Part shown: positions 1 through 56,820 of the stretch, in pieces
Layout: each line of letters begins with the position of its first letter
Numbering within the stretch: the first letter of the stretch is position 1
Source of the DNA: Deltaproteobacteria bacterium
GTDB lineage: Bacteria > Myxococcota > Myxococcia > Myxococcales > SZAS-1
Assembly (NCBI GenBank): GCA_018266075.1
Contig: JAFEBB010000050.1
Coordinates: 1 to 56,820, forward strand
Length of the DNA stretch: 56,820 nt
Reading direction: 5' to 3'
The notes under the pieces: model-generated
Told to the model about the DNA's origin: nothing
The model's input: only the letters and a program-made list of their open reading frames with translations
Databases searched by the model: none
Position numbers and translations under genes: made by a program

Positions 1-1016
1 ACGCACCCGGCGAGAACGCACCCGGCGAGAACGCACCCGGCGAGAACGCACCCGGTGAGAATGCGCCCGGTGAGAACACGCCCGGCGAGAACCACCCCGG
101 CGAAAACACGCCCGGCGAGAACCACCCCGGTGAGAACACGCCGGGTGAGAACCACCCGGGCGAGAACCACCCGGGCGAGAACCACCCGGGCGAGAACGGC
201 GTGGATCTCGACGACATCCTGGTGAGCGTGAACCTCTCGCCCACGATCCTCGCCAACGGGACCATCCTGTTCGACGTCAGCCTCGACGGCACCGCGCTCA
301 CCGGCCGGCGCGGGAACAAGACCTACTCGGGCGCCGACTTCGTGGGCGCGAAGATGGTGGGCACCACCGGCGTCGGTCAACTCGTGGAGGTCAACGTGGG
401 CACGCACGGCTTCGGCGCGCCGCCCAACGCCGACCTCGACACCTACTTCGTGACCTGGAACAAGCACGGCCACCACCACAGCCCAGAACAGATGTGCCTG
501 GACGAGTCGGGCAACCCGCTGCCCGCGATGCCCGTCTATGGCTACTGGGACTACACCCAGGGCACCCGCACCGGCGGCGACAAGACCGAGAGCACCACCA
601 AGATCACCTTCGCCTGCCCGGACGGCGCCATCGGCAAGTGCATCAACTGGGGTTACCGGCCCTGGACCAGCTACAACGGTGTGAACCTCTCGCCCTACCA
701 CCAGGCGTGCACGCGCATGACCCGCGCGGACTACTGCGGCGATGGCACGCCACACACCGTGGTGGGCGCGTGGATCAACCTCTACGACAACCTCGGCCTC
801 AACATCGACGACGCCCACTGGGTGATGGAGGCGCAGTGGAGCCCGCATGGCGCCACCTGCCTGTCGCCGGGCGGGATCACCGACGGCGGCTCGGCCGTGG
901 CCTGCTACAACCAGCTCGCCAGCCCCAGCTGCGGCGCCGACGATCCCAACGCCATGCTGACCACCGAGACGCCCACCGGCGCCCGGATGACCTTCCCCAG
1001 CATGCCGCCGCTGTAG
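1..1016 (+). CDS. ADYC domain-containing secreted protein, 5' end cut by the window
   Basis: The reading frame is open from the left edge to the TAG at 1014-1016, so the start codon lies outside the window. The GTG at 201 is only an internal codon: the same frame runs upstream through thirteen Pro-Gly-Glu-Asn-x repeats. The body contains the motif RADYCGDG (around 731-754), which names the ADYC family, a domain of uncharacterised secreted proteins common in myxobacteria. Several cysteines ([49 protein letters not shown]) suggest a disulfide-bonded exported protein. Function is unknown. The PGEN repeats probably form an extended hydrophilic linker behind the unseen N-terminal signal. Family assignment is fairly sure; role is not. 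Confidence 0.8.
3..197 (+). repeat. Thirteen in-frame 15-bp tandem repeats encoding Pro-Gly-Glu-Asn-x
   Basis: Exactly thirteen 15-nt units, each ccc/ccg-ggc/ggt-gag/gaa-aac/aat plus one variable codon. The variable residue reads Ala five times, then Thr, His, Thr, His, Thr, His, His, His. The array stays in frame with the ADYC domain. Synonymous changes fall in blocks (ccc early, ccg late), as expected if units expand by slippage or unequal exchange. The array may continue left of the window. Confidence 0.95.
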
Positions 1017-1111
1017 TCCGCATCGACGGCAACACCCGGCTTTCCTGGCGCCCTCGGGATGCACGTCCGCGCGCGGCGTGCTAACCCTCCGGCAGCACGT
1101 CCGGAGGCCGC

Positions 1112-2779
1112 ATGGCCAGCGACATCTCGCGCGAGTACCAGCGTTGGCTGGAGAAGACCTACGAGCCCGCCAGGGCCAAGAGCCCCGAGCGAAGGAAGAG
1201 CTTCTCCACGAGCTCCGGCATCACCGAGCCGCCGCTCTTCGGCCCCCAGAACGCCCCCGACGGTACGGGATATATCGAAAGCCTGGGCTTCCCCGGCGAG
1301 TACCCCTTCACGCGCGGCGTGCAGCCCACCATGTACCGCGGCCGCCACTGGACCATGCGCCAGTACGCCGGCTTCGGCACGGCCGCCGACGCGAACAAGC
1401 GCTACCGCTACCTGCTCCAGAGCGGCCAGACGGGCCTTTCGGTGGCCTTCGACCTGCCCACGCAGATGGGCCGCGACGCCGACCACCCGCGCGCCGCCGG
1501 TGAGGTGGGCCGCGTGGGCGTGGCCATCGGCTCGCTCGAGGACATGGGGGTGCTCCTCGACGGCATCCCGCTGGATCAGGTCTCCACGTCGATGACCATC
1601 AACGCCACCGCGCCCATCCTGCTCTGCTTGTACGCCGCGCACGGTGAGAAGACGGGCGTGCCGCTCGCCAAGCTCTCCGGCACGGTTCAGAACGACATCC
1701 TCAAGGAGTACATGGCGCGCGGCACCTACGTGTACCCGCCCGCGCCAAGCTTGCGGCTCATCACCGATCTCTTCGCCTTCACCGCGAAGAACATGCCCAA
1801 GTGGAACCCCATCAGCATCAGCGGGTACCACATCCGCGAGGCAGGCTCGACGGCCGCCCAGGAGATCGCCTTCACCCTGGCCGACGGCATCACCTACGTG
1901 CAGGCCGCCCTCGACGCCGGCCTCGACGTGGACGCCTTCGCCGGACAGCTCAGCTTCTTCTTCAACGTGCACAACCACTTCGTGGAGGAGATCGCCAAGT
2001 TCCGTGCGGCGCGGCGGCTCTGGGCGCGCATCATGAAGGAGCGCTTCAAGGCCAAGAACCCGCGCAGCTGGATGCTCCGCTTCCACGCCCAGACCGCGGG
2101 CAGCACCCTCACCGCCCAGCAGCCCGACAACAACGTGGTGCGCGTGGCCCTGCAGGCGCTGGCCGCGGTGCTCGGCGGCTGCCAGTCGCTGCACACCAAC
2201 TCGAAAGACGAAGCGCTCGCCCTGCCGAGCGAGCAGAGCGCGCGGCTGGCACTGCGCACGCAGCAGATCATCGCCGCCGAGACCGGCGTGGCCGACCTCA
2301 TCGACCCGTTCGGCGGCGCCTACGCGCTGGAGCAGCTGACCGACGAGCTGGAGGCCAAGGCGCAGGGGTACATCGCCCGCATCGACGACCTCGGCGGCAT
2401 GGTGCGCGCCATCGAGCAAGGCTACCCGCAGCAGGAGATCCAGGACGCCGCGTACCAGGCCCAGCGCGAGCTCGAGGAGAAGCGCAGCGTGGTGGTGGGC
2501 GTGAACGAGTTCGTGGTGCAGGAGCCTCCGCCCGCCGACCTGCTCCGCATCGACGCCGAGGTGGAGAAGCGCCAGGCCGCGCGCATGCAGGAGCTCCGCG
2601 CCCGCCGCGCCGCCGACCCGGTGCGCCGCAGCCTCGACGCCCTGCGCACCTCGGCTAAGGGCAAGGACAACCTCATCCCGCTCATCTTCGAGGCGGTGAA
2701 GAGCCTGGCCACGCTGGGCGAGATCAGCGACGCGCTGCGCGACGTGTTCGGCGAGCACCGCGAGAACGTGGTGCTCTGA
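1112..2779 (+). CDS. Methylmalonyl-CoA mutase-type acyl-CoA mutase, large (catalytic) subunit
   Basis: A 555-aa TIM-barrel subunit of the coenzyme-B12-dependent acyl-CoA mutase family; it lacks the roughly 130-aa C-terminal cobalamin-binding domain, so it should need a separate small subunit, which is not in this window. Residues that distinguish methylmalonyl-CoA from isobutyryl-CoA mutases are of the methylmalonyl type: Tyr85 in RQYAGFG (human Tyr110), Arg203 in EYMARGTY (human Arg228), with the active-site His240 in SGYHIREAG. Expected reaction: (R)-methylmalonyl-CoA to succinyl-CoA, in propionate or odd-chain breakdown. The ATG at 1112 follows GGAGG at good spacing. It converges on the TPR gene, 30 bp away. 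Family is certain; substrate is inferred from the residues. Confidence 0.9.
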
Positions 2780-2809
2780 GCCGCGAACCCGGCGATCTAG
2801 ATATATCGA

Positions 2810-4750
2810 CTACTTCCCGGTGCTCGCGGGCGCCGCAGCGGCCTTGGGATCCACGCCGAGCTTCTTGAGGCCCAGGGCGGCGTCGGGGTTCTGCGGGTCG
2901 GCGTCGAGGGCCGAGGCGAACGCCTTCACCGCGTCGTCCTTCTTGTTCTGGGCCTGGTAGATGCCGCCCAGAGCCGCCCAGGCGTCGGAGAGCTTGGGGT
3001 CGGACTGCACCGCGGCCTGCAGCGAGGCGATGGCCTTGGCGGTGTCGTTGGAGTGGTACTGGGCCAGGCCGAGGTACATGTTCGCCTGGGCGTGCTTGGG
3101 CTTGGCCGTGAGCACCTTCTTCAGCTCGGTGATGGCCTTCTTGTCGTCGCCCTGGCGGAAGTAGACCGAGCCCAGCTCCACGCGCGCGTCATAGAGCTTG
3201 GGGTCCGTGGCCAGCGCCTGGGTGAGCGCCTGAACCGCGCCGGGCAGATCGCTTTGGCGCGAGCGCAGCACGCCGAGGCGCGCCAGCGAGCCCGCATTGG
3301 CCGGCGCCACCAGCGTGGCCGACTTGAGCGTCTTCTCCGCCTCGGGGAGGTTGCCCATGGCCAGGTACAGGTCGGCCAGGTGCAGGAGCGGCGTGGGATC
3401 CTTGGGCATGCCCGCAGCGGCCTTCTGGAACTCGGGGAGCGCCTGCGCCGCCACGTGCCGCGCTGCGAGCGCGTCGCCGAGCGCGAGGTGCGCCTCGGGC
3501 ACGTCTTCGATCTGCAGGCGCGAGCGGTACGCGTTCACCGCGCCTTCGTAGTCGCCGAGCTCCATGAGCGCATCACCCACGGCCGCGCGGACGTCCGGGT
3601 CCTTGGGGCCCATCTTGGCAGCGCCCGACAGCGCCGCCGCCGCTTCCTTCTGCTTGCCCTGCTTGAGGAGCACCTTGGCGTACTTCACCTCCACGTCCGC
3701 GTCGTCGTGGCGATCGAGCGACTGGCGGTAGAGCTCCGCGGCCTTCTCCAGCTGCCCGCGCTTGGCGGCGATGTCGGCGAGCGCGGCGCGACTCTGCGTG
3801 GAGTCCGGACGCAGGCGCAGGCTCTTCTCCAGATACTTGGTGGCCTGGGCGTCGTCGCCGAGGCGAAAGTACGCGAGCCCGAGGTTGAACTGCGCCTCGG
3901 CGAGATCCGGCTTCAGCTTGGCGGCGCGCTGGTACTCGATCATGGCGGCCTTGGGATCGCCCTGGGTGTCGAGCGCCATGCCCAGGTTGTTGTGGGCCTC
4001 GGCGTGGTTCGGGTCGATGGCGATGGCGCTCTTGAACGCGGCCATGGCGCCAGGCACGTCCTCCTTGCGGAAGAGCAGCACGCCCAGGTTGTACGCGGCC
4101 TCGGCGGAAGGCGGACTGGCCTGCGCTGCACGGCGCAACTCGTCGATGCCCGCATCGAGCTGGCCGGCCTCGGCGAGCGCCTTGCCCAGGTTCACGCGCG
4201 CCTGGGTGTCGTCGGGCTGCACCGCGAGCGCGGCGCGGTAGGCGGCGATGGCCTCGTCCAGCCGGCCGGCCTTCTCCAGCGCCTCGCCCAGGTCGAACTG
4301 CACGCGCGCGTCGTTGGGCGTGGCCTTGAGCGCGGCCCGGAAGGCCTCGATGGCGCCGCTGGTCTCGCCCAGGCGACGGAGCACGATGCCCAACTCCACC
4401 TGCGCGGGCGCGTTGTTAGCATCCAGCGCCACCAGCTGCTGCATGGTGCGCTTGGCGTCCTCGAGGGCCTCGTCGGAGTACTGGGCCTTGGCGAGCGCCA
4501 GGAGCAGCGTGGGATCGTTCGGCGAATCCTGGAGCGCGGCCTTCAGCTCCTCCACCGCGGAGTGCGCATTGCCGTGCGCCACGGCGTCCATGGCGTTCTT
4601 GACGTGATCGTCATCGCTGGAGTCATCGCCAGAGTCGTCACTGCCCGCGGCGTCCGCGGGCTTCACGGCCGCGGCGGCGGGCTTGTCGGCGGGCTTGGCG
4701 GTCGCGGCCGGAGCCTGGACCAGCGCAAGACCCAGCAAGGCATGCAGCAT
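2810..4750 (-). CDS. Exported TPR-repeat protein (646 aa)
   Basis: Tandem tetratricopeptide repeats run from about residue 60 almost to the C-terminus (repeated patterns such as A..ELG...R.G....AI..FR.AL...P). The N-terminus has a short hydrophobic segment (MLHALLGLALVQ) followed by an Ala/Pro/Lys-rich and then acidic DDSGDDSSDDD stretch, suggesting export and a flexible linker. The ATG at 4750 was chosen because AAGGAC precedes it and the signal-like segment starts there; the frame upstream is open but hydrophilic and unconvincing. It is last in the minus-strand cluster with Glt/Nfs-like genes, 89 bp after the preceding gene. Probably a scaffold for envelope protein-protein contacts. No specific orthologue recognised. 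Confidence 0.8.
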   Translation of the reverse strand: MLHALLGLALVQAPAATAKPADKPAAAAVKPADAAGSDDSGDDSSDDDHVKNAMDAVAHGNAHSAVEELKAALQDSPNDPTLLLALAKAQYSDEALEDAKRTMQQLVALDANNAPAQVELGIVLRRLGETSGAIEAFRAALKATPNDARVQFDLGEALEKAGRLDEAIAAYRAALAVQPDDTQARVNLGKALAEAGQLDAGIDELRRAAQASPPSAEAAYNLGVLLFRKEDVPGAMAAFKSAIAIDPNHAEAHNNLGMALDTQGDPKAAMIEYQRAAKLKPDLAEAQFNLGLAYFRLGDDAQATKYLEKSLRLRPDSTQSRAALADIAAKRGQLEKAAELYRQSLDRHDDADVEVKYAKVLLKQGKQKEAAAALSGAAKMGPKDPDVRAAVGDALMELGDYEGAVNAYRSRLQIEDVPEAHLALGDALAARHVAAQALPEFQKAAAGMPKDPTPLLHLADLYLAMGNLPEAEKTLKSATLVAPANAGSLARLGVLRSRQSDLPGAVQALTQALATDPKLYDARVELGSVYFRQGDDKKAITELKKVLTAKPKHAQANMYLGLAQYHSNDTAKAIASLQAAVQSDPKLSDAWAALGGIYQAQNKKDDAVKAFASALDADPQNPDAALGLKKLGVDPKAAAAPASTGK

Positions 4751-4777
4751 GCTGCGCCGTCCTTTCTTCTCCGCCGA

Positions 4778-4797
4778 CCTGGAACCGGTCTTCCAGG
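4778..4797 (-). promoter_or_regulatory. Perfect 7-bp hairpin upstream of the TPR gene
   Basis: CCTGGAA and TTCCAGG arms flank a 6-nt loop, in the 89-bp gap before the TPR gene at 4750. No U-run follows, so it is not a classical intrinsic terminator; it could stabilise or attenuate the transcript. Function not shown. Confidence 0.35.
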
Positions 4798-4839
4798 CCC
4801 GCGCTGCCGAAATCAGAAAAAGAGAATCCCGCTCCCCGG

Positions 4840-5481
4840 TTACTCCACGAAAGCGCTGCCCTGGGCACCGCCGGTGGCTTTGGCGAGCTCGCTGCGCGAG
4901 TCGTCCCAGACCTTCTTCTGCTCGTCGGCGGCGCTCTTCACCTCGTCGGCCTTGGCCTGGAGGTCCTTCACGCGGTCGTCGAGGCGCGTCACCTGGTCCT
5001 CGAAGACCTCCACCTTGAGCTTCTCGGAGCCGTCGAGGTTCACGCGCTTCACCTCTTTGGCCTTGGCCAGCTCGTAGCGCCCGCGGGACGCATCCAGCTC
5101 GCCTTCCTTCTCCTTCACGATGGCGCGGAGCACCTTGATCCACTGCTTGAGGTAGTCCTTGCGCGCCTTGGCCTCGGTGATGGCCAGCTCGGCGATGGAC
5201 TCGCCGTTGGCGTCACCTTCCTTCTTGGCCTTCTTCTTCTGGTCCTTGGCGGCATCGACGAGCTCGTCGGCCTGGTCGATCTGCTCCTGCGCGTCTTCCA
5301 CGTCGTTGTGCGCCTCGTCGACGCCGTCGATGGCGGCGAAGAGCCCGTTCTCGGCGTCGAGGAGCTCGATGCGGCTCTCCATGGGCAGCGCGCGGACGAG
5401 GTCGGGCTTCACGTGCTCCTTCACGGCGCCGGAGCAGCCGCAAAGGGCAAAGACGATGGAGGCGAGGACGATGCGTTTCAT
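4840..5481 (-). CDS. Coiled-coil lipoprotein (213 aa) in the Glt/Nfs-like cluster
   Basis: The N-terminus MKRIVLASIVFALCGC is a lipoprotein signal, with the lipidated Cys most likely at residue 16. The rest is highly charged, low in aromatic residues and heptad-like (Glu/Lys/Ala/Asp-rich, residues 35-205), so long alpha-helical coiled coils are expected, as in rod-like periplasmic or outer-membrane-anchored spacers. The ATG overlaps the stop of the upstream gene in ATGA, indicating translational coupling. I do not recognise a named family; its place among Glt-like genes suggests an envelope structural role. Confidence 0.75.
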   Translation of the reverse strand: MKRIVLASIVFALCGCSGAVKEHVKPDLVRALPMESRIELLDAENGLFAAIDGVDEAHNDVEDAQEQIDQADELVDAAKDQKKKAKKEGDANGESIAELAITEAKARKDYLKQWIKVLRAIVKEKEGELDASRGRYELAKAKEVKRVNLDGSEKLKVEVFEDQVTRLDDRVKDLQAKADEVKSAADEQKKVWDDSRSELAKATGGAQGSAFVE

Positions 5482-6023
5482 TGGGTGGACCCCGGGTCCG
5501 CGTTCTGGACGACGGCCGAGAAGGTGCCGTCGACGGTGCGCCCCTCGCCGATCTGCCCGCCCTCGGCGAAGAGCACGTGGAAGTGGCCGGACGCGTTGGC
5601 GTCGTAGTTCACATCGGAGTCGAGCACGAGATCGCCGCGCGCCACCGGCGGGAGATCGCGGCGCGGGTCCTGGCCCACGGCGCGCGTGCAGGCCACGCGG
5701 GGCGTGCCGTCGTTGAGCGCAGACGTGAGGTCGATGTCCAGGCCCTTGTTCAGCGTCAGCCCGTCGATGTTGATGGCGATCTTGAAGGCGACGTCGGTGC
5801 CGCCGCTGGCGCCGCCGTCCACCGTGCCCAGCGGGTGGTTGTCGTACTCCACCACCAGCACGTCTGGGCTGGCGCGGACGACCACCGAGTCGAAGGTGAG
5901 CGGCGAGATCTCGTCCAGCGAGCCGGTGAGCGAGTTGCCCCCGCCGCCGCAGCTCGGCAGCAGGGTCGAGCCGGCGAGCGCGGCCATGGCCAGGCCGGCC
6001 ATTCTGGACCGCGCCGCGCCCAC
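5478..6023 (-). CDS. Predicted lipoprotein of unknown function (181 aa)
   Basis: Starts GTG at 6023 directly after the TAG of the TPR gene (TAGGTG), with AGAGG about nine bases upstream inside that gene. This start gives a signal peptide with Arg5 and Arg7, a hydrophobic stretch, and LLPSC as lipobox (Cys25). An ATG at 6002 is an alternative but loses the positive region. The mature part is Asp/Gly-rich and probably beta-structured, ending near NASGHFHVLFAEGG. No family recognised. Coupled to the coiled-coil lipoprotein by a 4-bp overlap, so the two are probably made in equal amounts. Confidence 0.7.
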   Translation of the reverse strand: MGAARSRMAGLAMAALAGSTLLPSCGGGGNSLTGSLDEISPLTFDSVVVRASPDVLVVEYDNHPLGTVDGGASGGTDVAFKIAINIDGLTLNKGLDIDLTSALNDGTPRVACTRAVGQDPRRDLPPVARGDLVLDSDVNYDANASGHFHVLFAEGGQIGEGRTVDGTFSAVVQNADPGSTQ

Positions 6024-9000
6024 CTACTTGCACCTCTGCCAGTCGGCGTCGAGGAGCGGCGTCGCGTCGGGCGTCGCGTGGATCTTGCCGAGCTCGGCCT
6101 TGGCGCCTTCCACGTCGCCGAAGCGGCAACGCAGCGCGGCCATGTCGGCGTGGGCGAGGTCGCTGTTCGGGTCGAGGTCGATGGCCTTGGCAAACGCATC
6201 GTGCGCGTCGGTGGCCTGGCCGAGCTTGATGAGCGCCATGCCGATGCCGACGAGCGGAACGGCGCGGGTGCCGTCGACCTCGGAGTCGCGTGCGAACGTG
6301 AGCCGCGCGCGGCGGCCGTCGCCGGCGGCCAGGTAGGTGGCGCCCAGGTCGTCGAGCGCCTGGGTGTCGTTGGGGTTCTTGGCGATGGCCTCGCGGAGCG
6401 CGGCCACCTTGCCCGGGTCGGCGGTGCCGCTGGCCACGGGCGCCTCGCCGCTGCCGCTCTTCTCGGCCACCACCGACTTGTTGGCGCAGCCTGTGGCGAA
6501 GTCGTTGTAGACCTCGAGGTCGCGGGCCTTGCGCACGCAGGCGCCGAACATCTCGTCGGCCTTGCCTTGCAGCTGCTGGGCTTGCTGCTCGAGGAGCTGC
6601 TTGACCTGCGCCGGATCCGCGCCCGCGGGCACCGGGGTCTTCATGATGTCCTGGGCCAGGGTCTGGTAGGCCATGCCCAGTCGGTAGAGGCCGCCGACCG
6701 CGAAGGTGCCGGTGCCCATGCGCGCCGCGGCGGTGTACGCCTGCTCCAGGCCACCCACGGAGCCTGCCTTGCGCTCCAGGTCGGAAGCGGGGATGGCGCT
6801 GAAGTCCTTGTAGAGCGCCTCGCCGAGGATGAAGAAGACCTCGGCGGCGGCGTCGGCCTCTGCGCCCGAGCCGCGCGACGCGTTCTTCAAGATGGGCTTG
6901 GTGAGCGCGGTGAGCCGGTTCTCCACTTCGCTCGTCTTGCCGGCGTCGAGGAGCACGTGGCCCACGATGGCCGCGGCCTTGGCGTTGCCCGGGTCGGAGC
7001 GGAGGGTGTCCTCGGCGGCGGCGGCCGCGCCCGCGGTGTCGCCCGACTTGTACTTGACTTCGGCGATGTGCTGCACGATCTCGGCGTGGTGCTTGTAGGT
7101 CGGGTCGGCCGCGAGCTTGCCCAGGTCTTCCAGCGCCTTGGGGAAGTCGCCCAGCTGCTCGCGGGTCTCGGCGGCGACCTTGAGGGCCTCCACCGCCGTG
7201 CCGTCCTTGGGGAAGCGCTTGTAGTAGTCCTCGTAGCGCGCGGCGGCCTGCTCGGCGTCGGCGCTCTTCAAGGCGCTCTCGCCGAGGGCGGTGAGGATCT
7301 CCGCGGCGCTCTTGGTCTGCGGGTACTCGGCCAAGAGCCGCTCGCCGATGAGCTTGGTGTTCGCCGGGTCGCGCTTCTCGCGGTAGGCCATGAACGCCTG
7401 GTGCAGCGCCTCTTCGCCGTCGGGCGTGCCCTTGTGCTGGTCGGCCTGCTCGATCCAGCTCTTGATGGCGTCGTCGGAGCCGATGGCGATGTTGCCCAGC
7501 TTCTCCTTCTTGGCCTTGTCGAGCGTGCCGCGGATCTGGCTCTTCACGCTCTCGCTGAGCGTGGCCTGGGCCAGGAAGGTCTGGCCCTGCTTCTCCATGT
7601 CGTCGTAGTCGGGGTTGCCGTCGTCGCCGATGATCTGGTGGTACGAGTCGAGCGCCAGGGACACGGCCACGCCCGCGTTCTTGTCATCCGGGTGCGCCGC
7701 GGCGAACGCGGCGAAGACCTCGGCGGCCTTCTTGAACTCGCCCTGGTCGTAGTACGCGCGGGCGACGTTGAACTCCACGTCTACCGCGCGCGGGTTCTTG
7801 GCGAACGCGGACACGTACTTGGCGCCGTCCTGCTGGATGCCCACGCGCGCCTCGTTCTGCTCGAAGTGGCTGAGCGGCGCCGTCTGGTGCAGCGCCTGAC
7901 CGAACGCGCCCACCGCGGTGTAGAGCAGGTCCTCGCGCTCGGGCTTGGGGCCCTCGGCGGGCTTGTCGCCCTCCGCAGGGTGACCTTCGGCCTTCAGCGC
8001 CAGCTTCTCGTACGCCTCGCCGGCTTCGACGTACCGGCCGGCCGCGAGCAGCGACACGGCGTAGTTCTTCTCCATCGTTGGGCGCCACTTCTCCACCTTG
8101 AACAGCGAGAGGTACGCGGCGTAGGCGTCGGCAGCCTCGCTCTGGAGCTTCTTGTCGTCCTTCTGCTGCGCGGCCACCTGGATCTGCGTGGCCAGGTCGC
8201 GGCAGTAGACCTCGAAGTCCTCGCCGGCGCGCTTGCGCTGCTCGGGCGTGGAGCGCGGATCGGAGTAGAGCCGCTCGGCCACGCGCACCAGGGCCTTCAC
8301 GTCGCCCGCAGTGGGGACGACCTTGTTGTGCATGGCGCGGAGGCTCTCGTAGAGCTTGTCGGCGCGCTCGTCGTCGCGGTCGGGATCGCGCGAGGAGAGC
8401 AGCAGCCGGCGGAAGATGGGGATCGCGTTCTCCCACTCCTGCTTGATGTAGTAGCGGTTGGCGAGCTTATCGAGCACGTAGGTGTACGTCTGGCTCGAGT
8501 CCGAGAGGCTCTGGAAGTACTGCGAGGCCCCCTTGGCCGGCTTCACCTCCGTGTACGAGTACACGAGGTCGGCGAGCGACTCGCGCTTCACGTTGAGGCG
8601 CTTCTCGGCCTCGGCACCCGGCAGGTCGGGACCGATCGCCGCGGCCTCGAAGTACTTCACGGCCTCGGCGTGGTTCGACTGGTTCACGCGCACCCAGCCC
8701 ATCTTGAAGTTGGCCAGGTCGGTGGCGGGCGACTGCGGCCGCGCAAAGATCTGCTTGTAGTAGCCCTCGGCCTTGGCGAGGTCGCTCTTGTCGAAGGCGT
8801 AGTCGCCCATGATGAGCAGCGCCTCGGTGGCGAGCGGGCTCTTGGGGTGGCGGTCGACGAGCGTCTGCAGCGTCTTCATCGCGTCGTCGAAGTTGCCGAG
8901 CTCGCGCTGCTCGTGCGCGATGTAGAAGCGCACCTTGTCGGCGTCGTGGAAGTCCGGGTACTCGCGGAGGATGGCGTTGTAGATGCTGAGCGCCTTCTCC

Positions 9001-9323
9001 TTCATCAGCTTCACTTCAGGGACGACGATCGATCCCTGGTTCGCAGACGCCTGGTCCTCGGCGGCGAGGAAGTACTTGTACCGGCTCTTCTCCACGTAGA
9101 GCTCGGCGAGGCGGAACTGCAGATCGGGCAGGTAGGGCGTCGCGCGCGAGTGGCCGATGAGGTCTTGGGTGACCTTCATCGCGTGGTCGACCTTCTGGAT
9201 GTTGCGCTTGAGGGTCTCCACCAGCTCGGCCTTCGCCTGCGTCTTGCTGCGCATGAAGGGGAGGTTTTGCGGCGTCGGAGGCGCCGCGGCGGAGACCACG
9301 ATGGCCAGCAGGAGCGCGTTCAT
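6024..9323 (-). CDS. Large TPR protein, GltD/AgmU (NfsD)-like
   Basis: A 1099-aa exported protein: MNALLLAIVVSAAAPP serves as a signal peptide, and almost all the rest is TPR-type helical repeats (for example around residues 100-200 and 700-1080). The ATG at 9323 has AGGAGG upstream and overlaps the previous stop by 4 bp (ATGA); an in-frame codon further upstream is not needed. Size, repeat content and position beside a GltE-like TPR gene and an FHA/AgmX-type gene match GltD (AgmU) of the Myxococcus gliding machinery or its sporulation paralogue NfsD, both periplasmic TPR scaffolds. The TPR architecture is certain; the Glt/Nfs assignment rests on context and size. Confidence 0.8.
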   Translation of the reverse strand: MNALLLAIVVSAAAPPTPQNLPFMRSKTQAKAELVETLKRNIQKVDHAMKVTQDLIGHSRATPYLPDLQFRLAELYVEKSRYKYFLAAEDQASANQGSIVVPEVKLMKEKALSIYNAILREYPDFHDADKVRFYIAHEQRELGNFDDAMKTLQTLVDRHPKSPLATEALLIMGDYAFDKSDLAKAEGYYKQIFARPQSPATDLANFKMGWVRVNQSNHAEAVKYFEAAAIGPDLPGAEAEKRLNVKRESLADLVYSYTEVKPAKGASQYFQSLSDSSQTYTYVLDKLANRYYIKQEWENAIPIFRRLLLSSRDPDRDDERADKLYESLRAMHNKVVPTAGDVKALVRVAERLYSDPRSTPEQRKRAGEDFEVYCRDLATQIQVAAQQKDDKKLQSEAADAYAAYLSLFKVEKWRPTMEKNYAVSLLAAGRYVEAGEAYEKLALKAEGHPAEGDKPAEGPKPEREDLLYTAVGAFGQALHQTAPLSHFEQNEARVGIQQDGAKYVSAFAKNPRAVDVEFNVARAYYDQGEFKKAAEVFAAFAAAHPDDKNAGVAVSLALDSYHQIIGDDGNPDYDDMEKQGQTFLAQATLSESVKSQIRGTLDKAKKEKLGNIAIGSDDAIKSWIEQADQHKGTPDGEEALHQAFMAYREKRDPANTKLIGERLLAEYPQTKSAAEILTALGESALKSADAEQAAARYEDYYKRFPKDGTAVEALKVAAETREQLGDFPKALEDLGKLAADPTYKHHAEIVQHIAEVKYKSGDTAGAAAAAEDTLRSDPGNAKAAAIVGHVLLDAGKTSEVENRLTALTKPILKNASRGSGAEADAAAEVFFILGEALYKDFSAIPASDLERKAGSVGGLEQAYTAAARMGTGTFAVGGLYRLGMAYQTLAQDIMKTPVPAGADPAQVKQLLEQQAQQLQGKADEMFGACVRKARDLEVYNDFATGCANKSVVAEKSGSGEAPVASGTADPGKVAALREAIAKNPNDTQALDDLGATYLAAGDGRRARLTFARDSEVDGTRAVPLVGIGMALIKLGQATDAHDAFAKAIDLDPNSDLAHADMAALRCRFGDVEGAKAELGKIHATPDATPLLDADWQRCK

Positions 9324-11017
9324 TGAACGGCCTCCTGCTCCAGGCATCGCGTGGTGATGAAGAGGTGGAAGTCGTGGAGCTCGTCGTTCCAGTACTCGTT
9401 ATCGAACGGGTAGACGACCTGGTCCGGAGCGACGGTGTCGGGCTTGGGCGCGTCGGTGACCACGCGGCCGCGCTTGAGGCGCGCGTACATGGCCAGGCCC
9501 ACTTCGTAGTCTTCCAGGCGGAGCTGCTCCTCTTCGGAGAGCAGCCGGTCCGCGGTCTGCTTGAGCGCGTTGTCGCGAGCGACCTCCTCGTGGCGCGCGG
9601 CCTGGGCTTCGGCCAGGCCGTAGATGCGCTGCAGCTCGGTGGCCAGGCCGGAGTCGGCCCAGGGCGAGGCGTAGCGATCGATGCGCTCCTGCTCGTTCTT
9701 GAGCTGCTCGTGGAGCTTGTGGGCATCGCCGTAGGCGTCGTCGACCTGGATCGCTGCGGCCATCATCTTCGGATCGCTCGAGAGCGGGTCGCGGTTCTTG
9801 ATGGTCCGCAGCGAGGTCGCGTAGCGCCGGCTGTACTCGCGCGCGCTGCGCTTGGCGGGCAGGTAGTGGCAGAGGTCCTTGTAGATGAGCGAGCGCAGCA
9901 CGAACTTGTCGGGCAGGAACAGGTCCTTGAAGCTCGGCGCCTCGAGCGCGTAGAGCAGACCCATCGCGTCGCCGTAGTGCTTCAGGCGGTACAGGTTCCA
10001 CGCGCGCTCGAGGTAGATCGCGCCGCGGCCGGGGTCGAGCTCGGGCAGCTTCACCTTGCCCCAGAGATCGAAGCTCTGCTGGTAGTCCTTGGCCTCGTAC
10101 GCGAGGCGCGCGAGGGCCATGGTGGCCTGGTTGCGCAGCGCGCGCGGGGCGTGCTCGTCCTTGGCGATGGCCTCGAACTGCGCCTTGGCCTTGGCGTCGT
10201 CGCGGTCGTGCACCATGGTGTACACGGCCTTCATGTACGAGACGCGCGCGGCGTACGGCGAGTCGGCGTCGACCTTGGCGAAGCGCTTGTCGCCCCACTT
10301 GGTCATGCCCAGCCGGTAGTCGACCAGGCCCTGGTAGTAGGAGACGAACGAGCGCGGCCCATTCGGCAGCGGGCCGAAGTCGGTGCCGTGGAGCAGCTCG
10401 TCCTCCACCAGATCGTGCGGGTAGGGGTTGTTGTTGATGAGGTCCTCGATGTGCCCGAGCGCGTCGGGCAGCACCTCGGGACGCGCGCGCTCCTCGGCCA
10501 CGAAGACCTCGTACTGCAGCGCGGCCTGCTTGAAGCCGAGCGCGTCGAGATCCATCGAGAGGAAGTGCTCGGCCCACTCGTAGCGGTCGGCGGTCTTCGC
10601 CGAGCCCTTGATGAACGCGTAGAACTCCGCGGCCGCCTGCACGTACTGGCCCTTGAAGTGCTTGGCGAGCGCGCCGTCGAAGTTCTCGTCCTTGGCGGGC
10701 GGAGGCGGCTTGGCGGCTGCCTGCGCCTGGTCGCCGCCGGCAGCGGGCTTGCCGGCCTCGTCGGGCTTCTGGCCGGGCGGGAGATCCGCGGGCGCGCCGC
10801 CGTCGGTGGCGGATGCGGTGGCGGTCGGCGCGGGCGCAGGCTTGGCAGCAGGGGCCGGCGCGGCCGACTTGTCCGGCGCGGGTGCGCTCAGGTCGGGCGC
10901 GATGGCGGGCGGCGCCGAGCTCTTGCCGCCGGCCAACGCTGGCGCGGCGAGCGCGAGCACCAGCCCGCCGAGGAGCGCTCCAGGCACACGCCGGGCGCAG
11001 TTCTCGCGAAGGGTCAT
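9320..11017 (-). CDS. TPR-type exported protein, GltE/AglT (NfsE)-like
   Basis: A 565-aa protein: signal peptide (RRVPGALLGGLVLALAAPALA), a long Ala/Pro-rich linker to about residue 110, then helical repeats, ending in a conserved-looking block with VVYPFDNEYWNDELHDF near the C-terminus. I associate this last block and the size with the AglT/GltE and NfsE proteins of myxobacteria, which sit between the outer membrane and the TPR scaffold. The start at ATG 11017 places the signal at residue 1; the open frame upstream reads through the neighbouring barrel gene antisense-like sequence and is rejected. Overlaps the next gene by 4 bp. Confidence 0.75.
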   Translation of the reverse strand: MTLRENCARRVPGALLGGLVLALAAPALAGGKSSAPPAIAPDLSAPAPDKSAAPAPAAKPAPAPTATASATDGGAPADLPPGQKPDEAGKPAAGGDQAQAAAKPPPPAKDENFDGALAKHFKGQYVQAAAEFYAFIKGSAKTADRYEWAEHFLSMDLDALGFKQAALQYEVFVAEERARPEVLPDALGHIEDLINNNPYPHDLVEDELLHGTDFGPLPNGPRSFVSYYQGLVDYRLGMTKWGDKRFAKVDADSPYAARVSYMKAVYTMVHDRDDAKAKAQFEAIAKDEHAPRALRNQATMALARLAYEAKDYQQSFDLWGKVKLPELDPGRGAIYLERAWNLYRLKHYGDAMGLLYALEAPSFKDLFLPDKFVLRSLIYKDLCHYLPAKRSAREYSRRYATSLRTIKNRDPLSSDPKMMAAAIQVDDAYGDAHKLHEQLKNEQERIDRYASPWADSGLATELQRIYGLAEAQAARHEEVARDNALKQTADRLLSEEEQLRLEDYEVGLAMYARLKRGRVVTDAPKPDTVAPDQVVYPFDNEYWNDELHDFHLFITTRCLEQEAVQ

Positions 11018-11064
11018 GGTGGAGGAGGAGGTTGGGCGCACGGGTGCGGGACGGGTTGGCGAAA

Positions 11065-11703
11065 TCACTCGCTGCCGAAGTCGAAGGAGAGGCCGCCCGA
11101 GAAGGCGAGCACCTGTTTCACACCCTTGATGAAGACCGCGTTGTCGCGGCCGTCGATGCGCACCGAGACGTGCGGCGAGAGGTAGAAGCGCAGCCCCAAT
11201 CCGCCGTTCACCGACGGGTGGATGCCGGAGGACATCTCGAAGAAGCCGCCGCCGCCGAGGAAGAAGATCTCCCCGTGCACCACGGAGCGGTTGATGAAGC
11301 TCGCCTTCATGTAGAGCGGCTTCCAGACGATGTCGCTGTTCAAGTAGTACTTGGCGATCTCGAACGCCGTGGGCTGCACGCCGAAGTCGGTCTGGAGCTG
11401 CTGCTTCAGGCCGGTGTCGAGCTCGTACGCGTACCCGCCGTGGATGACCTCCCACGCGAGCCGGTCGCTGAAGTGCCAGGTGTAACCGGCCTCCAGACCC
11501 ACCGTCTTGTAGAAGGCGTCGAGCGGCAAGCTGGCGAAGGCGATTTGAAGCTCGTGCGCCTCGCGGAACTTGCGGTGCTGGACGGCGGCGAGCTGGCCGG
11601 AGTCCTCGGCGTCCTCGAGATCGTCAGCCCAGGCCACAGCAGGCGCCAGGCAGGCCATGATGAGCAACGTTCCAAGAAGATAGCGACCAGACCTCACCGT
11701 CAC
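11065..11703 (-). CDS. Outer-membrane beta-barrel protein (myxobacterial OMP type)
   Basis: 212 aa with a clear signal peptide (YLLGTLLIMACLAPAVAWA) and alternating amphipathic strands typical of a small barrel, for example AGYTWHFSDRLAWEV, GGGGFFEMSSGIHP and GGLGLRFYLSPHVSVRI. It resembles the small outer-membrane barrel family described for myxobacteria. In Glt/Nfs clusters small barrels (GltA, GltB, GltH) sit beside the FHA/TonB-like and TPR proteins, and this gene lies between exactly those partners. The GTG at 11703 follows AGGAG; a GTG two codons later is equally possible. Family likely; exact orthologue unresolved. Confidence 0.75.
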   Translation of the reverse strand: MTVRSGRYLLGTLLIMACLAPAVAWADDLEDAEDSGQLAAVQHRKFREAHELQIAFASLPLDAFYKTVGLEAGYTWHFSDRLAWEVIHGGYAYELDTGLKQQLQTDFGVQPTAFEIAKYYLNSDIVWKPLYMKASFINRSVVHGEIFFLGGGGFFEMSSGIHPSVNGGLGLRFYLSPHVSVRIDGRDNAVFIKGVKQVLAFSGGLSFDFGSE

Positions 11704-11771
11704 GGCTCCTTGCGCCGCGTCCCGGGGGCGCCCTTCAAGGCGCGCCGCGACTCAAGCTTCGAGCCGACTCC

Positions 11772-13859
11772 CTAGAAGCCGACGCTGTTGAAGACGAAGG
11801 GGTAGCTGACCACCACCGTGCCGCCAGTCGGCCGGGGGAAGCGCCACGTCTTCAGGTTGTCGAGGATGCACTCGCCGACATCGGGGTTCTTCATCGAAGA
11901 GGACTTTGTCTTGAAGCTCTGAACGGCACCGCTCATGTCGATCGTCCACTCGATCATGAGCTTGCCACCCAGTCCGGGGTCATGCAACAGCGCCTTCTCG
12001 TAGCACGCACGAATCTGCTGCATGTGCGAGTTGATGACCTTGGCAATTTCTTCTCGAGAGATCGAGCCGTGCACCTGCGCCGCCCGCGCGGGCGCCTGGA
12101 CCACCACGCCGCCGGGCGCGCCCTTGAGCGCGTGACCGATGCCGATGGCGCCGATGCCGTTGAGCTGCTCGCGGCCGCCGGTGACCGGACCGCCGCCGAA
12201 GCCGCCGCCGATGCCCGGGCCCGCGCCGGCCAGCGCCACCGGGCCGATGCCCTTGAGGCCCACCATCTTCAAGCCGTTGGGCCGACCGCCGCCGCCGATC
12301 TTCGAGGTCACGGCCATGAGGTTCTTCATGGCCGGGCTGGAGGTGAGCTTGGTGATGGCCGCGATGGCCTGCGGCGCCTGCACCTTCACAGGCTGCTTCT
12401 GCGGGGTGGGCCGCGCCTGCTTCACTTCCTTCTTCTCATTCCGCTTCTCGGCGACCTTCTCCTTCTCCTTCGGCTTGGGCTCCTCCTTCTTCGGCGGAGC
12501 GAGCAGCGCCGGACGGATGCCCGGAAGCTTCTGGGGCACGAAGTCGGGCACGTCGAGGTTCTTCGGCATGAAGACCACGAGCGAGATGGCCGCGGCGATG
12601 CCCGCCACCAGCGGCACCAGCAGCGAGAGCTCGAGCTTCAGCTTGCTCTTGGGCAGCGCGGGCTGCGGCGCGATGGAGGCGAACTCCACCACCATGCGCC
12701 CGCGCACGAGCCGCACCTGGCCGCCCGAGGGGAGCTGCACGATGCCCACGCCCGACTTGTCGAGCGAGGGCTGGGTGCTCTTCCACTTGCCGTCGCGCAG
12801 CTCCTCGGCCTTCACCCCGGCGGGCACGTGCACCGCCCAGCCGTTCGAGTGAACGCGGGCGAGCACCATCGCCTTGCCCAGGCCGAACTGGTACAGCGGC
12901 AGCGGCGCCGACTCCTTCTCGGCGGCTTCGATCTCGGTGCCGAACGCGAACGTCCGGCACGCGGTCATCTGGTCGCCCCACAGCACGCGCGCGCGCACCG
13001 AGGGCTGGTTTCCAGGCGGCTCGGTGCTCACCGCGCCCGGCGGAGGCAGCACCTCGGGCCGCTCGGCGCGAGCGACCGTCGCGTCCATGGTGCCCTTGGC
13101 CGCGGCCTTGGGCTGCGTGTCGGGAACGACACCCGGCGAGCGCTTGGCCTCGGCGACCGGCGCGACCTTGGACTCCGCGGGCGGAGGCGGCGGCGCCTTG
13201 GCGGGCGCCCCCGGCGGCGGCACCAGGCCAATCACCGGACGCGGCGGCGCGGTGGGCAGCGGCTGCGGCTTGATCTCCGGCGCCACCTGCGAGCGCCGCG
13301 CGGAAGGCTGGGTGGCGTTGAGCACGCCGCCTGCGCCCACGGCGATGCCGGGGGGCTGACCAGGCGAGGTGACGTCGGGATCCGGATCGGCCAGGCGCGG
13401 GCCGCCGCCGGTGGGCGCGCGGGCCGTGGTGGGTGCCGAGGGCGGAGGGGAGCGCACCGGCTCGAGGGCCGCGCGGAGCTGGGCCTGGTCGGGCCGCGCC
13501 GCGAGCGGCTGGGTGTGCTCGAGGTTGGGCTTCTCTTCGGCCTCGTCGTCCTTGCGGCCGATGATCTTGAACTTGAGCGTAACCTTGCCGAGCGCCACGT
13601 CGTCCAGGCTCTTGACCTCGCGGGCCTGGATCTTCTCGCCGTTGATGACGACGCCGTTGTCGCTGCCGAGATCCTGTACGCCCACCCGCGTGCCGTTGAA
13701 CACCAGGCGCGCGTGCACGCGGGAGAGCGTGGGCTCGTCGATGTGGAGCTCGCACGACGGATCACGGCCGATGCGGTAGTCGCCGGGGACGAGCATCTCC
13801 GTCCCGACCAGGCCGCCGTTCCGCAGGATGACCACCTGAAGCACTGAACCGCTGCTCAC
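11772..13859 (-). CDS. FHA domain - transmembrane - AgmX/PglI C-terminal domain protein (GltG-like)
   Basis: 695 aa. Residues about 25-98 are an FHA domain (GRDPSCELHI, SRVHARL, LGSDNGVVINGEKI), which binds phosphothreonine. A Pro/Ala-rich linker follows, then a single membrane helix around VPLVAGIAAAISLVVF, a Lys/Glu/Pro-rich periplasmic stretch, a Gly-rich segment, and a C-terminal domain (about 595-695: SREEIAKVINSHMQQIRACYE to WRFPRPTGGTVVVSYPF) of the AgmX/PglI TonB-like type. This layout matches GltG/PglI, the inner-membrane component that joins cytoplasmic signalling to the periplasmic Glt complex. GTG 13859 is preceded by GGAGG. The FHA suggests control by a Ser/Thr kinase. Confidence 0.85.
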   Translation of the reverse strand: MSSGSVLQVVILRNGGLVGTEMLVPGDYRIGRDPSCELHIDEPTLSRVHARLVFNGTRVGVQDLGSDNGVVINGEKIQAREVKSLDDVALGKVTLKFKIIGRKDDEAEEKPNLEHTQPLAARPDQAQLRAALEPVRSPPPSAPTTARAPTGGGPRLADPDPDVTSPGQPPGIAVGAGGVLNATQPSARRSQVAPEIKPQPLPTAPPRPVIGLVPPPGAPAKAPPPPPAESKVAPVAEAKRSPGVVPDTQPKAAAKGTMDATVARAERPEVLPPPGAVSTEPPGNQPSVRARVLWGDQMTACRTFAFGTEIEAAEKESAPLPLYQFGLGKAMVLARVHSNGWAVHVPAGVKAEELRDGKWKSTQPSLDKSGVGIVQLPSGGQVRLVRGRMVVEFASIAPQPALPKSKLKLELSLLVPLVAGIAAAISLVVFMPKNLDVPDFVPQKLPGIRPALLAPPKKEEPKPKEKEKVAEKRNEKKEVKQARPTPQKQPVKVQAPQAIAAITKLTSSPAMKNLMAVTSKIGGGGRPNGLKMVGLKGIGPVALAGAGPGIGGGFGGGPVTGGREQLNGIGAIGIGHALKGAPGGVVVQAPARAAQVHGSISREEIAKVINSHMQQIRACYEKALLHDPGLGGKLMIEWTIDMSGAVQSFKTKSSSMKNPDVGECILDNLKTWRFPRPTGGTVVVSYPFVFNSVGF

Positions 13860-13926
13860 GTCACCGCCTCCAGGTCCCCGTGCATTGCCGTGCTGCGGTG
13901 AATCCCCTCAACGCCTCGTGCAGCAG

Positions 13927-14331
13927 CTACTCGAACAGCCCCTTCGCGATCTCTGCACGGAAGGTGCTCGGCTGCTTCACCATGCTCTCGACCTGGAGAT
14001 CCTTTCGGTCGTAGAGGTACACGGCGCCGCTCTTGTTCGACTGGCCTTCGATCACGCGGTCATCGAAGTCGATGCGCTGCGGGCCGTGCGGCGCGCCGCC
14101 ACCGCCCGCCGCGGGCGCTGAGCTGGCCGCAGGCCGATCATCTTCGGAGAGCGCGCCGGCCACAGGCTTGGCGCTCGAGCTGCCGCCCTTGCTCGCGCCC
14201 TTGCTGGACGACGCGCTGCTCGACGAGCCACCGTGCTTCGCCTTCTCGGCGGTCTTGCCCTTCGATTTTCCGGCGAACGCCGAGCCCGGAATCACGAGAG
14301 CCAAGGACACCACCAACGCGCTAAGCCTCAT
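13927..14331 (-). CDS. Small exported Ser/Lys-rich protein, first gene of the Glt/Nfs-like run
   Basis: 134 aa: signal peptide (LSALVVSLALVIPGSAFA), a low-complexity Ser/Ala/Gly/Lys region to about residue 80, and a compact C-terminal block containing RIDFDDRVIEGQSNKSG, VYLYDRKDL and FRAEIAKGLFE. ATG 14331 follows GAGGTG. The long open frame upstream of it is not convincing protein. It lies 67 bp before the FHA/AgmX gene and probably shares its transcript. Position and size recall GltF, but I cannot confirm this from sequence memory. The conserved-looking C-terminal block is probably the functional part. Confidence 0.65.
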   Translation of the reverse strand: MRLSALVVSLALVIPGSAFAGKSKGKTAEKAKHGGSSSSASSSKGASKGGSSSAKPVAGALSEDDRPAASSAPAAGGGGAPHGPQRIDFDDRVIEGQSNKSGAVYLYDRKDLQVESMVKQPSTFRAEIAKGLFE

Positions 14332-14440
14332 CACCACCTCGAGCCCGGCGCTCGCGCGCCTGGCAATCTCAAAATCACAGCGAATTTCATGCCGCCCTGT
14401 CAAACGCCACGACGCTCGGCAGGTTCTTTTTTTCGGGCTC

Positions 14441-14508
14441 GCCATGTGGGGCCGAGACCACAAGGTGTGGGGTGCAGTCCCCCGCGTGACTCCCCATCCC
14501 ACATCGGC
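14441..14508. other. Potential structured RNA or DNA element in a divergent intergenic region
   Basis: Within the 251-bp gap between divergent genes, GCC-ATGTGGG (14441-14450) can pair with CCCACAT-c-GGC (14498-14508), ten base pairs with one bulge; inside it GGGG and CCCC (14469-14472, 14479-14482) close a six-base loop. A T-run (14426-14433) precedes it on the plus strand. Could be a leader structure for either neighbour; no known riboswitch recognised. Confidence 0.3.
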
Positions 14509-14582
14509 GCCAAGCGATCAGCGCGGAAGATCCCATCGTTGGAGTTGGTCATCCGTAGGGAGGCTTTGGTTCCGGAGGTGCC

Positions 14583-14906
14583 GTGGCGCGCATCGAGATC
14601 AGGCAGACGGACGACGAGGGGGCGGAGCTGCTGGTCGAGGGCGAGGTAGACGCCGAGCTCGCCGCCGAGCTCCGCGATCGGATTCGCGACCTGGAGGCCG
14701 AGCGCGTGGTGCTCGACTTCACCCACGCGAGCGCGCTCCGAGACGTGGTCTGTGCGTCGCTGGTGGAGCTGCTCGAGGAGTCGGAGGGGCCGGTATTCCT
14801 GCGCGGGCTTCGCGCCCACCAGCTGCGCGTCCTGCACTACCTGCACGTCTCGGTGAGCGATGAAGGCCTGCTCCGGCCCGAGGAGCCCGCCGCGCTGCTC
14901 CCCTGA
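14583..14906 (+). CDS. Small STAS-like protein (107 aa), function unknown
   Basis: No signal peptide. The sequence alternates predicted strands and helices, with IEIRQTDDEGAELLVEGEVD at the start and VVLDFTHASALRDVVCASL in the middle, a pattern resembling STAS domains (anti-anti-sigma fold), where a strand ending in Asp is followed by a helix. The usual phosphorylatable Ser in the DSSG-type loop is not present; the loop reads ASALRD. GTG 14583 follows GGAGG. It converges on the FHA sigma-54 activator with only 11 bp between the stops. Regulatory partner or divergent STAS protein are both possible; the fold is my inference. Confidence 0.55.
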   Translation: MARIEIRQTDDEGAELLVEGEVDAELAAELRDRIRDLEAERVVLDFTHASALRDVVCASLVELLEESEGPVFLRGLRAHQLRVLHYLHVSVSDEGLLRPEEPAALLP

Positions 14907-14917
14907 GGGCGCCTGGC

Positions 14918-16306
<1,389 letters not shown>

Positions 16307-16449
16307 TCCTCTCTCGACTGTGCCACGGCGACCAAAAACGAGAAAGCTCTCACTCGGGTATGGCCTGCCAGTTCTGGGCCACAAAGAATGAAGGGAGCCG
16401 CGGCGGCGCGCAACGCATACAATCGCCAACGACGTGACAAGGGGGCAAC

Positions 16450-17970
16450 GTGACTCAACCCAGCCAGGTGATCATCTTCGGTGCGAGCGGTGACCTCACC
16501 GCGCGCAAGCTCATTCCCGCGTTGGCGAGCCTGGCCTCGAAGAAGAAGCCCGAGGCCGGCTTCTCGGTGATGGGCTGCGCCCGCCGCCCCAAGACCGACG
16601 ACCAGTGGCGCGCGGAGCTGCGCGAGGCCATGCCGCCCGATCTGCGGCCGGCGTTCGATCGGTTGGCGCCCAGCGTGCACTACATGAGCGTCGACGCCGA
16701 GAAGCAGGAGGATCTCGCCAAGCTCTCCGCCGCGCTCGACGCGCTCCCGGGCGGCAAGCAATCGGGCCGGCTCTTCTACCTCTCGCTCAAGCCGGAGCTC
16801 TTCGGGCCCACGGTGCAGGCGCTCTCCGAGGCCAAGCTCATCTTCCAGGATCTGCGCGAGCGCGAGGCGTATCGCCGCGTGGTGATCGAGAAGCCCTTCG
16901 GCCACGACCTGGCCAGCGCCACGGAGCTCAACCACCAGCTCCACGAGCACCTCCGCGAGGACCAGATATATCGAATTGACCACTACCTCGGGAAAGAGAC
17001 CGTCCAGAACCTGCTCGGGCTGCGCTTCCACAACGCCATCTTCGAGCCGCTCTGGAACCGTCACCACGTGGAGCTGGTGCAGATCACCGTCGCCGAAGAT
17101 CTGGGAATGGAGTCAGGCCGCGGCGGCTACTACGACGGCACCGGCGCCCTGCGCGACATGATGCAGAACCACATGCTTCAGGTCTTGGGCTTCGTGGCCA
17201 TGGAGCCGCCCAGCTCGCTGGATCCGGCGGAGATCCGCAACAAGAAGGTCGCGGTTCTGCGCGCGGTGCACCCGCCCTCGCTCGAGGACGCGCCGCGGCA
17301 GGTGGTGCGCGCGCAGTACACGGCCGGGAGTATCAACGGCAAGAACGTGCCCGGCTACCTCGAGGAGGAAGGCATTCCCAAGGGCTCGCAGACGGAGGCG
17401 TACGTGGCCGTGCGCGCCGAGGTCGACACCTGGCGCTGGAGCGGCGTGCCCTTCTTGCTTCGCCACGGCAAGCGCATGCCCAAGAAGTTCACCGAGGTGC
17501 AGGTGCAGTTCCGCACCGCCCCGCTGCAGCTCTTCAACAAGCCCGAGGGCCTCACCGACGAAGAGTTCCGCCGGCAGCTCCGCGAGGGCACGCTCTGCCA
17601 GCTGCGGCCCAACGTGCTCACGCTCTCGATTCAGCCGCGCGAGCAGATCTCGCTCAGCTTCGGCGTGAAGACGCCCGGCAACGCGATGCTCATGACGCCG
17701 GTGGAGATGAACTTCGACTACAAGGACAAGTTCGGCGAGAACACCGCGCCCGCGTACGAGCGCCTCCTCCTCGACGCGATGCAGGGCGACCCCACCCTCT
17801 TCATCTCCAGCGACGAGATCGACGCGAGCTGGCGCTTCGCCGACCGCATCCGCGGCCACTGGCAGAACGCCAACGGCCCCGCACTGCGCACGTATCCGGC
17901 CGGCACCTGGGGCCCGGACGAGGCCGACGAGCTGTTCCACGGCTGCGAAGGTGGATGGAGCCGAGGCTAG
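16450..17970 (+). CDS. zwf: Glucose-6-phosphate 1-dehydrogenase
   Basis: 506 aa, normal for the family. Rossmann dinucleotide motif GASGDLTARKL (residues 11-21), EKPFGHD, and the signature RIDHYLGKE (175-183), which carries substrate- and NADP-binding residues. It oxidises glucose 6-phosphate to 6-phosphogluconolactone with NADP+, the entry into the oxidative pentose phosphate pathway. The GTG start follows AAGGGGG. A weak -10-like TACAAT lies at 16418-16423 without a clear -35. No 6-phosphogluconolactonase or gnd gene adjoins it, so it appears to be transcribed alone. The nearby starch operon would supply glucose units, but linkage is only by proximity. Confidence 0.97.
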   Translation: MTQPSQVIIFGASGDLTARKLIPALASLASKKKPEAGFSVMGCARRPKTDDQWRAELREAMPPDLRPAFDRLAPSVHYMSVDAEKQEDLAKLSAALDALPGGKQSGRLFYLSLKPELFGPTVQALSEAKLIFQDLREREAYRRVVIEKPFGHDLASATELNHQLHEHLREDQIYRIDHYLGKETVQNLLGLRFHNAIFEPLWNRHHVELVQITVAEDLGMESGRGGYYDGTGALRDMMQNHMLQVLGFVAMEPPSSLDPAEIRNKKVAVLRAVHPPSLEDAPRQVVRAQYTAGSINGKNVPGYLEEEGIPKGSQTEAYVAVRAEVDTWRWSGVPFLLRHGKRMPKKFTEVQVQFRTAPLQLFNKPEGLTDEEFRRQLREGTLCQLRPNVLTLSIQPREQISLSFGVKTPGNAMLMTPVEMNFDYKDKFGENTAPAYERLLLDAMQGDPTLFISSDEIDASWRFADRIRGHWQNANGPALRTYPAGTWGPDEADELFHGCEGGWSRG

Positions 17971-17990
17971 TTCCTGGTTCCTCGTTCCTG

Positions 17991-18016
17991 GCGCGTTAAC
18001 CGATTGGTTAAGGCGC
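17991..18016. terminator. Inverted repeat between convergent genes (possible bidirectional terminator)
   Basis: TTAACC-GATT-GGTTAA is a perfect 6-bp inverted repeat, extended by GCGC on both sides across a G/G mismatch. It lies between the stop of zwf and, overlapping it, the stop of the minus-strand TIG-domain gene. No strong U-run, so termination activity is uncertain. Confidence 0.35.
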
Positions 18017-20368
18017 GGTCATCGTGCCCGCGTCGGCGAGATCGATGCCCAGGTGCGGACCGTTGGCTTCGCAGTAGAGCCACGGGCCTGCCGTGAGCCG
18101 CGCGCGGTAGAGCGTGAAGTAGCTCCCCGTGGCCGGCGTGGCGATCGTCGCCTTGTACTCGTCGTTGGCGTGATCGCCCACGTTGAGGCCATCGACGTCC
18201 ACGTTGTAGCTCGCGGGCGTCCAGACCCAGCTGCCGTCGCCGGGGCCGTAGCCGAACTGCAGCTCGATGCCCGCGCCCTGGCCCACCTGGTCCGTCACGC
18301 CGGGCTGGAAGACGCGGCCGTAGAAGTCGCCGCCCGCGTCGCCGAGCGCGACCTGGGTGGGGAATTGCAGATTGCACCAGCTCACCGTGTCGCCCACGAC
18401 CAGCGAGCCGGCCGCGAGCGGCGCGTAGCTCGCGTGCGGTCCGTCGACCTCGCAGTCCGTCCAGGGGCCGCCGTCGATCGCCGCGCGGAACGCGAGCGCG
18501 TAGTTGCCCACCGGCGCCGCGAGCGTGGCCTGGTACTCGTCGTTGTTGATGTCGCTCGAGCCGCTGAACGAGGACACGTCGGTGTTGTAGGTCGCGTCCT
18601 GCCAGCTGAAGCCGCCGTCCTCGAAGCCCAGCCCGAGCTGCATGAAGATGCCCGCGCCCTGCCCGGCCTGGTCGGTCACGCCCGGCTGGTACACGCGGCC
18701 GTACGCCGTCACCGGCTGGCTGGGCGAGAGCTGGAGCTCGGTCGGGTACTGCAGGTTGCACCACGCCACCGTCGGCGGCGCCGCGGGCGTCACGGTGAGC
18801 GAGCCCGTCTGCGTGACATCGAGCGCGCTGTTCGGGCCATTGAGCTCGCAGTACGTCCACGGGCCGCCGTCGAGCATCGCGCGGAACGCCGTCGCGTACG
18901 TGCCCACGCCGGGATCCTGGCCGGTCCACGCGTACTCGTCGTTGGCATTGCCGTTGCCGCGGTCGCCGTCGTACGTGGCCGCGTTCCAGCTCCAGCCTCC
19001 GTCGGGCCAGCCAATGCCGGCCTCCATGGCGATTCCCGCGCCCTGCCCCGCAGAGTCGGTCACGCCCGGCTGGTAGACCTGGCCATAGAGCGTGAGCGGC
19101 GCACCCGGCGCGCCGGTCGCCGCGGTCGGGAATTGCAAATTGCACCAGGACACCACCGGCGGCGGCGGAACGGCCGACACGAGCTCGCCGAGCTGCGTGG
19201 AATCGAGCGTGTCGTGCAGGCCGTCGAGCTCGCAGTAGTGCCAGCCGCCGTCGTTCGCGCGCGCGCGGAATGCGGTCGCGTAGATGCCCGGCGCCGGGCC
19301 GACGCCGGTGAAGAGGTACTCGTCGTTGTTGATGTCGCTGGCGCCCGGCGAGCTGGGCACGTCGGTGTTGTAGGTGGCTTCACTCCAGGTGAAACCGCCG
19401 TCGTCGAAGCCGATGCCCGCTTGCATCTCGACGCCCGCGCCCTGGCCGACTTGATCGGTCACGCCCTGCTCGTACACCCGCCCGTAGAGCGTGAAGCTGC
19501 CGCCTGGCGCCACGCCCGCGTCGGCCGGGAACTGCAAATTGCAGAAGGAGATGTCGCCGACGACGGGCGGCGTCGAGGTCACGACGTCTTCCTGGGTCGA
19601 ATCGAGCGTCGCGTGCGGGCCGTCCTTCTCGCAGTAGGTCCACGGGCCGCCGCCGACCGACGCGCGATAGGCCGCGAGCGTCGTCCCCACCGCGGGAAAG
19701 GCGGTGTGCAGCACGTACTCGTCGTTGGCGTGATCGCCCGCGCTGTTGCCGTCGGCGTCGGTGTTGTAGGTCGCGTCCTGCCACTGGATGCCGCCGTCGT
19801 CGCCCGCGAGCCCGGCCTGCATGCTCACGCCCGCGCCCTGGCCGATCTGGTCGGTCACGCCCTGCACGTAGACCCGTCCATAGAGATCGAGCGGCGTGCC
19901 CGCAACGCCGGTGGGATCGATCGGGAACTGGATGTTGCACCAGCCGACGCTCGGGCCTTGGCTCGGCGACGTGTACGTGAAGCCCTTGCGCAGATCGCCC
20001 GAGCGCGAGTCGGGGTTCACCACGATCACGTCGACCTGGCCCACCGCGCCCGCGGGCGTGACGCCGTCGATCTCCGTGGCGCTCTTCACCACCACGCTGG
20101 TGAGCGGGTTCAGGCCAATCTTCACCGTGGCGCCGCTGGCGAAGTTCGAGCCGGTGATGACCACCGACGTGCCGCCGTCGACGGGGCCGGTGCTGGGCGC
20201 CATCGCAGTGGGGTTGGGGCTCGCCGAGCTCCCGCTGGTGCCGGTGCTGCCGCCGGTGCCGCTGGTGCCGGTGGTCGAGCCGCTGCCCCCATCCTTGCCG
20301 TTCGAGCTGCTGCCGCTGCAGCCCGCCAACACCAGTGCCCCGACGGCGACGTAGCGCTTCCAACCCAT
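18008..20368 (-). CDS. TIG-domain lipoprotein with five tandem ~120-residue repeats
   Basis: 786 aa. Lipoprotein signal MGWKRYVAVGALVLAGC (Cys17), a Gly/Ser/Thr-rich linker, and one IPT/TIG immunoglobulin-like domain (about 55-135: PSTGPVDGGTSVVITGSNF). Five repeats follow, each beginning near W/F-CNLQFP, passing through LYGRVYxQGVTDQ, GQGAG, ATYNTD and NDEY, and ending near GGPWTYCE-DGPH. Similar modules occur as accessory domains of secreted bacterial proteins. Two Cys per repeat (start and end) could form a disulfide. Probably a surface-exposed binding or adhesive protein. ATG 20368 follows GGAGG. Transcribed alone. Confidence 0.8.
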   Translation of the reverse strand: MGWKRYVAVGALVLAGCSGSSSNGKDGGSGSTTGTSGTGGSTGTSGSSASPNPTAMAPSTGPVDGGTSVVITGSNFASGATVKIGLNPLTSVVVKSATEIDGVTPAGAVGQVDVIVVNPDSRSGDLRKGFTYTSPSQGPSVGWCNIQFPIDPTGVAGTPLDLYGRVYVQGVTDQIGQGAGVSMQAGLAGDDGGIQWQDATYNTDADGNSAGDHANDEYVLHTAFPAVGTTLAAYRASVGGGPWTYCEKDGPHATLDSTQEDVVTSTPPVVGDISFCNLQFPADAGVAPGGSFTLYGRVYEQGVTDQVGQGAGVEMQAGIGFDDGGFTWSEATYNTDVPSSPGASDINNDEYLFTGVGPAPGIYATAFRARANDGGWHYCELDGLHDTLDSTQLGELVSAVPPPPVVSWCNLQFPTAATGAPGAPLTLYGQVYQPGVTDSAGQGAGIAMEAGIGWPDGGWSWNAATYDGDRGNGNANDEYAWTGQDPGVGTYATAFRAMLDGGPWTYCELNGPNSALDVTQTGSLTVTPAAPPTVAWCNLQYPTELQLSPSQPVTAYGRVYQPGVTDQAGQGAGIFMQLGLGFEDGGFSWQDATYNTDVSSFSGSSDINNDEYQATLAAPVGNYALAFRAAIDGGPWTDCEVDGPHASYAPLAAGSLVVGDTVSWCNLQFPTQVALGDAGGDFYGRVFQPGVTDQVGQGAGIELQFGYGPGDGSWVWTPASYNVDVDGLNVGDHANDEYKATIATPATGSYFTLYRARLTAGPWLYCEANGPHLGIDLADAGTMTAP

Positions 20369-20453
20369 GGTGCCTCCAGAAGTGCGCACTCTACGAAAAC
20401 GGTGGCCGACGGCGCCATACACAGTCGTTGTCGCGCACGTCGCGGTCCGCTAC

Positions 20454-21653
20454 ATGAGCGCCATGGCTGCATCGCCCGTGGAGCTCGTGGATCGCGCGGA
20501 GGCCCTGCCGGAGCTGGTGAAGCGGCTCGCGGGCGCGCGCGCCATCGCCGTGGACCTCGAGAGCAATGGGCTCTTCGCCTACACCGCGCGGCTCTGCACC
20601 CTGCAGATCCTCGACGCCGACGACACCCAGGTCATCGTCGTCGATCCGCTCAAGCTGCCGGACGCGGCGCTGGCCCCGCTCGCGGCGCTGCTGGGCGAGA
20701 GCGGCCCGCGCAAGCTCATCCACGACGTGGCCTTCGACGCGCGCATCCTCGCGCAGCACGGCCTGCCGCTGGCGAACGTCTTCGACACCGCGCTCGCCGC
20801 GCGCTTCCTGGGCCTGCAAGCGACGGGGCTGGGCTCGCTGGCGGAGGTGCGCCTGGGCCAGAAGCTGTCGAAGAAGATGCAGCACCATGATTGGGGCCGC
20901 CGTCCGTTGAATCGCGAAGCGGTCGAGTACCTCGCGGGCGACGTGATGGTGATGCCGCCCTTGGCCACGCAGCTCTACGCGGAGATCGAGGCCAAGGCGC
21001 TCGGGCCGGAGCTCGAGGAGGAGACGCGCTATCGCCTGCTCTCCGCGCAGCGCGACGCAGGCGTGGCCGATCCGCGGCCCGCGTACGTGCGCATGCGCGA
21101 TGCCGAGAAGCTGCCGCGTCCGGCGCTGGCCGTGCTGCGCGAGGTGGCCGAGGTTCGCGAGCGCGAGGCGAGGCGGCTGGGCGTGCCGCCGTTCAAGGTG
21201 CTCGACAACTCGGTGCTCATGGAGCTCGCCAAGAAGCCGCCCGCGTCGAAGGACGAGCTTTCGCGCGTGCGCGGGCTGCAGCACCCGCGCGCAAAGGCGC
21301 TGCACGGTGCGCTCTTCGACGCCATGGAGCGTTCGCGCGGCACGCCGGACATTCCTGCCAACGAGCGCGCGGAGTTCTTCACGCCGCCGCCCAAGCCGCC
21401 GCGCGCGGAGCTCACCGCCACGCGGCAGCGCGAGCAGCGCCTGATGGTGTGGCGGAAGGCGCAGGCGCAGGCGCGCGGGGTCGACGAGCAGGCGATTCTT
21501 CCGGGCCACGTGCTGCGTCGGCTTGCCGAGCAAGCGCCGCAGTCGCAGGAGTTGCTCGCGGCGACGGCGGGGCTCGGTGCGTTCCGCGCCACGCGTGACG
21601 GCGCCGCGCTGCTTCAAGCGATTCGCGGCCCCGCGCCGGGTGCGACGCCATGA
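20454..21653 (+). CDS. rnd: Ribonuclease D
   Basis: About 399 aa. DEDDy exonuclease motifs are present: IAVDLESNGL (Exo I), LIHDVAFDARIL (Exo II) and EYLAGDVMV with Tyr-x3-Asp (Exo III); an HRDC region follows around residues 200-290. It trims 3' ends of tRNA precursors and other structured RNAs. ATG 20454 was chosen; the ATG at 20463 is equally plausible, and neither has a strong ribosome site, while the open frame back to 20367 is an unlikely extension across the promoter region. The stop overlaps the start of the thioesterase gene (ATGA). Confidence 0.9.
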   Translation: MSAMAASPVELVDRAEALPELVKRLAGARAIAVDLESNGLFAYTARLCTLQILDADDTQVIVVDPLKLPDAALAPLAALLGESGPRKLIHDVAFDARILAQHGLPLANVFDTALAARFLGLQATGLGSLAEVRLGQKLSKKMQHHDWGRRPLNREAVEYLAGDVMVMPPLATQLYAEIEAKALGPELEEETRYRLLSAQRDAGVADPRPAYVRMRDAEKLPRPALAVLREVAEVREREARRLGVPPFKVLDNSVLMELAKKPPASKDELSRVRGLQHPRAKALHGALFDAMERSRGTPDIPANERAEFFTPPPKPPRAELTATRQREQRLMVWRKAQAQARGVDEQAILPGHVLRRLAEQAPQSQELLAATAGLGAFRATRDGAALLQAIRGPAPGATP

Positions 21654-22081
21654 GCGGGGCGCCCGAGTCGCGGTTCACGCTGCGGCTGCATGCGGCCGAT
21701 GCCGACATCGACGAGCTTGGCCATGTCTCGAATCTCGTCTACGTGCGCTGGGTGCAAGAAGTGGCGCAAGCGCACTCGACCGCGCGCGGCTGGGATCTCG
21801 CGGCGTACCAGCGACTGGGCGCGGTCTTCGTGGTCCGCAAGCACGAGATCGAGTACCTGGCGCCGGTGCAGCGCGGCGAAGAGGTCGAGCTCGCCACGTG
21901 GATCGACTCGTGGCGCGGGCCTTCGGCGCAGCGGCACACGCGCATGCGTCGCGTCGCGGATGGCCGCGATGTGGCGCGCGCGGTGACGCACTGGGTGCTG
22001 GTGACGATGCCCGAAGGTCGCCCGAAGCGGATTCCGCCCGAGCTGGTGGACGCCTTCGACGCGCACCACATCAAGCGTTGA
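21650..22081 (+). CDS. Hotdog-fold acyl-CoA thioesterase
   Basis: 143 aa, the usual size of 4HBT/YbgC-FadM-type thioesterases. The N-terminal block (HAADADIDELGHVSNLVYVR) matches the family signature, with Asp20, Asp22 and Asn28 in the region that normally holds the catalytic acid and supports CoA binding, and VFVVRKHEIEYLAPVQRGEEV is the central strand. It should hydrolyse an acyl-CoA to the free acid; the substrate cannot be deduced. Translationally coupled to RNase D by a 4-bp overlap, although no functional link between the two is known to me. Confidence 0.85.
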   Translation: MSGAPESRFTLRLHAADADIDELGHVSNLVYVRWVQEVAQAHSTARGWDLAAYQRLGAVFVVRKHEIEYLAPVQRGEEVELATWIDSWRGPSAQRHTRMRRVADGRDVARAVTHWVLVTMPEGRPKRIPPELVDAFDAHHIKR

Positions 22082-22090
22082 AACGTTTCA
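22079..22090. promoter_or_regulatory. Perfect LacI/CcpA-type palindrome at the 3' end of the starch operon
   Basis: TGAAACGTTTCA is a perfect 12-bp dyad and agrees with the general LacI/GalR-family operator pattern (TGnAAnCGnTTnCA). It overlaps the thioesterase stop codon and lies 20 bp beyond the malG stop, not at a promoter, so an operator role is uncertain; it could also be a weak hairpin. Confidence 0.3.
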
Positions 22091-22110
22091 GTTAATACCA
22101 GCCACAGCTG

Positions 22111-22956
22111 TCAGCCCTTCACGCCGCCTGCGGTCAGACCACCGACCAGGTGCTTCTGCAGCGCGAAGAACACGGCCATCACCGGCACGCTGACCACGAT
22201 CGCGCCGGCGGCGAAGTGGCCCCACTCGGTCTTGTACTCGCCCACGAAGCGCTGGAGCGCCACGGGGAGCGTGAAGAGCGTCTGGTCGTCGAGGAACGTG
22301 GCCGCGAGGATGAACTCGTTCCAGGCGGTCATGAATGAGAAGAGCGCGGTCACCGCGAGCGCCGGACGCGCCAGCGGCAAGACCACGCGCCAGAAGATCT
22401 GCCCGTAGGTGGCGCCGTCGAGCAGCGCGGCTTCCTCGAGGTCGCGCGGGATGGTGTCGAAGTAGCCCTTGAGCATCCACACGCAGAACGGCACCGAGCT
22501 CGTCGCGTACACCAGCACCAGCCCGCCGATGCTGTTGAGCAGGTGCAGGTGGTTCATGATCGCGTAGAGCGGCACGCTCATCATCGTCGCGGGGAACATC
22601 TGCGTGGCCAGCAGCGCCGTCAGGCCCGCGCGCCGACCGGTGAACTCGAAGCGGCTCATGGCGTACGCCGCGCTCGTGGAGAGCAGCATCCCCACGGCCG
22701 TCGTCAGCGCCGAGACGAGCAGCGAGTTCCCCAGCTGCCGCAAGAAGAGCAGATGCCCGGCGGCGTCGGTGGTGAAGAGCAGCTCCTTGAAGTTCTGCAG
22801 CGTGGGATTCGGCGGAATCGGACGCAGCCCCGGGGTGAAGCCCTGCCCCGGCGAGACCGCGAGGCCCACCACCCAGAGCACCGGATAGAGCGTGACCGCG
22901 CACGCGAGCACCAGGCCCACGTGCGTGAGCGCCATCGTCCAGCGCGCGCGCTTCAC
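22111..22956 (-). CDS. malG: Maltodextrin-type ABC transporter permease (MalG family)
   Basis: 281 aa with about six membrane helices. The permease EAA loop (LEEAALLDGATYGQIFWRVV, followed by LPLARP) is intact; this loop docks on the MalK ATPase. Family features of MalG include the short N-terminal cytoplasmic part and FSFMTAWNEFILAATFL near the C-terminus. Forms the inner-membrane channel together with the MalF part of the upstream fusion. GTG 22956 overlaps the preceding stop by 4 bp. Last gene of the operon. Substrate is inferred as maltodextrin from the neighbouring starch-degrading genes. Confidence 0.93.
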   Translation of the reverse strand: MKRARWTMALTHVGLVLACAVTLYPVLWVVGLAVSPGQGFTPGLRPIPPNPTLQNFKELLFTTDAAGHLLFLRQLGNSLLVSALTTAVGMLLSTSAAYAMSRFEFTGRRAGLTALLATQMFPATMMSVPLYAIMNHLHLLNSIGGLVLVYATSSVPFCVWMLKGYFDTIPRDLEEAALLDGATYGQIFWRVVLPLARPALAVTALFSFMTAWNEFILAATFLDDQTLFTLPVALQRFVGEYKTEWGHFAAGAIVVSVPVMAVFFALQKHLVGGLTAGGVKG

Positions 22957-25126
22957 GTGGCCTCCAGCGCCGGGTCCTTGCCCACGCGTCGGGTGAGCGC
23001 GGAGTAACCCAGTAGGAAAACGAAGATGAGCGTGGAGTAGGCGGCTGCGAAACCGAATTGTTCATTTCGCTGGAAGGCCCAGCGGTAGGCCTCGGAGACC
23101 AGGATGTCCGTCGATCCGCCCGGGTCGCCGCCGCTCACCAGGTAGATCACGTTGAACATGTTGAAGGTCCACACGCTGCCCAGGATGAGCGCCGGCAAGA
23201 GCGCGGGCCGCAAGAGCGGCAAGGTGATGTGGCGGAACTGCGCCCACTTCGACGCGCCGTCCACCTCCGCCGCCTCGTAGAGCTCGCTGGGAATCGACTG
23301 CAACGCGCCCAACGTCACCACCATCATGAACGGAAAGCCGAGCCAGGTGTTGGTGACCACGTTCGCCGCGAACGCCGTCGAGAAGTGCGTGAACCAGGAG
23401 ATGGGCTCGAGGTGCAACGCGCGCAACAAGGCGCTGATGGCGCCGAACTGACGGTGGAACATGCCCTTCCAGATGAGCGCGGTGATGTAGTTGGGAATCG
23501 CCCAGGGGACAATCAATAGAACGCGATAGAGCCCCTTCAACTTCAGGAGCGGGTCGCGAAGGACCAATGCCAGCCCCAACCCGAGCGCCGCGTGCGCCGA
23601 GACGTTCACCACGGTCCAGAGCAGCGTCACGCCGAGGGTGAAGTAGAAGTTCATCGGCTCGGTCAGGCGATAGTCGCGCGAGCTCAAGATGTCGAAGAAG
23701 TTCTGCAGGCCGATGAAGGTGAAGTGGCCTTCCTGGTGGTGGAAGAACGCCAGGCCCATCCCCGCGCCGAAGGGAATGAAGACCAGCACCAACAGCCCCG
23801 CGGCTGCGGGCGCCACATACGCATAGGCCTTGGAGCCCACGTCGAACACGGCGGAGACCGGTGCTCCGCCGGCGCGCCGCGGACGACGCCGCAAGATGAC
23901 GCCCGCCCCACCGAGCATCACCAGCGCGCCGAGGACGTACGGCACCGGGCTCTGCTCGGGCGGCGCCGCGCGCGTCGTCGCGAGCAGGCGGCGCTGGGCC
24001 TGAGAGAGCGCATCATGGGGCGAGAGCCCGCTCGAGAGCACCGACGCCAGCGCGCGCTTCTCCGGCTCCCACACCGCGCCCATCGCCGGCGTGTTGTCCA
24101 TGGGCAAGCCGAGCTGCGCCTGCTTGGAGAACGCGCTCAGCAACGCGTCGCCGCCGACGCGCGGATCCGAATACGCGCTCAACGTGGCGACGACCTGGCG
24201 ACCCGTCACCGCGCGCTCGATGGCCGCGTCACGCGAGGCGAGAAACTTCGCGAGCGCGCGCGCGCCCTCGGGCGCATTCGCAAAGTGCGACACCATCGCG
24301 CCCTCGACGGTGAGCAGCGGGCGCATCGGCTGCCCCGTCGACGAGACCGTGGGCAGCGTGGCAACCGCATAATCGACATTGTGCAATTCACCCGCGAGCC
24401 ACGGGCCGCTGATCACCATCGCCGCGTTGCCGCTGTCGAAGAGCGAGGTCACCAAGGTCGCCGAGGGCTCGTCCGGCACGACCTTCTTGTCCAACACGAG
24501 CTGCCGCACGAACTCCAGCGCGTTCTCCGCCTCGGGCGTGTCGAGCTCCGCGCGGTGTCCCGGCTCCTGGAAGATGGTCCCGCCGAAGCCCGTGAGAAAT
24601 GCCGCGTGCAAATAGAAGTCGGTCGCCGCGTACGCGAGTCCGTAACGCTGGTGCGCGAGATCGGTCTGGGCCTCGGCGATGCGCACGAGCTCGTCCGTAT
24701 TCGCGGGCGGCTGGGGCACCAGCTTCTTGTTGTAGTAGAGCGCCACGCTCTTCAGGCTCAGCGGCAGCGCGTAGGTGTGACCTTCGAAGCGCACGGCGTC
24801 GAGCGCGGTGGGCGCGAGGTCCTTGGACATCTCGCCCGCTTCGTCGTCGAGCGGCGCTAGAAATCCCTCGCGCGCCCAGCCGCCGATGCGCTCCTGCGCA
24901 TAGATGAAGAGATCCGGCCCGTGGCCCGTGGGAATCGCGGAGGTCAGCTTGCTCGCGTAGGCGTCGTAGGGAATCGCGAGCAGCTCCGCGTGAAACTGCG
25001 GGTTCGCGGCGTTGAACTGATCGACGAGCTTCGTGAGCGCCTGCTCTTCACCGCCGCGGTACGCGTGCCAAACCATCACGGGCTGGGGCGCGGCAGTGAG
25101 CGTCGCGACCAGCGCCAGCGCGGCGA

Positions 25127-25130
<4 letters not shown>
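22953..25130 (-). CDS. Fused MalE-MalF: solute-binding domain joined to ABC permease
   Basis: 725 aa. Residues 1-16 are a hydrophobic export signal; about 17-390 form a MalE-type sugar-binding domain (VMVWHAYRGGEEQ, GPDLFIYAQERIGGWA, YALPLSLKSVALYYNK, MVISGPWLAG). A membrane helix (about 397-413) and basic RRRPRR (414-419) lead into a complete MalF-like permease (about 435-725) with the EAA loop ELYEAAEVDGASKWAQFRHI. The topology works: binding domain in the periplasm, basic link in the cytoplasm, permease helices after it. MalE and MalF are normally separate proteins. GTG 25130 overlaps malK's stop. No stop or frameshift between the halves; the frame is continuous. Confidence 0.9.
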
Positions 25131-26218
<1,088 letters not shown>

Positions 26219-26284
26219 GTTGCCTCCACACCGATGCTGCGCGTGGAGCAATAAACCGCAGATCGCCGCTGGGAGAAAGCCCTC

Positions 26285-26905
26285 TCAGGTCGGACTGTGG
26301 GCCGGCAGAGCAGGCACGACCTGCAAATCGCCGTACCCGAGCGTGCGAACGAGCGCCCGCAAGGCACGCTCCGATGACGCGCGCGCCCGCTCACGCAGCT
26401 TCGGATCCGTGCTCGCGTCATGCGCGAACGCCTGCTTCGCCTGCTCGAGCAACTGCGCGGTCTCGGCGCTGTCCAGGTTGGAGTCGATGATCTCCGTGGC
26501 GCCCGGATCCAGCTCAACCTGCGAGATCACCGGCGGCAGCACCACCAGCACCCGGTCGCGGTCCACGCGCACGTGGTTCTCGTCGAGCTGCTGCAGGTCG
26601 AGCCCGAGGTGAACGGTCGCAAAGAGGATGGCTCGACCGTGCGGATCGCGCAGGTTGTAGCGCGCCCAGGTCACCACGTTCTGCCAGGTGGAGTCGCTCG
26701 GCGCGGGCGGATCCGGCGCGAAGTTGAGCTTCTTGTAGACGCTCACGTCGAGCGTCTCCAGCCGCGCGGCCTCGCGCATCTGGGTGATGACCGTGGGCCC
26801 GTCGGGAAGCGGCTTGGGCCTGGGCGCGAACATCTGGAACGCGACCAGCAGCCCGCCCACGAGCCCGAGGAGCACGCCGACGAGGACCATCACGATGCGT
26901 CGCAT
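26285..26905 (-). CDS. DUF4230 domain-containing membrane-anchored protein
   Basis: 206 aa. One N-terminal membrane helix (VMVLVGVLLGLVGGLLVAF), then a periplasmic domain with the DUF4230 pattern: ITQMREAARLETLDVSVYK at the start, a strand with LFATVHLGLDL, and VLVVLPPVISQVELDP followed by a charged helical C-terminus. The function of the family is unknown. It sits inside the starch operon, 10 bp after the methyltransferase and 66 bp before malK, with no obvious connection to sugar metabolism. Confidence 0.8.
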   Translation of the reverse strand: MRRIVMVLVGVLLGLVGGLLVAFQMFAPRPKPLPDGPTVITQMREAARLETLDVSVYKKLNFAPDPPAPSDSTWQNVVTWARYNLRDPHGRAILFATVHLGLDLQQLDENHVRVDRDRVLVVLPPVISQVELDPGATEIIDSNLDSAETAQLLEQAKQAFAHDASTDPKLRERARASSERALRALVRTLGYGDLQVVPALPAHSPT

Positions 26906-26914
26906 GCCCCGAGC

Positions 26915-28030
26915 CTACCGCGGCGCGAGTCGATAGAGCGCCGTCTGCTCCTGGGAACGCGCGACGTGCAGCACGTCTTCCCGATCATTCGCGCGCTTGT
27001 GACGCGGCGTGGTCCGAAGTGTGTCGCGAATCACCAATCCAGCAGTTTCGAAAAGCTCTGGCAGCATGGCCGCGGGGCGAAGCCCGAGCCGCTCCGCGAG
27101 ATCCGACATCACCAGCCAGCCTTCGCCACCGGGCGCGAGGTGATCCTTCAACTCGAGGACGAAACGCTTCAGGAAGCCGCTGTCGAGATCGTAGATGGCG
27201 CGCTCGATGCGCGACGTGGGCCGACCGGGCAGCCATGGCGGATTACACACTATCAAGTCGGCGCGGCCTTCCGGCCACACGTCCAGCTGCCGAACCTCGA
27301 CCCGATCCGCAAATCCCAACCGCGTGATGTTTTCGTTGGCGCACTGGAAGGAGCGCAGATCCGAGTCCGTCGCGACGATCTTCGGTACGCCGCGCTTCGC
27401 GAGCACCGCCGCGAGAACGCCGGTCCCCGTGCCGATGTCGAACGCGAGCTTTGCATTGTTGAGTGGGGCCTGCGCGACGAGCTCCACGTACTCGCCGCGA
27501 ATCGGCGCGAAGACGCCAAAGTGTGGATGCACGCGAGCGCCAAGCGCAGGCACGTCCACGCCGTTCTCGCGCCACTCGTGCGCGCCCACCGTGCCAAGGA
27601 CTTCACGCAGCGGCACGAGCGCAGGACGCGGCAGTGAAATCCACGCCTCGCGAAGCGCCTTCGACAGATCCGGCGCACGACGCATGGGAATCACAAAGTT
27701 CTCATCCACCTCGACGAGGAGCTTGCCGGCGATCTGCGCTTCGCGCCCCTGGCGCTGTCGATACAGTTGAAAGTCGCGAGCCAGATCGCCGGTGTGCTTC
27801 GCGTCCTTCACTCGACGGGTGATCGCGCCGAGCAGCTGTCGAGCGTTGTGGTAGTCGCCACGGTAGAGCAGCGACGTCCCCTCGGCAGCCAAGCGAAATG
27901 CTTCGTTCGCACGGGTCGTGTCATCGGCGAGCACCACCCGCCTCGGCAATGGCGAGCTCTCCGAAATCCACAACGCTCGACGCCGAGTCCCGCCCTCTTC
28001 CCAGCTGACCTCGGCGAGCTCGGCCTTCAC
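26915..28030 (-). CDS. Class I SAM-dependent methyltransferase with NPPW motif
   Basis: 371 aa. SAM-binding motif I DIGTGTG (198-204), an acidic residue after strand 2 (ATDSD), and the catalytic NPPW (263-266), which is characteristic of enzymes methylating amide or exocyclic nitrogen atoms (HemK/PrmC, RlmG and RsmC types). The N-terminal 180 residues form an additional domain I do not recognise, containing LLYRGDYHNARQLL. The target could be rRNA, a protein Gln or a DNA base; the sequence does not decide. Its GTG overlaps the stop of the amylase gene (GTGA), so it is embedded in the starch operon. Confidence 0.85.
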   Translation of the reverse strand: MKAELAEVSWEEGGTRRRALWISESSPLPRRVVLADDTTRANEAFRLAAEGTSLLYRGDYHNARQLLGAITRRVKDAKHTGDLARDFQLYRQRQGREAQIAGKLLVEVDENFVIPMRRAPDLSKALREAWISLPRPALVPLREVLGTVGAHEWRENGVDVPALGARVHPHFGVFAPIRGEYVELVAQAPLNNAKLAFDIGTGTGVLAAVLAKRGVPKIVATDSDLRSFQCANENITRLGFADRVEVRQLDVWPEGRADLIVCNPPWLPGRPTSRIERAIYDLDSGFLKRFVLELKDHLAPGGEGWLVMSDLAERLGLRPAAMLPELFETAGLVIRDTLRTTPRHKRANDREDVLHVARSQEQTALYRLAPR

Positions 28031-29925
28031 GGAGCCGCCTTGAGCTCGAGCACCCGCGCGGTCGCGGGCGGCAGATCGATCTCCACGCCAACATTCACGA
28101 TGTCGCTCGCGGAATCCTGCGTGCTGAAAGCACTCAAGCGATCGCTCAGCGTGAGCGCCGTTGAATCCGTGGGCAGGTGCGCGCGGTTGAGTGACTCACT
28201 CGTGAGGCGAACCTTCGGCGAATACGCGCTCGCGGGATTCAAGTTCACAATCACCAGGAACGTCTGCCCGCGATCGGGATCCGTGCGAACGAAGCTGTAG
28301 ACCCAGTGTCCCTGCTCGCCGTACTCGGACGCGACCTTGTTGAGCGTCTGCTGCGAGAAGAAGAGCCCGTCCGCGATTGCCGGCTCGTTCCGGAGCGCCC
28401 AGAGCGCTGAATATTGCGTACGCAGTGCCTTCTGATCATCCGAGAGCTGCGCGCCGTCGTACGCGTGGTCGTTCACCCACTTCCTGAATTCAGGCATCGA
28501 CCAATAGTCGAAGATCGTGGTGCGACCATCGTCGCCGCCGAAGCCCTCGGCGCCCGCGCCGGGCTCGCCCACTTCCTGGCCGTTGTAGATCATCACCGGA
28601 TCCGGCCCGAGCAGATGCAGGAGCGCCGTCACAGCGAAGCCGGTCTGCGGCGATCCAAAGCCCGAGTTGCCAGGATCGCCCTGGGTGATCGCTGATGCGA
28701 CACGGCGCTCGTCGTGGTTCTCGGTGTATCGAAGCAGATGTCCCGCGCGCGCGTCGGTGGGGACCTGCGCATCGATGTCATTGGCCCAGTTTGTCGACGC
28801 GAAGATCCCCTTCACCACATTGTACAATTGATAGTCATAGAGCGCGTCGAAGCCCGCATTGAGCATTGCCGACTGCGAGTAGCCGGGAACCGTGTCCTGC
28901 GGAGCGGAGTCATAGGCCTCGGCGAAGAAGTACACGGCGCCTCGCGCGCGGGCGCGCGCGATCATCCACTTCCAGAAATCGACAGGGACCCAATGCGCGA
29001 AGTCGCAGCGGAAGCCATCGACACCCATCGCCTGCCAATAGGCCACGATGGCATCGACCTTGATCCATGTATCCGGCGTTGGCTGGTAGTGGGTCGATTG
29101 ATCGACGAAGTTGAATCCATAGTTGAGCTTGATCGCTTCGTACCAATCGGTCGCAGACGGCGTGTGCGAGGTCTGGTTGTTCCCGGTCGCGCGAGGAATG
29201 CGTGTGGCGTCCGAGCTGTCTTCCGGCGCGAAGCGGCCGTCGAGCCCTGCGCGGGGCGGCGCACCTTGTGGATAGCTGAGCTGCAGCGGCTGACCGGCGG
29301 GGTCGACGAGATAGAAGAAGTTGTTCGAAGGCGAAAAGAACTGCGCCTTGTCGTCGCTCGCGCCGAAATCGAGCTCCGGCTTGATCGCGCTCCCGTAGCT
29401 GCGCGCCACGTGGTTCGGCACCAGGTCGATGATCGCCTTCATGTTGTGCGCGTGAATGCGCGCGATGAGGCTCTGGAACTCCGCCATGCGCTGGGTCGGA
29501 CCGCTCGCGTAGTCCGGCGAGACATCGAAGTAGTCGCGAATGGCGTAGGGCGAACCGGCGCGGCCCTTCACGATGTCAGGATCATCCGCTGCGAGCCTCG
29601 GATCCACCGTCGAGTAGTCCGTGAGCGTCGCCTGGCGGATTACGCCCGTCAGCCAGATGTGCGTCACGCCGAACTTCGAGAGCGAGTCGAGCGCGGCGTC
29701 GTTGATGTCGTTGAACTTGCCGCAACCGTTCGTGTTGATGTCGCCGTCGTACTGATTTGTCGAATTGGTGTTTCCGAATGTCCGCACGAACAGTTGATAG
29801 ATCCGCGGGCTCATCGTCACCTCGGGAAGCCCGGCATCCGTACCGCCGTCATTCGCCGACGAATGGGAAGCATGACACGCGCCGAGGAGCAGCGCGGCGC
29901 TCGCGAGAATCAATCGCCGTTCCAC
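28027..29925 (-). CDS. Exported GH13 alpha-amylase-type glycosidase (lipoprotein)
   Basis: 632 aa. Lipoprotein signal VERRLILASAALLLGAC (Cys17) puts the enzyme on the outer membrane or in the periplasm. The four GH13 regions are complete: DLVPNHV (I), DGFRCDFAHW with the nucleophile Asp (II), FFAEAYD with the acid Glu (III) and YTENHDERR (IV). C-terminal all-beta domain from about residue 545. It cleaves alpha-1,4 bonds in starch, glycogen or maltodextrins; exact specificity unknown. GTG 29925 has GGAGG before it and overlaps the previous gene by 16 bp. Its stop overlaps the methyltransferase start. Confidence 0.9.
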   Translation of the reverse strand: MERRLILASAALLLGACHASHSSANDGGTDAGLPEVTMSPRIYQLFVRTFGNTNSTNQYDGDINTNGCGKFNDINDAALDSLSKFGVTHIWLTGVIRQATLTDYSTVDPRLAADDPDIVKGRAGSPYAIRDYFDVSPDYASGPTQRMAEFQSLIARIHAHNMKAIIDLVPNHVARSYGSAIKPELDFGASDDKAQFFSPSNNFFYLVDPAGQPLQLSYPQGAPPRAGLDGRFAPEDSSDATRIPRATGNNQTSHTPSATDWYEAIKLNYGFNFVDQSTHYQPTPDTWIKVDAIVAYWQAMGVDGFRCDFAHWVPVDFWKWMIARARARGAVYFFAEAYDSAPQDTVPGYSQSAMLNAGFDALYDYQLYNVVKGIFASTNWANDIDAQVPTDARAGHLLRYTENHDERRVASAITQGDPGNSGFGSPQTGFAVTALLHLLGPDPVMIYNGQEVGEPGAGAEGFGGDDGRTTIFDYWSMPEFRKWVNDHAYDGAQLSDDQKALRTQYSALWALRNEPAIADGLFFSQQTLNKVASEYGEQGHWVYSFVRTDPDRGQTFLVIVNLNPASAYSPKVRLTSESLNRAHLPTDSTALTLSDRLSAFSTQDSASDIVNVGVEIDLPPATARVLELKAAP

Positions 29926-31988
29926 GTGGCCTCCACGCGCAAGGGCCCGTCGCCAGGCGGAACGAAGAGGAAGCGATCGTCGCGCGACTCCCATTCCACT
30001 TTGCCATCCGCGTGCCGTACGACGAACTTGAATTCATAGACCGACGCCGCTGGAAGCCGCAGAGCGAGCGCATGGCCAACGAGGTGCGGCGCAGCCTCCG
30101 GCTTCCACGCCCCCAGCTCGGGCCCGGCGCCAGCGACGAGAACGGTGTCGCCGCCTTGCTCGGGCGCGCGTGCGAGGCTCAGCTCGACGCTTCGAGCTCC
30201 GGGCTGAACGATCGTCGCGCGCTTCTCCGTGGTGACGTGCCCATCCTCGACGACTACGGCGCGCTCGCCACTCTGCCACTCGAGCCGTTTTCCGTTGAGT
30301 TGCGTGACAATCCCGTCTCCGGACTTGGCAACGCGAAGGCCACTCGCAAAGGTGCTCTTGAGTGGGGAATCGACAAACTTCATATCCGCTCGATTCTCTG
30401 GTTCGTGCTCGCCCGAGAGACCCACCTCGGTTCCGTACGTCACCGAGGGAATGCCGCGAACCGCGAGCGTGAAGTCGATGGCGGCCTGAATCTTCTTCGC
30501 GTCGCCATGGCATGCCGTCGCGATGCGCTGAAGGTCGTGGTTGTCGACGAGCGTCACCAGCCGCTCCGGGTGCGGATAGGTCCGGTCGAGCGAGAGGATC
30601 GACGCGAGCCGTCCGAGCGGCTTTCCATCGCAGAACACATCTTTCACCGCAAAGTAGAGCGGAAAGTCGAACATCGCGTCGAAGCCGTCTTCGCTCGCGG
30701 TCTTCGCCAGGTGCGCCGGATCGCCGTCGAGGTCCTCGCCAAGCAGGAAGAAGCTCTCGCCGGCATACTTGTGAATGTCAGCGTTGTAGCGCTTCCAGAA
30801 TGCCGAGCTGATGTGCTTCACGGCATCGAGCCGAAAGCCATCCGGCTGAACCTCATCGATCCAGCGCTCGGAGGTCTCGAGCAGGAAGCGGTACACGTCC
30901 TCACGCTCCTGCGCGAGGTCCGGCAGCCCCATCACGTCGTTGTTCACGAGTTGGACGGGATCGTTCCAGTCCTTGATCTGCCCGTTGTGGTGAAACCACT
31001 CGGGGTGCGACGTCACGAGCGGAGCATCGAATGCGACGTGGTTGAGCACCACGTCGAGGAGCAGCTTCATGTGGCGGCGGTGCAGCGCGTCGCTCAGTTG
31101 CCGAAGCAACCTCCGGTCGCCGAAGCGACGCTCGAGCTGCGTGAAATCTTCGACCCAGTAACCGTGAAACGCGCCGTGGCCGAAGAACTTCTCCTGACGC
31201 GAGCTCCACACCGGCGAGAGCCAAACCGTGTCGAAGCCCATGGCCTGGATGTCGTCGAGGTGATCGATGACACCCTGAAGATCGCCGCCGTGCCAGGCCG
31301 CGGGATCTTTCAAATCGATCGACTGATCATTGGAAGGATCGCCATTCGCATATCGATCGACCATCACGAAGTAGATGGCCTTCGGCGCCTCGCGCATCGA
31401 TGCGGGCGCGGCTGCCGGCGGGGCAGCCGGCGGCGCGAGGAGATCCGGTTGGCCGGCGAGAAACTCGTCGGCCAGCTTGGCCACATGCTCGCCAATGGGC
31501 TGAGCCGCCGCGAGCAGCGCTTCGCTCTCGCGCTCGTGGGCGAGCATCAGGAAGACGGGCGTCGAGGTATCGCGGCTCAACGCCTCGGCCATCGCACTCC
31601 GCCGCGCCATGGTGAGCTTCTGCGAGACGGTCCACTTGAAGCGGCCGTCGAGCTCGGCGGCATACGTGACCTTGAGCTCGACCAGCACCAGCAACGGCGC
31701 GTCCGCGTTGGCCTTGGCCATGGCTTCGAGCCGCTGACCGGTGGTGCGCGGGCGCTTGTCATTCGCGAGCTCCACCGGCTGCGGCGTCATCCCGCGCGAG
31801 GTGAGCCAGTTGCGAACCTCGGCCTGCACGTCCTCGGGGACGGCCATCTCCGAGGGCAGTTCGTTGCGATCGGCGAAGTACGCCACGGCAACGGGCGTGG
31901 GCTGCGCGAGGTGCACCTCGGGCACGGTGTGAATGCAGCCCGCGAACAGGGTAGCGAGCGCGAGCGATGTCGCGAGCCTCAGAACCAT
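29910..31988 (-). CDS. GH13 alpha-amylase lipoprotein with C-terminal CBM20 starch-binding domain
   Basis: 692 aa in three parts. Lipoprotein signal (MVLRLATSLALATLFAGC, Cys18) and an unrecognised domain to about residue 190; a GH13 catalytic barrel (about 205-560) with LLDVVLNHV, DGFRLDAVKH (nucleophile Asp), FLLGEDLDGD (acid Glu) and TLVDNHDLQR; and a CBM20-like domain (about 585-692) with VLVAGAGPELGAWKPEAA and VYEFKFVVRHADGKVEW, which binds raw starch. Expected to attack starch granules or long glucans at the surface. The start overlaps the porin stop by 10 bp and its end overlaps the next amylase by 16 bp, so all three are coupled. Confidence 0.92.
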   Translation of the reverse strand: MVLRLATSLALATLFAGCIHTVPEVHLAQPTPVAVAYFADRNELPSEMAVPEDVQAEVRNWLTSRGMTPQPVELANDKRPRTTGQRLEAMAKANADAPLLVLVELKVTYAAELDGRFKWTVSQKLTMARRSAMAEALSRDTSTPVFLMLAHERESEALLAAAQPIGEHVAKLADEFLAGQPDLLAPPAAPPAAAPASMREAPKAIYFVMVDRYANGDPSNDQSIDLKDPAAWHGGDLQGVIDHLDDIQAMGFDTVWLSPVWSSRQEKFFGHGAFHGYWVEDFTQLERRFGDRRLLRQLSDALHRRHMKLLLDVVLNHVAFDAPLVTSHPEWFHHNGQIKDWNDPVQLVNNDVMGLPDLAQEREDVYRFLLETSERWIDEVQPDGFRLDAVKHISSAFWKRYNADIHKYAGESFFLLGEDLDGDPAHLAKTASEDGFDAMFDFPLYFAVKDVFCDGKPLGRLASILSLDRTYPHPERLVTLVDNHDLQRIATACHGDAKKIQAAIDFTLAVRGIPSVTYGTEVGLSGEHEPENRADMKFVDSPLKSTFASGLRVAKSGDGIVTQLNGKRLEWQSGERAVVVEDGHVTTEKRATIVQPGARSVELSLARAPEQGGDTVLVAGAGPELGAWKPEAAPHLVGHALALRLPAASVYEFKFVVRHADGKVEWESRDDRFLFVPPGDGPLRVEATWNGD

Positions 31989-33478
31989 CCTTCGGCCTCG
32001 AGCGCGACGACGTGGTGCCAGTGGCGCTCCACGTCTGGGAAGTAATTGTACTGCGAGAGGTTCTGATTGAACGAGTTGCCAAACGCCTCTTGCTGATTGC
32101 TGTATTGCACACCGTAGAGCAACCGCAGCGACGGCCGGTTGTAGATTCCCTTGCCGCTCGGGTTGAACACGAAGCCGGTCTTGCCCTGCCAGGTGTAGCG
32201 GGTGTCGGTGTCGCCGAACGAGAGGCCGCGCGGATCGCTCAGGCCGTTGGTGCTCGTGAAGACCGAGTCCACGTGCTCACGCCAGAGGTTGCCGTTGAGG
32301 CTGTGCTCGCGGGCGAAGCTCGTCTCGAAGAGGTAGTGCACGCGGTCGGTGAGATAGGCCTGCGTGCGGAGCACCACCGAGGCGAAGTTGCGGTTGTCCT
32401 CGCCGGCCACCTGGGTGTTGTCGGGGTTGCGGTCCTGGCCGATCAGCTGCGCGAAAGCGCCGTCGAGGTGGCCGGGGATGATGTGGAAGTCGAGCTCGTT
32501 ACCGAGGAGCAGCTCGGTGCGCTGGTCGGTCAGGTCGTGAATGTAGATGGTGTAGTCCTTGCCCTGATAATTCTCGACATAGTAGTTATCAGGATGCCTG
32601 AGCATGTAGTAGCCGTAGAGGCTGTCCCACATCACCGGGCCGAAGCCGCCAAAGCCGAGGTACCAGACCGCCCGTCCCGAAGAGGAGCTGCGCGCCGCGG
32701 GGCCGGGGAACTGGTCCTCCATGCCGGGGTTTGCAAGGAGGTAGTTCTGCACCACCTCCTTCCGGTAGTAATCGACATACGTCACGCCCGGCGTCTGATA
32801 GGGCGCTTGTTGATTACCGGCGATGGAGGGCTCGAAATAGCCTTGGCCGCCGAGTCCGATCTCGAGATGCGGCGTGATGCGATAGCGCGCCCACGCGCCG
32901 GTCGAGAAGATGGTGTCGTAGTTGGTGCCGCGGATGGCGTAGCCCGCGTCGCCGGCGCCGAACAGGAAGTCGAACTTTCCAGTCTTGTACGTGCCGGAGA
33001 TCCCGACGGTGTCGTAGAAGAGCTCCGCAGGCCGCATGTCGTACAGACCGAGGTCGCCCGGGTAGTAATCGAGGGTGCCGATTCGCCAGGTGACGTTCTT
33101 CAGCAGAATGTTCCCCGCCTCGACGTAGAGCTGGCTGAAGTGGAAGAAGTTGAAGTTGCCGTTCCCGGTGTCGGCGTTCTCGAACGAGCTGCCCTCGAGG
33201 CGCACGTTCACCACGGCCCAGGGCTCCGTGTTCGTGGCGTCGGGGAGCACGAAGTAGTAGCGGAGGTTGAGAATTCCGTACGGGCCCTCATTCAACAATC
33301 GGCCGTACAGGTTCCACTCGCCGAGCTTGCCGTTGCCGCCCTGGAAGTCGGGGCGGGTCATGATTCGATAGTAGCCCGCGGCGCTGAAGCGATCGGCCTC
33401 GGCCTGGGCGAGCGCGTTCGTCGACACGGCGAGCGTCGAGAGCGAGAGCAGCCAGATGCCGAGGCAGAAGCGATTCAT
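31979..33478 (-). CDS. Maltoporin-like outer-membrane porin
   Basis: 499 aa, cleavable signal peptide (FCLGIWLLSLSTLAVSTNALA), then alternating aromatic beta strands through the whole length (for example LGEWNLYGRLLNEGPYGILN, VHYLFETSFARE, GIYNRPSLRLLYGVQYS), ending ALEAEGWF with the C-terminal Phe required for barrel assembly. Length and ending resemble LamB-type sugar porins, and the position between isoamylase and amylase genes supports passage of maltodextrins. I did not identify the greasy-slide aromatic residues, so specificity is from context. The gene starts 16 bp after the isoamylase stop. Confidence 0.8.
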   Translation of the reverse strand: MNRFCLGIWLLSLSTLAVSTNALAQAEADRFSAAGYYRIMTRPDFQGGNGKLGEWNLYGRLLNEGPYGILNLRYYFVLPDATNTEPWAVVNVRLEGSSFENADTGNGNFNFFHFSQLYVEAGNILLKNVTWRIGTLDYYPGDLGLYDMRPAELFYDTVGISGTYKTGKFDFLFGAGDAGYAIRGTNYDTIFSTGAWARYRITPHLEIGLGGQGYFEPSIAGNQQAPYQTPGVTYVDYYRKEVVQNYLLANPGMEDQFPGPAARSSSSGRAVWYLGFGGFGPVMWDSLYGYYMLRHPDNYYVENYQGKDYTIYIHDLTDQRTELLLGNELDFHIIPGHLDGAFAQLIGQDRNPDNTQVAGEDNRNFASVVLRTQAYLTDRVHYLFETSFAREHSLNGNLWREHVDSVFTSTNGLSDPRGLSFGDTDTRYTWQGKTGFVFNPSGKGIYNRPSLRLLYGVQYSNQQEAFGNSFNQNLSQYNYFPDVERHWHHVVALEAEGWF

Positions 33479-33494
33479 GAGGTGAGCGAGCAGG

Positions 33495-36059
33495 TCAGTC
33501 GTTGGCTTCGAGGACGACGATGGTGCGCGGCGGGGTGTTGTAGTCGCTGGTGGGAACGGGCGTGGGCAGCCCGCTCACGCTCGCGTTGGCGGAGAGCGTG
33601 GGGTCGAGCCCGTTGGCCGGGAAGTAGTCGTCCTGGTCGAAGTACGGCTGCGTGTCGATCAGCCGGTTCCAGCTGTGCTCCGACGGCAGCTGGAAATCCA
33701 CGCTCGAGTCCTCGCCGTTGATGATGACGTAGAGCGCCTTCCCGTACGAGGTATCGTAATAATATTGAGCCAGATGCCGGCTCGAGAAGTTCGGGCCCTC
33801 GGTGCCGCCTTCGTTCATCCACTTGAACGGCGCGCCTTGATCGTACTGATCGGGCGCAAATGCATAGCGGTGGTTGTTGCGCATATTGACCACCTGGCGC
33901 ACGAAGTCGTGCATGCGCTGGTGGCTGGGATCGACGATCCACTCGCCCCAGGCGAACCAGTTGGTGGGGTTGTCGGCGCCCGAGCTGTAGGCGTTGTTGT
34001 TGCCGAGCTGCGTGCGCATCCACTCGTCGCCGCCGAGGATCATCGGCGTGCCGTGCGAGATCATCATCGCGGTGAAGAGATCGCGCATCATGTGGCGCTT
34101 GATGGCCTCGGCCGCAGAGCTGGAGATGGTGCAGCCCCAGTTGCCATTGCTGTCGGCGGTGCCCTGGCACGCGGGCTGGCCATCGGCGTATGCGGTCTGA
34201 ATGGAACCCGCGGCCGCGGTGCCGCTGAAGCTCAACTTTCCCCAGTTGAAGGATCGATTGTGATCTTCACCCGAGGTCTCGTCGCAGATGCCGGGCGTCT
34301 GCGGGCAGCACGCAGGGTTGAGCGGGCCGCAGCCGTTGACCTTCTGGTCGTATGAGAAGAGGTCGTACATCGTGAAGCCATCGTGGATGGTCACGAAGTT
34401 GATCGAGTTGTACGGGCGCCGGTTGTTCCACGCGTAGTAGTCTTTAGAACCGTACAAGAAGAAGCCGCAATCACCGCCATTGTCTTGAGAGTTGAGCAGC
34501 CAGCCCGAGGTGCCGATTCCGGAGTTCTGGTCGCCGTTGAGGAAGGCGCGCCACCAGTCGCGGAAGGGGCCGTTCCACTCGCCCCAGGCGGTGCCGTCCT
34601 TGTTGCTGGCGGCGGGGAACTTGCCCACGTCGAACGCCGAGAGGCTCCACGGCTCCGCGACCAGGCGCGTGTTGTACTGCTGCAGCACCGGGTCGTTCGC
34701 GATGTCGGCGGTGACCGACGTGTTCATGTCTGCCTGCACGTTGTAGTTGAGATCCGTCTCGTTGAGGATCGGCGCGAGGTCGAAGCGGAAGCCGTCGACG
34801 TGGAACTCGGTCACCCAGTAGCGAAGTGAGTCGAGAACCAGCCGGCGCATGGGCGCGTAGTTCGGCCGCGTCTCCTGCCCGACGCCGGTGTTGTTCCAGT
34901 AGTACTGATGGGTCGCGTCGAGCGCGTAGTACGCCTGGTTGTCGAGGCCGCGGAAGCTGTAGAGCCCGGCGATCTCCTTCGGATCCAAATTGTAATAATT
35001 GGCAGGATTGAGGCTCGGGTCGGGCGTGAACGAGTCTTGAATGTACTGGCGCCAGAGGCCGCCCTCGCCGGTGTGGTTGTAGACGACGTCCAGCATCACC
35101 TCGATGCCGTTCTGGTGGAGCTGATCCACCATCCACTTGAACTCTTCAATCGGGCCCCAGCGGAGCTGGTCGTTGGCGTAGGTGCGCTCGGGGATGAAGA
35201 AGCCGAGCGTCTGATAGCCCCAGTAGCCGCCGTCGACGGGCTTCTCGAAGACAGGCATCAGCTCCACGGCCGTGATGCCCAGGTCTTTCAAGTACGCCGC
35301 GTTCTCACCAATTCCACGATAGGTGCCGGGGTGCAGCACGCCCGAGGCGGAGTCGGCGGTGAAGCCTTTGGGATGCACTTCATAGATGACTTGATCTTGC
35401 CAACGATGGCCCACCGTCGTGTTCGACTGGCGCATGGTGCGCCACGCGTCCTCACTCGGGCTCCACTGGTAGGTGGACTGAACCACCAGGCCCTTCGACG
35501 CCGCGCCGTAGTCGCACTTGGCGCGGTCGGGGCCGCTGGCCGTCGAGGCGCGCGCCCAGTCGTGCTTGCGCGTGATCTCGTGCGCGTACGGATCCCAGAG
35601 CAGCTTGTTGGGGTTGTAGCGGTTGCCGTCGGAGTCCACGTCCGAGTGGAAGCCGGCGATGGAGCCGCAGTGCCAGTTGGAGTCGTGCGTCCAGTTCGGG
35701 CCCCAGGCCACGTAGCCGTACGCCTGGCCCGGGCCCACGCCCTCGACGTAGACGCTCCACACGTTCCCCACCTGCGTCATGGCCAGCGAGCGCGTGGGCT
35801 GGTCCGACTCGGGGTCGTCGAAGAGCGCGAGCTGCACCTCGGTGGCGTGCTCGCTGTAGACGGCGAAGTTGACGCCCTTGTCCACGAGGTTGGCGCCCAT
35901 GTGGTTCAGGTTCGCCACGTCATCGTGGGTGTAGCTGGGTGCGAAGGGCTGGTTCGCGTACAGGTGCGCGTAGTCGGCCTTGGTGCACGCGCCCGCGACC
36001 ATCACCGCGGCGCAGAGCACTGCGAGCCGGAGCCGGGCGTTGCGCGCGTGCGTGGGCAT
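33495..36059 (-). CDS. Exported isoamylase / glycogen debranching-type GH13 enzyme (lipoprotein)
   Basis: 854 aa. Lipoprotein signal with lipobox VAGAC (Cys25). N-terminal CBM48-like domain (GVNFAVYSEHATEVQLALFD to GYVAWGP), then the GH13 barrel: MLDVVYNHTGEGG (I), DGFRFDLAPIL (nucleophile Asp), LVAEPWS (acid Glu) and FVTIHDGFTMYDL (IV); the last is typical of isoamylase, TreX and GlgX. A C-terminal beta domain follows. It should hydrolyse alpha-1,6 branches of amylopectin or glycogen outside the cytoplasm. First gene of the starch operon; ATG 36059 gives a proper signal peptide, while the upstream extension to 36140 does not. Confidence 0.92.
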   Translation of the reverse strand: MPTHARNARLRLAVLCAAVMVAGACTKADYAHLYANQPFAPSYTHDDVANLNHMGANLVDKGVNFAVYSEHATEVQLALFDDPESDQPTRSLAMTQVGNVWSVYVEGVGPGQAYGYVAWGPNWTHDSNWHCGSIAGFHSDVDSDGNRYNPNKLLWDPYAHEITRKHDWARASTASGPDRAKCDYGAASKGLVVQSTYQWSPSEDAWRTMRQSNTTVGHRWQDQVIYEVHPKGFTADSASGVLHPGTYRGIGENAAYLKDLGITAVELMPVFEKPVDGGYWGYQTLGFFIPERTYANDQLRWGPIEEFKWMVDQLHQNGIEVMLDVVYNHTGEGGLWRQYIQDSFTPDPSLNPANYYNLDPKEIAGLYSFRGLDNQAYYALDATHQYYWNNTGVGQETRPNYAPMRRLVLDSLRYWVTEFHVDGFRFDLAPILNETDLNYNVQADMNTSVTADIANDPVLQQYNTRLVAEPWSLSAFDVGKFPAASNKDGTAWGEWNGPFRDWWRAFLNGDQNSGIGTSGWLLNSQDNGGDCGFFLYGSKDYYAWNNRRPYNSINFVTIHDGFTMYDLFSYDQKVNGCGPLNPACCPQTPGICDETSGEDHNRSFNWGKLSFSGTAAAGSIQTAYADGQPACQGTADSNGNWGCTISSSAAEAIKRHMMRDLFTAMMISHGTPMILGGDEWMRTQLGNNNAYSSGADNPTNWFAWGEWIVDPSHQRMHDFVRQVVNMRNNHRYAFAPDQYDQGAPFKWMNEGGTEGPNFSSRHLAQYYYDTSYGKALYVIINGEDSSVDFQLPSEHSWNRLIDTQPYFDQDDYFPANGLDPTLSANASVSGLPTPVPTSDYNTPPRTIVVLEAND

Positions 36060-36187
36060 GCTCGAGCTCCGGGCCCCGGGAACGAGGCAAGGTCGCCCAA
36101 TGCGCCTTGGAATGCAACTGGGCAGGGCTTGTCGAAGCACGTCGCACCTTCGGCGGCTGACGCAGTGGGCGTAGACTCGCGCACGCC

Positions 36188-37024
36188 GTGTTCACCGCCC
36201 TGCTCCGCTCCCAGCCCGACGTCCGCGCGCGGCTCTTCAAGCTGGTGGAGACCAGCGCGCGGCCGCTGCTGATCGCGCAAGAGCACGACGTCTCCATGGG
36301 CGGCCCGTTCGAGCGGCGGCAGCCGTATCGCTACCTGCTCGAGAAGGGCGCCGACGTCTCCATCGTCATCGTGGCCGACGACGGCCATGACGGCATGTGG
36401 CGCGATCCGATCGGCGAGCTCGCGGCGGAGTACTTCGACGATCCTCAAGACATCGCCGCGTCCGTGGGCGGCTACCTGCTCTTTCGCGAAGGGCTGGATC
36501 CCACCTACCTCAAGCGCGATCTCTGGGATCCGCTCTCCGACGTGCGAATGCTCATCGCGCGCATGCGCCTGAAGATCGAGCCGCCGCCCGAGCCGCCGAA
36601 GGAAAAGGAGAAGCCGCGCTTCCGCCGCGCGTCGGACGGTCGATCCGAGGACGAGATCGACACCGATCCTGGCCACTCCCGCGGCCGTCCCGCCGAGGAC
36701 ACGACGAAGGACGAGCCCCGCGCGCGGCGACCGCGGCCCACCACGGGCGCGCGACCGCAAGCTGCGCCGCCGCCCGAGCCGCCGCCTCCGCCGCCCGAGC
36801 CGCCCAGGCCGGATCCGTTCGCCGTCCTCGGCATCGCCAAGACGGCGAACGAAGAAGAAGTGCGCAAGGCGTTCCTGGGGCTCGTGGTGCAGTACCACCC
36901 GGACAAGGTCGCGCACCTGGCGCCGGAGTTCCGCGAGTTGGCCGAGAACAAGACGCGCGAGCTCACCGCCGCCTACGAGGCCGCGCAGCGTATCGTCCGG
37001 GGCGAGCCGCCCGTCGGAAGCTGA
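36188..37024 (+). CDS. C-terminal J-domain protein with an unknown N-terminal domain
   Basis: 278 aa. Residues 1-130 form a domain I do not recognise; 131-207 are Pro/Lys/Arg/Glu-rich and disordered; 208-270 are a J domain with the invariant HPD at 237-239 (LVVQYHPDKVAHL), which stimulates Hsp70 ATPase. Unlike DnaJ, the J domain is at the C-terminus and there is no Gly/Phe or zinc region, so this is a specialised co-chaperone whose N-terminal domain probably selects the client. GTG 36188 is the only reasonable start. Divergent from the starch operon across 128 bp; 3 bp before the next gene. Confidence 0.8.
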   Translation: MFTALLRSQPDVRARLFKLVETSARPLLIAQEHDVSMGGPFERRQPYRYLLEKGADVSIVIVADDGHDGMWRDPIGELAAEYFDDPQDIAASVGGYLLFREGLDPTYLKRDLWDPLSDVRMLIARMRLKIEPPPEPPKEKEKPRFRRASDGRSEDEIDTDPGHSRGRPAEDTTKDEPRARRPRPTTGARPQAAPPPEPPPPPPEPPRPDPFAVLGIAKTANEEEVRKAFLGLVVQYHPDKVAHLAPEFRELAENKTRELTAAYEAAQRIVRGEPPVGS

Positions 37025-37027
37025 CCC

Positions 37028-37612
37028 ATGCGCACGCCCGTTCGAACGATCTTGCTAACGGCCATCATCGCGCTGGGCGCGTGCGGCAGCTCGAACGAAC
37101 CGCAGCCCGTTCCGCCCTTCGGCACCAATGGCACGTTCAGCGGCACCGCGGGCGGCACCTTCGGCACCAGCGCGTCCATCGGCGGCAGCGGCGGCCAGGG
37201 CAGCGGCTCGAACTCGCTCGCCGGAACCCTGGCCTTCACACCCAGCGATTGCTTCGCGGAGAACGGCGGCACGCCCCAGCTGAAGGTCGTCATGACCGAC
37301 AGCACCTCCAGCGGCTGCGCCGAGCTCGACCCGCAGCATGTCGTCCGGATCCAGTTCACCACCGTCGACGGCGGCACGCCCGGCTACGGCACGTACGCGG
37401 TGCCCACCGAGGCGCAGGTGAGCTACGTCGACGAGCAGCTCAACCCCGACGGCGGTCCCACGCAGAGCGGGGTGTCCGGCTTCGTGACCCTCAACGACCT
37501 CGAGTCGAACCAGGTGGGCGGCAACTTCGACGTCCAGCTTGCGCCGCTCGGCGCCGACGCCGACGCGGGCTCGGACCTCTCGGGCATCTTCGGCGCGAGC
37601 CTGTGCTTCTAA
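37028..37612 (+). CDS. Small lipoprotein of unknown function (194 aa)
   Basis: Lipoprotein signal MRTPVRTILLTAIIALGAC (Cys19), then a Gly/Ser/Thr-rich linker and a beta-rich domain (about 62-194) with Cys residues in SDCFAENGG, SSGCAEL and the C-terminal ASLCF. The segment LAGTLAFTPSDCF to GIFGASLCF recurs as a pattern in small secreted proteins of myxobacteria. No function can be assigned. The start is 3 bp after the J-domain gene stop, so the two are probably co-transcribed. Confidence 0.7.
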   Translation: MRTPVRTILLTAIIALGACGSSNEPQPVPPFGTNGTFSGTAGGTFGTSASIGGSGGQGSGSNSLAGTLAFTPSDCFAENGGTPQLKVVMTDSTSSGCAELDPQHVVRIQFTTVDGGTPGYGTYAVPTEAQVSYVDEQLNPDGGPTQSGVSGFVTLNDLESNQVGGNFDVQLAPLGADADAGSDLSGIFGASLCF

Positions 37613-37660
37613 GCGCAGAGCGCCGCTTGTCGGCCGGCGCGAATCAGGTACGTTGCCACC

Positions 37661-38335
37661 GTGAAGCTCCTGCAGCGCCTGCGCCGCCGACGCCACGACG
37701 AGGTCCGCAAGGTCTACGCCGCCTGGGCGCCCGCGTACGATCTCGGCCCGGGCAACCCCGTGCAGCGCGCCAACGACGCCGCCCTCGCCCTCTGCGTGCC
37801 CAACGCGAGCGAGCGCGGCGTGGCCCTCGACCTCGGCTGCGGCACCGGCCACCACCAGGTACTGCTCCGCGCGCGCGGCTGGGAGCGCGTCTTTGGATTT
37901 GATCTCTCGCCGGAGATGCTGAAGCGGACGTCGGGCTACTCCGGGCTCGCCGTCGCCGAGCTGCACCAGGTGCCCGCGCGCCCCGTGGAGCTGGTGCTCT
38001 GCTCGCTGGTGCTGGGCCACGTGGAGAAGCTCGACCCCGCGCTCGACGCGCTCGCACGCCTGGTCCGCTACGGCGGCGACCTGGTGCTCTCTGAGCTGCA
38101 CCCGCGCGCGCTGCGCATGGGCCTGGCCGCGACGTGTCCCGGCTCCGACGGCCGCTGGTGGCGGCTGCCGCATTCGACCCACGACGTCGACGACGTGGTG
38201 CGCGGCTTGAGTCGACGCGGCCTCGCCGTGGAGCTGGTCACCGAGCCCGCGCCCGAGCCGCTCCTGCCTCGCGAGCCGCGAAGGCCGCTGGTGCCGCTGG
38301 TGTACGCCCTGCGCGCGCGCCGCGTGGTGGGCTGA
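37661..38335 (+). CDS. Class I SAM-dependent methyltransferase (methyltransf_11/25 type)
   Basis: 224 aa. Motif I VALDLGCGTGHHQ, acidic residue after strand 2 in VFGFDLSPEML, motif for strand 4 in PVELVLCSLVLGHVEKLDPAL, and the post-IV stretch LVRYGGDLVLSELHP. This is the pattern of small-molecule (lipid, quinone or natural product) methyltransferases, similar to BioC and UbiE relatives; the acceptor is unknown. GTG 37661 starts the frame and gives the normal length. Converges on the Ser/Thr kinase gene with 6 bp between stops. Confidence 0.85.
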   Translation: MKLLQRLRRRRHDEVRKVYAAWAPAYDLGPGNPVQRANDAALALCVPNASERGVALDLGCGTGHHQVLLRARGWERVFGFDLSPEMLKRTSGYSGLAVAELHQVPARPVELVLCSLVLGHVEKLDPALDALARLVRYGGDLVLSELHPRALRMGLAATCPGSDGRWWRLPHSTHDVDDVVRGLSRRGLAVELVTEPAPEPLLPREPRRPLVPLVYALRARRVVG

Positions 38336-38341
38336 GCGCCC

Positions 38342-40249
<1,908 letters not shown>

Positions 40250-40338
40250 TCGGCCTTCATCCTAAGTCGGCAAGCCGCGCCGTCACCAGAGACCGCGCGC
40301 CCCTTGTGGGCACACGGTTCTGCCCGCAAGATCCCATC

Positions 40339-41871
40339 GTGGTCGCCCCCGCCGAGCACCGCCCCTTCGAGTCGCTCCCCACCGCCGTGGTGGTGGTCAC
40401 CGACGCGGGCATCGTCTACGCGAACCCGGCCTGTCTCCAGCTGCTGCACCGCACGCGCGCGGAGATGCTGGGCTTGCGCGTGCCCGCGCTCATCGATGCC
40501 TGGGTGGAGCCCGACGACCGGGCGCAGGCGCACGGCTTCTACCTCGCTCGGAACAAGGGCGAGTCGGTGCCCGAGCCGGTCTGGCTGCGGATGCGCACCG
40601 GCGACGGGCGGCTGCAGACCGTGAAGCTGAGGACCAGCGACGGCCCGCGCGCGGGCGAGCGCACCTATGTGCTCTCCCAGGACAGCGCGGATGCCGAGGT
40701 GCGCCGCCTCACCGACGCGCTCGCCGCTGGGAGCTGGGCGCTGGTGTCGCAGCCCAACGAGACCGCGGTGCTCGAGGCCGCCGCCGACACGCTCGCGGCG
40801 CAGGGCTTCCGGGTGGTGCTGTTCCGGGTCGAGGGCGAGAGCTTCCGCCACGTGAGCCTGCGCCAGGACGAGCGGGCGCGCGCGCTGGTGGAGAAGCTGG
40901 CCGGCGCCCCCATGAAGGCCCTGCCGCTGTCGAAGGAGCAGGCCACCGAGTTTGCGCGCTGCCTGGAGCAGCGCACCACCCTCTTCATCCAGGACAACCA
41001 CGCGCTGGTGGACCGCTTCCGCTCGCCCGAGGTGGCCGCGGCCATCAAGGCGGTCATGCCGCGTCGAGGCGTGGTCGCGCCGGTGCTCGTGGAGGGCCAG
41101 CCCTACGGGCTCATCACCGCCCAGCACGACACGCTCACGCCCGCCGGCGTCGGCGCCATCGAGCTCTTCGCGCACCGGGTGGGCAGCGCCATCGAGACGG
41201 TGCGGCTGCGCGAGAAGCTGGTGGCCCAGGAGCGGCTGGCGACGCTCGGCGAAGCGGCGGCGGTGCTGGCCCACGAGGTGCGCAACCCGGTGGCGGCGAT
41301 CCTCAACGCGCTGGCGCTCTTGCGGCACGACCCGCAGCACTCGATGGCGCAGCGCATCGCCGAAGAGGAGGCGAATCGCCTCGAGCGCCTGGTGCGCGAC
41401 CTGCTCAACCTGGCCCGCCCGCTGGAGCCCCAGCTCCGAGAGCTCGACCTCGTGGACCTCGCCACGCGCACCGCGGCCAGCCTGCGCAATCGGCGGCCGA
41501 AGGAACCGCTGCACATCGAGGTGGTCGCCGGCGGCCCCATCCCGATGGTGGGCGACGCTCTGCTGCTGGAGCTGGCGCTGGAGAACCTCCTGGCCAACGC
41601 GGTGCGCGCGTCACCGCCGGGCGGCCGCGTGGAGGTGCGGCTCGAGCAGCGCACGGGCATCACCTGCGTGGCCGTCGACGACCAGGGCCCGGGCGTGGGC
41701 GAAGGGCTCGCGGAGCGCGTCTTCGAGCCGTTCTTCACCACCCACGCCACGGGAACCGGGCTGGGGCTGGCGGTGGTACGCAAGGTGGCCGAGGCGCACG
41801 GCGGCCAGGTGCGCGCGGCGCAGAGCCCGCTCGGCGGCGCGCGGTTCGAGATGGAGCTGCCGCGTCGGTAG
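40339..41871 (+). CDS. Cytoplasmic hybrid-sensor histidine kinase (PAS-GAF-HisKA-HATPase)
   Basis: 510 aa with no membrane helix. PAS domain (about 8-110), GAF domain (about 135-285), dimerisation helix with His312 in VLAHEVRNPVAA, and an ATPase domain with N-box LENLLANAVRASPPGG, G1 DDQGPGVGEG and G2 GTGLGLAVV. GTG 40339 was chosen because sequence before it overlaps the divergent kinase promoter region and has no domain. It senses an intracellular small molecule or redox signal. Its stop lies two bases from the stop of a convergent single-domain response regulator, a likely partner. Despite the call, no receiver domain is fused to it. Confidence 0.9.
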   Translation: MVAPAEHRPFESLPTAVVVVTDAGIVYANPACLQLLHRTRAEMLGLRVPALIDAWVEPDDRAQAHGFYLARNKGESVPEPVWLRMRTGDGRLQTVKLRTSDGPRAGERTYVLSQDSADAEVRRLTDALAAGSWALVSQPNETAVLEAAADTLAAQGFRVVLFRVEGESFRHVSLRQDERARALVEKLAGAPMKALPLSKEQATEFARCLEQRTTLFIQDNHALVDRFRSPEVAAAIKAVMPRRGVVAPVLVEGQPYGLITAQHDTLTPAGVGAIELFAHRVGSAIETVRLREKLVAQERLATLGEAAAVLAHEVRNPVAAILNALALLRHDPQHSMAQRIAEEEANRLERLVRDLLNLARPLEPQLRELDLVDLATRTAASLRNRRPKEPLHIEVVAGGPIPMVGDALLLELALENLLANAVRASPPGGRVEVRLEQRTGITCVAVDDQGPGVGEGLAERVFEPFFTTHATGTGLGLAVVRKVAEAHGGQVRAAQSPLGGARFEMELPRR

Positions 41872-41873
41872 AC

Positions 41874-42251
41874 CTAGCAGGCGACGGCTTGCGGCTGCTC
41901 GAGCAGCTGCCGGACGCGGCGCACGAGCTCGAAGGCATCGAACGGCTTGCCCAGCACAGGCACGTCGCCGGGGAGCACCGGCCGCGCGCTGGCGGTCAGC
42001 ACCAGCACCGGCGTCTGCGCCATCTGCGGCCCGAGGTTGGCCAGCTTGCGGATGAACGCGCGGCCGTCGAGCACCGGCATCACCAGATCCACCAAGATCA
42101 GCGAGGGGCGCAGGCCGGCGGCGAGCAGGTCCAGCGCGCGCAGGCCGTCGGGGGCCTCGTCGACCTCGATGAGCGCGTCGCGGAGCGCAAGGACGATCAC
42201 TTCGCGCAGGTCGGCATCGTCGTCGACCACCAGCACGCGCTTCTCCGACAT
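41874..42251 (-). CDS. Single-domain response regulator
   Basis: 125 aa, one receiver domain and no output domain. Acidic pocket Asp10/Asp11 (VLVVDDDADL), phospho-acceptor Asp55 in LILVDLVMP, switch Thr86 in VLTAS and Lys102 in GKPFD. Such proteins relay phosphate or bind partner proteins. It is convergent with the PAS-GAF histidine kinase (2 bp between stops), suggesting a pair although they are on opposite strands. ATG 42251 is preferred to an upstream extension (42293) because it begins directly before strand beta-1, with GGGGTGG upstream. Confidence 0.9.
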   Translation of the reverse strand: MSEKRVLVVDDDADLREVIVLALRDALIEVDEAPDGLRALDLLAAGLRPSLILVDLVMPVLDGRAFIRKLANLGPQMAQTPVLVLTASARPVLPGDVPVLGKPFDAFELVRRVRQLLEQPQAVAC

Positions 42252-42513
42252 GGGCCACCCCCGTGGTCCCCCCACCCGTATCGCGTTCGACAAAGTGTGA
42301 TCCAGCGATCATCTGCGCCGGCGCTCGCGATCCGACAGATTCGGCACCGTGGCAGGCCTGCAGAGATGGCGCCCAGTTGGTTGATGCGCAACGTGTTTCC
42401 CCACGCATTCACAATTGGCGCGAAACGCAAACGGTGGCATGCAGTGGTAGGGCGGCTTCGGGTATTTCGACGCGCTCTTTGTCGGACGCCGGACAGCGGG
42501 GAGGCCAGCGCGA

Positions 42514-43530
42514 ATGCCAGGTCAGGTGATCGCCAGCTACGTGCGGCCGTTCGCCCAGCACCTCCGCGCGGGCGGCAAGGATCCCCTCGCGCTCGCGAAG
42601 CGCGTGGGCATCCCCGATCCCGAGAAGGCCAAGAGCGAGTGGCTCACCCGCGCCCAGGTGCGCACCTACCTCGACGAGGCCGCCCTCGAGATTCGCGATC
42701 CCGACCTCGGGCTCACGGTCGCGCGCGAGAGAGAGAAGGGCTCGTACGGGCTGGTGGAGTTCGGCACCCGCAGCGCGCCCGACCTGCGCGGCGCCCTCGC
42801 CTTCACCCTCACCTACTCGCCGCTGCTCAAGGAGGGCATGGAGAGCTACTTCGACGAGGACGACACCGCGGCGCGCTTCGGCTTCGGCTCGCCCGACGAC
42901 GCGCTCGGCCTCGGGCGGCACGGCCACGAGTACAAGCTGCTCGCGGCGCTGATGATCATCCGCGACGTGCTCGGCGGCGAGCTCGAGCCCGGGCGCATCT
43001 GGCTCGCGCACCCCGCGCCCGCCGACTTGCGTGGGCTTCGCGCCGTGGCGCCGAGGTCGGAGTTCCTCTTTGGCCAGTCGGACAACGGCTTCTCCTTCCC
43101 GAAGGAGGCGCTGGACCAGAGGCTGGTCTCGGCCGATCCCGCGCTCTTCGCCTTCTTGAGCAAGCAGGCCGCGCGGCTGCTCGCGGCCCCGCGCGAGACG
43201 CCCTTCATCGCCGACGTGCGCACGCGCCTGGGCAAGCTGCTCGCCGCGGGAACGGCCGACGTGGAGGCGCTCGCCAAGCAACTGCACATGAGCTCACGCA
43301 CCCTGCAGCGGCGGCTCGAGGGCGAAGGCCTCAAGTTCCAGGGCCTGCTGGACCAGATGCGGCAGCAGCTGGCGCGGCGGCTGGTGGGCCAGTCCGAGCA
43401 GGAGACCGAGGACATCTCCAAGCAGCTCGGCTACGCGAACGTGACCGCGTTCCTGCGCGCGTTCAAGCGCTGGACAGCCATGAGCCCCACCGAGTACCGC
43501 CGGCGCGCCCGGCGCGGCGACGAGGGCTGA
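42514..43530 (+). CDS. AraC-family transcriptional regulator with Arabinose_bd-type ligand domain
   Basis: 338 aa. N-terminal ligand-binding domain (about 20-205) of the kind found in OruR/ArgR-like AraC regulators (LTRAQVRTYLDEAALEIRDP, DLGLTVAREREKGSYGLVEF). C-terminal double helix-turn-helix (about 245-335): VEALAKQLHMSSRTLQRRLE and ISKQLGYANVTAFLRAFKRW followed by MSPTEYRR, all typical. Regulates unknown genes in response to an unknown small molecule. Preceded by a 262-bp intergenic region in which I see no clear gene or promoter motif. A short T-run (43540-43545) after the stop could be part of a terminator, but no good hairpin precedes it. Confidence 0.88.
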   Translation: MPGQVIASYVRPFAQHLRAGGKDPLALAKRVGIPDPEKAKSEWLTRAQVRTYLDEAALEIRDPDLGLTVAREREKGSYGLVEFGTRSAPDLRGALAFTLTYSPLLKEGMESYFDEDDTAARFGFGSPDDALGLGRHGHEYKLLAALMIIRDVLGGELEPGRIWLAHPAPADLRGLRAVAPRSEFLFGQSDNGFSFPKEALDQRLVSADPALFAFLSKQAARLLAAPRETPFIADVRTRLGKLLAAGTADVEALAKQLHMSSRTLQRRLEGEGLKFQGLLDQMRQQLARRLVGQSEQETEDISKQLGYANVTAFLRAFKRWTAMSPTEYRRRARRGDEG

Positions 43531-43554
43531 CCCGAAGATTTTTTCCGCGCGGCA

Positions 43555-43581
43555 CGACCCACTCGGGGCGCGTGGGGTGTC
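43555..43581 (+). promoter_or_regulatory. Candidate ECF sigma promoter upstream of the sigma factor gene
   Basis: CGACCC (43555-43560), 16 bp, then GTGTC (43577-43581), 17 bp before the sigma gene ATG. The same two boxes with the same spacing, and a shared CTCGGGGC in the spacer, occur before the lipoprotein gene at 46365. The layout fits an autoregulated ECF promoter. The ribosome site AGGAG follows. Confidence 0.5.
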
Positions 43582-43598
43582 TTGGGTCAGGAGCCGGG

Positions 43599-44099
43599 AT
43601 GCCCAGAGCGACAGCGGAGGCCGAGCTCGCCCGACTCTACGAGGCCGTGGTGCCGGCCATTCACCGCCGCGCGCTCGCGCTCCTGCGCGACGAGCAGGAG
43701 GCCTGGGACGTGGTGCAGGAGGTCTTTCGCAAGCTGGTGGAGAACCCGCGCGCCTACCGCGGCGACGCGCCGCCGCTGCACTACTGCTACCGGACCGCGA
43801 CGAACCTCTGCCTGAACCGGCTGCGTGCGCTGCGGGTGCGCCGCGCGTCGGAGTCGGCGACGCGGCTCGACGAAGCCCACGAGCCGGCGAGCGTCGAGGC
43901 GCGGAATCTCGTGCTCAGCTTGCTCGACCGGCTCGACGCGCGCGACCTGGAGATCGCCACCCTGCACTTCTTCGATCAGCTCACGCAGGAAGAGATCTCG
44001 GAAGTCGTGGGCCACACGCGCAAGACCGTGGGCCTGGCGCTGCAGCGCGTGCGCGCCGTGGCCCACGCGCTCGCCGACGAAACGAAGGAGAAGCCGTGA
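43599..44099 (+). CDS. ECF (RNA polymerase sigma-70 family) sigma factor
   Basis: 166 aa, the size of ECF sigma factors: region 2 (about 12-82, with AWDVVQEVFRKLVENP and the Arg-rich end of region 2.4) and region 4 (about 108-158, LTQEEISEVVGHTRKTVGLAL) that reads the -35 element. ATG 43599 follows AGGAG at 5-7 bases. The long frame upstream is in the AraC gene and is not coding here. The stop TGA shares its A with the ATG of the anti-sigma gene. Together with the two downstream genes it forms a signalling unit; its own gene carries a candidate target promoter. Confidence 0.92.
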   Translation: MPRATAEAELARLYEAVVPAIHRRALALLRDEQEAWDVVQEVFRKLVENPRAYRGDAPPLHYCYRTATNLCLNRLRALRVRRASESATRLDEAHEPASVEARNLVLSLLDRLDARDLEIATLHFFDQLTQEEISEVVGHTRKTVGLALQRVRAVAHALADETKEKP

Positions 44100-44812
44100 T
44101 GGAACCGCACCTCTCCGACCTGGCGCTGGATCGGCTGGCCCTCGGCGGCGCGACGACGGCGGGCGGCCATTTGGCCACCTGCGACGCGTGTCGAGGCCGG
44201 CTGGAGTCGTTCATGGGCGCGCGGCTGCAGCTCTTGTCCCAGCCGCGGTACCTCGAGCTGCGCGATGCGCTCACGAAGCTTCCTCCGCCGCGGCCGCGGT
44301 GGCCTGCAATCGCTTTCGGGGTAGCACTCGCGGCGTCGATGTTGGTTGCCGTGTGGGGTGTCACGCGCCGAGCGGACGACACGCGGCTCAAGGGCGGACT
44401 CGGACTGCAGATCGCGCTCGACTCGGGAACGCAGCCCTCCGCATTTCGCGCGGGCGAAACCGTGGCGCTGCACCTCTCGGCCGCGGGGCATGCCTACGCG
44501 CTGGTGATGGGGGTCGACGGGCAAGGCAACGTGCAGCAGCTCTGGCCACCGCGCGCTGCCGCGAGCGGCCCTGCACCCCACGGCGACGGAGCCCGGCTCG
44601 ACCCCAGCTTCCGCGTCACGCCGGGCGATATGCAGCTCTGGAGCTTTTTCTCCGATTCGCCGATCTCCTCGGCCGACGCCGCCCGTGCCATGGTGGCGGC
44701 CGTCGACCGGACGCGCACCCTCGGCGCCTCGGCCCTCGACGCCATTCCGGAGCCCATTCCCGGCGAGGCGGGTCGAGCCCAGGCGCGGCTGCGCGTGGAG
44801 GCAGGGCCATGA
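44099..44812 (+). CDS. Zinc-binding anti-sigma factor with periplasmic DUF4384-like domain
   Basis: 237 aa. Zinc anti-sigma motif His24-x3-Cys28-x2-Cys31 (GGHLATCDACRGRL), one membrane helix (about 68-88, PAIAFGVALAASMLVAVWG) and a periplasmic C-terminal domain (about 100-237) with ALHLSAAGHAYALVMGVDG and VQQLWPP, which resembles DUF4384, a domain often found with bacterial caspase-like proteins. It should hold the sigma factor at the membrane until a signal acts on the periplasmic domain. Coupled at both ends: TGATG with the sigma gene and ATGA with the caspase gene. Confidence 0.85.
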   Translation: MEPHLSDLALDRLALGGATTAGGHLATCDACRGRLESFMGARLQLLSQPRYLELRDALTKLPPPRPRWPAIAFGVALAASMLVAVWGVTRRADDTRLKGGLGLQIALDSGTQPSAFRAGETVALHLSAAGHAYALVMGVDGQGNVQQLWPPRAAASGPAPHGDGARLDPSFRVTPGDMQLWSFFSDSPISSADAARAMVAAVDRTRTLGASALDAIPEPIPGEAGRAQARLRVEAGP

Positions 44813-46335
44813 AGCAGCTTCTTCTCGCGACGCTCCTTGGACTGGCTTGGAACGCCACCGCTCGAGCGGAGCCGCGGCGGTTCGCACTCGTCGTCGGCGC
44901 GAATGGGGGCGACGCCGACGAGCTGCCCCTGCGCTACGCCACCGCCGACGCCCAGCGCGTGCGCGACGCGCTCGTCGACGTGGGCGGCGTGCGCGCCGAG
45001 GACGTGCGATTGCTCGCGGATCCCTCCGCCGACGAGGTGATCGCCGCGCTCGGGCAGCTCGAGGCCAAGCTGCGCGCGCACGCGACGCCGGGCGATCAGC
45101 TCGTGGTCTACGCGTCGGGTCACGCGGACTCCGGCGCGCTGCACCTGGGCGGCTCGCGGCTACCGCTGCACACGCTCACCGAGTTCATGCGCCAGGTGCC
45201 GGCCAGCGTGGCGCTGCTCATCCTCGACTCGTGTCGATCGGGTTCGGCCACGCACGTGAAGGGCCTCGAGCCCATCGAAGGCACGCGCGTGAACGTGGAG
45301 CTGCCGGATGTGAACGGCCGCGTGATCATCGGCTCGTCGGGGCCCGAGGAGTACGCGCAGGAGTCCGACGCGCTGCAGGGCTCGTTCTTCACCCACCACC
45401 TGCTCGCAGGCCTGCGCGGCGCGGCGGATGCGTCGCACGACGGCGTGGTCACGCTGCAGGAGGCGTACAGCTACGCGTACGCGCTCACCGTCGAGTCCAC
45501 GTTCGGCACGCGCGGTGGTGTGCAGCATCCGAGCTACAGCGTCGACCTTCATGGCGAAGGCGATCTCGTCCTCAGCGAGCCCGTGCACGCGCGCGGAAAG
45601 TTGCGGCTCGCGGTGGCCGCGCCGGGCGAGTGGCTGGTCTACACCGCGGGCTCGCGCAGCATCGTGGGCCAGTTCGAGAAGCCCGAGGGCGAGACGCTGC
45701 TCGCCGTCGCGCCGGGCACCTACCGCGTTCTCGAGCGCACCGGCACCGGCTACCTGGAGCAGGTGGTGACGGTGCCCGAGGGCGGGGAGGCGCTCATTCA
45801 CGAGGACGCGCTGGGGCCGAGCTCGTTCGTGCCCACCAACAGCAAGGGCGGCGCGACCACGATCTCGCTCGCGCTCGGCGGCAGCGTGGGCTCGGCGGCC
45901 ACGAGCGATGTGCCGATGACGGGCGGTGTCGCCATCTGGGGCGCGTACGAGCATCCCCTCGGCTTGCGGCTCGCGGTGATCGACGCGGATCTCGCGGTGC
46001 GCACGGCGACCGCTTCGCGAAATCTGAGCTACCGCGAGGAGTCGCTCGAGCTTCGCGTGGGGCCAGGCGTGCAGATGCGGCGCGGGCCGCTGACGCTCTC
46101 GGTCGCGTTGATGGCGGGCGAGGCGATGGTGCGCGAGGCCGATCTCGCGGGCGACTCGGGCGCGCCGAGCTTTGCGCCGGAATTGGGGCTCTCGCCGCGG
46201 CTACGGCTGACGATCATGCGACCGGTGGAGTTGGCCATCGCGGGCTTCGCCGGCGCGGAGGACGTGCGCACCGATGAAGGCCGCTTCGTGCGCTTCCGAG
46301 GCGATCTGCAGCTCGGCGTGGGGTTCGCGCTCTGA
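44809..46335 (+). CDS. Exported caspase-family (C14) peptidase with C-terminal beta-barrel-like domain
   Basis: 508 aa. Signal peptide (MKQLLLATLLGLAWNATARA). Residues 22-255 are a caspase-like p20 fold: RRFALVVGANGG, catalytic His105 in YASGHADSGA and catalytic Cys142 in LLILDSCRSGS, both present. About 265-345 is a beta-sandwich region (APGTYRVLERTGTGYLEQVV), and 350-508 is a run of alternating strands (for example GVAIWGAYEHPLGLRLAVID) ending LQLGVGFAL, consistent with an outer-membrane barrel. Thus a possibly envelope-anchored protease in an operon with the sigma and anti-sigma genes. A likely role is signal-dependent cleavage of envelope proteins, or of the anti-sigma factor; this is inference. 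Confidence 0.87.
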   Translation: MKQLLLATLLGLAWNATARAEPRRFALVVGANGGDADELPLRYATADAQRVRDALVDVGGVRAEDVRLLADPSADEVIAALGQLEAKLRAHATPGDQLVVYASGHADSGALHLGGSRLPLHTLTEFMRQVPASVALLILDSCRSGSATHVKGLEPIEGTRVNVELPDVNGRVIIGSSGPEEYAQESDALQGSFFTHHLLAGLRGAADASHDGVVTLQEAYSYAYALTVESTFGTRGGVQHPSYSVDLHGEGDLVLSEPVHARGKLRLAVAAPGEWLVYTAGSRSIVGQFEKPEGETLLAVAPGTYRVLERTGTGYLEQVVTVPEGGEALIHEDALGPSSFVPTNSKGGATTISLALGGSVGSAATSDVPMTGGVAIWGAYEHPLGLRLAVIDADLAVRTATASRNLSYREESLELRVGPGVQMRRGPLTLSVALMAGEAMVREADLAGDSGAPSFAPELGLSPRLRLTIMRPVELAIAGFAGAEDVRTDEGRFVRFRGDLQLGVGFAL

Positions 46336-46337
46336 GG

Positions 46338-46364
46338 CGACCCACGACTCGGGGCTCGGGTGTC
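46338..46364 (+). promoter_or_regulatory. Second copy of the candidate ECF promoter, before the FG-GAP lipoprotein operon
   Basis: CGACCC (46338-46343), 16 bp, GTGTC (46360-46364). It matches the element before the sigma gene in both boxes and spacing. GTGTC abuts the ATG at 46365, so a transcript starting 6-10 bp later would begin near the in-frame ATG at 46374 and be nearly leaderless. Confidence 0.5.
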
Positions 46365-48539
46365 ATGAGCACGATGCCTTCGCGAACGACACTCTGCGGC
46401 GCTGCGCTTCTGCTCGTCGTCGGTTGTGGCCACCGGCTCCAGGAGTCGGCGCCCCCCGCCACGCCCGCACCCGGGAACCAGCAACAAAACATTTCGGTTA
46501 ACGGCTCCGTGGAGAAGGGGCCATTCGTGCTGGGCTCGTCGATCACCGTCTCGGCCCTGGATGCGAGCGCCAACCCCACCGGCCAGGTCTTCAAGACACA
46601 GACCACCGACGATCTGGGCCAGTTCTCGCTCACGGTGGCCTACTCCGGCCCGGTGGGCGTCGCGGCCCAGGGCTACTACTTCGACGAGCTCGCCAGCAGC
46701 GTCTCGACCTCCACGCTCACGCTGCAAGGCATCGGCGCGCTGCCCGCCTCGGGCTCGGCGCAGCTGAACGTGAACGTGCTCACCCACCTCGAGTCCGCCC
46801 GCGTGGCGACCTTGATGGCCGCGGGCAGCTCCGTCGACGACGCAAGCGCGCAGGCGCAAACCGAGCTCGTGCACGCTCTCGGCCTCGGGCCCGCGGGGTT
46901 CACGCTCTCCCGACCCGCCACCGCGACCAGCCTCGCCGGCGGCAACACGCCGGACGACGCGTACCTGCTCTCGGTCTCGCTGCTCTTCCTGCAGATCGCC
47001 ACCGACGCAGCCGGCTCGGCAGATCAACTCCCCGCCACGCTCCAGGTGACGCTCAACGACGCGCGCAACGCGTTCGCCAGCGCGGGCCAACTCCCGAGCG
47101 ACACGGTGACCGCCCTGCGCAACGCGCAGACGAAGATCGATCCCGACGAGATCCGCGCTGCGCTCAGCGCGCGCTACGAAGCGAGCAGCGGCTTCGCAAT
47201 CCCCGATGTGGACGAGATCCTCGACAGCGATCTCGACGGCGTGCCCAACGACGACGACGCCTGTCCGCTGACCGCGAGCGACGGCGGCGGCGCAGCAAAC
47301 GGCGTGTGCAGCGCTCGGCACATGACCACGGGTGGCGTGACCTTCGAAATGGGCGGCGTGATCCTGCTGATCGGCGACTTCGACAACGACGGCACCGCAG
47401 ATCTCGTTCAAGGAGAGCTCTGGGGCGGCGGCACCTTCTGGCACGGCCTCGGCCAGGGCGCGATGGGCCAACCCACGGCCACCGTGAACGAGCAGTTCCA
47501 GGGCCAGAGCACTGCGGATGTCGACGGCGACGGCAAGCTCGATCTCGTAGGCATCGGCAACTACGACCTCACCGCGAACCTCCCGCAGTACGCCGCGTGG
47601 GCGCCGGGGTTCGGCGACGGCGGCTTCGGCCCGCCCCAAACGATGATCGAGCCGAACGTGCTCTTGCCCACGCCCGACGTCGACGGCGGCATGGCCACCT
47701 ACGGCTGCCTCTACGCACCAGTAGCCGTCGACCTCAATGGCGACGGTCGCCTCGATGTGTTGTCCAAGTGCCAAGAGCTCGACCTGTGGATCTACGAGCC
47801 CACGGCGGCGCTCGTGGCCCTGCAGCTCGCGGACGGCGGCTTCGGGCCGCCCACCAAGCTCGACCTGCCCACCGCGATCGACATCCGCACCCTCAACACC
47901 GGCGACTTCGACGGCGATGGTCACCAGGACCTGCTCATCGGCTCCTGCGTGGGCCCGACCTGCGGAAACGAGAGCGGCTCACCGGGCTGGAACCCGACGA
48001 GCGGGCTCTGGCTCGCGCACGGCCACGGCGACGGCACGTTCACCATCGAGTCGCTCACCTTCCCGATGGGCGAGACCTTCCTCGACGTGCTCCCGAGCGA
48101 CGTGAACGGCGATGGCAAGCCGGACCTCGTGGTGCGAACCACGGACGACAACGACTTCGACGTGATCGACGTCCTCCTCAACGACGGCGCCGGTCACTTC
48201 TCCGCGGCCGCCGCGTACCACTTCGCGCCACAGGGCCTGCGCACGGGGGCGCTCCCCGGCGTCTTTGACATCACCGGCGACGGCGTCGTGGATCTCATCT
48301 ACATCGACGGGACCGGCCTCACCGTTTTCCCCGGGCTCTCGAACGGCTGGGGGCCTGCGCAGCGCGGTCCGATCTTCGGGCAGTTCCAGAACCAGATTGG
48401 CAGCCTCGCCATCGGCGACCTCGACGGCGATGGCCACACCGACTTCGCTGCGACGCTGAACCCTCTGCCCAACGCCGCCCCGGCCACCGCCGGGCTGCTC
48501 ACCGTCATCGTGAATCACGCAGGCTGGCACACCTGGTAG
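46365..48539 (+). CDS. FG-GAP/VCBS repeat lipoprotein, paralogue 1 of 3
   Basis: 724 aa. Lipoprotein signal ending VVGC (Cys21 if starting at 46365), followed by GHRLQESAP as in both downstream paralogues. About 45-130 is a beta domain (NISVNGSVEKGPFVLGSSIT, SGPVGVAAQGYYFDEL) resembling carboxypeptidase-regulatory folds; 135-280 is helical; DSDLDGVPNDDDACPL (about 285-300) is a thrombospondin type 3-like calcium site; the rest contains FG-GAP/VCBS repeats with DFDNDGTADLV, DVDGDGKLDLV, DLNGDGRLDV and DFDGDGHQDLL, a calcium-binding beta-propeller pattern. Probably a surface adhesin or ligand binder. If the promoter at 46338 is used, ATG 46374 (three codons in) may be the true start. Confidence 0.85.
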   Translation: MSTMPSRTTLCGAALLLVVGCGHRLQESAPPATPAPGNQQQNISVNGSVEKGPFVLGSSITVSALDASANPTGQVFKTQTTDDLGQFSLTVAYSGPVGVAAQGYYFDELASSVSTSTLTLQGIGALPASGSAQLNVNVLTHLESARVATLMAAGSSVDDASAQAQTELVHALGLGPAGFTLSRPATATSLAGGNTPDDAYLLSVSLLFLQIATDAAGSADQLPATLQVTLNDARNAFASAGQLPSDTVTALRNAQTKIDPDEIRAALSARYEASSGFAIPDVDEILDSDLDGVPNDDDACPLTASDGGGAANGVCSARHMTTGGVTFEMGGVILLIGDFDNDGTADLVQGELWGGGTFWHGLGQGAMGQPTATVNEQFQGQSTADVDGDGKLDLVGIGNYDLTANLPQYAAWAPGFGDGGFGPPQTMIEPNVLLPTPDVDGGMATYGCLYAPVAVDLNGDGRLDVLSKCQELDLWIYEPTAALVALQLADGGFGPPTKLDLPTAIDIRTLNTGDFDGDGHQDLLIGSCVGPTCGNESGSPGWNPTSGLWLAHGHGDGTFTIESLTFPMGETFLDVLPSDVNGDGKPDLVVRTTDDNDFDVIDVLLNDGAGHFSAAAAYHFAPQGLRTGALPGVFDITGDGVVDLIYIDGTGLTVFPGLSNGWGPAQRGPIFGQFQNQIGSLAIGDLDGDGHTDFAATLNPLPNAAPATAGLLTVIVNHAGWHTW

Positions 48540-48554
48540 CGCCTGGAGATCGCC

Positions 48555-50717
48555 ATGAAATCGACCGCCACCCTCCTCGCGGCGCTCTTGCTCCTGGCCG
48601 GCTGTGGGCACCGCCTCCAGGAGTCGGCGCCCACGACCAGCACCACCGGCGGCTCCACTGGAGGGACGCAAGCAAACATTTTGGTTAAGGGCTCCGTCGA
48701 GGAGGGCCCGTTCGTGCTCGGCTCCTCGATCACGGTTTCGGAGATCGACGCGACCGGCAACCCCACCGGCGCGACGTTCAACGCCCAGACCACCGATGAC
48801 CTCGGGCAGTTCTCCGTCTCCGTCGCCTATTCCGGACCGGTGAGCATCGAGGCGCAGGGCTACTACTTCGACGAGCTCGCGGGAGACGTTTCCACCTCGA
48901 CGCTGACGCTGCAGGGCATCGGTGCCCTGCCCACCTCGGGCTCGGCGCAGGTGAACGTGAACGTGCTCACCCACCTCATCTCCGGTCGGGTCACGCACCT
49001 CATGGCCGCCGGGCAGACGGTCCAGGCAGCGAGCGCGCAGGCCCAGGCCGAGCTGGTGACGGCGCTGGGCCTCGGCGGCGCTGGGTTCACCCTCAGCGAA
49101 CCCGCGACCACCACCAGCCTCGCTGCCGGCAACACGCCCGACGATGCGTACCTGCTGGCCGTGTCCGTCCTCTTCATGCAGGTGGCGAGGACCAACGCCG
49201 GCGCAGACCAGGTCACTGCCACCTTGCAGGAGGGCCTCAACAACGCCCGCGCCGCCTTCGCGAGCGACGGCACGCTCCCCAGCGACACCGTGAACGCCCT
49301 GCATCAGGCGGAGACGGTGGTCGAGCCGGACGCGATCCGCGCGGCCCTCAGCACGCGCTACGCCGCGTCGGTCAGCGGCTGCGCGGTGCCCAACGTCGAC
49401 GAGATCCTCGACAGCGATCTCGACGGCGTCCCCAACGCGCTCGACGCCTGCCCCCTCGTGGCGAGCGACGGCGGCGCGGCGAACGGCATCTGCAGCTACC
49501 GCCACAGCACCGGCCCGGCGACCTGGCCCAACGGAAGCGCGTGGTTCGTCATCGGCGACTTCGACGGCGACGGGACGCCCGACATCGTCCAGTCCATGTT
49601 CACCGGCGGCGGCACGTTCTGGCACGGGCTCGGCGGCGGGACGATGGCCGCGCCGACCTCCACCGTGACCGAGAACTTCATCGGCTACGCGGCCGCGGAC
49701 GTCGATGGCGATGGCAAGCTGGACTTGCTTGGCTCCGGCAACCTCAGCCTCACCACCATCCTCCCCCAGTACGCCGCGTGGGTTCCCGGCTTCGGCGACG
49801 GCGGCTTCGGCGACATGCAGGCGGTGATTCCCACCAACGTGGCCCTGCCCTCGCCGGACGCCGATGGCGGCGTGGGCACCTTCCAGTGCAGCGGCCGCTT
49901 TCAGCTCGCGGACCTCGACGGCGACGGCCGCCAGGACGCGGTCGCGCCCTGCACCGAGAACGAAGACCTTGCCACACAGGCCAACGCCGTCCTCATTGCC
50001 ATGCGGCTCGGCGACGGCGGGTTCGATGTTCCCACGCGCCTCGATCTTCCCATCGACATCGCGGTCAGCGGTGTGGACATCGCCGACTTCGACGGCGACG
50101 GGAAGATCGACATCGTGGTGGGTTCATGCGGAAACGAGGGCTGCGGCGGTGAAGTGGGCAGCTGGTGGACGCCCTCGGGCGGCCTCTGGATCGCCCGCGG
50201 CCACGGCGACGGAACCTTCACCGTCGAGGCGCTCACCACGGCGCTCGGCCCGATCTACCCGAACCTGCCGATGGCGGACGTGAACGGCGACGGCAAGCCC
50301 GACCTGGTGGTGGGCTACGAGACCACCGCCGGACCGAGCGCCATCGACGTCCTCATCAACGACGGCACGGGCCACTTCGCAGTCGACGGCGCGTACCACC
50401 TCGAAGGCATTCCAGAGCTCAGCTACAACCCCGTGCCTCAGCTCTACGACTTCACCGGCGATGGCAGACTCGATCTCACGCTGGGACTCACCGTGATCCC
50501 ATCTCAGCCGGGCGGCTGGGGAACGCCGCAGTCCATCGTGATCAGCGAGCAGTCCACTCCCGGCGGCGGCTACTTTGCCTTCGCGGTGGGCGACCTCGAC
50601 GGCGATGGCCACCCCGACCTCGCGGGCCTCATGGAGGTCACGAGCCCGGGCCAGACCGGTTCGACGCCGGAGCTGATCACCGTCGTCGTGAACCCCGCAG
50701 GCTGGCACAGCTGGTAG
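48555..50717 (+). CDS. FG-GAP/VCBS repeat lipoprotein, paralogue 2 of 3
   Basis: 720 aa with the same domain order as its neighbours: signal MKSTATLLAALLLLAGC (Cys17) then GHRLQESAP, a Thr/Ser/Gly linker, the VKGSVEEGPFVLGSSIT beta domain, helical middle, TSP3-like DSDLDGVPNALDACPL, and FG-GAP motifs (DFDGDGTPDIV, DVDGDGKLDLL, DLDGDGRQDAV, DFDGDGKIDIV, DVNGDGKPDLV, DLDGDGHPDLA). It ends VVNPAGWHSW, close to the GWHTW and GWHSW ends of the other two. The 15-bp spacer before it (with GGAG) matches the spacer before paralogue 3, so the unit was copied in tandem. Confidence 0.87.
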   Translation: MKSTATLLAALLLLAGCGHRLQESAPTTSTTGGSTGGTQANILVKGSVEEGPFVLGSSITVSEIDATGNPTGATFNAQTTDDLGQFSVSVAYSGPVSIEAQGYYFDELAGDVSTSTLTLQGIGALPTSGSAQVNVNVLTHLISGRVTHLMAAGQTVQAASAQAQAELVTALGLGGAGFTLSEPATTTSLAAGNTPDDAYLLAVSVLFMQVARTNAGADQVTATLQEGLNNARAAFASDGTLPSDTVNALHQAETVVEPDAIRAALSTRYAASVSGCAVPNVDEILDSDLDGVPNALDACPLVASDGGAANGICSYRHSTGPATWPNGSAWFVIGDFDGDGTPDIVQSMFTGGGTFWHGLGGGTMAAPTSTVTENFIGYAAADVDGDGKLDLLGSGNLSLTTILPQYAAWVPGFGDGGFGDMQAVIPTNVALPSPDADGGVGTFQCSGRFQLADLDGDGRQDAVAPCTENEDLATQANAVLIAMRLGDGGFDVPTRLDLPIDIAVSGVDIADFDGDGKIDIVVGSCGNEGCGGEVGSWWTPSGGLWIARGHGDGTFTVEALTTALGPIYPNLPMADVNGDGKPDLVVGYETTAGPSAIDVLINDGTGHFAVDGAYHLEGIPELSYNPVPQLYDFTGDGRLDLTLGLTVIPSQPGGWGTPQSIVISEQSTPGGGYFAFAVGDLDGDGHPDLAGLMEVTSPGQTGSTPELITVVVNPAGWHSW

Positions 50718-50732
50718 CGCCGGGACCTCGCC

Positions 50733-52943
50733 ATGAAATCGACCTCGACCGCTTTCGCAGCGCTGCTGCTCCTCGCCGGCTGCGGGCACCGCCTGCAGGA
50801 ATCGGCGCCGCCCACCACCGGCTCCGGCAGCACCAGCGGCACCACGACCACCACCGGCGGCTCCACGGGTGGGACGCAACCAAACATTTCGGTTAACGGC
50901 GCGGTCGAGAAGGGCCCGTTCGTGCTCGGCTCCACGATCACCCTCTCGGCCATCGACGCGAGCGGCAACCCCACGGGCGCCACCTTCGACACCCAGACCA
51001 CCGACGATCTCGGCCAGTTCTCGCTCTCGGTGGCCTACTCGGGACCGGTGAGCGTCGAGGCGCAGGGCTACTACTTCGACGAGCTCGAAGGCGCCGTCTC
51101 GACGTCCACGCTGACCCTGCAGGGCTTCGGCGCGCTTCCCGCGTCGGGCTCGGCGCAGCTCAACGTGAACGTGCTCACCCACCTCGAGTCCGCGCGCGTG
51201 ACGGCCTTGATGGCTTCGGGAAAGTCCCTCGAGGACGCGAGCGCGCAGGCGCAGACCGAGCTGGTGGGCTCACTCGAACTCGGCGGCGCGGGCTTCACGC
51301 TCAGTGAACCAGCCACCGCGGCGAGCCTCGCGGGCGGCGACAACGTCGGCGACGCGTACCTGCTCACGGTCTCGCTGCTGTTCATGCAGTTCGCGCTCGA
51401 CAACGCGTCGGCTGCGGACCAGGTCCCGGCGGTCCTTCAGGAGCTGCTCAACAACGCGCGCGCGGCGTTTGCGACCTCGGGCCAGCTGCCGTCGGCCACG
51501 GTCGCGGCGCTGCAACGCGCGCAGGCCAAGATCGATCCGTACCTGGTGCGGCTGGCGCTGGAGGCGCGCTACGGCGCGACCAGCGGCTTCGTCGTCCCGG
51601 ACATCGACCAGGTCCTCGACAGCGATCTCGACGGCGTTCCCAACGCGCTGGACAACTGTCCGCTCGTGCCCAATCCGGATGGCGGCGCCGTGCCTGGCGT
51701 CTGCGACTACCAGCGCTCGGAGGCCGCCAATGCGCCCAGTTCGCAACCCACCTACGCGCTCTTCATCGGCGACATCGACGGCGACGGCCGCGCCGATGTG
51801 CTCAACGCCGACTTCAGCTACGGCGGGAGCCTCTGGACGGGGCTCGGTGACGGCGGCCTCTCCGCGGGGCAGGACCTCGGCACCATGAACTTCTACGGCT
51901 CGGGCCTCGTGGACGTCGATGGCGACGGGAAGCTCGACGTCACGGGTATGGCGGGCTTCGGGCCATCGCTGCCGCCAGAGAGCAACTACGCGGGCTGGCT
52001 GAAGGGTTACGGCGACGGTGGGTTCTCGACGCCGAACACCATCATTGGCGCGCACTTCCCGATGCACTCGCTCATGGGCGACGCGGGCATGACCACGTTC
52101 AGCTGCGCGAACGCCGAGTTCGCCGACTTGAACGCCGACGGTCGCCTCGACGCGATCGTGCCCTGCCAGGACGTCGCTTACGGCCCCAACGGCTTCACCA
52201 CGGTGATGATCGCCCTGCAACAGTCGGATGGCACCTTCGCGGCGCCGTCGATGCTCGGACTGCCGGGCGACATCGAGGTGAACTCGATGAACGTCGGTGA
52301 CTTCGACGGCGATGGGAAGACCGACGTCCTGGTCTCGTCGTGCGTCGACCCAGCCACGTGTCACTACGCGCTGATGTCGTGGAGTCCCACGGGTGGCGTC
52401 TGGCTGGCGCGCGGCCAGGGCGACGGCACATTCGTGGTCGATCAGGTGATGCCCGCGACCGACGGCTTGGCGGTCGTCGCCGTTGCGGATGTCGACGGCG
52501 ACGGCAACCCCGACCTCGTGAGCGGCACCGGTGGAGGCAACATGGCGCAAGCCGACGTGTACCTCGGCGACGGCACCGGACACTTCAGCGTCGCGTCCGC
52601 CTACCACCTCGACGACATGGCCTCAGCGCCCTTCGCCGCCGCGGACGTCACCGGTGACGGCAAGCTCGATCTGGTGATCGTCGGCAACGTCAACATCACG
52701 AGTCACGGGGAGGACGTCCCGAGCCAGGTCGTCGAGATCATCCCCGGCACCGGAACCGGCTGGGGAACGCCGCAGACGCTCGCCGCCGAGCCAGACATCG
52801 ACTTCATGGGCGAAGCCCTGGGCGATCTCGACGGACACGGCCACACCGACATCGTCGTGGACATCCAAGCATTCAACGCGTTCGGGCCGGCTTCAGCGCT
52901 CGAGGTCTATCGCGTCAACGTGCCCGGCTGGCACAGCTGGTAG
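50733..52943 (+). CDS. FG-GAP/VCBS repeat lipoprotein, paralogue 3 of 3
   Basis: 736 aa. Signal MKSTSTAFAALLLLAGC (Cys17) and GHRLQESAP, with the longest Gly/Ser/Thr linker of the three, then the VNGAVEKGPFVLGSTIT domain, helical middle, DSDLDGVPNALDNCPLVP and FG-GAP motifs (DIDGDGRADVL, DVDGDGKLDVT, DLNADGRLDAI, DFDGDGKTDVL, DVDGDGNPDLV). Ends VNVPGWHSW. The N-terminal 280 residues are more alike among the three than the propeller part, where loops differ in length; this suggests that a common anchor and stalk carry diversified binding faces. Last gene of the operon; 67 bp before the carboxylase gene. Confidence 0.87.
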   Translation: MKSTSTAFAALLLLAGCGHRLQESAPPTTGSGSTSGTTTTTGGSTGGTQPNISVNGAVEKGPFVLGSTITLSAIDASGNPTGATFDTQTTDDLGQFSLSVAYSGPVSVEAQGYYFDELEGAVSTSTLTLQGFGALPASGSAQLNVNVLTHLESARVTALMASGKSLEDASAQAQTELVGSLELGGAGFTLSEPATAASLAGGDNVGDAYLLTVSLLFMQFALDNASAADQVPAVLQELLNNARAAFATSGQLPSATVAALQRAQAKIDPYLVRLALEARYGATSGFVVPDIDQVLDSDLDGVPNALDNCPLVPNPDGGAVPGVCDYQRSEAANAPSSQPTYALFIGDIDGDGRADVLNADFSYGGSLWTGLGDGGLSAGQDLGTMNFYGSGLVDVDGDGKLDVTGMAGFGPSLPPESNYAGWLKGYGDGGFSTPNTIIGAHFPMHSLMGDAGMTTFSCANAEFADLNADGRLDAIVPCQDVAYGPNGFTTVMIALQQSDGTFAAPSMLGLPGDIEVNSMNVGDFDGDGKTDVLVSSCVDPATCHYALMSWSPTGGVWLARGQGDGTFVVDQVMPATDGLAVVAVADVDGDGNPDLVSGTGGGNMAQADVYLGDGTGHFSVASAYHLDDMASAPFAAADVTGDGKLDLVIVGNVNITSHGEDVPSQVVEIIPGTGTGWGTPQTLAAEPDIDFMGEALGDLDGHGHTDIVVDIQAFNAFGPASALEVYRVNVPGWHSW

Positions 52944-52952
52944 CCATCGCGA

Positions 52953-52968
52953 TTGACTCGCGAATCAA
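52953..52968. promoter_or_regulatory. Imperfect 16-bp dyad upstream of the acyl-CoA carboxylase gene
   Basis: TTGACTCGCGAATCAA reads as TTGA-x-TCGCGA-x-TCAA, symmetrical except for one pair. It lies 42 bp before the ATG of the carboxylase gene, a suitable place for an operator. No matching regulator gene is nearby. Confidence 0.25.
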
Positions 52969-53010
52969 CCTGCGCTCCACTGCGCCCGCTTCCACCCGCG
53001 AGGACCGCAG

Positions 53011-54576
53011 ATGAAGCTCCGCGAGCGCATCGACGAGCTGCAGCAGCGCAAGGGCAAGTACCGCGAGATGGGCGGCGCCGACCGCCTCGCGCGGCAGAAG
53101 CAGAAGGGCAAGCTCAACGCCCGCGAGCGCCTTGAGCTCCTCTTCGACAAGGACACCTTCGAAGAGTACGGCCTGCTCGCCGGCGCCGAGGGCACGCTGC
53201 AGTCCGAGCAGGACACGCCCTCGCCCGCGGACGGCGTCATCACCGGCGTTGGGGAAATCGACGGGCGCCCGGTGGCCGCCGCCATCTACGACTTCACCAT
53301 CTTCGGCGGCAGCATCGGCGAGATCGGCGAGAAGAAGGTCGCCCGCCTGCGCGACGTGGCCCTCAAGAGCCGCATCCCCATCGTGTGGCTCGTCGACTCG
53401 GGTGGTGCGCGCCTCGGGGCCGACGGCATCGACGGGAAGAAGATCTCCGGCTTCGCCGACACCGGCTACCTCTTCCGCGAGCAGGTGGTGATGAGCGGCG
53501 TGGTGCCGCAGGTGGCCGCGATGGTCGGCCCCGGCGCCGCGGGCACCGCGTACATCCCCGGGCTCGCCGACTTTGTTCCGATGGTGAAGGGCACGAGCTC
53601 GATGGCCATCGGCGGGCCGTACCTCGTCGAGAGCATCGTGGGCGAGAAGGTCACCGAGGAAGAGCTCGGCGGCAGCAAGATCCACAACGAGCTCTCGGGC
53701 AACGCCGACGCCGAGTACGCCGACGACGCCACCTGCCTCGCCGCGATTCGCGAGTACCTGAGCTTCTTCCCCAGCCACTGCGAGTCGAAGCCGCCGCGCC
53801 GCGAGAGCAAGCAGCCCGCCGACGCGAAGGACGAGGCGCTCGCGGACATCGTCCCCGACTCGCCGCGCCGCGCGTACGACATGAAGAAGCTGCTCGAGGC
53901 GATCGTCGACGACCGGCGATTGTTTGAGCTCAAAGCAAAGTGGGCGCGCAACCTGATCACGGCGCTGGCGCGCATCGACGGCCGGCCTGTGGGCATCGTG
54001 GCCAACAACCCGATGTTCTACGCGGGCGCGCTCGACGTGAACTCGAGCGACAAGGCCGCGCGCTTCATCAACCTCTGCGACGCCTTCAACATCCCGCTGC
54101 TCTTCTTCCAGGACGTGCCCGGCTTCATGGTCGGCACGAAGGTCGAGAAGGAAGGCATCATCCGCCACGGCGCGAAGATGATGTACGCGGTGGCGAGCGC
54201 CACGGTGCCCAAGATGACGGTGGTTGTCCGCAAGGGCTATGGCGCGGGCTACTACGTGATGTGCGGCCGCGCCTTCGAGCCCGACCTGCTCGTGGCCTGG
54301 CCCGGCGCGGAGATCAGCGTGATGGGCCCGGAGGGCATGGTCTCCATCGGCGCGCGCAAGATGCTCCAGGCCGCGGAGAATCCGGCGGAGATGAAGGCCC
54401 AGCTCGCCGAGGGCCTGCGCCAGCACATCGACATCTACCGTGTGGCCGCCATGGGCCTGGTGGACGACGTCATCGACCCGCGCGACACGCGCAAGGTGCT
54501 CGCCCGCGCGCTCAAGCGCAGCGAGAACAAGAGGGTCGAGCGGCCTTACAAGAAGCGTGAGATCAGCCCGGTTTGA
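53011..54576 (+). CDS. Acyl-CoA carboxylase, carboxyltransferase (beta) subunit
   Basis: 521 aa of the PccB/AccD5/MccB family: two crotonase-like halves, with DSGGARLGADGI and VVPQVAAMVGPGAAGTAYIP in the N half and QDVPGFMVGTKVEKEGIIRHGAKM and GYGAGYYVMCGRAFEPD in the C half. It transfers CO2 from carboxybiotin to an acyl-CoA. At the position where Streptomyces PccB has the specificity residue Asp422 (context AYDVM), this protein has Tyr (GYYVM), and MCGRA recalls methylcrotonyl-CoA carboxylases, so the substrate is open. No biotin carboxylase gene is adjacent. It overlaps the convergent minus gene by 14 bp. Confidence 0.92.
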   Translation: MKLRERIDELQQRKGKYREMGGADRLARQKQKGKLNARERLELLFDKDTFEEYGLLAGAEGTLQSEQDTPSPADGVITGVGEIDGRPVAAAIYDFTIFGGSIGEIGEKKVARLRDVALKSRIPIVWLVDSGGARLGADGIDGKKISGFADTGYLFREQVVMSGVVPQVAAMVGPGAAGTAYIPGLADFVPMVKGTSSMAIGGPYLVESIVGEKVTEEELGGSKIHNELSGNADAEYADDATCLAAIREYLSFFPSHCESKPPRRESKQPADAKDEALADIVPDSPRRAYDMKKLLEAIVDDRRLFELKAKWARNLITALARIDGRPVGIVANNPMFYAGALDVNSSDKAARFINLCDAFNIPLLFFQDVPGFMVGTKVEKEGIIRHGAKMMYAVASATVPKMTVVVRKGYGAGYYVMCGRAFEPDLLVAWPGAEISVMGPEGMVSIGARKMLQAAENPAEMKAQLAEGLRQHIDIYRVAAMGLVDDVIDPRDTRKVLARALKRSENKRVERPYKKREISPV

Positions 54577-55237
54577 CGCGACGCTCGGGCGGGCCATGAA
54601 GCACTAAACAGTACGGCGCGAGGTCTTTGCAGATTGCAAAGTGATGCGCGGCTTGCTCGCGTTCTTCTTCGCGCCAGAAGTGCACGCCGAGGGCCCATTG
54701 CGAGAAGAGCTGGGCCCGCGCGCTCTTCGAGGACGTGCACATCCTCAACAGCTCGAGGGCTGCCAGGTTCGCGGGCTCCATGAAAAGCTCTGCTGCGCTC
54801 TTGAGCGTAACGATCTGCGTGCGATCGCGGAGCGCATGGTTCGCCTCAGACTGAATTGCGAGTTGTTCCGCGCGGCGAATGAAGTTCCGCGCGCGGCCGA
54901 CATCGCCTCCCGAGACAAGCTCAATCAGCGCGCGCGTCGAGACCTCCGCGACCCGCTCGAATGGATGCCGCTCCACCCAGTTCACGCGGTCGAGCTCTCG
55001 CCTCGCGGCGTCGAAGTCGCCGTAGAGCGCAAAGAGCACCGCCGCGTCGTTGACCATCAGCGCGCTCGACTCCGGCATCTCCAGGCGCTCGATGGCCCGT
55101 TGCGCGTTCGGAGCAGTCAGGACCGAGGGAAATGGATCTGACCAAACGGCGTAACCCAGCACCGTCATGACCGCGGCGAGAACGCCCGCGAGCGCCTGAG
55201 TAACGCCGCTTCCTTCCGCAAGGCCGAGCATCGCCAC
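54563..55237 (-). CDS. Membrane-anchored helical-repeat protein of unknown function (224 aa)
   Basis: One clear membrane helix (about 12-33, VTQALAGVLAAVMTVLGYAVW) and then helical TPR-like sequence (about 50-215: ALYGDFDAARRELDRVNWVE, ALGVHFWREEEREQAAHHF). GTG 55237 has AGGAC upstream. The frame is open a further 18 codons to TAA at 55292-55294 and encodes basic residues plus another hydrophobic stretch (SLAFVAFAGLVSVAMLG), but has no ATG, GTG or TTG start there, so an N-terminal second helix would need a rare start. No known family recognised. Confidence 0.65.
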   Translation of the reverse strand: MAMLGLAEGSGVTQALAGVLAAVMTVLGYAVWSDPFPSVLTAPNAQRAIERLEMPESSALMVNDAAVLFALYGDFDAARRELDRVNWVERHPFERVAEVSTRALIELVSGGDVGRARNFIRRAEQLAIQSEANHALRDRTQIVTLKSAAELFMEPANLAALELLRMCTSSKSARAQLFSQWALGVHFWREEEREQAAHHFAICKDLAPYCLVLHGPPERRVKPG

Positions 55238-55371
55238 CGAAACGAGTCCTGCGAACGCAACGAAGGCCAGCGATTTTCTGGGCGAGCGTCGTTAGCGCTG
55301 GATGAGCCCCTGCAGCATGACGTCCGCTCCGCGCCCTCCGAACACCGAGCGCGTCCGGCTATTCTCGCCCA

Positions 55372-56628
55372 ATGGCCATCGTCATCCGCTATCGCTGTCA
55401 GCGCTGCGGCGCTCTCTGGGAGGGCAGCTCCGACAAGGGCGCGTGGATCCGCTGCGCCAGCTGTCGCGCGCTCGTCGACTTCGACTGGCAAGCCTTCTTC
55501 GAGTCCGACGAGTACCGCAACTTCTTGAAGCGCTCGGCCGAGTTCGTACACGAGTGGCCCAAGTATCAAGCGCTGATTGCCGAGGGAAACGCCGCCGCAG
55601 CGCAGAATCCGAACGCGGCGCTCGCGAGCTTCAAGCGCGCGGCCGAGGAGCTCATGCGGCTCACGCCCTACATGCAGCCGCCCGAGGCGCACCAGCCCGG
55701 CGCGTATCGCGAGGCCGTGCTCAACCAGATGGCGTGGTGGTCGCTGCAGCTCGCGAGCGATCCCGACGTCGCGCGCAAGCAACATGAAATCGAAAATAAT
55801 CAGCGCGCCATCGACTATCGAAATCCCATTCCAACCTTGATGAAGACGGTCGAGCTCATGCGCGGCCAGCTCACCCGCTTCGATCGCGGCGATGCGCCGC
55901 CTGATCCCGACGGCATGGGCAGCGCCGAGCGACTTCGCGTCTGGGCCGGAATGCTCATGGGCGCGTTCGTGCAGCTCGTCACCGGCGAGCAGCGCCTCGC
56001 GCTCATGAAGCTCATGCACGGCGAGCAGAACGTGAACGTGCGCGGCGACGCCAACGCCGACGAGGCCGGCCTCTACTTCGACTGGACCTGCACGCTCTGC
56101 GGCCTCACCTCGCTTCAAGCGCGAAGCGTCACCGAGCTCTGCTGCCTGGGCTGCTACTTCCGCCGGCCGTTCCGCATGACCGACCTCGCGCTCGCCGCCG
56201 TGAGCGCCACATGCAGCGGCTGCGGCGCCGAGGTGCAGGTTCCCGCAGGCGCGCTCCAGGCCACGTGCGCCTACTGCCACGCGGTGTCCACGCGACTTGG
56301 ACGAACCGGACAGGTCGAGCGCGAGTTCAGCGCGGCGATCCGCGCGCAGTACGGCGGAACCGAGCTCCCCGAAGGCGGCGTTACGGGCTTCCCCGTCACC
56401 GCGCAGAACCACGCAGACCTCGTGCTCACGGGCCTGGCGCGCACCGCCATGTTCTACGGCGCGCTCATCAACGCAGAGCGCTACGCGCGCGTGGTGCGGC
56501 CGAGCTTGAAGGTGCTGCAGCTCTCGCCGGCCGCAGGCGTGAACGAGATCCGCGCGCGCGTGCAGCGCGAGGGCGGTCAGAAGCCCGCGTTCGAGCTCGT
56601 GGAGGCGGTGGCGCTGCTGCTGCGCTGA
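55372..56628 (+). CDS. Protein with three zinc-ribbon-like Cys clusters, function unknown
   Basis: 418 aa, no signal peptide. Three pairs of CxxC: CQRC and CASC (residues 9-31), CTLC and CLGC (about 240-263), CSGC and CAYC (about 282-304). Each pair is spaced like a zinc ribbon. Between them are helical regions, the first with a TPR-like look (NPNAALASFKRAAEELMRL), and a helical C-terminus. Probably a cytoplasmic protein-protein or nucleic acid-binding factor. I know no family with this order. Start ATG 55372 lies just before the first ribbon. Divergent from the small membrane protein gene (134 bp). Confidence 0.75.
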   Translation: MAIVIRYRCQRCGALWEGSSDKGAWIRCASCRALVDFDWQAFFESDEYRNFLKRSAEFVHEWPKYQALIAEGNAAAAQNPNAALASFKRAAEELMRLTPYMQPPEAHQPGAYREAVLNQMAWWSLQLASDPDVARKQHEIENNQRAIDYRNPIPTLMKTVELMRGQLTRFDRGDAPPDPDGMGSAERLRVWAGMLMGAFVQLVTGEQRLALMKLMHGEQNVNVRGDANADEAGLYFDWTCTLCGLTSLQARSVTELCCLGCYFRRPFRMTDLALAAVSATCSGCGAEVQVPAGALQATCAYCHAVSTRLGRTGQVEREFSAAIRAQYGGTELPEGGVTGFPVTAQNHADLVLTGLARTAMFYGALINAERYARVVRPSLKVLQLSPAAGVNEIRARVQREGGQKPAFELVEAVALLLR

Positions 56629-56644
56629 CTCCCGGCCAGACGCC

Positions 56645-56800
56645 TCACGGCTTCGCAGGATCGACCGGCACCACGTTCACCACCACCGGCCCCTCGGCCT
56701 TGCCTTTGGCCACTGCCGCGACCGGCTCTCGAGCGGTGAGCTTTCGGCGGCGCGCCTTCCCGGCTGGTGCGGTACCAGGACATCGCTGACGCCCGCAGTG
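56645..56800 (-). pseudogene. Possible C-terminal remnant of a gene next to a mobile-element-like end
   Basis: A minus-strand frame ends in TGA at 56645-56647 and encodes a tail with GPVVVNVVPVDPAKP; going upstream it is closed by an in-frame TGA (56801-56803) inside the duplicated motif, and no ATG or good start is present. The codon choice (C or G in third positions) looks like real coding sequence. It may be the end of a gene cut by an insertion; the evidence is thin. Confidence 0.25.
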
Positions 56801-56816
56801 TCAGGACATCGCTGAC
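56776..56816. repeat. Duplicated 15-bp motif at the right edge, insertion-sequence-end-like
   Basis: CAGGACATCGCTGAC occurs at 56776-56790 and again at 56802-56816, a 26-bp period. The complement reads GTCAGCGATGTCCTG, resembling the repeated ends I associate with IS481-family elements. The element itself would lie beyond the window. Confidence 0.4.
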
Positions 56817-56820
56817 AGGT

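Follow-up and report, generated by a model that had tools for sequence, protein, structure and literature searches.

The window, that is, the whole stretch of 56,820 nucleotides that was analysed, carries on its forward strand genes for a sigma factor, an anti-sigma factor and a caspase-family protein, whose starts and stops overlap, followed by three lipoprotein genes. The sigma factor (43599–44099) is a protein of 166 amino acids, assigned by Pfam (Sigma70_r2, 2.6e-11, and Sigma70_r4_2, 7.8e-07, both above the Pfam cut-offs) and by TIGR02937 (1.3e-19). It is short and has regions 2 and 4 with no region 3, as in the ECF type, and its region 4.2 is diverged, reading GHTRKT versus G[LV]SRKT in the family. 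The second gene (44099–44812), adjacent to that of the sigma factor, encodes a membrane anti-sigma factor of the ZAS type, with the motif H-x3-C-x2-C in its cytoplasmic domain and a single transmembrane helix; H24, C28, and C31 are invariant in 19 homologs, and inhibition of the sigma factor is its predicted role. In the AF2 model, residues 7–60 are helical, the helix 68–89 spans the membrane, and strands at 102–234 make up a periplasmic beta-sandwich. This domain resembles DUF4384 by a weak match (0.0014, below the cut-off), and a fold search with the model returned weak Ig-like matches only.

The third gene (44809–46335) encodes an exported caspase-family protein that matches Pfam Peptidase_C14 (4e-11) and whose dyad, H105 and C142, is invariant in 25 aligned homologs. 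Both its fold and the His/Cys dyad place it in peptidase family C14. The AF2 model comprises a signal peptide, the caspase domain, a small beta-sandwich and, at the C terminus, eight long antiparallel strands (residues 351–507); in the PDB, the caspase part matched caspase-3 and MALT1, and the barrel matched OmpX, Ail, and OmpA (E about 1e-5 to 3e-6). With its signal peptide and eight antiparallel strands, the protein as modelled has a barrel of the OmpX/OmpA type. Known eight-stranded barrels of this kind have both ends on the periplasmic side, and therefore the protease domain would be located in the periplasm.

The lipoprotein genes are found at 46374–48539, 48555–50717, and 50733–52943, separated by two 15-bp gaps, neither of which contains the promoter element described below. 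The first product matches FG-GAP_3 (2.4e-33), and the second and the third are FG-GAP lipoproteins 61% and 54% identical to it. All three have a signal peptide and a lipobox cysteine near the N terminus (VVGC in the first, LAGC in the other two), as bacterial lipoproteins do. A preliminary description of this DNA had referred to seven components, but those it listed are six: the sigma factor, the anti-sigma factor, the caspase, and the three lipoproteins.

The same description had pointed to a two-part element, CGACCC-N16-GTGTC, before both groups of genes. Both copies are exact, with identical 16-bp spacing (43555–43581 and 46338–46364, forward strand), and no third exact match occurs in the window; 0.09 matches would be expected there, and none of 100 dinucleotide-preserving shuffles reached two. 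The element is also rare in the complete genome, with five exact copies in 7.84 Mb and no match for the reversed control pattern. The only intergenic copies are the two of the window, which lie directly 5' of start codons. The other three (contigs C25, C30, and C39) fall inside open reading frames; that at C39:39002 overlaps the 3' end of its frame and was therefore excluded as a third target of the window sigma factor. The core pattern CCCA-N14-S-GTGTC has 15 matches genome-wide, five of which are at the sigma and lipoprotein starts of the window, C4, and C16, and a looser pattern with the spacing one base off (YCCA-N15-S-GTGTC) gave 85 matches, which are background only. Separately, CCCATCTTGGCCTCAGCAAGGTGTC recurs in G000 at C14:6, C59:6, C60:6, C15:126968, C44:63242, and C125:292; several of these are contig ends, and the sequence is probably a repeat present in multiple copies, at which the assembly broke.

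The upstream copy is the predicted ECF autopromoter, with the -35 CGACCCA and the -10 GTGTC (16 bp from CCC to GTGTC), and the sigma start codon is 17 nt from its -10. The downstream copy, located between the caspase gene and the first lipoprotein gene, has equivalents in relatives and is the predicted promoter of the lipoprotein operon. Its -10 directly adjoins the ATG at 46365, so the lipoprotein transcript would have little or no leader. Translation of the first lipoprotein probably begins at 46374 rather than 46365, because the latter is contiguous with the -10 and would lie ahead of the position, near 46371, where the transcript is expected to begin, and because the signal peptide read from 46374 matches the N termini of the second and third lipoproteins. 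Both spacers contain CTCGGGGC, as had been described, but in different registers (one begins at spacer position 2, the other at position 5), and the full stretch in common is the 9-nt ACTCGGGGC, longer than the octamer; sharing of 9 nt between shuffled spacers has a p of about 0.002. The octamer is absent from relatives. Because the spacers of the orthologous sites are unrelated, it is not part of the recognized element, and the weight given to it in the preliminary description was not borne out.

Operons orthologous to that of the sigma factor, anti-sigma factor, and caspase are found across the Myxococcaceae and relatives, including Myxococcus xanthus strain AM003 (L173). Upstream of their ECF genes the element takes the form TGTCCCA or GTTCCCA-N14-[CG]GTGTC, often followed by CAA, and CGACCC-N16-GTGTC reads as the local variant of an order-wide [GT][TG]TCCCA-N14-[CG]GTGTC. 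Among the 39 loci with enough sequence upstream of the ECF gene, CCC-N16-GTGTC was exact in 37 and had one mismatch in the other two, so that the expected conservation before orthologous operons was indeed found. A footprint sample of 40 non-redundant orthologous loci, 513 kb in all, contains 69 matches to CCCA-N14-SGTGTC, and each other spacing from 6 to 22 gave 0–15 matches; these loci share kinship, and p-values drawn from them do not refer to independent events. Thirty-five of the 69 are before the ECF gene, and 18 are within 100 nt upstream of a strictly defined lipoprotein start, near which 0.9% of random positions fall and at which no other spacing gave a match in the 40 loci. The general form thus recurs before the neighboring lipoprotein genes of relatives as well, with counts that peak sharply at a single spacing. 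The lipoprotein site follows the caspase gene in Myxococcus (M. xanthus AM003 among them), Pyxidicoccus, and Archangium MAGs, and in Corallococcus it belongs to a gene divergent from the ECF gene. Among the targets elsewhere are lipoproteins of the Beta_propel, Ig-like, and vWA types, and some Corallococcus targets are exported proteins. For FG-GAP lipoprotein relatives in G005 and G024, no canonical element was found in the stretch examined.

The -35 bases of the paired sites also vary together. The dinucleotides before CCC at the sigma and lipoprotein sites were TT/TT in five pairs, GT/GT in 14, TT/GT in one, and GT/TT in none (Fisher p=4e-4, uncorrected for the relatedness of the loci); both window sites have GA, and TTGCCCGTTT is common to the two sites of the more distant G005. 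Paired changes of this kind across lineages are as predicted if one sigma factor reads both promoters. No CGACCCA variant was found before an orthologous operon among the relatives compared. In an Anaeromyxobacter-like group (L283, L284, and L285), GACCCA-N14-SGTGTC precedes a distant ECF gene, near which no caspase match was found. In one Corallococcus locus (L204:949–3040, corresponding to G054:C1:459748–461840), three tandem genes for exported products each have the element upstream, and the first product ends in a tail that, by eye, is MYXO-CTERM-like.

The same genome contains a second module on contig C4, with a sigma factor 62% identical to that of the window, an anti-sigma factor, and a caspase. 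Its elements are at 137488, before the sigma gene, and at 140185, just after the caspase gene and 29 nt upstream of a gene for a vWA lipoprotein; a third canonical site outside the window (C16:38053) precedes another lipoprotein gene. The lipoproteins of C4 and C16 and the Corallococcus targets carry C-x-x-P-L-Y-E right after the lipid cysteine, possibly a sorting or processing signal. In this genome the signature has three lipoprotein matches, all in the regulon, and a fourth match (C14) is not a lipoprotein. The signature was rejected as a general sorting signal, since it is absent from the Myxococcus targets and therefore is not a requirement. In the regulon lipoproteins at L036:8739–11213, L220:605–1588, and L210:201–728, it is mostly followed by a low-complexity linker.

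Because each of the two transcription units has the two-part element, with its constant spacing, in front of it, we read them as a shared regulon, in agreement with the preliminary proposal that the sigma factor drives its own operon and the three lipoproteins. The rarity of the element, its conservation in orthologs at one spacing, and the covariation of the -35 strongly support that proposal, and the arrangement of element, sigma module, and lipoproteins recurs in the Myxococcaceae and relatives with different lipoproteins. Very probably, therefore, the locus is an autoregulated ECF/anti-sigma module whose regulon consists of its own operon (sigma factor, anti-sigma factor, and exported caspase) and the adjacent three-gene lipoprotein operon. 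Positive autoregulation of the sigma factor is predicted, and we infer direct activation of the lipoprotein operon from the arrangement of sites and genes.

Were the elements instead chance matches in GC-rich DNA, with the genes under a housekeeping sigma factor or the upstream AraC-type regulator, their moderate scores on a matrix built from orthologs only would find an explanation: in the window the lipoprotein site ranks first and the ECF site third, one unrelated position outscoring the latter. However, this ranking reflects the variant -35 of both sites (CGACCCA) and their lack of a CAA tail, and the spike at a single spacing, the placement before both ECF and lipoprotein genes across about 40 loci, and the -35 covariation make a chance origin extremely improbable. 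The caspase stop (46335) and the ATG at 46365 are only 29 bp apart, which would allow read-through, and the 9 nt common to the spacers, above what shuffles give, would fit a duplication; the lipoprotein genes might thus form the far end of a single long operon under the sigma factor, with the second element the non-functional relic of a duplicated promoter. But relatives keep the second element with diverged spacers and at variable distances from the lipoprotein genes, and read-through is impossible in Corallococcus, where the lipoprotein gene is divergent, so we hold a single long operon to be quite improbable.

The window promoters could also be driven by the paralogous sigma factor of C4, or by both sigma factors, giving two modules with one regulon, as the identity of the two proteins and the agreement of the -10 elements of both modules would permit. 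The -35 elements differ, however, being CGACCCA at the window sites and TTCCCA at those of C4 and C16, and this difference, together with the diverged region 4.2 of the window sigma factor, argues for insulated regulons and leaves such sharing unlikely.

Under the autoregulated module, a periplasmic signal would act on the beta-sandwich domain of the anti-sigma factor, upon which the zinc-binding-type cytoplasmic domain would release the sigma factor, and the freed sigma factor would raise expression of both its own operon and that of the lipoproteins. The C-terminal barrel would anchor the caspase in the outer membrane and leave its protease domain facing the periplasm, so that the enzyme could process the lipoproteins induced with it or provide feedback by cutting the anti-sigma factor. 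A role in adhesion or envelope remodelling is suggested by the kinds of lipoprotein that recur (FG-GAP or Beta_propel propellers, Ig-like, and vWA). A fuller proposal, which we regard as doubtful but conceivable, is a myxobacterial envelope system in which one sigma factor co-induces an outer-membrane-anchored periplasmic caspase and the lipoproteins, the caspase acts on the lipoproteins (several with C-x-x-P-L-Y-E) or on the anti-sigma factor, and a single genome has two insulated copies whose sigma factors and promoters have co-diverged.

In gene order, ZAS motif, single transmembrane helix, predicted positive autoregulation, and fixed promoter spacing, the module is like the canonical ECF factors with a membrane ZAS anti-sigma factor. 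Unlike these, it has the CCCA-N14-SGTGTC element, an exported caspase as its third gene, and lipoproteins as its main targets. The caspase domain matches the EACC1-associated caspase family (NF047832) at 1.3e-18, with 67.3 bits versus a cut-off of 140; unlike that family, the window protein is exported and has an OmpX-like barrel, and no EACC1 partner was identified. Predicted operons that join sigma-70 factors and metacaspases were described in M. xanthus and other Deltaproteobacteria (Asplund-Samuelsson et al. 2012; PMC3501461), a sigma factor sharing the operon with four of the five metacaspases of M. xanthus DK1622, and also in Anaeromyxobacter, Haliangium, Sorangium, and Fibrobacter. The likeness lies in the sigma and (meta)caspase genes of one predicted operon; in the parts of that paper available to us, programmed cell death was the function speculated upon, and no promoter, anti-sigma factor, lipoprotein regulon, or outer-membrane barrel is given. 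In the literature searched, with partial coverage and without the main ECF classification paper, we came across no account of the promoter, of the lipoprotein regulon, or of the caspase-barrel architecture. A bacterial caspase thereby gains a testable context, with a defined promoter and sigma factor, a predicted outer-membrane anchor, and co-regulated lipoproteins, and the question of its function shifts from programmed cell death to the biology of the envelope and the cell surface. The sigma recognition helix and the promoters have drifted in step, which also offers a case for studying how duplicated ECF regulons become insulated.

The lipoproteins downstream of the C4 module match CglB, the vWA lipoprotein of gliding motility (NF033757), at 3.7e-42, with scores of 144.8 and 57.2 bits that are below the 200-bit cut-off. 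CglB proper was rejected as a target of the regulon, since the true CglB genes are elsewhere and, the C4 locus excepted, their loci are without the element. A further CglB-like vWA reading frame (G000:C19:100884–101720) contains one in-frame TGA and is possibly a pseudogene.
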